Shown here piece after piece: positions 1-52,232 of a stretch of DNA of 52,232 nucleotides. Below the pieces are notes generated by a model that worked only from the letters and a program-made list of their open reading frames with translations, did not search any database and was not told the DNA's origin. This DNA comes from Cladochytrium replicatum (Eukaryota > Chytridiomycota > Chytridiomycetes > Cladochytriales > Cladochytriaceae), in assembly GCA_025526935.1 (NCBI GenBank), contig JAHLKD010000156.1, positions 1-52,232 on the forward strand, given 5' to 3'. A program made the translations under genes and the position numbers. Each line of letters begins with the position of its first letter. Position 1 is the first letter of the stretch.

Positions 1-2464
1 TAGAATGAGAACCAAACATCCTTGAAAAAGAAAGCAAAGCAAAGAAGCTGCGCGCGCTTTGGCAAGTCGATGGGAAATAGTCAGTGAACATCAAATCCAG
101 TATCTCCAAAAAAGCAACCCCAGATAACGAAATGAAGGCTTGACAGCAGAGGGTGACCATGACGAAGCAAAGGCGAATGAGCAGGAATAGGAATTTTTGT
201 GAGAATCACAGACTTTCAAGGGAGCAAAAGAAAAACCACGAGCTTGGGCAAACTGGCTCACAAACAGAGAGAAGAACCTGCATAGCATCCAAAGTAATTG
301 CAAACAAGGCCAAATCATCTGCAAATAAAAAGAATTATATCGTGGTTTGGCAGGATGAAAAGAGTGTTATAGGTGGGGCAAATGGTCGGAGGAGCCCAGG
401 TAGAGGATCAAGAAAAGTGATATAGAGAAGTGGACTGAGAACAGAACCTTGAAACAAACCTCTAAACAAATTCAAAAGCATCTGAAAAACAATTTGCAAC
501 AACCACTCTGGAAGAACAAAAATCAAACAGAGACTTCAAAACAAAAACAAATGGCAACGGTACTCCCCTAGAAGAAGCTCAGCCCAAAGAATTGCACGAT
601 TTGTGGTGTCCATAAGCTGCTTGAATATCTAAAAAACCAGCAACCCAAGGAACCTTGGCATTAGACGCACGGGAGATACATGCCTGAAGACCAAAAACAC
701 ATTCCATTCCCGAGCGGTGTGACTGAAATCCCGCTTGGGCAGCATCAAGTGGGCGTTGAGACGTGATAGCAGAATAAAGATGTGGCAACAAAGCTCGCCT
801 CAAAAATTTTTCGGGCAACACACGAAAGAGTAATGGGGCGATAATTAGTAATATCACCAAGCGTACCACGTTGCTTCCAAACTGGGTGCAAAAGCCCAAG
901 ATTCCATGAAGTGGGTGTAAGACTACTGCGAAAAATGGAGTGAGAAAGTTGCAAGAACAATGGAGCAAGAATAGCTGAAATTGGGCGATAAAGTTCTGCA
1001 GGCAGACGATCATGACCCGGGGCAGACTCCAAAGGGCAGTCCCTAATAGCTAGAACAAAGCTTCAACATCCAATGGCAGCTGAAAATCACACAGAACAAT
1101 TGAAGGTGAAACTGGGTCAGCAGCTTGAGCATTGTAGACACTAGCAAATGATCAGAATATTTGGCTAAAGACTGAGGATCAAAATCTAAACCATTAGCTG
1201 AAGTACGAAAGTTAGCGCAGCGCCGAGCATGAGACACATGTTTCAGAAGAGAAGGCACTGATGAAGAACTAGGGTCATCAAAAAAATTTGCTTTTGTCTT
1301 ACGCCTGTGTGATCTCAGAGCTGATTTGAATGCTTTGTGACTATCACGTTGGCGAGTTCTTAGAAAAGGAAGAAGAGGGTCAGAAGAATTGTGGTGAAAG
1401 AGGGAATAATAGTCACGGAATGCTGAACGAGCCTTACTACGCAACAAAGCAATCTCAGGGGGCAAAGGAGTGGTCGCTGGTGCTCTACGACGAGGTGTTG
1501 GTGGTCCCAATGTCAGAACTGCTGTTGCCTCAACAAAATCAACTATAATTTGAAATGCGGAATCAATTGCTCCCTGGGCCACTGCACGAGAAAGAGAAGT
1601 CCCCACAGGGACCTGAAGTGGTTCCAATGCTGCTGTTAGCGCCTCTGATGTTGGAGGAAGCAGAATCTTAGCAGTTTCTCTGTGCGACTTACGAATAACT
1701 TCATCCTTTAACAATCGGAGATTCCAAGAAGGTAGAGGAGGAGGCACAGTGGCCTGAGGATCTGGGCCAGCTAAAGAAAATGAACAGGTCACTGCAAAAT
1801 GGTCTGAAGGATGGGGAGCCATAGACTGGGGTTGATCATGCACTAAATAAGAGGAAGCTGTCACATAAGTAGAAGCAAAAAACAAATCAATAATTGAACT
1901 CCCTAAGTGGGAAAGAAAAGTTGGGCGACGAGCTGAAGAAGAAGCTGGGACAACCAATGAAAGTGAGTGGGCTGTAAAAAAAGGAAGAAGTGCTCTGGCA
2001 CGGGCATTAGTAACATGATCACCAGTGCTCTGAGTTCTAAAATTGAAGTCACCCATCAAAACTACTGGTGTATCCGAATTCGAAACAAATTGAGGAAAAT
2101 CAGATAATGCACCCAAACAGTCTTCCGCAGTCCAACGTGGGGGAAAATAAAAACCACCAATCACGACCTGACAAAACCTAAACCACAAACCAAACCCAGA
2201 AGGAACTGATGCAATCAACCTAAATTGATAAGTACTGCAACGATGTGGGTTAATAAGAAGAGCAACACCAGATGCCAAAGGAGCGTCTGGTGGAGGACGA
2301 GAATCAAACAACAAATACTCAGAAGAAACACTGTCTAAAGTTAACTGATGAGTTTCTGTTAAAACTAAAAAATCAAGCTGATGAGTAACAAGCCAAGCAA
2401 GTAAATCTGAAAAATCCAGAGGCAAACCTCTACAGTTGAAGGTTCCAGAACGAAAAGTCCACAT
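1..2464 (-). pseudogene. LINE-1 ORF2: APE endonuclease + reverse transcriptase, multiply frameshifted
   Basis: Begins at the ATG at 2464 (MWTFRSGTFNCRG). The endonuclease motifs are intact in the first 470 codons: TETH, GDFN, SIIDLFF and SDHF. The frame breaks near 1130-1043. RT segments then follow in alternating frames: APGHDRLPAEL and YRPITL (about 1030-745), then AAQAGFQ and FLDIQAAY (about 780-620), then the FADD-type catalytic box near 300-330. By comparison with LINE-2, at least one break is a lost T in a T run (near 585). The copy is non-functional as read. The end of the ORF lies beyond the window. Confidence 0.88.
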
Positions 2465-3845
2465 TAATTGCGAGATGTAGGTTCAGAACGCGAAGAACGG
2501 GCTAAAGAAACAGTAGCTTCAAAGTCTGCAGCAGGAAGATTAGAACGAAGATAATGAAAAACTGCAGGATCATGAGTAATACGCAAGAGGTGAGCAAATC
2601 TTTTGTGAACAGCCTTTGCTACAGCAACTTGACGTTGCTCAAGTGATTGAACAGACCCAGAACGAAGCTGCCCAGGGTCAAAAAGATCAACGGGCACCTC
2701 ATCACCTGGAAAAATGTCCTTGCGGAGCTTGTCAGCACAGTCAGAAGTACAAATAAACTCAGCAGTGTTACGCCCAATAAAACTAATATGGCGAATGTCA
2801 CGGGAAAATTGAGGGTTTCCAGAAATTCGATTAATCAGAGTGCGGAGCTGATTAAGTGGCTGACGACTAATTTCCTTAAACCTCACAGTAGCAAAACCAG
2901 CAGCACGATCACGAACAGGCTGAGGAGGATTGATCAAAATTGGTGACTCAGCCGGGTAATCAATCACCAATCTGGGTGGCCGTAGTGATCTGCGAGATAG
3001 GGGTCCACTCCAGCAACCACTGAGCGATAAAGGGCGGGTTGAGCATCTGCTTCGGCAGCTTCAATACGAACAATAGCATTTGATGCACGAGAGGCAAATT
3101 TTGCAGTGCTGAAAGGCCCAGGATTGCGAGTAGCAGGGGCAGGTGGCGGTCGGCTAGCACTCGCAACTTGAGCATAGGAAGGCACGGCAGAGACAGCAGC
3201 AGGAGGGCAGCTGATAGTTTCAACCAACGGAACTACAGCAATAGTCAATGCAGCAAAGAAGGCAGCCTCAGTCTCTGGTTCCAATACTGGGAGAAATTGC
3301 ATTGCACGAGTGAAAGCAGACATTACTAATGGATGAGATCCAGAAGTTTGAGCAGGGGCCAGCATATGCAGAGCATCCAAGAATCGGTCACGAGGAGTAG
3401 GCAAGGGAGAGGTAGCATGATTAGCTGCAGAGGCATTCTTCTCGACCCTGGCACGAGAGGCAGGTCGGCGAGTCGGGGGTGATTTTGATGCTCGACGTTT
3501 CCCTTTGGGATCAGCATCAGCAAGGGTAAGTGACATTTCGACTGTATCCTTCATGTGAACATCAACGACACTTGCGGGGGATCTTCCTCTAATTCGAGGC
3601 GGTTCTGAAGTGGATGACGCTTGGTCACGTGATTCGCGAGGAGAATTCACTTCATCTGCCCACAGAAAATTTTCTCCATCAAAGTTGCTGGGCTGAGAGT
3701 CAGGAATGTTTTCCTGAGGGGCGCGAGGGTGGGACACAGAGGGAGCACGGGAGCGAGCACGGCCAGAAGCGATGAAAATTTTTGAGGGGGGTGCGGCATG
3801 CGGCGTGTCAGGCGGCTGCGCAGGCGGAGCGCTGGGAGGCGGCAT
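2464..3845 (-). pseudogene. LINE-1 ORF1 (nucleic-acid-binding-type protein), frame broken
   Basis: ORF1 starts at the ATG at 3845 with a Pro/Ala-rich N-terminus (MPPPSAPP), followed by basic Ser/Arg-rich stretches and a structured C-terminal part. That part contains an IRHISFIGRN motif shared with LINE-3 ORF1 (IRHISFVGRN). The first frame ends at 2964, and the homologous C-terminal half continues in another frame from about 2968 to 2464, so one indel separates the halves. LINE-3 ORF1 breaks at a different, non-homologous place, which points to decay or sequence error rather than programmed shifting. No CCHC knuckle is visible. The stop (TAA) overlaps the ORF2 ATG by one base. Confidence 0.85.
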
Positions 3846-3973
3846 TGATTTGTGAGAGAGAGAGGGAGAGAGAGTGAGAGAGTGTGAGAGAGAGTGAGAG
3901 AGAGAGGGAGAGAGTGTGAGAGAGAGTGAGAGAGAGTGAGAGAGAATGACAGAGAGTGAGAGAGAGTAATGAG
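3846..3973 (-). repeat. CT-rich 5' leader of LINE-1
   Basis: A degenerate CT microsatellite on the LINE strand (GA on the plus strand), about 125 bases, between the SINE poly(A) and the ORF1 ATG. LINE-3 has a purer (CT)n in exactly the same place (47844-47952). The CT tract therefore looks like a genuine, length-variable 5' UTR of this LINE family rather than chance. Confidence 0.8.
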
Positions 3974-4269
3974 TTTTTTTTTTTTTTTTGAATGTTATAA
4001 CATGTATTGACAATGCTTAATCAGTACATGTCACCCACGTGTACTTCAACCAAGATTTGGAATCTTCAGTACTTGGGGAGCCGTGCGAGCCGTAGGAAAG
4101 AGGAGCGAAGGCAATGGCGAATCGAAGGAGGTGTGGCGCGGTACTTGCACGTGACACGATATTGCGAGAGATATATTTCGTAGGAAATTCGAATCCAGTC
4201 CCCTATAGGATTCGAACCGCGGAGTTTAGCTTCGAAAAGTCGCATTCGTACCGACTGAGCCACTATGAG
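3974..4269 (-). mobile_element. SINE copy 1 (tRNA-derived head, LINE-like tail, poly(A))
   Basis: On the minus strand: a Pol III A box (TGGCTCAGTCGG, plus coordinates 4251-4262), a perfect B box (GGTTCGAATCC, 4208-4218), a body of about 200 bases, and a 16-base A tail (3974-3989). Near-identical copies lie at 31802-32097 and 47541-47843. The 3' half contains a CTTTCCTACGGCTCGCACGG stretch that resembles the LINE 3' UTR. The tetraloop-containing anticodon region does not give a convincing functional tRNA. CTCAT occurs on both sides of the element (before AGTGG and after the A tail), a possible short target duplication. Confidence 0.88.
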
Positions 4270-4275
4270 TTTCAC

Positions 4276-4358
4276 GGGGAGATGGCCGAGTCGGTCTAAG
4301 GCGCCACGTTAAGGCCGTGGTTTCTTCGGAAGCGTGGGTTCGAATCCCACTCTCCTCA
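4276..4358 (+). tRNA. tRNA-Leu (anticodon AAG)
   Basis: All cloverleaf parts are visible. The acceptor stem GGGGAGA (4276-4282) pairs with TCTCCTC (4351-4357), with one G-T wobble and discriminator A4358. The D arm follows TGGCCGAG. The anticodon stem CCACG/CGTGG has loop TTAAGGC, so the anticodon is AAG. A class II variable arm and T arm GTGGG-TTCGAAT-CCCAC complete it. No intron. T-rich runs for Pol III termination follow near 4403. A SINE begins 6 bp upstream on the other strand. Confidence 0.95.
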
Positions 4359-4623
4359 AAAGTACTATATAGGGGAATGGTGAATTGATGATCTATGGGT
4401 GAGTTTTTAATTTTTCTTACTGAAAAAGTATGGAGATTGGAGAACGGATTCAAGGTTCAAGGTTCCTCGGGAGGGAAGATCAGGTAACCGGATGGGTCGA
4501 TACAATATCAAACTTCGACTTCCAGTTCTATGAGCTATGAGCAAGTCCTGCGAGAACTGATTAGCCGTAAATGGTACATCTTATTTCCGTTTAGCAAATA
4601 TAGTTGGAGAAAGAATAATTTGG

Positions 4624-4793
4624 AATTAAAGCTGGAGAACTTCTTCTTTCTTTTCTTCTTTCTTTTCATCTTTTGTCCGTATAGAAATTTCTTTGCTTTC
4701 CTTTAGAAGTAGGCAATTAAAGCTGGAGAAGATATTCTTTCTTGCCATCTTTTGTCCGTTTAGCAATTTCTTTGCTTTCCTTTAGAAGTAGGC
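4624..4793. repeat. Two-unit tandem duplication in intergenic DNA
   Basis: Units of about 91 (4624-4714) and 79 bases (4715-4793). Both start with AATTAAAGCTGGAGAA and end with CTTTCCTTTAGAAGTAGGC. The first has an extra CTTTCTTTT-rich insertion. The intergenic stretch 4359-4759 holds no other recognisable feature apart from the T runs after tRNA-Leu. Confidence 0.85.
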
Positions 4794-4848
4794 GTCTGTG
4801 TGGGGGATCGGGGGAACGTCTGTCCAAACGACCCTGGAGTACCAGTTA

Positions 4849-4895
4849 CCTCGTCCGTTAGGTCCTTAGTTCCGCGAAAAACGGTGCGGACGAGG
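4849..4895. repeat. Inverted repeat (possible hairpin)
   Basis: CCTCGTCCG (4849-4857) is the reverse complement of CGGACGAGG (4887-4895), with a 29-base loop that itself has CCG/CGG pairing. It may lie in the 3' part of the disrupted gene on the minus strand, since one frame stays open to 4760. No known RNA family recognised. Confidence 0.4.
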
Positions 4896-4917
4896 GGAAG
4901 GTTAAATCTCGTTCCAG

Positions 4918-5630
4918 TTAACGTATTTTGGACATGATAATGCTGTCTCCGTCCGTTTCCTTTCCGGTGGCCGAGACTTCTGCAACTATGGTACTTTCGG
5001 TCTTCGTCCTCGCTACCACTAACTGTGAACGAATGGTGATATCTTCCGGTGGGCTCGCGATTTTGCGCGTCCTCGGTTCCGAAATCTGCTTCAGAACAAG
5101 TATAGGGAGCATCATCGGCAGAAGTATCGGCAGCAGCATCGGAAGGAGTATCGGCATTAACAGTAGCTTCAACAACAGTGGGCTTTGATTCTTTGCGGCC
5201 GCTTTAATATCGAATGGCACCATTACCAACGGACTGGGGATCGTGTATTCTTCGATCAAACTTCCGTGCATGACGATGTCCATTTCCAGCTCCATGACCT
5301 TCGCTACTGTCGTTGGTGGCACCCAAAGATTTCCATTGTTCTGTCGCAAGACGTGCCGAGCGATACGGAATGCGTGCGCAGAAAGCGTTTTGTTGTTAAG
5401 GGTATTGTTAAATTGCCTGGCGAAGTTGCTAAAAGTCATATACTCTGGGTTTTGTCCAGAGCTTTCGTCAGTTCGGATGCGGAGAATGACTCGAATTCCA
5501 TTGCCGGCTCAACACTGGAGAGCTCGCCATCGGCAGCGCTTTTTGCCGAGTTTCCGCCTTTGAAACTCGCAGGGGCTGGTCGCCTCGTCTCTTCCTGCTT
5601 CGAACCATTTGGGATGGCCAGTGTTTTCAT
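4918..5630 (-). pseudogene. Unknown protein gene with frame breaks
   Basis: Reading from the ATG at 5630 (MKTLAIPNG), about 60 codons of Ser/Glu-rich sequence end near 5440. A second frame continues at once with a well-formed segment (MTFSNFARQFNN) about 80 residues long. Near 5195 the plausible frame changes again: one frame gives an acidic linker (NADTPSDAAADTS) open to a stop at 4760, the other a Leu/Pro repeat artefact and then a hydrophilic tail ending at 4918. I do not recognise the family. It could be a real gene with sequencing indels, an intron-bearing gene I cannot parse, or a pseudogene. It ends only about 85 bases from the CEP131 stop. Confidence 0.4.
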
Positions 5631-5715
5631 GATTCTGGGTGAAAGTTGACAAATTAAACAAAAAGAATGGAAGAAAAAGAAGATGATGATGGTAATATTA
5701 CAATTAGTTGTAGTT

Positions 5716-8700
5716 TTACGTATTGAGCAATTCATGCCGTTGTTTTTCAATCAGTTGCGAAAGATGGTCATTGCGCAACCCCAACTCTTCGTTCTGTGAC
5801 CTCAACCCCGCGATCACTTCATCTTTGCTTGCAATGGTTTTGCGGATGCGGTTCTCGAGCATTTGAAGGGCAACATCCTGTCATGGTTATCAAGTAAGTG
5901 TTCTCCGATCATTACTTCTAATATGATTGATTCACCTTCTCCTTAAGGGCTGATTCTATTTCGCGCTGATGGCGTACCTTCACATCTGTCAATCTTTCAG
6001 AGAGCTCCTCGATGTGTGAATGCAACTCTTCTATGTCTCGTTCACGTTCCCTAAGTAACGTTTGAAAGTCTTTTCCTTCATTATAGAAAAGAATCAATAC
6101 AGGCTTTCTGTCGATAGAAGTTCAACTCAACTGATGTTTGATGTCATCGTTTCTTCGTTGACTTTGAGCCTCGCGAGTTCGGCCTTCATTTCGGCAATCA
6201 GGGCTTCCTTGGCTGCAACCTCGTGCTGGGCTTGCAATAGATCTTTCTCGATTCGGTGCTTGATGTCCTCACATTTTGCCAAGCTGTTCTTTGCTGCGAT
6301 CGCTTTGTCCAAAGCCATGCTATGTTGTGTGCGGAGCTGCAAAAATAGTTATGTGAGTTTATCTTCACATTGAAAAAAAGAGCCAAAAAACGTTCAATAC
6401 CTGCTTAACTTCCTCGGCCATCTCTGCTTTCAACTTCTCGACCTCGATCCGATACCTCCGATGGACATCGGAAGTGCTAGAGTTGGTCTCCGACTCCAAT
6501 CTCTCGATAACCATCTCGATCTCCGCGTCACGTTCCCGCACCAGCCTCGCTTTGAATTGTTTTTCTCTCTGCCGAAGCTCCGTCTCAGTCTTGTTCATGT
6601 AGGCCGCCTGCCATTCCTCCTTCTCAACAGCTAACCGTTCCCGAAGCTGATTCAGCTTTAGAGAAACCCGTTTAACTTCTTTTGATTTGAGAGGCTTTTG
6701 TACTGCACCTCGATGGAATGACGACGCGACTGCTCTTCAAGCGCCAGCGCATGTTTCGCTCGCTCACTTTCCTGACCTTTCGTCATCTCATCGAGTCGTC
6801 TCTTGAACGCTGCTTCATCGACCTTTCGTTCTTCTTTCAGAGTCTGTGTGATCTGGTGCTTTTGCTCTTCAAACTCCGAAACCAGTTTCCGCTTCTGTTG
6901 CTGAAACTACCCCTCTAGCGTGAGACCATAGAAATCTCATTAACAGGAAATTAAATAAAAATACCTCCATCTCTTCGCGCTCGAGCTGTTTAATGAAGCG
7001 CTGCCTGGAGAATTCACGCTCTTCTTCGCAAGCTTTTTGCTTCTCGGCAGTCATTCGATCTCGTTGCTCATCCTTGTGCGATATCATAAGCTTTGAAAAA
7101 AGTTCACAAATGTCTTGAACATACAAGTTGACGATGATGTGTCTCGGCCATGGCGGCCTTCTCTTTGCTGAACGCCTCATTCAGCTTTTCTTCGGTTTGC
7201 TTCAGCTGGAGCTTTTGTTGCTGTAGTTTGTTTGTTTTTTCGACAATCAATTGGGTTGTAGATTGAGTGAAAACTTGGCCATACCGTGAGGATTCGATGG
7301 ATCTCGGGCTCAAGGCCCTTCACCGTCTGATCTTTGATTGCTTTTGTTTTCTCCTGGATCCACTTGTCCCTTTTAATTTTCTCTGCCGCTTGCCATAGGT
7401 CTCGTTGCTGCTTCATCTCCCTGGAATGCTCTTCTTCCATGTGCTTTGTCTGACGTGGGATCGTCCGAACTCAGACATTCACTATTTGCGCTGTAGGGGA
7501 CGAATACCTTTTCTCCAAACTTTTTATCCAAGATTTTGAGTTCATCTGCAAGCGTCTCGCAGTTCTTTGCCAGTTCAGCCTTCTCTGCTAGCAACTTATC
7601 GACGAATCCGAGATGTCGTTTAACGATCCCTTCGTATTCCTTCCGCTGCAGCGACAGCTTTGATTTAAGATCCTTGGAGCTACGGTAGCATTTTCACTCA
7701 ATGTGTTCTTTGTGTGTACCATGAGAATCCTTACTATTGGACTCCTTGGGCTTCGTTCAGCTCCTTCAGTTTCTTCAGCTCGGATTTGAGCAAGTCGATC
7801 GCCCGGGTCTTTTCCTCAATCTCGATCTGCTGACCCAGTATCTTAGCTTTAACGCCATTGAACACAGCAGCTGTATGGAATAGCGCGGTGAGTGGGATTC
7901 GTGTTTCTTATTCTTCATTTTCTTTAAAAGAAGGCATACTTGGTCCGTTGTCTTTCGCAGAGTATGATGCTGTAAGTTCGATGCTGTCCCTTTAAAATTT
8001 TTCTTTAATCTTCTATTGCAAAGGAAAGCAAAGCTCCACACACCTCAGCCCGCTGTTCTGTTTCGCAACAACACTCTTCATGACACTCTCTTCTCTCCTC
8101 GACAACCCGTCATTCTCCACATCTTTGAGAAAATGGAGAATCCGATCGATCCGCTCCGCAGTCGGATCGTCGATTCCATTCGCAGGTTTCACGAATTCCG
8201 TTACGACTTTTGAGGATGAGGGTTGCAGTTTTGGGATCTTGACGTGCAACGGAACACGGTTTGGAGTTGGTTGATCGTGGTAACTTTGAGACGGTAGATT
8301 TGCAGCAGATGAGCGAGTTTGGCTGAGAGAGACGGGAGCGTCGAGCAACCAACGTGGTGGAACAAACTTTGGATCTTCAAGTGCATTTGGCGAGGGCGAG
8401 AGCGTCACTGACGGATCTCGCATTCTTTCGATTGCAATTTCGGCTATTTGATCATGTTGAGTCGCCGCAGTTGATATTTCGTGCTGTCCCGGCTCCACCT
8501 CCTCGACAGTTTGATGTCGTAGTCCTGATATTGGGTCGATTCCTGAAATCATGCCGATATGCCCATCTTCCGACGATACTGAGGATTTTAGAAAGTCTCC
8601 GATAGAATCGACGATATCATCGCTGGAGTGAAAATCGTCTTCGTAGACAACCGTGTCGCCGTTCGTCGTAGAATCTTCATGATTATTGGAGGTCGGATCA

Positions 8701-9253
8701 TCACAAACTCCATGTGCCGTTTCAGTGCCGCGAGTATCAACGAGACTGTAAGTGTGCGATTGAGCCTCAGCGGATGGTGCTATATCCGACTGTGTCACCA
8801 AAGTTGGTATTTCGATTCCTTGAACACTTGGCTTGCAAGTTACCACCAAGAAATGCGATCCAAATTCAAATAACAAAATCACCTTGGACGAATGCAATGA
8901 GTTTCTGGCTCAAGGGAGTTAGCTTTTGATATCTTCAGCGACGTTAGCGTTGGTTGACATCTTGTGGTAGTCGGGAGTTTTGATGAAGTCGAGCGAGGTA
9001 TGCTGCTTGATCTCTTTATTCCTTTTGAGCTCGATGGTCGTGAGTTTGTGATCTTAAACTGGTCGACAGAAGGTAATTGTCCAACCGTTTTTGCGAGTTG
9101 CTTGTTTTTGTTCGAATGTTAGCTTCTTCTGTGTAATCGAAACAAAGTAGATCAACTTGCCTGACGTATCCGCATTGCACGCTCCTCGCGTCTCTTCTTC
9201 ACGTCGTCGCGTAAATGCTCTTCATCCGTCCCTGTGATCTGCGAGTCGCCCAT
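5716..9253 (-). CDS. CEP131: CEP131/AZI1-like centriolar coiled-coil protein
   Basis: Multi-exon gene from the ATG at 9253 (MGDSQITGTDEE) to the TAA at 5716 (protein end QRHELLNT). The N-terminal third (8013-8897 and upstream exons) is low-complexity. The rest is almost pure coiled coil. Family-specific blocks occur in the right order: DKWIQEKTKAIKDQTVKGLEPEI (about 7300-7400, only part of it quoted in findings), REFSRQRFIKQLEREEME (about 7000), an AEIEMVIERLE block (about 6500), and a DHLSQLIEKQ end. CEP131 localises to centriolar satellites and the basal body and is needed for cilium or flagellum formation in animals. Intron 1 appears to be GC-AG (CAG|GCAAGT at about 9161). About 8-10 short introns; their exact borders are not all resolved. 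Confidence 0.8.
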
Positions 9254-9416
9254 CCGAGTCTCCGAAATGACACGACAAACTCACACACGGATACAAATTT
9301 GCAGACTCGAAAAACACTTTTTGTTTATTAATATTTTTAAACCCTCTCCAATTTTGCAATCGGATGTCGTTGCTCAAGTATGTATTCATTTTTTTTCTCC
9401 ATCATCTTTTTCAATC

Positions 9417-12288
9417 TCACTCCTCAAACTCCACAAACGACTTCAGCATCGCCGCAACATCAGGGGGGAACTCAAACAGCGTCAAGTTTTCATAAAACGT
9501 CGTCACGATCTGATAGATCGCCGTCTGCAACACTACATAAAACAACAATCTTGTCAAAAACCCCATTCTAGTTTCCTGCTTCTTGTGATCAAATACCTGA
9601 TATCATCGTATCGCACGGCCACTGCAGTAGCTGATGGTGTCCCCACGCCTCCACGCTCGAGCCCTCGCCGTCTTGCGATACAAGTCCAAGGGGGGGTCGG
9701 TACACACCCTTGGATCCCATAGGGTCTAGCACTGCGTTCGCGTAGAACCGCACCGGAGGGCGGGAGGAGTAGCGTTCCACCTCGACAAGGCATCGGATCA
9801 GAGTCTCGAGAATGAGTGCGACATCGCGGTGCACCAGGCCGTGCGAGTCCATCGTCGCAGAAGTAACCACCAACCCCGCCAGCGCTTCAACAATATTCAG
9901 AAAAATCCTGTGAAATAAAACATGATCAACTTACATCGAACAGCCCAGACTTGGATCTGCAATGATTCAAAGACTGCACTGGTTCGCCTCTGCACAGAAT
10001 CCGCAAACATCCACCGCGTACCGGGCGTCTCGACAAGGAATCGGTTGGCGCGCTTCAAGAGTTCCAAGCTGTCGATGAAGGGCACCTGTTCTGGTTCACC
10101 AGCTCCTTCGTGACCAGTCCCAATCTCGCCCACGTCGGTGTTGCGACGAAGACGGAGAAGGGCGGGAACTGCAGTAGCATTGTCGTCGAAGTTTGAGCCG
10201 GACCCGGCACCACGAGACCTTGAATTGCGAGCGGATGTGCGACCGAGGAAGAGCCAATCCAACAAGGAGGGACGCCGTGGTGCGATGATGGAACGGTTGA
10301 CGGGGGAAGTCTTCTTCTTTTTGATCACAGATTCGGGCTTTTGGTATGCAGGAACACCGGCTTGTGTCAAGCCTATCATTGCAGATATAAACAAAATTCA
10401 TTCCTAGATAACTGCACGGCCTACCACCAGGTCCAACAACAGAATAATCCTTGTCGATTCTGAACCGAAGATCGTCCACGACCTCCAGGCACGCCGATGA
10501 AATTTGATGCCAATAGCTCGGGAGCTGATCTTCGTCATCTGATGGCCGGAACACGTCAGTCAAAATTTCCGGAGTCCCGAGCTGGCACAGCGTATTAAGT
10601 TCAAGGAATGCAAGGGCCTTCGGTGACTGGGGATTAATATGGGAATAAATAACAACTATGGGTTATTTTACCTGATTGTATGGATGGGACGGTGTTTTCA
10701 GTTCGCTTACAAGACCGAACAACTTTGACCTGGTCACACCAAGCGCCTAAAGGAGTATTTGAGAAATAGTGAGTTGTAGGAAACTCGATTAATCCGTACC
10801 TGAGAGTAGATAACCTCGAAGGTGTTGTTCATCGTTTCCCAGCACATCACGAATAGCACCCCGCGCAGAATGCAGTGAACCATCAAACCGAAATCAAACA
10901 TGTAAATTCGAAGGACTGGGTCGTCCGTCAACCTTTAGAATTTTCTCAAGAATTAAGGTGGATTGGGGAAAACTTCCACCCCACGTACCTTGTGATGAGG
11001 GCTGTGAGACTGTGTGCCCAACCAAAAGCGACTCCACCAAAGAAAAGGTATCCGACCCAAGTGAATCCAAACACCCGAGTGGCAAAACGAAGAGATCGGA
11101 GAGCCAAAGTCGGGAGCCTTCCTTTCAGCAAAATCGACCACGATCTCTGCCACTGATTATAAGTAGGCTGAAAGGCATAGAACGGCCGATACGTACCCGC
11201 AAGATGGGAAACACGAGGTTGTCTCTGCCATAATACGTCCTCGACACAGAATACGAAGCACCAAGAATTCCGTTAAATAATATCAGGAACACAACGTTTT
11301 CGTTCAACTGAGGGTCTCCATATCGACTTTGCCAAAACAAGATTAGATGTGATAACCAGACCAACAGGACAAATACACACCCGTCTGGATAGAGAAAAAC
11401 TCGAGCGTCAAAGCGATCTGATTTTGTTTCTAGATCAAATATCCCGGTCGCGACGGCGGAAGCTGTGTACAGAGCTGTGGAAATCCAAAATACGGGGTCG
11501 ATCATTGTTCGCGAGAGTGAGCCGAAAAGATTGGGTTGTATGGGCTGTGAGACTAGCTGGAACATTAGAGGAAAAAATACGAGAATCGGGTTATTTATAT
11601 ACCCTGAAGGAAAGTGTTGCGAACGTAGAGTGAGAGGATGAGAGTGATTGACATGACAGCAGCCGAAATGATGGTGTTGATCGAGAATGGCGCTTTAAGG
11701 AAACCTGGATGGCCAAATCAAACATTGATCTGATTTCGCGTAATCTCACCACTTACCGAGAATGCTCAAAGATTTCCAAGAAAGAGAAAACCACAAAAAG
11801 TAAGCGTAAGTGAATTGAAGGATCGCGTAGGCGCAAGTAGTCAGTCGTTGTGCAGACTCTCTGCTCGCCAGGTCTGCAAAGTCCGCCGATGATCCTGCTA
11901 CGACTGAGCTGAGTTGACGGCGAGGAGCGAGGGTGGGATCGTTTGAGATCTTCGTTGGATAGGCGCGTGCTGTTGGTTTGGTTTGGTACCCATCTTGAGG
12001 AGACCGTACAGCTGGCTGAAACGCGGCGCGCGGAGTGGCGGATTGGATTGGAGCAGGAGAGATCACTGGCTGCTGCTGCTGGAGTTGCTGTTGTTGGGAC
12101 GTGGAACGGAAGGTGAAGGGAGTTTCTTGTTCGGCAGCGGGAGTTCCAGAGAAAGGTCGATTCTGGAAGTTGTCGTGGAGAGAAGAGTTTCGCGACCAGT
12201 GGGGCGACATTGAGGCAGCGACGGAGCGGCGAGCCAACGGAGTCATCAGGAGGGAATTCGGAGAATTTTTGTTGAGATTTTGGGACAT
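9417..12288 (-). CDS. NDC1: NDC1-like transmembrane nucleoporin
   Basis: Multi-exon gene from the ATG at 12288 (MSQNLNKN) to the TGA at 9417 (ending FVEFEE). A Gln/Ser/Pro-rich N-terminus of about 130 residues precedes several membrane segments: AYAILQFTYAYFLW near 11830, IISAAVMSITLILSLYV near 11650, a segment with LNENVVFLILFNGILG near 11290, WVGYLFFGGVAFGW near 11050, and one near 10890. A soluble C-terminal half follows, with the family-like elements ALAFLELN (about 10600) and a closing helix around LILETLIRCLVEVERY (about 9800). NDC1 anchors the nuclear pore complex and, in fungi, the spindle pole body. Divergent from the kinase gene with about 340 bases between starts. Identification rests on overall pattern and short motifs, not a search. 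Confidence 0.7.
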
Positions 12289-12629
12289 TTTGATAGTTAA
12301 GAAGCCACGCAGAACGAGAAAATAAATGAAAAACAAGAATCATTGGAGACAAACTACAGCGAGTAACTGAGCTAATAGAGTTTGATTGCAATTGTAAGTC
12401 GGTCTTCGATATCAAACTATTAAAAAATAGAGTGTGCGCTATGTGACGTAACGCATAACATTACTTGTGTTCGCATGATACAGTCTGGACACTTGTGCCA
12501 TGGCACACGGCTTTCCTAACTGGGTTCTTGCCCACGTACCAACACACACTTTTCTAAAGTATTTTTTGGTACTGGTGTTTGTTTTGACACGGTGACGCGA
12601 CAAGCCCCAGAGCGTGTTACTAACGTTCG

Positions 12630-15307
12630 ATGGCATCGAACTACATCTTGAAGGAGCCGTTGGGCAGAGGTGGATTTGGTGAGGTAGAATTGATATTATA
12701 CCCATTCAAATTAGGAATCTTTAACTTGCTCACACTCTCCATATAGGTGCATCGTGCCATCCGCAGAACTACCGGTGAAAGTGTCGCTATCAAAATGATA
12801 GACTTTGAAGGTGGGCATCATCTAATACCATGCGCAGTGCTATTCTCACTTCTTGATTAAGAGGCAAAAGACGGGATCGAGGATATCCGACAAGAAATCT
12901 CAATCCTCTGCCAATTGAACTCGCCCTACATCACTTACTACGATGAATCCTTTGTGAGCGGAATGACTCTCTGGATTGTCATGGAATACTGTTCCGGTGG
13001 ATCCTGTCACCATTTGGTAACAAAAACCCCCCTCGCTTATTCCCAACACAAAATTCATTGATCCTATGGTTTGCCTTAACAGTTGCAGGCTGGAGCGTTT
13101 CCTGAGGAAGAAGTTTCTGTGGTTATACGCCAGCTTCTGGAAGCCCTCAGGTACATCCACCGACTTGGGAAGATTCATAGAGACATCAAAGCCGAAAACG
13201 TGCTGATGACAGAGGACGGGATCGTCAAGCTCGCAGACTTTGGGGTTTCTGGCCAGGTTTGCCAAATGAGGGGTAGCACATATATCTCGCTAATTACATC
13301 AAACTAGATTACCTCCACTCTAACGAAGAAAAACACGGTGGTGGGGACACCGTATTGGATGGCGCCAGAAGTAATCACTAGTTCCGCATACGACACAAAG
13401 GTACATACACCAACCGAAAATTTGTTTTGTTCTTTTACGCATTCACTCGAAGGCTGACATATGGTCTCTTGGGATCACTGCGATCGAGCTCGCAATGTAA
13501 TGAAATTCTTTTGCATTTGTTTCAGTGGATATCTAATCCGCGGTCTTCCTTTAGGAAGAGGCCGCCATACTCAAACATTCCGGGACCGGGGGCAGTGATG
13601 AAGATCGCTAGGTTGGATCCGCCAGTGGGCGTACTGGACCCCAACCGATTCTCTGAGGATTTTCGCGATTTCGTCCGATGCTGTCTCGTGAAGAATCCCA
13701 CTCAGGTTTTAGTTTTTCCTTGGTGAGAACGTGGACCACGCACTGACCTTCAATATTTTTAAATTTTTTTGGAATCAGCGTCCCAATGCAGCCCAGCTTC
13801 TAACACACCGCTTCATCACAAAGCATGCAGGCATGATAAACGTACGATCGGCTGTGGAGCGACTGAGGGCGTGGAAGCGCACGCAAGCGTTGAGAGGAGA
13901 TGAGAGGTAAAGCAGCATATTGGTCTGAGTGTTGTTTATAAACCAATCAATTTTGGGGGTACTCCATTTCTCAGATCAGAGACTTCTTTCGGCGACCAAC
14001 CTGCTTCCGATGATGAAGACGGCTGGGACTTTGGCTCGATCAGGCAGCGAGTTGGCGAGACGAGAATTCAGAGTCGACTTCCGGATACTTTACAAGTTCG
14101 CACTCGAGAATCACAAATTAGCCTTGACAGCCGGTAATAACCCGATCAACATGGAAGATGATTAAACTTGACATTTGGGCACCTAAGACAACAGAGCCGG
14201 GCGGAAACACCATCACCGCCATTGCGCATACAGCCCCGTGCACCGCGCCCTTGGAACGACGAGCCGCAAGATCCTCCCACTCCGCCGAAGCCGATTCTGC
14301 CTCGCGCACCGCGCGCATGGAATGACGACCACAACATCCACAGCCCGCGAGATCCTCATCCGCCTCCGGAACGAATGGAAGAATCGATGGTGGACAATCA
14401 ACCCCCAGCAATGCGGATCCAAACTCGAGCACCGCGTGCATTGATCGACGAGCCACGAGATCCACCCACACCGCCGAAACAACGGGACTCTGACTTGATT
14501 GTAGACGAGCCATCCCCACCGAGCCGCATCCAGCCTCGTGCACCACGCGCATGGAACGACGATCACAAAATCAAGGTGTCTCCACCGGAACAAGAGGACG
14601 TAGTATTGATGGCGAAAGAGCAATCACAGATGCAGCCTCGTGCACCACGTTCATGGAACGACGACCACAAAATGCGTGAGACGCCGTACAAGCCGAAACA
14701 ACAAGACGCGGTCGTGATCGAAGAAGATAAGTCCGAGATCCAGCCTCGTGAACCGCGTACATGGAACGACGACCACAAAATCCAAGCGTCACGAACAGCT
14801 CCCGTTGCTCCTCCAGAGCAGCAGAAGAAAGTCGAACTGCAACACGGTCGCGAGATGACGCGGCACGACCCACCGGTCGTTCCTCCGAGGCCCACCAACG
14901 TCCCACCAAAATCAATGGGTTTGGAAACATTGCGTCGGAAGGGTGAGAAAACGGTGAACTGGGCTTTGGATCCCCCGACGCTGCCTACCCCAAGCGAGCA
15001 CTCAGCGAATCTTCGCGCGCACGCAGCGTCGCCTGAGGACAGTGCCGGCGGCAAGAGCATAGCGGAAGCAGCAGAACGGTATCCGGCGCTTGAAGACGGG
15101 AAAAAGTCCACACGGGATGCTCAAACGCAGTGCACTTTGACCAGCGTATCTGCTGGATCTGGCGGCTTGTTCGTTGATGGGGAAGATGATACAGAGTGGA
15201 AACCCATTTGTATTTCTCCCTTTGCGTTTTCAAGCTCTTTGTCGGAACAGCTATTTGAACGCTGGAGATCAAAATATGCGGCTGGTCCTTCTGGGGGATC
15301 GAAGTAA
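12630..15307 (+). CDS. Ste20-family (GCK-type) Ser/Thr kinase with repeat-bearing tail
   Basis: ATG at 12630, nine or so short introns, stop at 15307. The kinase domain is complete and N-terminal: glycine loop GRGGFGEV, VAIK lysine, catalytic loop IHRDIKAENVL, DFGVSGQ, activation segment TKKNTVVGTPYWMAPEV, and the DIWSLGITAIELA helix. The order and the N-terminal kinase place it with the MST/Sid1/Kic1 germinal-centre kinases, which act in septation, polarity and Hippo-like signalling. A predicted GTAATAAC donor near 14133 joins the kinase region to a last exon (about 14188-15307) of about 370 residues. That exon carries six copies of an (I/M)QPRAPRxWNDDH-like motif, then a Ser-rich tail. Without that splice the protein would end at the TAA near 14136. 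Confidence 0.85.
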
Positions 15308-15596
15308 GAACGGACGCGGTTGTCATATTGTTTTCTTTTTGTTTTTGCTTTGTTCAAACTGAAAAGTGTATCCAGAATCTGTACTACCCCAGCAATGTTA
15401 ATCAGTCCCACAAAAGTGACAATCGGTCGAAAACACATGGGGGCATCAGCGTGGTTCGAATCCTGCTTTCCTCAACCCCTTTTGCCAGTTCAACTACCCA
15501 TCCTTTTTTAAACACCCGCTTCCACTATTGGTCCCTTCACTGATTCAATCTCAACTGTATCCGGTGAGTTTTCGGTTTAACAGCGCAAATTACTGC

Positions 15597-15775
15597 AGGG
15601 GAGAAGTTGAAACTGGATGCACGAACGCATTGCACACATTGAAAACTCTTTCCGCTGGATCTTGTTGAGGGTGAAGATGATATAAAATCGAAGTCGATGT
15701 GTGTTCTTCTTCTGTTTTTTCAAGCTTTCTGTCAGCTGTCTCTGATGACGTTGGAGATCAAAAATGTGAGAGTTA
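15597..15775 (+). pseudogene. Decayed partial copy of the kinase 3' exon
   Basis: This intergenic stretch aligns base by base, with many changes, to the end of the kinase gene (about 15117-15275). Shared landmarks in order are GATGC-CGCA-TGCAC, TCCGCTGGATCT, GAAGATGATA, TTTTCAAGC and GGAGATCAAAA. It has an in-frame stop and indels and cannot code. The rest of 15308-16185 holds nothing I can recognise. Confidence 0.65.
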
Positions 15776-16185
15776 GGCGGTTGTATCATTCTGCCCGCTA
15801 CTACCATGGCAGTAATACTATCTTCACCATGTTTCACAGATTCATCAATTTTAGTTTGCGTGTCAAACATTGGTGCTGGCAGTTCAACGTCTACATGCGG
15901 GTTCAAGTCCTACCCTCATATTTCCAACGGCTAGCTCCATTGCAATAGCTTTCTTAATCTTCTTTTTTGGGGCTGGAAAGCGGCCTACAGAACATGTCCA
16001 GACAAACCGCCGCTCTAGTTCTCTTTTTATATTGTAATTATAATACTCGGAACAGATTTCTTAGTATCAACCACGGCTTAATGAAAGGACGTTATTCATA
16101 GCGTATAATTATAATTTGGAAGATATATCTGTGGATCCTCATTCCGCAATATCTTGCTAGTGTCTTTGACCTCCTTGCGTGGCGG

Positions 16186-17911
16186 CTAAGTCGGCTGCTT
16201 TCTTGCAACAGCACGATACTGTGAAGTTGCAAAGCGTTGAGGAAGTGTTTGCACCATATTTTCAAGCTCGACATACCGCATTAAAGAATGCTTTGTTCTT
16301 GACGGCTTCTTCCATAGAAACGTTGACGTACTCAACCCTGTTGAAAGCAGCCGGTTCTGTTAAGAACCAGAAATGAAGAGTAGCTGATATAGTTGAGGTA
16401 CCATTTCTCGGTTGTCATGCCGAATGCAGCCGCAAAGAATGGGGCCATACCCAAAAGTGCCTTTTCAGCATCCACTTGCCAGAGGTAGCCAACTTCTCCA
16501 TCCCAGCCGATTGGTGCTGTCCTTCGAATGAAATCAATATTTACAAAGCTGCCATTCTGCTGAAGGTAACGGCCAAGATCCTTCGCTGGTTGCCCAGGAC
16601 GTAAGTTTCACACATTAGTGATTCCACAGTCGGCTTACGCATCGTGAGGTTGATCCCGCGGGATAGGAATGCTTGAATAAATATGTCGTTGTTCTTCTGC
16701 ATGGTTTCATTCTGGTTTTGCGCAATCTGCACAGTGTTGATCTGTTCAAAACAGCATTGAATTTACGCGAGAAAGATTTTGACACGCTCTTACTTCCACA
16801 AGGTCAATATATCCTCCAGGCTTTAGCACGCGAGCCAGCTCTGCGATTACGTGTGGCCATCTTGCCTCTGGAACGGCATACACCAGCATTTGCTGGTGAA
16901 CTGGGGAATCCGATCAGACACAAGGAGGTGAAATGCCTCATAAAAACTCACTGTAGTCAAAAGTATTGTCATCAACTTGGAAGTAAAGTCAGCTCAAGGA
17001 AAGATAAACGTGTTTCGAACGAGCTCACAAGGCAAGCGCTCAAGAACGTTCCCTTCGACAAGGTTGATCCGGCCCTTCCCAGAGATCTCCTGGAATATCT
17101 GTGCAAAGTCAGACGTTTCCATGTCCTACGATTCTGCTCGTCAGTGTTTGTTCTGTCGAGTACCTTTGTACGGCAGTTTTGAACTTACGACTCCGTAGTA
17201 TATCCCATTCGGAAAATCTCGGTTCATTTCTGCGAGCCATATACCACTCCCGCAACTTTTCATTGTCTTGATGTGAGTGACTGAAGAACATAGAGATGCC
17301 AACTTTTTGCCTACCCAACATCTAAAACCTTGAGACCACGCTCCAGAGCCTCGACTGGGATCCCGGATCCGTGATTTGGGCCGTCAAACAGCTGTCTGAG
17401 CAGGTGGTGCTGTAAATTGAGTCTTTGACCTAAAATCAAGAGTGGGTTTGAATGGAGGATCAAAAGTGCTTACGGGGATAATTATACCTTCTTGCGCGTC
17501 AGCCTGATATCCGTGAAAACAACACATTTCGATATACCATTGAGAAAATGACCAACCTAGAGGTTAACAAAACTTTACCGGAATCACATATGGCGAAGCC
17601 TGTTTCCCACCGTTTTCAAAACCTCATGAGTAACCCGACGAGAAGGGTGTTTTCGTTCATACATGGCATACCTTTGAAGAATGATAAGTTCTGTCACTCC
17701 CTTCGCTCGAGTTCACGGATGAGTTCGAGCCCATCACTCCGGTGGGAACTTCCCAATGGGCTGCTGCCTCTTTGTCCAGCTCGATTGGCATGATATTAAC
17801 CCGATGTATCGACTCTCGTCTCTGCAGACTTTGATGATTCATTGACTCCATTTTCGATGAGCAGATAGCGCCCATTCTGCGCTTTGTTTTGGGTGTCAAC
17901 GGGGCTGCCAA
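16186..17911 (-). CDS. Fungal-type SAM-dependent methyltransferase (LaeA/TAM-like)
   Basis: Multi-exon minus-strand gene ending at the TAG at 16186 (QYRAVARKQPT). Blocks typical of the fungal class I methyltransferase family appear in order: RLNLQHHLLRQLFDG (about 17400), GLKVLDVG (SAM motif I, about 17320), a WLAEMNRDFPN block (about 17230), an acidic/Gly region (about 17070), VYAVPEARWPHVIAEL and LKPGGYIDLVE (about 16830), NETMQKNNDIFIQAFLSRGI (about 16690) and WDGEVGYLW (about 16490). The substrate cannot be inferred. The N-terminus is uncertain: the 17657-17911 frame has no ATG at its upstream end, so the true start may be the ATG near 17878 or in another exon. Confidence 0.75.
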
Positions 17912-18074
17912 TATTAATATTTAGCCACCATGCGGTCCATTTTTGCCCAAACGTGGCTGTTAATTGGAAGTATCTTTTGCACGGAGGTGGGAAAATTTTT
18001 TGAGGGTTACTAAAACACGAAATGTTCCAATATATATATCGGTTTATCGAGATGGTTCGAACCCCAGCTGTGGA

Positions 18075-19607
18075 TCACTGACGTGCTCCGGGATATCCTT
18101 GTGGATCACCATAATAACCCTGTGGTGCACCGGGCGGTGGCGCGTGGTACTGCTGCTGAGCTCCTTGTTGAGCGTATCCTTGCAAGGAAGGAGCGTAGTT
18201 GCCTTGAGGCGGAGAATAGTAACCGTGAACTTGTGGAGCGTAATATCCTTGTCCTGCAGGTGCTGTACCATAAGGCTGACCATATCCCTGAGCGTATCCT
18301 TGCGGGGAAGTGTATCCCGCTGCTGAGGGCGGTACGCCATATCCTTGAAGCGGTGGAGTTTGCCCGGGCTGGGGTCCGGTGTAACCTTGTACACCAGGGG
18401 GCGTAGGTGGTGCACCATAATGTTGGGCTGTGTTGTCAACGAATGCATTGGGTTGAGGAGAAATTGCTTTCGCACCGTGTGAGCCCGTGGCATGAGGAAT
18501 GACCCAGCTCATGCTCTCTGTGATCGTCCTCCCGGGCCCAGACTCCTTTCCTGACGAAAAAAACCATCCTTCCGAAGTCCTCCACAGCTGTCCGAGAAGC
18601 AGACCCGTATTGTTCGTGAACGAGTTGATACGAAAAAACGCGACGGTTCCTTTGTACGGTGACGAGACACGGACGTATGCGGAGCGGGTTTGCGACAGAG
18701 GAACGAGGGTGAACGAGTTGATCACGATCACGAAGCGAGAGAACTCGGGGTTTAGCGCGTTCGTGTTGAAGGTGATAACTTCGTCGTCTCCATCTCCGTC
18801 GCCTGGAAAACAATGAATTTTTGAGGAATACCTCTAATTCAAGATTGCTATTTACTAGTTACCTGAGCGATCGTCCCCGCTGTGACGTACAGCTCCGTTC
18901 ATCCCGGTAAGCTTCTTGAACGAAACCGAGTCGATTATTGCACCAGCATCGTTCAGTGCAGCGACGGACGCATCCAAGTCTACTACTTTACCCTTTTTCG
19001 CCATATCCCACCCTGTGAGAAGAATGCATCAGTTTGCATCTGTTGAACAATAATGATCACACTTGTGTGTGTTGCCACACGAAACGTACCAAGTCCTACA
19101 CTGAACGAAGGCGCAACAGGGATGGGGAAGCTGACGCCCTTCATAATCTTGATGAGCGCAGGAAATCAAACAAAAAATCCAACGTACCGGAAGTGCGATG
19201 GGAATTCTCCAGTGGACTTCGATAATTACGTGGAGCTCGCCCTTTGGCTTAAGCGGAAGCCACCGATCAATCACCGCATGCGAGCCGCTCGTAGTCGGGA
19301 ACAGCTGGTCGGCGTTCAACCGCACCTTTCCGATACGAGCATCCCGCGACATAACCTCATAGTCGTACACCAGAAAATTGAGTTTCGACAACCTGTCGTC
19401 GAAGTGTAGGTTGAAAGATTCACCCCATTTGGGATTCAAGTTCTTCTTGACGACCTTGGTGCGATAGAGGTCGTCGTTTCCCGGCAGATGGAGACCTTTC
19501 ACGTCCTTGATTTTGACATAGGGGTCGCTGGTCGTGAAATTCTTGTCCATGGCCAGCAGGTCACGGGCTTCGACAAAGGTGATCTTGATGTCATTCTTGA
19601 TACGCAT
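18075..19607 (-). CDS. C2 domain-TerD domain fusion with Gly/Tyr/Pro/Gln-rich tail
   Basis: ATG at 19607, stop at 18075, four exons: 19607-19188, a short exon near 19138-19090, one near 19013-18863, and about 18803-18075. Exon 1 encodes a C2 domain (TFVEARDLLAMDKN, SDPYVKIK, LNPKWGESFNLHF, VYDYEVMSRDARIG) with the aspartates expected for calcium binding. The short exon joins in phase to GLGWDMAKKGKVVDLDASV, the hallmark start of a TerD domain. VRHSGDDRSGDGDGDDE, a calcium-binding acidic loop, and SRFVIVINSF follow. The last ~120 residues are low-complexity with many QGY/GYY/PPQ units, like the tails of annexin-type and CABP-type proteins. TerD proteins are known from bacterial tellurite and stress systems and from Dictyostelium CABPs. 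A calcium- or membrane-linked stress role is inference. Confidence 0.85.
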
Positions 19608-19839
19608 GATTCGTTCGTTCGTTCGTTGATCGTTGATCGTGAGCAGGACTCTCCTTCAAAAAGCTTTTATGGTGTACACAAATTTTCTAATATCGGATAC
19701 CCTCACAGCCCCCACAAACTTTCTCAACGTTTGGAGATCAGCTGAAACACAACTCAACGAATTGCAGGTCTTCCGCTTGAAATCAGCTCGGAACATGGGT
19801 CAGAAACCCAAACCCTTGCCTTCAAAATTTCCATTCCGT

Positions 19840-20459
19840 TGAGGAGACCGTCCAAAACGTCTCCTCGCCAAGCGCACAACCCTGCACTCATTGGACTATG
19901 CCAGCAAAAACGGAATGGCGGCCTCTTGGATTTTCTACTCCAGAACACTGAACTAGATCCAATCATGTACACCCGCGATGCGATCGACAGAGCAAGCGAG
20001 AACGGGCTCGTTGATGTTATGAGTGATGGAAGTGCAGCGGACTGCGCTTAAAATACTCGATCGCGGCAACCGAGAGCGCCAGTGCGAAAGGGCTCGTACA
20101 CGTCCTGGAATGGTGGAAAAGCAGCGGGCTGCGGTTGGCGCTTCACTACCCGTCCATAATCAAAGGGGCGAGCTGGAATGGGAAGATGGATGTGTTGCAG
20201 TGGTGGAAAGCAGCGGCCTGCTACTAAGTTACAAGCAAGTGGTCTATAGACAGTGCGAGTGCGAGGGGCCATGTTAAGGTGCTATGGTGGACGTCCAGCG
20301 GGCTCAAGTTAGAGTATTCTGAAAGTGCGATGGACAGTGCTAGTGCAGCCGGTCATGTTCATCTTTTGGAGTGGTGGAGAAACAGCGAGCTTGAGTTGAA
20401 ATACAGCTCGTTTGCTGCAGATAGCGGGGCGCGTTTTGGTCATCCTGTCCTGAAGTAGT
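19840..20459 (+). pseudogene. Ankyrin-like 'WWK-SGL' repeat protein, decayed
   Basis: Repeats of about 33 residues are visible: LLDFLLQNTELDPI, then YTRDAIDRASENGLVDV, then units of the form ASAKGLVHVLEWWKSSGLRL, WNGKMDVLQWWKAA, AMDSASAAGHVHLLEWWRNS. A one-base loss near 20022 and a TGG-to-TGA change at the expected first WW (about 20026), plus a later stop and frame breaks, prevent a continuous ORF. This degenerate ankyrin-type repeat forms large families in chytrid genomes (from memory). No clear start codon; upstream sequence 19608-19840 has nothing else recognisable. Confidence 0.65.
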
Positions 20460-21310
20460 GTCATGGTGGATCAAGTTTGGTGAGCCTGAATTGACAATTC
20501 AGTCGTGCATTTGGTTGTATTAGAGATCGGTTGTGAATTCTTTCAAGCGCAGGCTGGGCAAGGACGAAATGAACGGATGTTCTTCGCGATAAGTGATTTG
20601 ATCTGAATTCCAAATTTCGTCAGAGCTAGAACAATTGGTTTTGTTACAACTCTGTTGCGATCAGGGAGAAGACTGGTTTTGCTGGTTTCTTGGTTGCATG
20701 AGAACGCTTGTTGACGAACTCTCTGTAATCTTTCTGAGCGCAAATTCCGACATGCGCATTTGATATGACAGCGGCATTGTCGTCTACTCATCAAAAACCT
20801 TTGCGTTTATGGTGTGGTATTAATAGCTATGAACTTTTTCCCCTCAACAGAAACTTGTCAGGCTCCGAAACTAATTTTCAGATTAAGAAAAACAGCAGTC
20901 TGCGATCTATCAACAGAAAAAAAACATGCGAATAAGAAATATATGTGAACGCACAGGGATAAAAATATATAGGTAAGGACTGGGATAAAAAATATGGGAA
21001 GGACTGGTCTTGCAAAAATCAACTTGGTGCCTCTGAGCTTCCCGATGGAATGCAGCATGGTCGAACCACATCGAGAAAACCAAATCCAATTAAAAGAAGA
21101 GTATGTGAAGCAGCAAATGACAGCAAATACGGAATAAGAAAAAGTCGTCATTGAACGAATCGTGCTCCCCAAACTTCCAAGAACAGAACGACTAACCTGC
21201 GCCGAGAAAAAGTTTGAAGCAAATACGGAATGAAATGTCACCGGAACCAACAGAAGTTCCTTGCGGATCAAAAACATTACAACTCTCCAAATCATCAAAA
21301 AAACTAAAAA
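20460..21310. other. Intergenic, no supported gene
   Basis: A minus-strand hydrophobic open frame (20858-21298, 146 codons) lies just downstream of the membrane-protein stop. It has no recognisable family and may be 3' UTR. Nothing else seen. Confidence 0.5.
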
Positions 21311-22900
21311 TTACTTTGGCAAGAACGGCATGCCCCACCCACCTCTCCTCACCCCCGGACTCGGCTCCTTCCACTCCGTCGCATTCGCATTCGCAGCGGG
21401 CGTCGGCGTCGGATCCCTCGACGTCTCCGAGGGAGGGTTATTGTCGCCCTCGGAAGCCGGCGAGCTCGCCCTCGTCGCACCGACCGTATCCTCAAAGCAG
21501 CTCGTCCCCTCCATCGCCGAGCTAACTTGCTCGTTCGACGGCGGCGTGGCCGTGCTCGACGGGGGCGGCGTCAGCGTCGGTTCGCGGACCGACTCACCCG
21601 CGACGGAAGTCATGTTATCGTATACCCTCATGAGACTCGACACCGCGTCGTGGCTCGTCGCTGCGCCCGGCGTGTCGGCGTCACTGTTGTTGTGGTCGTG
21701 GAGTCGGGATCTGGAGGCCATGCGCTGGCGGCTCTCGGAGGCGAGGGTTGTGGTGTAGAGCGACGCGTGGCGTTGGGAGTTTGTGTCGGGCGGTGTGATC
21801 GAGTTCGGGTCAACGAGCTCGGTTGCGGGCGCGGCGCTGTAGACTGGGATCGTGAGTCCCGGGATCTTCATGCCCGGGTTTGTGCGCGAGGCGCGACGTT
21901 CGGCGACGGCGGCGGTGCTTGGCGTGATGCTGCTGTTCCCGGACACGGTGATCCCGGCGGCGGAGACGGAAGGGTCGGAGGTGTTGCCAGCAATGGTCGT
22001 GCCGTCTGGGGTGGTGGTCTGCGATCCAGGCGCAGGGGGCGTCGCTGCAACGACGGTTCCGGCGTCAGAGATGCTTTGGGTGGGCATAGGGATGTAGGTC
22101 GTTGGAGCGACGGGGTACGGTTGCGGGGACTGCATTGCGACGTACTGTTGAGGGGGCGACTGTGCTGCGACTGTGTAATACTGTGCGTTATGGTAGATCC
22201 CTTGATGCTGGGCGTAGGGCGACATATTGGGATCGTATACGACGGGTTGTGGATCGTAAACGGCTGTCGCTGGGCCACCGTACTGTTGATAGATGGTCAC
22301 CGGGACCATTGCAGTGGTGGCGACAAAAGGCTGGTTCGGATCGTACGTCTGAGTGTCGGCGGCCATCACGAAGGTTCCAGCCGTGGCTGCGGCCTCAGGG
22401 TAAAAATAAACCGGCTGGGTGGTTTGCATCGCCGGTTCCGCCCAAATATTCCCTCCGTCGTCAGCACCTCCGCCAGCACCACCACTTTCGTCTCCATCGA
22501 GTGTCTTCGCACCTCCCGCCTCTTCGTCCAAAAGCGCCGCACTCAAACCTTTGTCTTTTTTTGAGTCCGCGCGGGCTCGCTTCCTCCGATTGACCAGGAC
22601 CACGCCCCAGCACAACAGCCATACGAATGCGACCAGCAGCACCGCTCCGCCGATCGTGAGCGTCAGTGTGCCCTGGGGTGACTGTATGAAAGCCGCGATG
22701 TCATTGCCTTGCGCGGTGGACGTACCGCTTGGGAGCGCGGCACCGAGGTATGTTGTCTGTTGGACAGATTCGATTGTTGTGGTGTAGTTCGAAACCCAGG
22801 TCCCGTTCGAAGTTGAATTGGCGATTGGCGCAGAGGTGATTAAGGGAAGAGTGCCGTTGAAAACGGTGGGCGAAGGAGGCGGGATGTTCGGGTCCTCCAT
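21311..22900 (-). CDS. Single-pass membrane protein with N-glycosylation sites and long Pro/Tyr/Gln-rich tail
   Basis: Uninterrupted 529-codon ORF. Residues 1-75 are Ser/Thr-rich with several N-X-S/T sequons (NGT, NST, NGT, NYT) and no classical signal peptide. One strong membrane helix lies around residues 80-102 (LTLTIGGAVLLVAFVWLLCW), followed by a basic stop-transfer (NRRKRAR). This predicts N-out/C-in type III topology. The cytosolic part has an acidic/Gly stretch, a Tyr/Pro/Gln-rich region (about 165-280) and a long Ser/Thr-rich disordered tail. GC content is high compared with the flanks. The architecture recalls fungal wall-stress sensors, but I do not recognise a family. It is divergent from RAMP4 with about 470 bases between. 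Confidence 0.75.
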   Translation of the reverse strand: MEDPNIPPPSPTVFNGTLPLITSAPIANSTSNGTWVSNYTTTIESVQQTTYLGAALPSGTSTAQGNDIAAFIQSPQGTLTLTIGGAVLLVAFVWLLCWGVVLVNRRKRARADSKKDKGLSAALLDEEAGGAKTLDGDESGGAGGGADDGGNIWAEPAMQTTQPVYFYPEAAATAGTFVMAADTQTYDPNQPFVATTAMVPVTIYQQYGGPATAVYDPQPVVYDPNMSPYAQHQGIYHNAQYYTVAAQSPPQQYVAMQSPQPYPVAPTTYIPMPTQSISDAGTVVAATPPAPGSQTTTPDGTTIAGNTSDPSVSAAGITVSGNSSITPSTAAVAERRASRTNPGMKIPGLTIPVYSAAPATELVDPNSITPPDTNSQRHASLYTTTLASESRQRMASRSRLHDHNNSDADTPGAATSHDAVSSLMRVYDNMTSVAGESVREPTLTPPPSSTATPPSNEQVSSAMEGTSCFEDTVGATRASSPASEGDNNPPSETSRDPTPTPAANANATEWKEPSPGVRRGGWGMPFLPK

Positions 22901-23369
22901 TGCTGGGTAGGTTGTTGAATTCAGGTCCGCACGAACAGGTTGTACAAACTAGCGGCAAGTTGAAAGTGTTCAAGACGAGGGGAAAGAGAGACGGGCGGTA
23001 TCAAGACGATCGGGAGCCACCATCAAAAAGTGGTTTACATATCTCCAGCTACAAAAGTTGAAAAGGTTTGGCCAACTCACATATGTTAAGGAGATTAGAG
23101 TTGGGGAGGAGACGCGACACGAGCGCGTTTTGTGACGCTTTTAAAACGGAGAATAACATGGAATGTGTTTAATTGTGAGATTACTATTCAGTAGTGCTAA
23201 CATAGTAGCTAAACATAAAATAGCAATTCTTAAAAAATATCAAAATGACCAGCAGCTAGGGCAATAAGTGGCTGACACGTGGTTCCAATTTTTGATTCAT
23301 CAAATAAATGGTTGGAGTTGTTGATTCTTGTTAAAAATGCTGATATTCCACGTTAGGCTTCTTCTCCAG

Positions 23370-23668
23370 CTATCCGGCAGCGAAACCAGATCTACGCTGA
23401 GAACATCCACAAGCGCGGAAATGTCAAATCTACCCTGGTAATGTTTTTTATTCTAGTGATGTATGTTTCGTTTCTACTCTTGATACATCATCCCCCGTTC
23501 CAGAAACCTGAGAAGCAAAAGTATCCCGTCGGGCCTATTCTCTTGGGCTTCATCGTGTTCGTCGTTGTCGGTGGAGGTAACTTTCGGCAGTTCTCCTGAT
23601 TCATGGCAACTGACAGGTTTGCATTTGTCTCAGCCGTCTTCGACATTCTTTCCAGGCTGCTGAAATAA
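23370..23668 (+). CDS. RAMP4/SERP1 (Ysy6-like) ER tail-anchored protein, first exon unresolved
   Basis: Three exons are visible: 23370-23437 (IRQRNQIYAENIHKRGNVKS), 23504-23576 (KPEKQKYPVGPILLGFIVFV) and 23634-23668 (VFDILSRLLK, TAA at 23666). The pattern is that of stress-associated ER proteins: RGNV, then VGP, then a single C-terminal membrane helix. They associate with the Sec61 translocon and stabilise membrane proteins under stress. Phases match across both introns. The coding sequence enters the first listed exon in mid-codon, so a short upstream exon with the ATG must exist in 22901-23369; I could not place it. Convergent with ureidoglycolate lyase, about 300 bases apart, with nothing recognised between. 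Confidence 0.85.
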
Positions 23669-23971
23669 GTGAGAAGGAAGGGGGGATTTTTGGGGACTAG
23701 GCTAGTTGAGTGAGTGCTATCACTACGTTTCGTTTTATTGTCAGCGTATGGTGCCTGGATTTCTGAGCAGTTGTTGCTGGGACAATGACATGTTACTTTG
23801 TGCTTTCCAAAACGTGCCAGTGCTCTGATATCTTTGACCCAATCGCCAATCGAATCGGAAACTCCAAAACATTTACGTGAAGTTTACTTCAACTGTCATG
23901 TGAATCCATCGAACCATGAATGCAAGTAAATAATATTAAAAATGAGAATGAACTATTCGTAGATGTAACCA

Positions 23972-24922
23972 TTAGAGTTTCGCCATTTCCAACAATAAAA
24001 CCCCCTTCTCCTCCTTCTCGTCAGAGTAAACCAAAATCCCATCGTCGTCCTCCATCCCCGGCTCCACAAAGAAAATCTCCTCCGTGTCCTCGTCGTCCAG
24101 AGCCTGGTTGACTCTCCGCTCAAAAACAATGCACAGGAAATCCTGCAAGGCTTCCGCACCCGACGCAGACGAATTTGCAGAGCCGAGACTAATCAGCGGG
24201 TGGTGCCATGTGCCCGGGTGGTACGAAATAGCTTGGTTTGCGGTCGCGATGAAGGCGCGGATCGAGTGCGGGTCGGGCGGGTAGAATGTCGTGTTGTGTT
24301 GGGGTGAGTATGGGATGGCTTTGGAGACGATGACGAGGTAGCGGAACGTTGGGTCGGCGCCCATCGGGCAGAAGAGCTGGGTGGAGTACTTGTGTCGCTC
24401 GAGGAGTCTGAATAAGTAATTCATAAGATTCTGCCAAGCGAAAACAACGAGAGCGGTATCATGAATCATGACATACTTGACTTGGAAAGGCATGCTTCGC
24501 GGCCGCACTTTGAAAACGCAGACGTTTTCACGCGCTGGAGGATCGCGGAGGCGATCTGTGGGGAATTCGTTGAACGAATTCGATGTGTCTCTCCGTGCTC
24601 TCAGATTGACCTAGACATCACGATAAGGCTCAAAACATCAAACTTATTTGAAACACTTACAAGAGGTGCAAGGAAGTTGAACCGAGTTGCGGTCCTGTAA
24701 GATAAACGAGAATATGAGATGCATTGAAAGTTTGAAACTTCAATTCTGAAATACCCTTGGTTTGCAGATGCGCCGCCTGCACCTCCAGCTTCGATGACAT
24801 GGCCAAACTCAGCGAACCTGCGATATGGAAAGATAAGCAACTGTGTGCACAATCGCGAGGTGTTTCAACACATACGCTTCGCGAGTGAGCGGTTCCGTCC
24901 GTACGACAATGGGCCGAGTCAT
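23972..24922 (-). CDS. Ureidoglycolate lyase (allantoin/purine catabolism)
   Basis: ATG at 24922 (MTRPIVVRTEPLTREAF), stop at 23972. Exons joined in phase give EFGHVIEAGG, then a GTATRFNFLAPL block, then ENVCVFKVRPRSMPFQVK, then LLERHKYSTQLFCPMG in the last exon. The rest of the family pattern follows: YLVIV, ATANQAISYHPGTWHHPL and DFLCIVF, which carry the conserved His and Gln residues of the cupin-like fold. The enzyme splits ureidoglycolate to glyoxylate and urea, the last step of allantoin use as a nitrogen source. No other allantoin gene is nearby. The acceptor TTATTCAG before the last exon (about 24400) is chosen because it restores the LLERHKYS junction. Confidence 0.88.
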
Positions 24923-26057
24923 TTGGTTATCCTTGTGTGTGGGCATGATCGCGTTCTTCCTTCGCTTTTTCAAGCCGAAAGTTCTTCGCCAGAAAGACGT
25001 GGCGGTGCGCAGAAGAAATTTGATAACAGATCGAATATACTTTTTTAAGCATGGGGAAGATCGGAACGTTGTCTCAGCATGTACGCACCGACGGGCCAGG
25101 TGTCAAGAAAGGTGCCAGCTTGCTACGCATTTTGAGTGTCTCCCAATCACTGGTGCTGTGGACCTTGATCACAACGAAAGATACAGTTATTAGCACAACT
25201 GTATTTACACTCATGGATGTGGGACTATCGATCTGGGATCATGCTCTGGGTGTGAGCACCTTTATGCTTCAGGGACATACGGACCCGCTGTCTGGGATCG
25301 TTTGGATGTGATGTGCTGAAAAGCTAGCAGTTTGTAAGGGTTAGGAGCGATTCGTCTAGGAGGAGCTCGCTCCTGGGGGAGGTTTGATCTTGTTACTTTG
25401 GAATGGCGCTCTAATCTGACTTTTTGAATCAACTTTTCAAAGTGTTGATGGGTGGTGATTTCCATGATGGCAACCACAATCGGCTTTCGCCATGCGATAG
25501 CACGTAACGAGAGATGCGATAGCACGTAACGAGAGATGTCTACTTTATCAGAAGGGTTAGTTTGTCGTTGCTGTTCTCTCAGCATCTCGTACTTTGACAA
25601 AATTCATCCATTGTCGTTCGCTTCACACTTCACACCCCCCCCTTCCCAACCGTCGATCTCCTCATCATCTTCGACAAAATCTGCGCTCCACGATGCCACC
25701 GACAAAATACGGTGCATTCAACGTATCTAACAAGAACCTGGTCACTTTCGGACCTTCCAATGTCTCCCATTCAAGCCGCTGATGCTCTCATTGCGCGTTC
25801 GGCGGAATGCGAATAAGTTTGTAAATGCTCAAATTTTTCGCTCCAGCCAGAAACGCGTTCGAACACCTGGAAACCGCGACCTGCACTGGTGCATCAAGAT
25901 TCATCTGCGTTCCGTTCCGGTGCCGTTCGCTGAAACTTATTTAGCTGTCACGGAATCCCACTCGCATCTGCCGAGCCTGTCGCATTGCGCGTCGCAGTTT
26001 ATCCAGTCGAAACGTTCCCGTTCCTCAGTTTGACCTTGACACACCAAGTCCTCAGCC
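24923..26057. other. Intergenic 1.1 kb, weak ORFs only
   Basis: Contains small open frames on both strands: plus 25051-25311 (86 codons), plus 25693-25782 (MPPTKYGAFNVSNKN), and minus 25262-25600, which has no ATG at its upstream end. None has a recognisable family. A 22-base exact tandem duplication sits at 25494-25537. The last ~300 bases are the probable promoter of the nucleotide-sugar transporter. Confidence 0.4.
25494..25537. repeat. Exact 22-bp tandem duplication
   Basis: The unit GCGATAGCACGTAACGAGAG plus AT occurs twice with no spacer (25494-25515 and 25516-25537). An identical pair suggests a recent slippage or short duplication. Confidence 0.9.
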
Positions 26058-27519
26058 ATGTCGTCCGAAGGAGTTATGAATAACTCGTTGGCGGCCATCA
26101 TCGCCTACTGCATGTCATCCATCCTCATGACCGTCACGAACAAGCTAGTTCTCGACAACTTCAAGTTTAGAATGAACTTCATGCTCCTCTGCATTCAGGT
26201 GAGTCGACCACAATCGCCGTTGCTACTCGTTCATTAAAGGGGGTTTTGTTTCCGAATATGACAGTCACTCGTCGCAGTCATTCTTTTGGAAGTTTTCGTA
26301 AAGTTTGGTCTCGTCACTCGAAGACCATATCGCAACTCCGCGGCTCGTCAATGTATGAATTTAGAAATATCGCGGAGAAAACTTTAAGGCACTTATGCAT
26401 GGATCTTACACAGGGTTTATTGTTTCGTTGGCATTGGTTGCTATGATTTACACCGGATCAAAAGCACTCCAGTACCTCTCAATCCCAGTCTTCACCATCT
26501 TCAAAAACCTCACCATTATCCTGATCGCGTACGGCGAGCTTCTGTATTTCGGGGGGGCACCAGTGACACCGCTCATTTTCGGTTCGTTCTGCTTGATGGT
26601 GACCTCCTCCCTCATCGCTGGTATGGGCAAAAAAGAAGCTCGTTTCTCTCCACAGTTAAATTTCACGCCCTTCATTTTTTGCAGGGTGGGCCGACATAAG
26701 CGCCGGTAAGATCTACAAAGACGGTGCCGACACCGTCCCATTCACCGTGAGTTACGGCTGGATGGTCGCCAACTGCTTCGCATCGGCATTCAACGCCCTC
26801 ATCATCCGATGGAAGATCAAAGAGGTCGGCTTCAAGGATTTCGACACGGTGTTCTATAACAACCTTCTCTCGATCCCGATCCTGTTGTTCGCGAGCCTGT
26901 TGACTGAAGGGAGGGAATTTGCGATCATCCGGAAGCGATACTCAGCCGAGAATGATGAGGGGGGAGCGGGATTAACGGCGCTGTTGACAGGTATTGCGGT
27001 CAGTGGAATTTCTGGGTTCGCGATTAGTTACGGAAGTACCTGGTGTGTTCGTGTGACGTCTTCGACCACATATAGGTGAGCGCAAAAAATTAGATTTCTG
27101 AATGGAATCTGATATTTATCTCCTCTTTCCAGTATGGTGGGTGCCCTTAACAAGTTGCCAATCGCTGTTGCCGGGATGGTGTTCTTCGATGCGCCTATCA
27201 CTTTCGGAAGTGTTTCCAGCGTTTTGATTGGTAATCTCACTTAAAGTGACATCAAAAACCAATCATGTCAAACACTACTACGTTTGTAGCATTCTTCGCA
27301 GGCATTGCTTACACGATCGCAAAGAACAGGCAAAAGGCTGAGTCGATGGCATCGCAGCGTACATCGATACTGCCATTGAGCGCAGCGGACAGTTATAAGG
27401 ACAACGCACTCGCGTCCACCAGAGAAGATTTCGAAAAGGGGATGCAAGCGACTGATGGGCTATTGAAGAACGGAGAGGTGCTCTTTGATGCAGACAATGG
27501 AGCAAACGGACGGAGATAA
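26058..27519 (+). CDS. GDP-mannose transporter (Golgi, VRG4/GMT family)
   Basis: ATG at 26058, stop at 27519, about six exons. The protein begins [18 protein letters not shown] and has about ten membrane helices. Family motifs include the block [22 protein letters not shown] (positions about 26470-26540) and GALNK-P (about 27143), the GDP-mannose-binding motif of Vrg4-type carriers. A hydrophilic C-terminal tail of about 60 residues follows. It exchanges cytosolic GDP-mannose for GMP to feed mannan and glycoprotein synthesis in the Golgi. Introns begin at GT (26199, about 26353 and later) with short lengths. Confidence 0.88.
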
Positions 27520-27859
27520 TACTTGCTGACCTTTAGACTTCAAATATATAGCAATTTGGGAAAACTAATCGAACCCACTCGCTTATAAACATGCGTTAAG
27601 CGCAAGAAAAACATAGAACCTCTGTCACCATTTCATAATGTTGCAGTAAATATCCCTCCCAGTCAGATTACATCGTTGATTCATTTGGTATTTGATTTGC
27701 TAGTGATTGTTTTTTATCGTGGGTGGCACAGTGTGAAATTTTCATGATTCATCACAAACCAAAAACATGGTTGTCGAAAATGTTCTTACATAAGAGTTTC
27801 CTCTTGTTTTACATTTAAAGTCGGTGTGGCCTCGAAGGTGGAATCACAAGTGCAACAAA
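27520..27859. other. Intergenic, AT-rich
   Basis: 340 bases between the transporter stop and the alanyl-tRNA synthetase ATG. No feature recognised; it presumably holds the promoter of the downstream gene. Confidence 0.5.
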
Positions 27860-29523
<1,664 letters not shown>

Positions 29524-30359
29524 AAGAATCTTGATTTTGTTCAATGGGGGTGCCGGTTGATTGAAAGAAAGTTGTTTTGAAATACAGTTGTTAGCTTGGT
29601 GGCACAAGTTTTGAACTACGGAAATACGCATCATAGAATACACCCTCTCTGACACAAAAAGCGCAACACTCGGCCAGGCTCGATGTTTGATCGATGCTCA
29701 AAACGCTGGCTGCTCGGAAAATGAACCTCTGCACACTTCGACTGGGTTTTGTACCTCAAACTAGAACATCCCACATTTAACCTCCACCACATCTTCTCAA
29801 AGGAAACTAAACTGTTTCCAATCCGATTATGATGCCTCGTCTATCCAGTACCAACCAAGTCCAATATACATTGTTAAAGGACTGGGACGGTGTGTTAGAT
29901 TACATGAATGTATGGTCACACTTTCTTCATTTCTGATAAACTGGAGATGTCTGGAATGTCTCATGCCGGAGCAAAGGTCCCATCAGTTATGATTGTTACA
30001 GAGATATTACCAATGATATTAATTGTGGATATTACAAGTTACTGGACTCTATTACAGTGACGTTAACAACATCACAGGTAGACTGGACATATTCAACCAT
30101 GTCACAATGGAGTATACCAGATTCACCAAAAGATTCGTCATGAATGCAGTAATGATGGTGGATATATGCGTAACTCGTCTAAATTACTGTGATCAGTAAT
30201 ACCACTTAAGCTAATAATCTGGTTAATACTTCTTACATCATCAAACCAGTGAAACCACACTAGAACAACAAACTATCTTCATATAACTAAATATGTATGA
30301 CAGTCTTGATAATTTCTGAACTACACCTTCAATCAAACAATTGAAGCAATTCAGTGGTA
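29524..30359. other. AT-rich DNA without a gene
   Basis: No ORF, RNA gene or clear repeat. Base composition is unlike the GC-richer genes on both sides, which fits old mobile DNA. No alanyl-tRNA synthetase editing-domain coding sequence is seen here. Confidence 0.5.
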
Positions 30360-31435
30360 TCAGATGTGGCATTGTCTAGGAGAGACACAAGATAGATTAT
30401 TTGAAGGAAGAGCCAAAACAACCATATCCTGTGGGGGAGCCTGTATCGCAGTGTCATGACCAGTATGCAATTCAACATTATACAATACAGCAGAACTCAA
30501 GCGATTGGTATCCTCCCTGTCAACCAGTGAATACTTATCTAACTTCACTTCTCAATAGCTAAGAGTGCCAGTGCAGCAGTCAACAGATCAGCATTCATAT
30601 CATCAGAAGCACTAGCTTTGTCACATTTGAGGATTTTGATAGAGGTTTGCATCTGGAAGGAGGAATTCTGATCAACAGGAACAAGTGAGCAGGATTCAGT
30701 GGCAGTTACAGGCTTCAAAGTGAGCAGCATATCTTTCAAGGGGCTCATCAGTATTTCCAAGAGCCGAACTTAGAGAAGCACAATCCTTGCCTCGTTTGAG
30801 CTGATACCTGAAGCATCACCTATGGGTTCTTCTCTCTGTTTGTGAACACTTTGCCCAAGCTCGTGGCTTTTCACAAAGTCTGGCAAGCCACCTCATTAAA
30901 GGTTGGGGAAATGCCAGGCTGATCGCCAGGACACACAGAAGGAGAATCGAATAGCCAACATCAGGGTTAGCATGAGGATTCAGAAAAGAAATGAGCTCAT
31001 CAGTGATGACATCATCAGGGTCCATAATTAAGCCATCAGGGGCACTGCAAGGGTCTGTGGCTGAAAGTAGCTCAGTGAAGCTGCTTGGGCTACACAAGGA
31101 AGAGCAGTGGCGGCAGGAGGTGAAGCATTTGGGGAAGCTGCTGAAGGAGGCAAGGTAGCCAGAGTGCGCAAGGAGTTGCTATCATAGCGCAGGTAGGGCA
31201 AAGCAGAGGGTAGATCAGGTGGCAGGAGGCACCAAAGTGCATTGGTCAAATGATGATCTGCTGAGTAACCCATCTGGTGCAGAGAGAGGAGAAGAGAGTG
31301 GCAGGAGAGAGAGGGACTGAAGAGAAGTGCCTAGGAGAGAGAGGAACAGAAGTGACCATAATAGCTGCAAGGGTGGGGCTCCGGCACGTGAGGTACAGCA
31401 GGAGAGCTGAGGTAGGTCAAGATCGGAAATTGAAG
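30360..31435 (-). mobile_element. Decayed retroelement-like ORF region with CT-rich leader
   Basis: Minus-strand open frames at 31273-31028 (MGYSADHHLTNALWCLLPPD) and 31097-30816 (SPSSFTELLSATDP) overlap in different frames, with further scraps to 30360. Upstream on the same strand is a CT-rich leader (31274-31340), and before that a LINE/SINE-type 3' tail (31436-31600). The order tail, CT-rich leader, Ala/Pro/Ser-rich ORF copies that of the two LINE 5' ends in this window. This may therefore be ORF1 of a related, older element. No endonuclease or RT is found. Confidence 0.4.
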
Positions 31436-31800
31436 GACCTTTTTAGTACTTCATAATATGTATTATTTTTCAACCAATACATATCACCTGCTGGTGCAAA
31501 GTCCAAATACAAGTGTAAAATACACGTAAATTTGCAGCACATGGGGAGCCGTGCGAGCCATAGGAAAAGTAAAATGTTTCATAACACTAAGGCATATCCA
31601 AATTAACAAAAGCAGATGAGATAAAGTCAGGAGTGGGAGACAAAACTTTGACCACATACGGTTAGGTGCACGAAGAACAAGAATGGCCTACAAAAAAGCA
31701 GGCGAATTTTTTGGTATTTTTTAAAAGTATTATTAATTTATTTTGCACATACAATGCATAACAATAATACAACTAAAGAAGATTATTATAAACCGGGGAA
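31436..31800 (-). mobile_element. Two LINE-type 3' UTR fragments
   Basis: On the minus strand, 31570-31436 carries TTTTCCTATGGCTCGCACGG then CTCCCCATGTGCTG, matching the SINE tail and, more distantly, the LINE-2 3' UTR. 31800-31718 carries TTATGCATTGTATGTGCAAA then ATAAATTAATAATA, matching the last ~50 bases of LINE-2 before its poly(A). These look like remains of older insertions in the same orientation. Confidence 0.65.
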
Positions 31801-31801
31801 A

Positions 31802-32097
31802 TTTTTTTTTTTTTTTTGAATGTTATAACATGTATTGACAATGCTTAATCAGTACATGGCACCCACGTGTACTTCAACCAAGATTTGGAATCTTCAGTAC
31901 TTGGGGAGCCGTGCGAGCCGTAGGAAAGAGGAGCGAAGGCAATGGCGAATCGAAGGAGGTGTGGCGCGGTACTTGCACGTGACACGATATTGCGAGAGAT
32001 ATATTTCGTAGGAAATTCGAATCCAGTCCCCTATAGGATTCGAACCGCGGAGTTTAGCTTCGAAAAGTCGCATTCGTACCGACTGAGGCACTATGAG
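31802..32097 (-). mobile_element. SINE copy 2
   Basis: Nearly identical to SINE copies 1 and 3, with a 16-base A tail (31802-31817), B box at 32036-32046 and A box at 32079-32090. The A box carries one change (TGCCTCAGTCGG). It lies just 3' of the LINE-2 poly(A), in the same orientation, with about 13 bases between. No matching target duplication seen. Confidence 0.88.
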
Positions 32098-32108
32098 GTC
32101 CTAGGGCT

Positions 32109-32148
<40 letters not shown>

Positions 32149-32365
32149 TATTATTATTTATTTTGCACATACAATGCATAACAAAAAACAACACCCAAAG
32201 TGCCTTACAAGATGGTCATGGACCAGCACATAGGGAAGCGCGCGCAGCATAAGGAAAACCAACAAAGCAAAACAGAGAATGTAAACTCAAACCTGTGGCT
32301 ACCCGTCAGATACTGCTAAGGTGCCAAAAAAACAGGTGAGTAATAAATAATGAGAAAAGAAAACG

Positions 32366-33788
32366 TTAAAGATCCACAAATGCAGGGCCAAAGAGGGAGT
32401 CTGGAGGAGAAACTTCTAATGGCAGACCCATACAGTGAAGCCAAATCTTATGGAGACAACGAAAAACTAGATACCACGGTGCAAGATTCACTGGGTTGAC
32501 AATGCGAAGTGGACGAAGGCCATCAATTGCAACGTCAAGCGGAAGTTGTAAAACAGGAACAGGAACAGGAGGCAACAATAGGTCAAGACGCAAACATTCT
32601 GAAACATGAGATCTAGAGAGAGTTGCAGTGCGGCAGTGACAACACTGCTTGCGGGGGTGATAAAACAAACGTCCAAGGCGATACTGCAGAAGCCTCAAGA
32701 TTGACGAAATAGGGAAGCATGGAGGAGCAATTGCTAGCGCATGAGGGTGTGCAGATGCAAGGGGAGCAAAGCTAGCAGCTATAGAACCATAGGCAGATGA
32801 GGCTACTTGGTGAAAGTGATTTGCGATAACATCAGAAGGTTTGGGAACTACAACATTTGCAGCCAGGAAGAGGAAGTGATTGTTGAAAGGGACAGGAGAA
32901 CAACGAAAGTGCTTTCCCTGGTGAAGAAAGAATGACAACATAGAGTGAACCATATCAGGGGCATCATCATCCAGCCAACGTTGAAACATCTGAAACTGCA
33001 GATATTGAAGCCGAAACTGAAGGTCAGGAAACTTAAAAAACAGTAAAACCCCAGCAATTGAAGTGGAAAATGAAAGGCGAAGAAATCGACACAAACATTG
33101 GTGAATAAAAGTCCGAACTGGTTTGCAAACAGCAACAGAGGGAAGAATAAAATAAACCAAATTCAAGCGTAGGTCGAATAAAAGACAAAAACAAATGACG
33201 AACCACAACCAGAGAATGAGAACCAAACATCCTTGAAAAAGAAAGCAAAGCAAAAGAAGCTGCGCGCGCTTTGGCAAGTCGATGGGAAATAGTCAGTGAA
33301 ACATCAAATCCAGTATCTCCAAAAAAGCAACCCAGATAACGAAATGAAGGCTTGACAGGCAGAGGTTGACCATGAAGAAGCAAAGGCGAATGAGCAGGAA
33401 TAGGAATTTTTGTGAGAATCACAGACTTCAAAGGAGCAAAAGAAAAACCACGAGCTTGGGCAAACTGGTCACAAACAGAGAGAAGAACCTGCATAGCATC
33501 CAAAGTAATTGCAAACAAGGCCAAATCATCTGCAAATAAAAAAGAATTATATCGTGGTTTGGCAGGATGAAAGAGTGTTATAGGTGGGGCAAATGGTCGG
33601 AGGAGCCCAGGTAGAGGATCAAGAAAAGTGATATAGAGAAGTGGACTGAGAACAGAACCTTGAAACAAACCTCTAAACAAATCAAAAGCATCTGAAAAAC
33701 AATTTGCAACAACCACTCTGGAAGAACAAAAATCAAACAGAGACTTCAAAACAAAAACAAATGGCAACGGTACTCCCCTAGAAAGAAG
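32366..33788 (-). CDS. LINE-2 ORF2 3' half: RT fingers-palm end, thumb, CCHC
   Basis: Enters from the truncated 5' side and reads GLFQGSVLSPLL, FLFADDLALF (catalytic FADD) and PVKPSFRYLG, to LSFIRPTLEFGLFYS. Here the homologous protein continues in the +1 frame (PSVAVCKPVRT) to the stop at 32366. The C-terminal region has a CCHC knuckle, C-x2-C-x8-H-x3-C (CCHCRTATLSRSHVSEC), about 60 residues before the end. Apart from that single +1 change at 33143, both frames are open over about 1.4 kb. LINE-3 needs the same change at the homologous codon. Fragment only, since the endonuclease and ORF1 are missing. Confidence 0.85.
33143..33143 (-). other. Candidate +1 frameshift site in LINE-2 ORF2
   Basis: Minus strand reads TTT TAT TCT T CCC TCT. 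The zero frame runs LEFGLFYS, and skipping one T gives PSVAVCKP, which aligns with the LINE-3 protein. LINE-3 has TAT TCG G CCT TCC at the same place. See findings. Confidence 0.6.
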
Positions 33789-33797
33789 TTTTCTTCA

Positions 33798-33869
33798 ACT
33801 CAGTTAGTATAGTGGCTAGTATCTCTCCCTGTCACGGAGAAGACCCGGGTTCGATTCCCGGACTGAGAG
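33798..33869 (+). tRNA. tRNA-Asp (anticodon GTC)
   Basis: Acceptor ACTCAGT (33798-33804) pairs with ACTGAGA (33862-33868), except for an A1-A72 mismatch; discriminator is G33869, usual for Asp. D arm TAGTATAGTGG, anticodon stem TCTCC/GGAGA with loop CTGTCAC (GTC), T arm CCGGG-TTCGATT-CCCGG. 72 bases, no intron. LINE-2 ends 9 bp upstream on the other strand. The first-base mismatch lies next to that junction. Confidence 0.93.
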
Positions 33870-34368
33870 ATTACGCAGCGGAACATATTGCTATGAGAAA
33901 GAAATTCACTGGTGATCTTAAAGGTATCTTAAGCTTGTGTATTTCTACGAGAAATATATTATATCGGTGATCCAAATGGTATTCCACTGGTTTACATCGT
34001 GCAAAGCAGCTTTGTTCGACGGATTTGTCGCATTCACATTATTGTTTGGTTCGAAGAGGTGTTTGTCTAGTGGATATTGGAGTGGAACAATTCCGTGCCT
34101 CCGAAACTTCACGACTGAATGTTTGTTGAACACGTAAGAAACGAAGTTGATGGGCATGGTCATGATTGGAATATACCTGAACTTCCTTCATTTGGAGGTC
34201 TTCGTCCTGACTACCCAGGTTCTTTTTGTAGATGTAGGTCTGATATCTGATATTGCGTGATTGGGGGCAACGAACGCGTCGTGTCGACTGGCGCAGCTGT
34301 AGATTGTGGTTGTAGCGACCATTGTAAATAAGAAAAACAGGCGTCAAGCTCGGATTGAACTGCCCATC
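33870..34368. other. Spacer with an uncertain minus-strand small gene
   Basis: A minus-strand frame ending near 33945 (MPINFVSYVFNKHSVVKF, start about 34157) can be joined through a GTATATTCC donor near 34179 to an upstream frame (IRYQTYIYKKNLG). No family recognised. The region also holds the promoter of the chromate transporter. Confidence 0.3.
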
Positions 34369-36053
34369 ATGACGAACACCATGCCGTCGAGAAGCGGGTC
34401 GCTGGGCGTCGAAACCGTAGACGAGGAGCGGACTCCCAATGCAGGTCTCTCGAACGAACCAGACCTTCCTCTGAATCGTACCGATCCCGAGACGGACATC
34501 GACGTCGAGTCCGCGACAGCAAAAGATTACCGGATTCCCGACCTCACGTTCCTCCAGCTCTTTCGCTTGTTCCTGGTAATATATCAATGTCCACCTTCTG
34601 ACAAACATTTTCCAACGTCATTTTCTCAGAACTTTGGACTCCTCGCATGGGGCGGGCCAGTCTCCCAAATCGCCCACATCCGCGAGGTCCTCGTGACTCG
34701 CCAGCGCTGGATCACCCCCGCGCGCTTCAACCGCGTCTACGCTGTGTACCAGGTCCTCCCGGGTCCCGAAGCAGCCGAGCTCTGCTGCTACTTTGGCTAC
34801 CTCGCCCGCGGCCGTCTCGGCGCCGTCGTCGCAGGAATGGCGTTCATCCTCCCCGGCTTTGTCCTCATGCTCCTCTGCGCGTACGTATACACGCTCTCGG
34901 GCTTCAGGAACGAGTTTGTGCTGGCGAGTTTCAAGGGTCTCCAGCCCGTCGTGGCGGCCATGGTCCTCAGAGCCGTGCACAAGCTGTCCGAGCACGCGCT
35001 GTTCACGCATTCCGAGGACGGGAGGGAGAAGCGCTACGAGCCTGCGTTGGGGCTGCTTGCGTTCACGGCGGTCGTGAACACGGCCCTGAGGATCAACTTT
35101 TTTATTACGCTCGTGGTGGCGGGGATCGCGTACGGGGCGTTTATGAAAGCGAAGCCGAAGTTAAGGTGGGCCGCGTTGGCGGTTGTGCTGGGATTGGAGT
35201 ATGTCGGGATCGGGATCTATGTTGGTCTGAAGGGCTTGCCGCCGGCAAGCTCGCTGTCGCTCGGAGTTGTGAGGGAGCCGTCACCAGGGAGGCTGTTTGC
35301 GTTGGGGTTGCTTGGGGGACTCGTGACTTTCGGAGGGGCATACACTGCGATCCCATTTGTGTTGCAGGAGGCGGTTGTGCTGGGAGGTTGGATGACGCAG
35401 CAGCAGTTTTTGGATGGAATTGCAATTGGAAATGTGCTCCCCGCACCGTTGGTGAGTTGCGATCATATGACGTGCGTGAATCTGCGAGCTAACGTCTTGT
35501 TAGGTCATATTTTCGACATTTGTGGGGTATCTAGGTGGACTCAAGAGTCTTGATCCGCCGGGCCCTGCGAGCTTGGTTGGAACAAACGTCGGCTACGGGT
35601 TCCTCGGCGCAATTGTCTGCACAATTGGGATGTTCACACCTTGCTTTGCATTTACAATCATTGGTATGGAAGCACCTTAATCTTGTCAGGAATATCACAC
35701 CCTCATGGTTTCCCTTAGGACACTCTTTGTTTGAGAAGCTCACGACCATCCACTCCGTCTCGTCCGTTCTGGACGGAATCACAGCAGCCGTGATCGGTCT
35801 GATACTCACCACAGCCCTCGAAATCGCGCGTGGGGTGCTGTACACCTCAGTCACACCGGCTTTCGGTGCAGCCGTGACTGCGGTGACAGTGGATGTCATT
35901 GTCGAGGTGGGATTGACTGCGATCTTGTACGTAGTGTCACTCTATGCACTTTACACATTTAAAGATCGGAACACGCCGATTTACTTGGTGTTGGTTGCCG
36001 CAGCGGCTGGACAGTTCCTGTATCTGGGCAATTATGATGCTGCGGGCGCATAA
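34369..36053 (+). CDS. CHR-family chromate ion transporter
   Basis: ATG at 34369 (MTNTMPSRSGSLG), stop at 36053, four exons with introns at about 34575-34629, 35453-35503 and 35664-35719. The protein has a cytosolic N-terminus of about 65 residues, then two homologous halves typical of long-chain CHR proteins. The N half shows the LFLNFGLLAWGGPVSQIAHI, RFNRVYAVYQVLPGPEA and GFVLMLLCAYVY elements. The C half shows GLVTFGGAYTAIPFVLQEAV, QQFLDGIAIGNVLPAPL and GFLGAIVCTIGMFTPC. About ten membrane helices. CHR proteins export chromate, probably in exchange for sulfate, giving resistance; the role here is inferred from the family. GC content is high. Confidence 0.9.
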
Positions 36054-36304
36054 TTATTTAAATTGTTTTCTGGATGCTTAGCAGACCTGATCATCTGAAG
36101 TGTAATGTTATATAAGTCTAGATTCAATCTGCCTTCTTCAAAACTAATTGTGGTAGCCCATCAATCTCCAAATTGTTCTCACTCCAACTGTGTCAGCGTG
36201 ACCACCGTCCTGACGTCATTGCCCATCGGCAGTCAAAATTTAAGCCAGCTGTCTCCTAATGGCTATTAGCAATTCATTCCCGGACCCACTTCCCCGTCCC
36301 AAAT

Positions 36305-37105
36305 ATGTCGATCTTTGACTTTGAGAAGCAGCTGGGCTTCTACGGCTCTTGTGAGTAGAAAGAAACAAGCGCATACTTGCACTTCCGCATCTAACGCATT
36401 TATCCATCTGCAGACCACAATGACAAGACGTGAGTAAACAGTCTCGTCAGAGGCTTTCAGGCCCATTCCTATCTTAACATTCTTCACTGAATCATTGTGT
36501 AGCAACAAGGCCATCCACACCGTTTTCGTCCCCACCATTCTGTGGACCGCTCTCGTCTGGGTGAGTGGCTTTCGTTTTCAAGACTCTGTTGCACCTTTTT
36601 CCATTTCTAAATTGCTCGGTGTTTAGTTCCACAACATCCCAGTTGGCCCCGTCGACGGCGCCGTGGTCGGCCTCTCCCTTTTCAACCTCTACTACATCTC
36701 GCTGAACACTGAGGCGGGATTGTCGTACGTCCCCTTCGCCGCCACGCTCTTGTACACCTCGCACCTCTTCAACCAGAACGTCGCCGAGGCCATCCCCATC
36801 TCCGTCGGAATCCACATTGTAATTTGACCAACCTTTGAAATATTTCGACTGTGTTCACACTCATCTCTTTTTTTTTTTTGCAGTTGAGCTGGATCATGCA
36901 GTTCTACGGCCACGGTGTGCATGAAGGCCGTGCGCCTGCGTTGTTGGACAACCTGTTCCAGTCGCTTGTCCTCGCGCCGTTCTTTGTATGGGTCCACATC
37001 TTGTTCCAGTTTGGTTTTCGACCGGACTTGAAGGCCAAGCTCCAGAAGCAGGTCGACTCGTCGATCAAAGCCTGGAAGGCAGAGAAGGCCAGGAAGGCAA
37101 ACTAA
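36305..37105 (+). CDS. Mpo1-like (DUF962/YGL010w) ER membrane protein
   Basis: ATG at 36305 (MSIFDFEKQLGFYGSYHNDK), stop at 37105, about five small exons. One exon is only 16 bases (near 36415-36430). The family signature Y-H-N-x-x-N-x-x-I-H-x-x-F-VP appears as YHNDKTNKAIHTVFVP, followed by two pairs of membrane helices and QFYGHGVHEGRAPALLDNL, which carries the second conserved His set. Yeast Mpo1 is an iron-dependent dioxygenase that shortens 2-hydroxy fatty acids in phytosphingosine breakdown at the ER. The C-terminus is Lys-rich. Confidence 0.87.
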
Positions 37106-38343
37106 AATTGTCAGAGTGAAATGGAAATTTTGGGAGTGTGAGAGAAAAAAAGTGCCTCGTTTTTTGCCCTTGTGCTCGTTATTTTGGATGTGTTGTATTC
37201 CCACTTCTATGTTCGTTCTATTCTTTCTTCCGTTCTGCACAGCGAATATATGCAAAAAAGGTCATCATCCAACGACCCCACTAACTTTGTGCCCGCCACC
37301 CGCGCCACCCTCGCCCGAACCCCCACCGGCCCGAATTGGACCTGTATGCGCACACGTCATTTGATCTGTGAATGAAGAGAATATTTGGTCTCCCAGATTT
37401 TTGGATTTTAGCATCTTTGCGACATGGTGGTACTGGTAACTAATACACAGGTCACCAAATCGTGGTGAACTTTAGACAATGTTAACAACGGTTCGGCGTC
37501 CGTTAAAATCATCACCCACCTATGCTGGCTATACTGGGATTGACACCAGCATCTTGAAACGGCAGACCTTTCTTTAACACCTTCCTGAGACTGATTCTGA
37601 AACGATATTATATTGCATAATTAAACCAGCGAGTGAGAGATACGAAGCGATAATCTCTGCGATCGACATTATCATGGCACACCACGTTATGGCAACATGA
37701 AAAATGCTTCGGCATATAATAGTAAGAATGCAAATTGTGCACGAACAGGACGATCGAGCATTTCTCAGTGGTGCGAGTTTCGAAAGGCGAATGCGACACA
37801 TTCAGCGGTTGCGCTGGACTACTTAACCATGGTTGCGGAGTAGCCCTACCACACAGTGAGAATGCGGTCAGGGGTACACGGGTCGGCGGAACAGGCTTAT
37901 TAACAAGATAAGGACACAATATACGCGCACGTGGCGATCCCATGTGGCAGGCGATGTGGCTGGTTCCATGGGATACGAGCGTGTGGCTGCGTGTACCAAT
38001 TGCATGAGCCAGTGTATTGTGGTGCGTGTTCGAGCTGCACTTCTGGGAGAAAGGGGGGAGCTGCTTTGCACCGAGTCTGAGCGTACACAGCGTGCTATTG
38101 CTTCTGTGCTCTCCCATATGCGACACTCTATTCTTGAACAGATAATAGTGATAGACAATCCTCCGGTGACAAATTCTCATCACCACAGCCACTGCATGAG
38201 CACACGTATTCCACGCACACTGCCACTGGCGTGTAAAAATCAAAAAACAAGCGTGGGACAGAAAATATTCGCATCAAATCGCACGGAAAACATCCACAAA
38301 ATCACTCCTTCCCAAGTCGGTGGTTCAGTGTCGCATCATCAAT
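37106..38343. other. Intergenic 1.2 kb, no supported gene
   Basis: The first ~270 bases are probably the 3' UTR of the Mpo1-like gene. A minus-strand open frame at 37608-38243 (211 codons) is Cys/His/Ser-rich without family features and is doubtful. No RNA gene seen. Confidence 0.45.
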
Positions 38344-40044
38344 ATGACCGCCGCTCACGAACTCGACCTGCTCGAGCTGCGTCGAAGAAAGAGGCTAAAC
38401 CTTATCAACAACAACACAGCCGTACCACAGAACAATGCTCATCCCTCTGCTGCTGCTCCCGCCTTCCGTGAGCTGCCCAAACCCGTCGCTGCGAACCCAA
38501 GGCACTCGACGCTTCCGTACGCTCCTCCAACAGCTGAACTTCACAGCAACTACCATGCACCCCAGCCCCAGCAGACCACCTCCACCACTCTGCCCACACT
38601 CCCTTCCATTTCAACCATGCTGGCGAGCCTGAACGACCCCCTCCCTCAGCGCACTCAACCTCAGTCCCGCCCCTTCCCGGCCGCCGACTCCCTTTTCCAG
38701 CACTCGCTGGCTTCTGTGAGGGAACCACTTCCTGCCGCCCTCCCGCCACACACCTTCAACATGAACTCCTCCCGGGACCTCATCGCACCGCAGCAGCCCT
38801 ACTGCCCTACGACATCGAACGACCTCATGGCGCGCCCGAAGTACTCCGGTAACGGACCTAACCCTAACCCGGGCTTCCAGCGCAACCAACATGACTACTA
38901 CCCGCAGAACGAACTCCCATCCCCACGAGAGTCGCAATGGAAAATGCCGAATCCATACGCTGACCAACGCGCAGAGCTGCAGCAATACCAACAGCCTCAA
39001 CCCTACCCTGCTCACCAACCCCTGGGTACAGAGCCCTATTACCCCACCCAAAAACAACGCCCTGAAACCTCCTACCCCGAATCCAAACTCCCTCCTCCAG
39101 AAGACTTCTCCCTCGCAGCAGTTCCCCCCGCCGCCGCCCCCTTTGCGACGGCCATGACACCCTCCCAGATCGCCCAGTACCAACACATCCAACAACACTC
39201 CCCCTTCAACACCCTCCCGATGAACCCAGCCTTCACCTCCAAACAGCGGCGCCCCATTCGCTCCATGCTCATCGTCTTTGAGATCGCAACCACCGCCGCC
39301 GGGTCCTCACAATCCCACCCCAACCCAGCCGCAATCACAACCTCCTCCATCACCCCGATCGTGATCTCCACCTCCCCCATCGCCCTCACAAATACCTTCC
39401 GACCCCTCGAGGAGCTCGCAGCGCCCTACATCTTCATGTTTGGCGAGTCCAACAAAGGGTCCGAGAACGCCACGCACAGGTGCAGATCCCAAATCGACCG
39501 CCTGAACAAGTTCTACATGTCCCTCGCCTCCGCTTCGCGATGCTCAAACTCGCGCTGCCAGATCACGACCGCGCACCTCTTCTGCAAGGTCCACAGACCC
39601 GGAGGGCGCGCGATCACGTTCTGGGCTCCCAGGGCGGACTTCCGCGCCGCACTGGCGCCGCAGGGCGGGTCCTCGGGCGTCGTGGACGAGGAGGACGACA
39701 AGGGGGCCGAGGAGAGGTGGAACGACGATGTGCCGACGGGGAGTGAGAACAATAACAAGGACGCGGAGAAGAGGAAGAGAAGGAGGAGCCCGGAACCGGC
39801 TTCGAATGTGGTGGGTCCGCCGCCTCCTCCTCCTCCGCAACCGCTGCAGCAACAGCACGGGTCAGCGTACGCGGTCGATGCGACAATGATCCCGGATGTG
39901 GAGCTTGTGATGGCGGAGGCGACTGTGCGCGCGAGGAGGGAGGCACTGGAGAGAGCGGAGAGGGCGGTGGCGATGGAGAGGGAGAGGGTGGAGAGGGATG
40001 AGGGAGAGCTGATGCGGAGAAAGGCCATTGGTGAGGTTTTGTGA
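38344..40044 (+). CDS. Large Pro/Gln-rich protein with Cys cluster and C-terminal coiled coil, unknown
   Basis: Uninterrupted ORF. I choose the ATG at 38344 (MTAAHELDLLELRRRKRLNL) over the upstream one at 38320 because the conserved-looking basic helix starts there. Residues 30-310 are Pro/Gln/Asn/Tyr-rich and disordered. Around residues 370-425 a compact segment has five cysteines and a histidine (HRC...SRCSNSRC...LFCKVH), which could bind zinc. Next come acidic and Lys/Arg-rich linkers, an eight-proline run, and a final alpha-helical segment rich in Glu/Arg (about 520-565). The layout suggests a nuclear regulator, but I recognise no family. The coding strand is much more GC-rich than the flanks. 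Confidence 0.75.
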   Translation: MTAAHELDLLELRRRKRLNLINNNTAVPQNNAHPSAAAPAFRELPKPVAANPRHSTLPYAPPTAELHSNYHAPQPQQTTSTTLPTLPSISTMLASLNDPLPQRTQPQSRPFPAADSLFQHSLASVREPLPAALPPHTFNMNSSRDLIAPQQPYCPTTSNDLMARPKYSGNGPNPNPGFQRNQHDYYPQNELPSPRESQWKMPNPYADQRAELQQYQQPQPYPAHQPLGTEPYYPTQKQRPETSYPESKLPPPEDFSLAAVPPAAAPFATAMTPSQIAQYQHIQQHSPFNTLPMNPAFTSKQRRPIRSMLIVFEIATTAAGSSQSHPNPAAITTSSITPIVISTSPIALTNTFRPLEELAAPYIFMFGESNKGSENATHRCRSQIDRLNKFYMSLASASRCSNSRCQITTAHLFCKVHRPGGRAITFWAPRADFRAALAPQGGSSGVVDEEDDKGAEERWNDDVPTGSENNNKDAEKRKRRRSPEPASNVVGPPPPPPPQPLQQQHGSAYAVDATMIPDVELVMAEATVRARREALERAERAVAMERERVERDEGELMRRKAIGEVL

Positions 40045-42429
40045 TTTGCTGTTCATTGGTTCTTGTTCTGTTTTGCTTTTTGGGGGGAGCTAGATACGAT
40101 TTATGAGATCTTTGAGTTTTTAGCAAAGAGAGACATATAGGTGGTGTCTGGAGAACATTGCTGTGTGGGATGAAGTTTCGTTTACAGAATTCCTGTGCCT
40201 ATCCGAAAAGGAAACTTTCTTTTTCCAATATGAAGTTTTGCTTTTACTAAACCAAAAAAATCCTAAATCGTATCTATCGTGTACCTCTTGGATTTTTAGA
40301 GCTTTCATAAAGAAGCGTAATCTTTTATGCTTTTCATGAGAAATAATTATAGCCCTTTGTTATGGAACCAAGAACAAAGCCTGGAGAGATGGGATGAGTA
40401 AGTGAGTCGAGGGAACCAGGTACCACGAGTCAGATTGGAAGGAGTGCCCAGTGAAAGAGGAGATTTGGAGGAGGAAGCTCCTGGTGTCTAATGGGTAAAC
40501 AGAAAGGTCCTTGTAGACACAATGGTGTGACAAGGTCGGGGATCTGAGAATGTTTGGGATGAGGGATGTTGTTGGTTTGTTCATAACGTAGTACATGGTT
40601 TCATGGAAACGAGCTTTAACGTGCTTGATGAATCTTTTCCATGTGAATAAGGAAACATGAATAAAGAAGTGAAACTTTTCTTCTTACATAGATGATGTAA
40701 CAATTTTCAGTCAAACATTTGAGGAGCACCATTGGTCTTCAAACGCATTTGTTTTGAAGTGCAGAAAGAAACGACACACCAACTGCTGCAGCAACCAAAC
40801 TAACGCCCAGGGACGGAAGCAGTTTCCAGCATTGTTCTCCAGCCCTGCATCCACCAGATCTGCTTGCCGAACCTCCCCTGCGACCCCTTCGACGTGGCAT
40901 ATTGCCATCACCTCATCCAATTCTTGCGCTCTTGCCCCCGTCAATTTTGCCTATCTTGTCCTTTCCGGTGTGCCCTAGCCGTTCCTAGAGAGCTCAAGTG
41001 TGCCCAACCAATACCCAATCTCCGTCCCTGCAACCCCGGTAATTCACTAGTAAAGGGAGCGCAGTGAGGTGCCTTGGTACGTTGAAAGATCCTGAGTGTG
41101 CCGCCGACAATGAGCTCTGGTTCTTCCTTTACTTGGTAGTGCCGCTGTTGCAATTGTGGAAGCTGCCTTCCTGCTGCAAGCCGCCGCCTGTACCGTTCCA
41201 TCAGCCGGTAGACAGTGCTGCTGCTGTCTTTTGCCCGCAAGAAGGCGCGTGGTCTGTACAGCAGCGGGCCGTACATTGTGCCCGAGGAGTTTCTCATGAG
41301 TATCGAAATAATACGAGAATCTGTGATTGTTGGTGAATATCTTGAGATTCATCTCGAAAGATAATTTGGAGAGTGTGACCAGATTTTATGTAGATCTATT
41401 AGGCACACCAAATATTCTTAACCCAAGAACAGAAGGGACAGAAGAAATTCGGCCATAACAGTCGCACCATCCTGGAAATTGTTGCAGGAGTGGCACCACT
41501 GCACCAGTAGGCTATGGGCTCCTCGTCTGGAACATGGTGGTTGCAGTGACCTATTACCAAATGAATAGGGGATATGGAAGGCCAACTAGCAGCAGACTGC
41601 CAGGCTCGGTATACATTGTTAGAAGAAAAGTACCAAGGCTGGAGTTGACAAAAAACGTACTCACGGATGACTGCGCACAGAGGTAAGCAAGTACTATCCC
41701 AAAGGTGGCATGAGCGGGCTGAACAGGCTTAACCAGTGCAAGCGTCTCCTCTGTCTTCTGATTCTGAACGCTAACCGGAGAAGTGTGTTTGGTGAACATG
41801 TATTTGCCTGCACCAAAAACAGAGCATGCAAAGACGCAGCAAGAAGCAATCTTGAGAGTCATGGACAAGCTGATGGCAGTGCAGAACAGAGTGCCCAAGC
41901 ACTGCCGCGTGGACATAATCTGTGGAGAAAAGGGGTTAGTTGCTCCAAATGAGAATGATAGATGGCCCTGGTCAGCTGAGGCAGGGCCATTTCTGACAAT
42001 TGCTACTGCATCAGTATGTAGGCGATATAATTTCCTCAGTGCTGGACTTAGCGTTGAGTAAATTGGAGTTTGTACAGCCTAGTACAAATCAAGGCTGGGA
42101 TTGCCTAACCAGGAAGACTGTGGTGTGTGAGTGTTTGGTTTGTTCCACTGTCTCCTTTATTTATACCTGTTGTGTGAGTGTGTTTGGTTTGTTCCACTGT
42201 CTCAAGGAACCAGCCACTCTCACACACCCGCACTAAATATTCCCTCACAGAAATTTCACACACCCTAACCAGAACTTTCAAATGACAATTAAGAAAATAA
42301 AACAGCATGACTGCCCAAAACATAAATCAAGCAATAACATAAAAAACTCTCAAGCCCAAGAGAAAAAACCTATTATGCACAATAATGGGTGAGCCCTTCA
42401 AGGATACACAGAATTTAACAAGTCCGACA
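40045..42429. other. Gene-poor stretch, probable mobile-DNA remains
   Basis: Scattered short frames only; the longest is on the minus strand at 40941-41297 (MRNSSGTMYGPLLYRPRAFL), of unknown family. A direct repeat of about 30 bases containing GTGTTTGGTTTGTTCCACTG lies at about 42130-42155 and 42178-42203. Nothing else supported. Confidence 0.45.
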
Positions 42430-42760
42430 TGGTCTGTTGTGGCAGAAATTGTTTGTTACAAACTATAAATTACGTCTTTGTCGGAAAGTGTCCAGGTGGA
42501 CAGAAAATACATGTCTCAATGTCTGTTGTGATAGAAATTGTTTGAACTTATATTGCATCGTCTTGTTAAGTGTCTGCGTCGACAGAAAGAACAATATAAG
42601 CTTTCTTATCACATCGGATTTCGCTTGGGTCTGAAGCATAACCCGATCCCCGACCTGGACACGACCTGACAAAGTTTCCTGAAAACCCAGTACATTTTGT
42701 AGGGGGACCCAAACCTGACCTGAAAGACCGAAAGACCCGAAAACCAGCCAATCCTTAGAC
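42430..42760 (-). mobile_element. hAT-like element end (subterminal repeats)
   Basis: Read leftwards from about 42757 (CTAAGGATTGGCTGGTTTTC), this matches the outer ends of the fold-back element (AAGGATCGGCGGGTTTTAGG at 43958 and its complement ending at 45777). GGTC/GACCC-rich sequence and two copies of the TGTCC-N4-GGACA palindrome follow. It is a diverged end of the same transposon family. Confidence 0.6.
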
Positions 42761-43149
42761 ACCACACAAAGGGTATGTTCACCAATTGACCAATTGATGA
42801 GCCGGAATCCAACAACCAACAAATCCACAATCCAATACAGCAAGGCAGCAGCCCAGATCAAAAAATTTGCAGAAAATCCACGAAACTTAAAGTGCGAACA
42901 CAGCAATCCACTAGGAAAACAGCAACAGTCCAAACAGAATGTAATCCTTGTTGTGAGCCCGTTGGACCCTGTTCCTCTGAGAGATGTCAGCCTCTGGAGC
43001 CACAGAGTACTTGTGTGCAACAAGGCCATTTTGCTTTATCATCACCCCACATTCAACGGGGCAAAGAGACATAACCTGGAGCTGTTGTGCTAGCTACAGT
43101 ACAGCTAAAACACCCTACCGCTGCTAGGAGAAGCCCTTGGTTTTTAAAA

Positions 43150-43527
43150 GGACTAAGGACTATAGAAGTGGTTGAGGCGGCATAGCGAAGGACTATAAGG
43201 TTGATAATGGACTGAAAAGACAGGATCAACAAAAACTTTCTCCAGCATCTGAATGACCACTATGGAAGTATTGCCAGGTCGCTTGGAGTGTCAGACACCA
43301 TCCCCAAGGGACAACAGACATTGAATTTCGGCTTGCTGGAGAAGGAGCAAGACTTTGTGTTCAATCCAGACGCAGCATGGAGGTTGATTTTGGACTGGAT
43401 TGCTGCAGACAATCAAGCTTTAATTGTTGTGGAGAACAAGTCCTTTGTCAGCATGCTGAAGACTTTTCAGCCAAACTGTACACCAAAGACGGCAAAAACA
43501 GTGAAGCAAAATGAGATGGAGCTTTAA
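43150..43527 (+). pseudogene. hAT-like transposase N-terminal fragment (BED finger end)
   Basis: The open part 43288-43527 reads SDTIPKGQQTLNFGLLEK, then AWRLILDWIAADNQALIVVE and F-SMLKTFQPNCTPKTAKTV. This matches the hAT pattern L..WI..D-Q...VE...F...L. Just upstream, in another frame, NFLQHLNDHYGS gives the His pair of a BED finger. 43160-43210 is homologous to the BED-coding spacer at 44818-44870. Stops and frame breaks make it non-functional. The rest of the transposase is missing. Confidence 0.6.
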
Positions 43528-43649
43528 GATAGGCAGAAGGAGCTCGTTAAAAAGGCTGATTGTCGGTTTGCCTTCAAGTATCAATATCCCAATCTTTTAA
43601 GTATAAATTGCTGTTTTGAGTTTCATATGTTGAAGGACCTTCCAGGAGT

Positions 43650-43770
43650 TGAGAAAGTGTCCGCGTGGACAGAATTGTATTGCTAGTAATATAGAGAGGT
43701 TAGTTGTATTGGGTAGAGAGCACTGAAGTACAGTCAAGGAGTTGAGAAAGTGTCTGGGTGGACAGAATCT
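43650..43770. repeat. Copies of the hAT subterminal palindrome
   Basis: Two copies of GTGTCCGCGTGGACAGAA-type sequence (at about 43659 and 43750), about 90 bases apart, each preceded by GTTGAGAAA. The same unit recurs in the fold-back arms. Confidence 0.75.
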
Positions 43771-43957
43771 GGGAGACTGAGTGTCATTGTTCCTGGGTAG
43801 ACACTTTCTTCCCTAGTATATTATTATTGTCAATATTGGGTAGAGGACTATAGGTATAAGACTTGCTTGTGTTAGGGAAGTATTATATCATACCTTCCAT
43901 TAACAGCTAAGAAGCCATGCCAGTATCTTCCCACAAGATACATTACCAACACGGTCT

Positions 43958-45777
43958 AAGGATCGGCGGGTTTTAGGGTCTTTCAGGTCAGGTCCGGGTC
44001 CATTGACCAAATGTACCCGACCCGATTGCCGGGTTTTCATGGAAAATTTTCCGGTCGGATCTGGGTCAGGTATCAGGTCCAGTAGGAAAACCCTTCTCGT
44101 GTCAAAAATCAGACCCAAGTAAAACCCAATGTGATAGAGAAGCTAAAACGAAGCTATTGTTCTTTCTGTCCACGCGGACACTTTCCAAGAAGACGCAATA
44201 TAAGTTTTGTATGTATCAAACAATTTTGCATCACAACAGACATCGAGGCATATATTTTCTGTCCACCTGGACAATTTCTCAACTCATTGATGTACTTCAG
44301 TTATCTCTACCCAATACAACTAACCTCTCTATCAATGTTACTAGCAATAAGATTCTGTCCACCCGGACACTTTCTTAACTCATTGACGGTACTTGAGTGA
44401 TCTCTATCAAGTACAACTAACATCTCTATCAATGTTACTAGCAATAAGATTCTGTCCACCCGGACACTTTCCAAGAAGTCACAACGGAAGTTCTGTAACA
44501 AACAATTTCTACCACGACAGACCTCGAGAGCTGTGCTTTCTGTGCACCTGGACACTTAGAGTCGGTAACGTTCCAGCCACACCACAGCAAAAATGGACGC
44601 CGCCTTTGTTAAACCAAAGCGTAAGGCAGCGTCCGACGCAAGCCAAAGACTGGTGGACAGTCATCCGCTTGACACACGGAAGCGAAGTCTGCCAGCCCCC
44701 CAAATTTCAGAGGCGTCCAGCGAGGGGAACAGCATGTTGATAATGGTCTGAGAACATGTCTTATCGACCTTCTGGCTCCACTTGCATTTCGCAACCAAAC
44801 ATGTTCTCAAACCATTATCAACCTTATAGTAATCCTTCGCTATGCCGCCTCGACTACCTCTACAGTCCGACATGCTATCAACATCTGCGTCTGATGAAAG
44901 CATTGATGGTTGAACTGATCCAGCTGCAGGCTCCTGTTGCACTGAAGAGTCAGCAAAACTAACGTCGGCAGGAAGCTCTGGTGCATGCTGAGAAGCCAGG
45001 CCCAACTCGCTGGAGTCATTGGAAGAAGATGTGGAGCTCGGCTCTCGAGCGCTGTTGTTGCCACCGTGTCCTGATACACGTCTGCGTTTGTTCTGCATGC
45101 TGTTCCCCTCGCTGGACGCCTCTGAAATTTGGGGGGCTGGCAGACTTCACTTCCGTGTGTCAAGCGAATGACTGTCCACCAGTCTTTGGCTTGCGTCGGA
45201 CGCTGCCTTACGCTTTGGTTTAACAAAGGTGGCGTCCATTTTTGCTGTGGTGTGGCTGGAACGTTACTGACTCTAAGTGTCCAGTTGCACAGAAAGCACA
45301 GCTCTCGAGGTCTGTCGTGGTAGAAATTGTTTGTTACAGAACTTCCGTTGTGACTTCTTGGAAAGTGTCCGGGCGGACAGAATCCTATTGCTAGGAACAT
45401 TGATAGAGAGGTTAGTTGTATTGGGTAGAGATAACTGAAGTACGTCAATGAGTTGAGAAAGTGTCCAGGTGGACAGAAAATACATGCCTCGATGTCTGTT
45501 GTGATGCAAAATTGTTTGATACATACAAAACTTATATTGCGTCTTCTTGGAAAGTGTCCGCGTGGACAGAAAGAACAATAGCTTCGTTTGAGCTTCTCTA
45601 TCACATCGGGCTTTACTCGGGTCTGACTTTTGACCCGAGAAGGGTTTTCCTACTGGACCCGATACCCGACCCGGATCTGACCCGAAAATTTTCCATGAAA
45701 ACCCGGCACTCGGGTCGGGTACATTTGGTCAATGGACCAGGACCTGACCCGAAAGACCCTAAAACCCGCCGATCCTT
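43958..45777. mobile_element. Fold-back (inverted-repeat) hAT-like element
   Basis: Left arm 43958-44736 and right arm 45096-45777 are near-perfect reverse complements. The outer ends are AAGGATCGGCGGGTTTTAGG and its complement. The left arm is about 100 bases longer because one internal unit (about 44340-44455) is duplicated. The arms hold the 5' terminal and subterminal region and the first ~50 codons of a transposase. The 360-base spacer carries the next part of that ORF on the minus strand. The structure is a transposon 5' end joined to an inverted copy of itself. Confidence 0.85.
44661..45270 (-). pseudogene. BED-finger/hAT transposase N-terminus inside the fold-back
   Basis: From the ATG near 45271 (MDATFVKPKRKAASDASQRL), an Arg/Ser-rich stretch, then a Ser/Ala-rich linker, then a segment with YYKVDNGLRTCLVAKCKW, a Cys pair spaced as C-x4-C as in a BED-type finger. 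The right-arm copy has a TGA where the left arm has CGA (near 45148). The ORF runs into the left arm at about 44736, where the homology to a transposase is lost. Not functional as read. Confidence 0.55.
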
Positions 45778-45812
45778 GGCGGCAGGGACACAAGTACGGC
45801 ATTTACAGAGGA

Positions 45813-46196
45813 ATGGCTGTCACTGCAAAGGTTGACGAGTTCCAAGCAACCATCAAACGAGCAGATGAGGACCGTGAAAGGACAAAACAGGTCCTCAAAC
45901 AGTCAGAACGACTGTTGAACATGACAAAAGATCTTGAAGAGACTGCAATGAACGAGAGAAGGACCCGCATCGCAGCAGAAGTCCGAGAGAAGGCTCTCAT
46001 TGATGAATTGGGCAGGGCGGGTGCATTGATTCAGCACGGCGAGCACCAAGAACTAGCAAGATTCAGGGAGATCACTGCTGCAATGGAAAAGGAGAAGAAG
46101 GCTGCCTCCGAGCTTGCATGGTGGAAATCACGTGCAACTGCCCTGGAGGAAGAGCTTGCTGCTCTGAATGACAACCTGATCATTCAGAAGCGGTGA
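45813..46196 (+). CDS. Coiled-coil ORF at the edge of the fold-back, unknown
   Basis: ATG at 45813 (MAVTAKVDEFQATIKRADED), 127 codons, almost entirely alpha-helical and rich in Glu/Lys/Arg/Ala heptads, ending AALNDNLIIQKR. Open sequence continues after the stop in another frame to about 46371 (LPEVDWKPWKAGLAKVF), as if a longer ORF had been broken. It begins right beside the transposon terminus (45777). It may be a host exon captured or truncated by the insertion, or transposon cargo. Confidence 0.4.
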   Translation: MAVTAKVDEFQATIKRADEDRERTKQVLKQSERLLNMTKDLEETAMNERRTRIAAEVREKALIDELGRAGALIQHGEHQELARFREITAAMEKEKKAASELAWWKSRATALEEELAALNDNLIIQKR

Positions 46197-46379
46197 TACC
46201 TGCAGCGCCAACATCAACGGGCTGCCGTCCATAACGCTCCCTGAGGTAGATTGGAAACCTTGGAAGGCAGGCTTGGCCAAGGTTTTCATGCTTTCAAATG
46301 ACGTTATCAATTGGTTCATAAGGACCGGCTTTGCAAAGGACATTATGGTGGATGGGACTCTGACGATATGAACCAGATA

Positions 46380-47458
46380 CAGAAGCTGATTTAGGCTGTT
46401 CCACCTATCAACTTGTGATTGTTTAGTGGAGTTTTATACATCTTTACGATAGTGTTTGTAAATATCACACTGTCCACACAGACACAAAATGTTTATGTAA
46501 TATCTTTTTCTACCTTTAGTTCAATCACTCTTATCCTGAGCAGCAAGAACCCAGCGGGTCAAGGTCGGGTACAGGTTTCAACCACTTCGCGTCCAGGTTT
46601 ATCTAGCTGCAGTGACCCGGCTGGTGCGTGGACAAACATGACCTGATATAAGCGTTTTACTTGGGTTGCCTCTGAAACCCTAACCTGACCTGGGACCGCT
46701 GAACCTTAGTGCCAAACAGAAAATCTCAGGGCCCAAAGACACACACTATCAACCCCAATATACCCTAGGCTGTCCAAAACAGTGCAAGTCCCAACAACTA
46801 AGATATAAACAAACACTGTCAGAAGTTATAAGGAAAACAAGGACATAAGGCATGGAGGTTCAACTCACAAAACTCACAATTAGCAAGGCTTATACAAAAA
46901 CATAAACGTAAAAACTTGCCATAAAAATTGGCCCAGATTTTCACACTCTGAATACCATCTGTGCCACAACATCAATGTCAATCAATGTCTTCATGTTACA
47001 AACCACACGGGTGTCATAATAATTTTCCTGCGCTCTGAACAAACTTATATGAATTCCATGATCAGATCTTGTATAATTTGTTATTGACCCAAAATTTCTT
47101 TCTCACCTTGAACATTACAAAGTTTGCCAATAATGATGACCTACTATCATTACAGCATATGTTTCAAAGTCAAGGTCCACGACTTCTTCAGAAAGTGCAA
47201 CGAAATGCTCCATATTTTCATCCGGTTCATCATATTTAACTGGTATGTCAAGGAATTATCAACAAAAGTATGATTGGGGCAATTACAGTCAGTAAATTCA
47301 TAGCGTGTGCGGGGTTTCATAATTCCTCTACTGCGTCTTGTTCCGGGGAGGACGTACTTCACAACATACATGTGGACAAGCAAAAGTGGGAGACCTTAAA
47401 AAGAGCCAACCATTGGGTTGATTCCCAATGGGAAATTTATCACCTTATTTTACGGGAA
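46380..47458. other. AT-rich spacer with transposon scraps
   Basis: A single degenerate TGTCC-N4-GGACA palindrome near 46471 and GGGTC-rich sequence at 46550-46700 resemble the hAT-like ends. 46740-47458 holds nothing recognisable. Confidence 0.5.
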
Positions 47459-47532
47459 TGCTCCATACAGGGATCGAACCTGTGACCTTGGCGTTATTAG
47501 CACCACGCTCTAACCAACTGAGCTAATAGAGC
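47459..47532 (-). tRNA. tRNA-Ile (anticodon AAT)
   Basis: On the minus strand the acceptor GCTCTAT (47532-47526) pairs with ATGGAGC (47466-47460), with one wobble, and discriminator A is at 47459. D arm TAGCTCAGTTGG, anticodon stem TGGTG/CGCCA with loop CTAATAA (AAT), T arm ACAGG-TTCGATC-CCTGT. No intron. SINE copy 3 starts 7-8 bp upstream on the plus strand. Confidence 0.95.
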
Positions 47533-47540
47533 ACAACCCC

Positions 47541-47843
47541 TCTTAGTGGCTCAGTCGGTACGAATGCGACTTTTCGAAGCTAAACTCCGCGGTTCGAATC
47601 CTATAGGGGACTGGATTCGAATTTCCTACGAAATATATCTCTCGCAATATCGTGTCACGTGCAAGTACCGCGCCACACCTCCTTCGATTCGCCATTGCCT
47701 TCGCTCCTCTTTCCTACGGCTCGCACGGCTCCCCAAGTACTGAAGATTCCAAATCTTGGTTGAAGTACACGTGGGTGACATGTACTGATTAAGCATTGTC
47801 AATACATGTTATAACATTCAAAAAAAAAAAAAAAAAAAAAAAA
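47541..47843 (+). mobile_element. SINE copy 3 (tRNA-derived head, LINE-like tail, poly(A))
   Basis: A box TGGCTCAGTCGG at 47547-47558 and B box GGTTCGAATCC at 47591-47601, about 33 bases apart, as in a tRNA gene. The body runs to AACATTC, then a 24-base A tail (47820-47843). It is near-identical to copies 1 and 2. The (CT)n leader of LINE-3 follows the A tail directly. CTCT on both sides could be a minimal target duplication or chance. Confidence 0.9.
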
Positions 47844-47868
47844 CTCTCTCTCTCTCTCTCTCTCTGTG

Positions 47869-47952
<84 letters not shown>
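47844..47952 (+). repeat. (CT)n microsatellite, LINE-3 5' leader
   Basis: About 108 bases of CT dinucleotides, with one GTGTAT interruption near 47864, between the SINE A tail and the LINE-3 ORF1. A more degenerate CT tract occupies the same place in LINE-1. Confidence 0.92.
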
Positions 47953-47958
<6 letters not shown>

Positions 47959-47970
47959 ACACAAAAATCA

Positions 47971-49363
47971 ATGCCGCCTCCCAGCGCTCCGCATGCGCAG
48001 CCGCCTGATGCGCCGCATGCCGCGCCGCCCGCCGCACCCCCCGCTGTGCCCCCTGATGGACTTTCTGGTGGCACCGTGATTTTTGAGGCCCGTTCGCACC
48101 CCCGTGCCTCCTCTGTTGAAAATTCCGCTCCACAGCTTCCATTCTCCGCTCCTGCCTCTCCAATTCACTGGGCCGATGATGTGAATATGGGGGAGGATGA
48201 AAATGCCGAATCACGTGACTTCCGATCACGTGACCGACGCGCCAAAAGACCTGCTGAACATGAATTGCCCCGTGGTCGCTCCCGTTCTCGTTCCCGATCA
48301 CATCTGCCGGGTGTCCGGGTTCTTGCTGCTGTGGCTGCTCCCTCGAGTGTTGCATCTCTGGCCGATCTCCGTGTCGTTCTCACTCAGATGCGATCTGTTT
48401 GTGCAACCTTTGATCCGTTGGCGATGCTGGATCCTATGCTTGCACATTTGCCGAGGGACACTCCTGCTGAATTTTTTAGTGTTTGTCGTGATATGGCCGA
48501 GGATCTGGTGGGTCGCTTTGGGAGGCCGCTGCCTTCGCCTTCACCTCCAGTTGCCCCAGTCTCCCGCCATGATGATGTGGCTGCGCCTGTGTGCCTTCCC
48601 CCTAGACAACTGCATGGTAATCCTCCAATTCAGGACGATCTTGGGAACTCTGGTGCTCCTGGCCCTCGCCCCCCGTCTACCTGCCCCACGTGGACCTCGT
48701 GGTCCACGCACTTATGCCGCTGCTGCTGCCAATGCCCGTGCCCGTGTGCTTGAGAGTCTCCCCACACTGAGTGCTGAATCTCGTACAGAAGCTGTCAGGA
48801 CTGCCCTTGCTGGTCGTGACCCCACTTCGAATGTCAGCCTTCGTGGCCCTCGGCCTGTCGTATTCTATCCTCCGACCTCTCCGCTGCTGGTCTCCCCACC
48901 TGCTGATCTTCAGGCCCGTGTGGATGATTTGACCACTGTGTACATCAAGGACATCATGAGACAGCGGCTCGGCTTTGTGCGGACCATGCTGAGGGCTCTC
49001 TTGGGCGATGAGGTGGTGCGTGGTATCCGCCACATCAGTTTCGTTGGTCGCAACATTGCTTCCTTTATCTGTATTCGCTCAACCGCAATTGCTCTCCGTG
49101 CGCACTTCTCCACCCAGGAAGCTTCCACTGACGAATCAAACCCTGACTTTCTTCGCCGAGCCTCTACTCTGCCTTTGGAGCAGCGGGAGGCTGCGGTCAG
49201 GGAAGTTGTCCACAAGAGATATGCACATATCCTCAGTTCAGTTACTGATCCTGCTATTTTCCTGTATGTCCGTGGTCAGCTCCCCATGGATGCTCAGGAA
49301 ACTGTGCTGGACAGTGCCCGCGGGATTGCGCGTCAGCCTCGCTCAACCCATCTTCGTCAATGA
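47971..49363 (+). CDS. LINE-3 ORF1, one frame break
   Basis: ATG at 47971 (MPPPSAPHAQPPDAPHAAPP) in the same context (AATCAATG) as LINE-1 ORF1. A Pro/Ala-rich start is followed by an Arg/Ser stretch (RGRSRSRSRS) and a helical middle part. Near 48665, at a run of six C, the coding frame moves +1; the second frame gives RTYAAAAANARA, then DIMRQRLGFVRTM and IRHISFVGRN, ending THLRQ at 49363. LINE-1 is continuous at this site, so a one-base error or mutation in the C run is likely. ORF1 proteins of LINEs bind the element RNA. No CCHC knuckle seen. Confidence 0.82.
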
Positions 49364-52232
49364 TTAGTGTTCGAGTTGGTACCTTCAATTGTCGCAATTT
49401 GAGCTTTGGAGTTCTTGATTCACTGTTTCGTTTTATGCGCGCAAATCACATTGTTTTTCTGCTCCTGACTGAAACACACCTTTTTCCTTTAGACCCGCTG
49501 CCTTCTCCAGATTTGATTTTTGACACTCGTTTTTCTCCTGGGTCATCGGGTACACGACGGGCTGGTGTGGGAGTCTTGATCAATCGCAGTCTTTGTAGAG
49601 CTTCTGATTTCCGTCTCGTTTCTAGTTATGGTGGCACCTCTCTATGGTTTACATTTCGTGGGCTTTTGGTTGGAGGGTATTATTTGCCTCCATGTGGTAT
49701 TGCTCAGGACCCCTTCCTTGAAGAGTTTATTGCTTCACTTCCTCAACATGTCCCGTCGTCTCCGTGCCCTGTTCTTTTGTTGGGCGATTTCAATGCCCGT
49801 TTTTTAGCTACTGGTGATCATTCTTCAAATCGTAGGGGTAGGTTGTTTGAGCAATTTATTTCTGCCGCTAGTTTCTCTCTAGTTAAGCACCCTTCCTGTC
49901 ATAACCCCACATTTTCTTCTCGCAATGGTGACTCCATTATCGACTTGTTGTTTGTCAATCCTCTGCTTCAATGTGATCCTATTTCTTACATAGTTCATAG
50001 TCGTCTAGCCGACGGCGAGTTTATGCCTTGGGCTTCTGACCATTTTCCGGTTACAGCTGTTTTTTCTTTTGCTCCTCCCAATGCCAGCGCTCCCTCTGCT
50101 GCACCCCCCCACAAGCGCTGGGCTGCTCATCTGTTGCGTGAACCTGCTGTCTTTCAAGCAATGGAGGATGTGGGACATTTGTTTTTTGATCCCACCCTTG
50201 CTGATGTCAATGCTTCACTCAGTCCAATTTTAGAAGCTCCCGCCTTTGCCCAAATGTCTGTGGATGTTGCACAGGGATGTATTGACTCTGCATTGGATAT
50301 TATTTTGTCCTTTGTTACTTCATGTGCTGCTTGTGTCATTGGACCCCCCAGTTTAGTTCGCCGTCGCCCTGCCCTGCCATTGTTGCCGCCGCATTTAGTG
50401 GCCTTGCGACGGAGCTACTTACTTGCTCATAAGCACTATTTATCTGTTTCTTCCTGTGATGATCCTGATCCTGGTTTAGTTGAGTATTGCCGCTTGGAGC
50501 GTGACCGGCTATCGCGTGAGCGTGTCAAAGCTTTTCGTACTTGGTCTCTTTCTCAGCGAGCTCGAGAGGCTTCTGGCGACAATATGTTTAGTTCTTCTCC
50601 TAGTTCTTTAACCGAGGTTAGCAAAGTTCTTTCCACCGCGCGTAGGTGTCATCAACGGCGCTCAGCTGCAAGTGGTTTATTGTCTGATCCTGCCTCTTTA
50701 TCTCATTATCGCAATCACTTTGCCTCCGTTTATCAGACTCAGTTTGCACAATCCTCTGCCAGTGCAGAACACGTTTGTCTACATGCGCTGAATGATTCTG
50801 TGTCAGTTAGTGTTAGTGACTTTGTTTGTGCTATTCGTTCTTCCCCAAACAACTCTGCTCCTGGCCCAAACCATATTCCAGCTGAGTTATTTAAGCCGTT
50901 AGCTTCTGATGTTGCTATCCTTTTTGTTCAACTTTCAAACGCTATTTTCCGTTCAGGTTTGTCGCCCTCTGCCTGGAATGCTGGCTTGTTGTTACCTGTT
51001 TGGAAGAATAAGGGTTCCATTGGTGATATTAGTCAGTACCGCCCCATTACTTTAACCAATGTTGATAGAAAAATCTTTGAGCGTACCCTGCTTCCTATGC
51101 TTGTAGCTCATGTTGGTAAACTTGATCCCGCCCAAGCTGGTTTCCAGGCCAATCGTTCAGGTGTTGAGTGTGTTTTTGCATTAGATGCTACCCTTCGACG
51201 GGCTTCCCGCACTGCTCTGCCTTATTGTGTTACTTTCTTAGATATTAAAGCAGCGTATGATACTGTGCATAGGCCTCTTTTGTGGGAACGTCTTCGTCAA
51301 TTTCCCAGAATTCCAAACCGTTTGATCTCTGTTTTGATGAGTATGTTTGATCGTTGTTCTTCTCAGGTTGTTATAGAGAATCGTTCTTCTGATTGTTTTT
51401 CGCTTCCACGAGGTCTTTTTCAAGGTTCTGTTTTGTCTCCGTTCTTGTGCTCAGTTTTCATCAATCCTTTAGCACAGCTCCTTCGTCGTGAATCTTCTCA
51501 TCTTGCTAGGTTTTCTTATAACACTCCTGTTTTCAATTCGTTGTTTTTTGCTGATGACATAGCTTTGTTTTCTGCCACCCCTGAGCAAGCCCAACGTGCA
51601 TTGAAAATTTGTGAAGATTTTGCTTTAGCTTCTCATTTTGTGTTTTCACCTTCAAAGTGTGCTGTGTTATCTTCTCAACGGTTACCCACCCCCTTGAAGC
51701 TTCATGGCTCTGCCCTCCCTGTCAAGGTTTCATTTAGATACCTTGGTCACTATTTTACTATTGCAGGGTTTGATCTTGCTGCAACTATTGATCATCGCTT
51801 AGAGAAAGCTCGTGCCTCATTGTATCTTTTTGCACCTTATGTCTCGTACTTTGGTGGGTCTGCTCCTCGTGTTGCCAGGTTGTTGTTTTTGTCTTTTATT
51901 AGACCTTCACTTGAGTTTGGTTTAGCAACTTATTCGGCCTTCCACTGCTCAGCTTCAGGTACTCGAGCGTTTTTGTTATCATGCACTGTGTCGTCTGTTT
52001 TCGATAGCCCATACCACTTCGCGTGTTGGTTTGTTGCTGTTAGCGCAAATTCCTACTTTTGAGTTCAGGCTGAAGTACCTTCAGGCACGTATGTTTGCTC
52101 GCTGGTCTAGTGATTCCAGCCCTCTGTTACCAGCTGCTGTGTTGCAATTCTATCGGTCATCTCCAGTCGGTTATGGTTCATCTCCTTATTTTTCCGCTTG
52201 TCACAATGATCTCATTGTTCCTATGCCTGTTT
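49360..52232 (+). CDS. LINE-3 ORF2: APE endonuclease + reverse transcriptase
   Basis: The ATG at 49360 overlaps the ORF1 stop (ATGA). The endonuclease covers about residues 1-230: GTFNCRN, TETH, LLGDFNARF, SIIDLLFVNP and WASDHFPVT, all catalytic positions present. After a linker, the RT spans about residues 500-830: SAPGPNHIPAELF, YRPITLTNVDRKIFE, AQAGFQANRSGVECVF, FLDIKAAYDTVHRPLLW, GLFQGSVLSPF, FFADDIALF (catalytic FADD) and PVKVSFRYLGHYF. The zero frame ends at 52062. The homologous thumb region continues in the +1 frame from 51938 (RPSTAQLQV, then RLKYLQARMFARW) to the window end. The CCHC region lies beyond the window. Confidence 0.92.
51937..51937 (+). other. Candidate +1 frameshift site in LINE-3 ORF2
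   Basis: ACT TAT TCG G CCT TCC ACT. Zero frame ends the conserved block LSFIRPSLEFGLATYS; the +1 frame gives PSTAQLQVLERF, aligning with LINE-2 after its own +1 change. See findings. Confidence 0.6.

Follow-up and report, generated by a model that had tools for sequence, protein, structure and literature searches.

Outward-facing stacks of three LINE families and a tRNA-derived SINE at the starts of tRNA genes in an apparent zoosporic fungus

Three LINE families and a tRNA-derived SINE of this genome lie immediately upstream of tRNA genes, facing away from them and piled on one another, and with good probability they integrate there by target-primed reverse transcription, with the Pol III initiation complex as guide, at the starts of genes with A and B boxes. 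The pattern is present in the window, that is, the whole stretch of 52,232 nucleotides analysed (contig C156 of an assembly of 50,508,147 bases in 198 contigs), and in genome samples taken from the side of the SINE, of the LINEs and of the tRNA genes. Chitin synthase 1, a family linked to fungi, has 22 matches in the host genome, and the ParcG family, linked to cilia, has 8; the two together are consistent with a flagellate fungus.

ARAGORN finds three tRNA genes in the window, for Leu(aag), Asp(gtc) and Ile(aat), and the end of a non-LTR element lies 5-9 bp 5' of all three, each element being oriented outward. The features, in their order along the window, are the following:

1..3973, minus strand: LINE-A copy 1, stacked behind SINE-1 and leaving the window at its start
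3974..4269, minus strand: SINE-1, tRNA-like head 6 bp from tRNA-Leu, distal A-tail
4276..4358, plus strand: tRNA-Leu (AAG), target gene 1 (ARAGORN)
31440..31600, minus strand: decayed 3' end of LINE-B type, the deepest piece noted in the tRNA-Asp stack (library entry tailB)
31728..31773, minus strand: piece of the 3' end of a further LINE-A copy, farther into the tRNA-Asp stack (matching query 354-397 at 93%)
31802..32101, minus strand: SINE-2, stacked behind LINE-A copy 2 via a short linker, without an adjoining tRNA
32111..33788 (end approximate), minus strand: LINE-A copy 2 (LINE-2), 5'-truncated, with 3' A-tail, 9 bp from tRNA-Asp
33798..33869, plus strand: tRNA-Asp (GTC), target gene 2 (ARAGORN)
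47458..47533, minus strand: tRNA-Ile (AAT), target gene 3 (ARAGORN and RF00005)
47539..47843, plus strand: SINE-3 (start 47539/47540), with A-tail, head 5-7 bp from tRNA-Ile
47844..52232, plus strand: LINE-B copy, 5' leader with CT repeat, leaving the window at its end

A sequence-only reading of the window had placed the 5' end of an element just before each tRNA gene and had all three elements pointing away from it, and both points hold, at measured distances of 6 bp (SINE-1), 9 bp (LINE-2) and 5-7 bp (SINE-3); its separate numbers for SINE-1 and SINE-3 stand for copies of one SINE family, and the LINEs of the window fall into two families (A and B), a third (C) being found elsewhere. The likely target-site duplication of SINE-1 is CTCAT, and the promoter boxes of SINE-3, identified by eye, are TGGCTCAGTCGG (A box) and GGTTCGAATCC (B box). 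Both SINEs are followed by a LINE with a CT leader and the start of ORF1, so that the tRNA-Leu and tRNA-Ile sites are stacks of several elements; LINE-A copy 1 comprises the 5' leader (CT repeat), ORF1 and the APE endonuclease portion of ORF2, and in the LINE-B copy ORF1 begins at 47971 and ORF2, with APE endonuclease and reverse transcriptase, at 49360. At tRNA-Asp the order outward is truncated LINE, SINE and older LINE pieces, and tailB has matches of 74-93% at other tRNA loci. By eye, the first 1-2 bases of the tRNA-Asp at 33798 differ from those of the tRNA-Asp at L016, a change that insertion of the LINE may have brought to the acceptor end of the window copy. The window also contains, at 43958-45777, a large palindromic element with 417-nt arms of 95% complementarity and a nested 348-nt pair, which looks like a DNA transposon; a sequence resembling it was seen by eye behind LINE-C in L033.

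The survey from the side of the SINE used a 45-base head pattern with 111 places in the genome, 100 of them among the matches listed, and 102 heads were parsed (99 listed and 3 met in fetched stretches). Thirty-six of the 102 adjoin a divergent tRNA gene called by ARAGORN at a gap of 4-13 bp (one at 20), and these genes span 27 isotype/anticodon classes; no same-strand tRNA is found in the 300-base flanks of the 102 heads, one of which is without a flank. A generous chance model, with 2278 tRNA genes, a 20-bp window, one orientation and independent insertions, predicts 0.046 such cases in 101 copies against the 36 seen (P about 1e-93), a value that overstates the strength of the result, as does the corresponding one for the LINEs, because segmental duplicate-like loci (e.g. 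L020/L021, L137/L138) depart from the assumed independence. The view that chance is an unlikely origin, first taken from three loci, is thereby extended to the genome. A further 49 of the 102 heads come directly after an A-tail (of LINE-A type in 29, of LINE-B type in 10 and of the SINE in 10), a class read from the immediate neighbour, with few of these copies traced to the tRNA at the base; such abutment is the expected outcome of insertions piling up at one site. Four heads stand head-to-head with a LINE leader, 12 are of other kinds and one had no flank in the parsing, which on separate inspection follows a tail of LINE-B type. The last listed head (L151, C135:27409) belongs to a SINE at tRNA-Leu that is preceded by an A-tail to which only about 8 bp of LINE-A are attached.

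Among the 12 other heads, two (L030, L118) are beside tRNA-like sequence, one (L032) has a tRNA-Cys slightly further away, one (L117) is separated from tRNA-Ser by a LINE scrap, and one is SINE-2 of the window. Three (L015, L076, L107) adjoin three copies of a tRNA-like repeat, one (L080) is head-to-head with a truncated LINE-B, and one (L104) stands behind a tRNA-Cys-like retrocopy with an A-tail. The last two (L110/L113) represent one duplicated event behind an inverted LINE-A piece, without a Pol III site in the stretch inspected. The tRNA-like remnants at L030, L118 and L171 receive no tRNA call from ARAGORN or Rfam. At L104, in the 5' flank of the SINE at C87:229847, the piece within the stack, inspected by eye, corresponds to the 3' portion of a tRNA-Cys-like sequence and carries an A-tail of its own; it is probably a tRNA retrocopy.

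On the side of the LINEs, the leader/ORF1-start pattern has 181 places in the genome, and 43 were classified, namely 40 among the matches listed that lie away from the earlier loci and 3 added later. In 11 a divergent tRNA is found at a distance of 7-21 bp, a further 26 come after another copy's A-tail, six are of other kinds, and none of the 43 is beside a same-strand tRNA; under the same null, the 11 tRNA-adjacent cases in the first 40 leaders have P about 1e-27. The six comprise a leader about 108 bp beyond the end of a SINE (L165), one adjoining an inverted LINE-B (L167), one cut into a SINE (L193), one beside a tRNA-like remnant (L171), a second leader within the LINE of L197 (L203), and one without explanation (L189); except for L171, they fit no Pol III site in the stretch inspected. 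LINEs truncated at the 5' end halt at the same distance from the tRNA as copies that retain the leader, which indicates that the spacing is set by the target. In two of the 26 tail-abutting leaders (L164, L183) an apparent tRNA 5' fragment, seen by eye, lies between the tail and the LINE, as if some insertions made long target duplications reaching into the tRNA.

The same arrangement emerges when the tRNA genes are taken as the starting point. Of 2278 first-look candidates 63 were scored with the Rfam tRNA model, which yielded 62 places, and 61 of these were used, the one left out being at a contig end without upstream sequence. LINE-A, -B or -C or the SINE occurs within 400 bp upstream in 59 of the 61, and the first upstream match faces outward in 59 of 59 (four assigned from the CT run at the LINE leader). 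The gap is at most 20 bp in 39 genes, of which 22 have it at 6-10 bp, and at most 100 bp in 56. These counts are not fully independent, given the near-identical flanks at some loci (L124/L127, L137/L138). The two genes scored without a match in 400 bp are L039, which has an outward LINE at 287 bp, and L034, with no element in 1450 bp upstream. In paired 1450-bp flanks of 30 tRNA genes an element is present upstream in 29 and downstream in 2 (L034, L053), and a minority of the deeper matches in stacks face inward, one in L053 and one in L059. The sampled tRNA genes are almost saturated with upstream retroelements, and this near-saturation is new as far as we have searched. Distant copies, mixed orientation and the lack of a peak at 5-10 bp, named in the sequence-only reading as the outcome that would speak against the pattern, were sought in these genome samples and the opposite was found: a sharp peak at 4-13 bp, a single orientation and few copies that are neither adjacent to a tRNA nor stacked.

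The elements that share this site belong to several families. Pfam identifies PF03372, PF14529 and PF00078 in ORF2 of LINE-B, and PF03372 with PF14529 in LINE-A, where PF00078 (RVT_1) is found in copy 2; among named solved structures the best matches of LINE-B ORF2 are those of human L1 ORF2p (E about 6e-23). The two families are 38% identical over the endonuclease half of ORF2, which makes them separate lineages with one target habit. ORF1 pieces of both have no Pfam match, and a short WAD-D/E-VN stretch (E 0.005) is common to them. The C-terminal frames show by eye a CxxC...H...C pattern that has no Pfam match, and no RNase H family is detected at E up to 1 in four such frames, taken from single, partly broken copies. 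LINE-C, a family defined by place and 5' sequence only, is recognised by the shared 5' sequence in 18 loci, corresponding to 16 distinct places (L010/L011 and L008/L135 overlap), and starts close to tRNA genes in L006, L026, L033, L134, L142 and L144. SINEs derived from tRNA have A and B boxes, an A-tail and short target duplications and are ordinarily dispersed. The present SINE has a tRNA-like head with A and B boxes (by eye), an A-tail and a short target-duplication signal; unlike ordinary SINEs, it is found in the sample at the starts of Pol III genes or in stacks, with one duplicated exception (L110/L113). Of the 46 rows listed for it, 36 are 100% identical over at least 285 bases (from the best 40 of 138 candidates scored), so that the SINE has moved recently. 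A search in plasmid records gave no match to it.

Target duplications were assessed in the 89 of 102 heads with a readable 3' flank, and 76 were retained after removal of 13 in which this flank begins with a LINE leader or a SINE head. The prefix shared by the two flanks averages 2.78 in these 76 against 2.06 in permutations, none of 2000 reaching the observed value, and it attains at least 4 bp in 18 of the 76 against 5.7 expected, two of the 18 belonging to the tandem at L098 and not being target duplications; for all 89 SINEs the values are 3.20 and 2.26. The L098 tandem (C43:330461-331420) consists of four SINEs arranged head to tail, with the linker TTCC identical at all three junctions, and unequal crossing-over seems a better account of it than four independent insertions. 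If new copies enter next to the tRNA, the innermost element of a stack should be the youngest, a prediction not significantly borne out (8 of 12 stacks; sign test p 0.39, Wilcoxon 0.077). In the stack of a tRNA-Lys gene (C66:264748), a U6 snRNA-like piece (L160, C66:265138-265226; 34.5 bits, below the family cut-off) is joined to a LINE-A 3' end, followed by LINE-B sequence, and is reminiscent of U6 retrocopies made by LINE machinery. The loci L039, L041, L157 and perhaps L159 have a further repeat in common; its neighbours are a tRNA-Val, a stack at a tRNA-Lys, a 5S gene and perhaps a U6 gene.

The class of targets is delimited by the other Pol III genes and by the SINE itself. With the full library, LINE-C included, an element is found upstream in none of the six 5S genes inspected (eight are listed, several copies being at contig ends); at one of these loci (L152) the upstream stretch is only 235 bp long, and LINE pieces in inverted orientation are found about 500 bp downstream. 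Both U6 genes likewise have no upstream element, the third U6 match, below the family cut-off, being a probable retrocopy. In four independent cases (L003, L020/L021, L096, L080) BLAST identifies a LINE head-to-head with a SINE head, a few bp from it: the partner is a LINE-A leader at L003 and L020/L021, a LINE-B leader at L096, and at L080 a LINE-B whose truncation point is position 3258 of its library entry (100% identity). Since LINEs are found at the SINE's own promoter as well as at tRNA genes, and no element lies upstream of the 5S and U6 genes inspected, the targets seen are A/B-box promoters and not the tRNA sequence itself; a single guide shared by every Pol III gene is therefore not the simplest view, although the 5S and U6 genes inspected are few. 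The tRNA-like repeat of L015, L076 and L107 carries a B box (by eye), has no match to the Rfam tRNA model at E 0.1 and no ARAGORN tRNA call, and is possibly another Pol III gene or SINE family. The SINEs beside its three copies lie near the same place and differ in 5' truncation, and are therefore probably independent events. Rfam, applied to 12 odd flanks (L015, L076, L107, L030, L118, L171 and six others), gave one weak unrelated match (E 0.031).

Other readings of the pattern differ in what would choose the site. If the elements entered any exposed DNA, of which nucleosome-free tRNA starts would be the most exposed, the nucleosome depletion of tRNA genes and the variation of the gap by several bp would find an explanation; open Pol II promoters would then be predicted to be struck too, and the fixed orientation with no same-strand case, the restriction to the upstream side (29/30 against 2/30 downstream), the narrow window of 4-13 bp and the unused 5S and U6 genes inspected make such passive entry unlikely. 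Recognition by the APE domain of a short motif common to tRNA 5' flanks has parallels in strictly sequence-specific non-LTR families, including those for tRNA-Pro, -Arg and -Glu genes (PMC4640811, in part). Here, however, 27 isotype/anticodon classes are struck, the flanks have no evident common motif (by eye) and the insertion site lies outside the conserved tRNA sequence, so that a sequence-specific endonuclease appears quite improbable.

Joint movement or duplication of tRNA and element as a unit would fit the tRNA-Cys-like retrocopy at L104 and the flanks and element common to L137/L138, L124/L127 and L020/L021, which do indicate some segmental duplication, but the differing tRNAs, truncation points and gap sequences, together with the short target duplications, speak for separate insertions, and this origin is hardly credible for the pattern as a whole. 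Random insertion followed by selection, which would keep only the harmless copies beside tRNA genes, is scarcely to be expected either: selection could not produce the 4-13 bp spacing and single orientation in LINE scraps and 300-bp SINEs alike, nor the tail-to-head stacks, and the SINE copies are young (36 of 46 listed rows at 100% over at least 285 bases, best 40 of 138 candidates). The models of selective survival, of tRNA genes as cargo and of naked-sequence recognition are set aside on spacing, orientation, breadth of isotypes and separate insertions.

Guidance by the Pol III machinery, which the sequence-only reading had proposed, agrees with position, orientation and target class, and it is from these three that such guidance is deduced. 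Integration would take place at or just beside the Pol III transcription start, in most cases 4-15 bp upstream of the 5' end of the mature tRNA, and recruitment of the element RNP would most likely depend on the assembled initiation complex (TFIIIB/TFIIIC) and not on the sequence of the tRNA. Pol III usually initiates in a region about 10 bp before the mature tRNA (PMC5911963, in part), and the observed insertion site agrees with it. Given the polarity of target-primed reverse transcription, the distal position of the A-tails suggests that the primer was the strand that runs toward the tRNA, the non-template strand of the tRNA gene, nicked just upstream of the start. New insertions entering the same place would displace older copies outward, so that the stacks would grow with nearly all elements facing outward, and the A and B boxes of the SINE would turn its copies into further landing sites, which would explain the head-to-head LINE/SINE pairs. 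The SINE probably rides with the LINE families and would use their machinery. A wider reading, to which we give the same credence as to its contrary, is that the targeting amplifies itself: diverged LINEs and the SINE would share an A/B-box docking site which the SINE itself carries, each SINE insertion adding a target beside the previous one, with tRNA genes almost saturated and 5S and U6 genes spared. Within that reading, saturation of the former and sparing of the latter would point to a TFIIIC-dependent or type-2-promoter-specific tether, unlike that of Ty3.

The targeting of tRNA genes by non-LTR elements is already known and has been worked out mainly in social amoebae (PMC5911963 and PMC5006619, in part). 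Among the closest systems is NLTR-A of Dictyostelium purpureum, a non-LTR element whose insertions lie 2-6 bp before the 5' end of the mature tRNA (Spaller et al. 2016, PMC5006619, in part), with APE and RT in ORF2 (PMC5911963, in part). The remark of the sequence-only reading that the precedents act at other distances is thus not quite exact. Both systems have non-LTR elements directly upstream of tRNA genes with APE and RT in ORF2; the SINE gaps here, 4-13 bp (one 20), overlap those of NLTR-A and are wider and shifted. NLTR-A carries an RNase H domain, whereas none was found in the LINE-A/B frames, and the text of PMC5006619 is without the word SINE, whereas the present site is used by a SINE as well as by three LINE families. 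TRE5-A of D. discoideum, oriented opposite to the tRNA gene, inserts on its upstream side at a distance of about 44-54 bp and also uses 5S genes (PMC5911963, in part). It resembles the present LINEs in its place upstream of tRNA genes, in APE and RT in ORF2 (found here in LINE-A and LINE-B) and in its two ORFs, the zinc finger being here only a pattern seen by eye. The opposite orientation is shared as well (59/59 outward, four from the CT run, and no same-strand case among 43 LINE leaders or 102 SINEs, of which one has no flank). The distance is not, with 4-13 bp (one 20) for the SINE and 7-21 bp for LINE leaders, and none of the six 5S genes inspected here has an upstream element. At least one TRE, upstream or downstream, is present at 61% of D. 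discoideum tRNA genes (PMC5006619, in part), as compared with an upstream element in 59 of the 61 genes sampled here. The tether of TRE5-A is provided by ORF1, through binding to TFIIIB (TBP, Brf1 and Bdp1).

Yeast Ty3 and Dictyostelium DGLT-A are LTR retrotransposons with integrase and are reported to insert in both orientations (PMC5911963, in part). They resemble the present elements in their insertion at or near the Pol III start, to which TFIIIB guides Ty3, but the Ty3/gypsy LTRs and integrase contrast with the A-tails, 5' truncation and APE endonuclease found here. For Ty3, use of the entire range of Pol III genes has been reported. The non-LTR elements NeSL-1_TV, LIN15_SM and LIN25_SM carry a restriction-like endonuclease. 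They share with the present families the specificity for tRNA genes, and differ from them in that the latter are of APE type and use many isotypes rather than a single one. Near the NeSL clade and with planaria among their hosts, they are each reported to be restricted to a single tRNA isotype (PMC4640811, in part). For fungi, no tRNA targeting by Ylli of Yarrowia was found in the accessible part of PMC5014426, and targeting is not addressed in that of PMC6875170. Among literature titles and abstract openings, with subscription papers mostly outside this scope, no fungal non-LTR or SINE targeting of this kind was found. As far as we have searched, the multi-family use of the site, the targeted SINE and the host are new.

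The elements described here constitute an independent and stronger case of the safe-haven strategy, in an apparent zoosporic fungus, with three LINE families and a SINE close to the start site and with 59 of 61 sampled tRNA genes occupied. The sharp peak and the high occupancy make the steering of an APE-type LINE, be it by TFIIIB, by TFIIIC or by the open transcription bubble, directly testable, and they also pose the question of how a tRNA gene copes when the DNA upstream of it is replaced.
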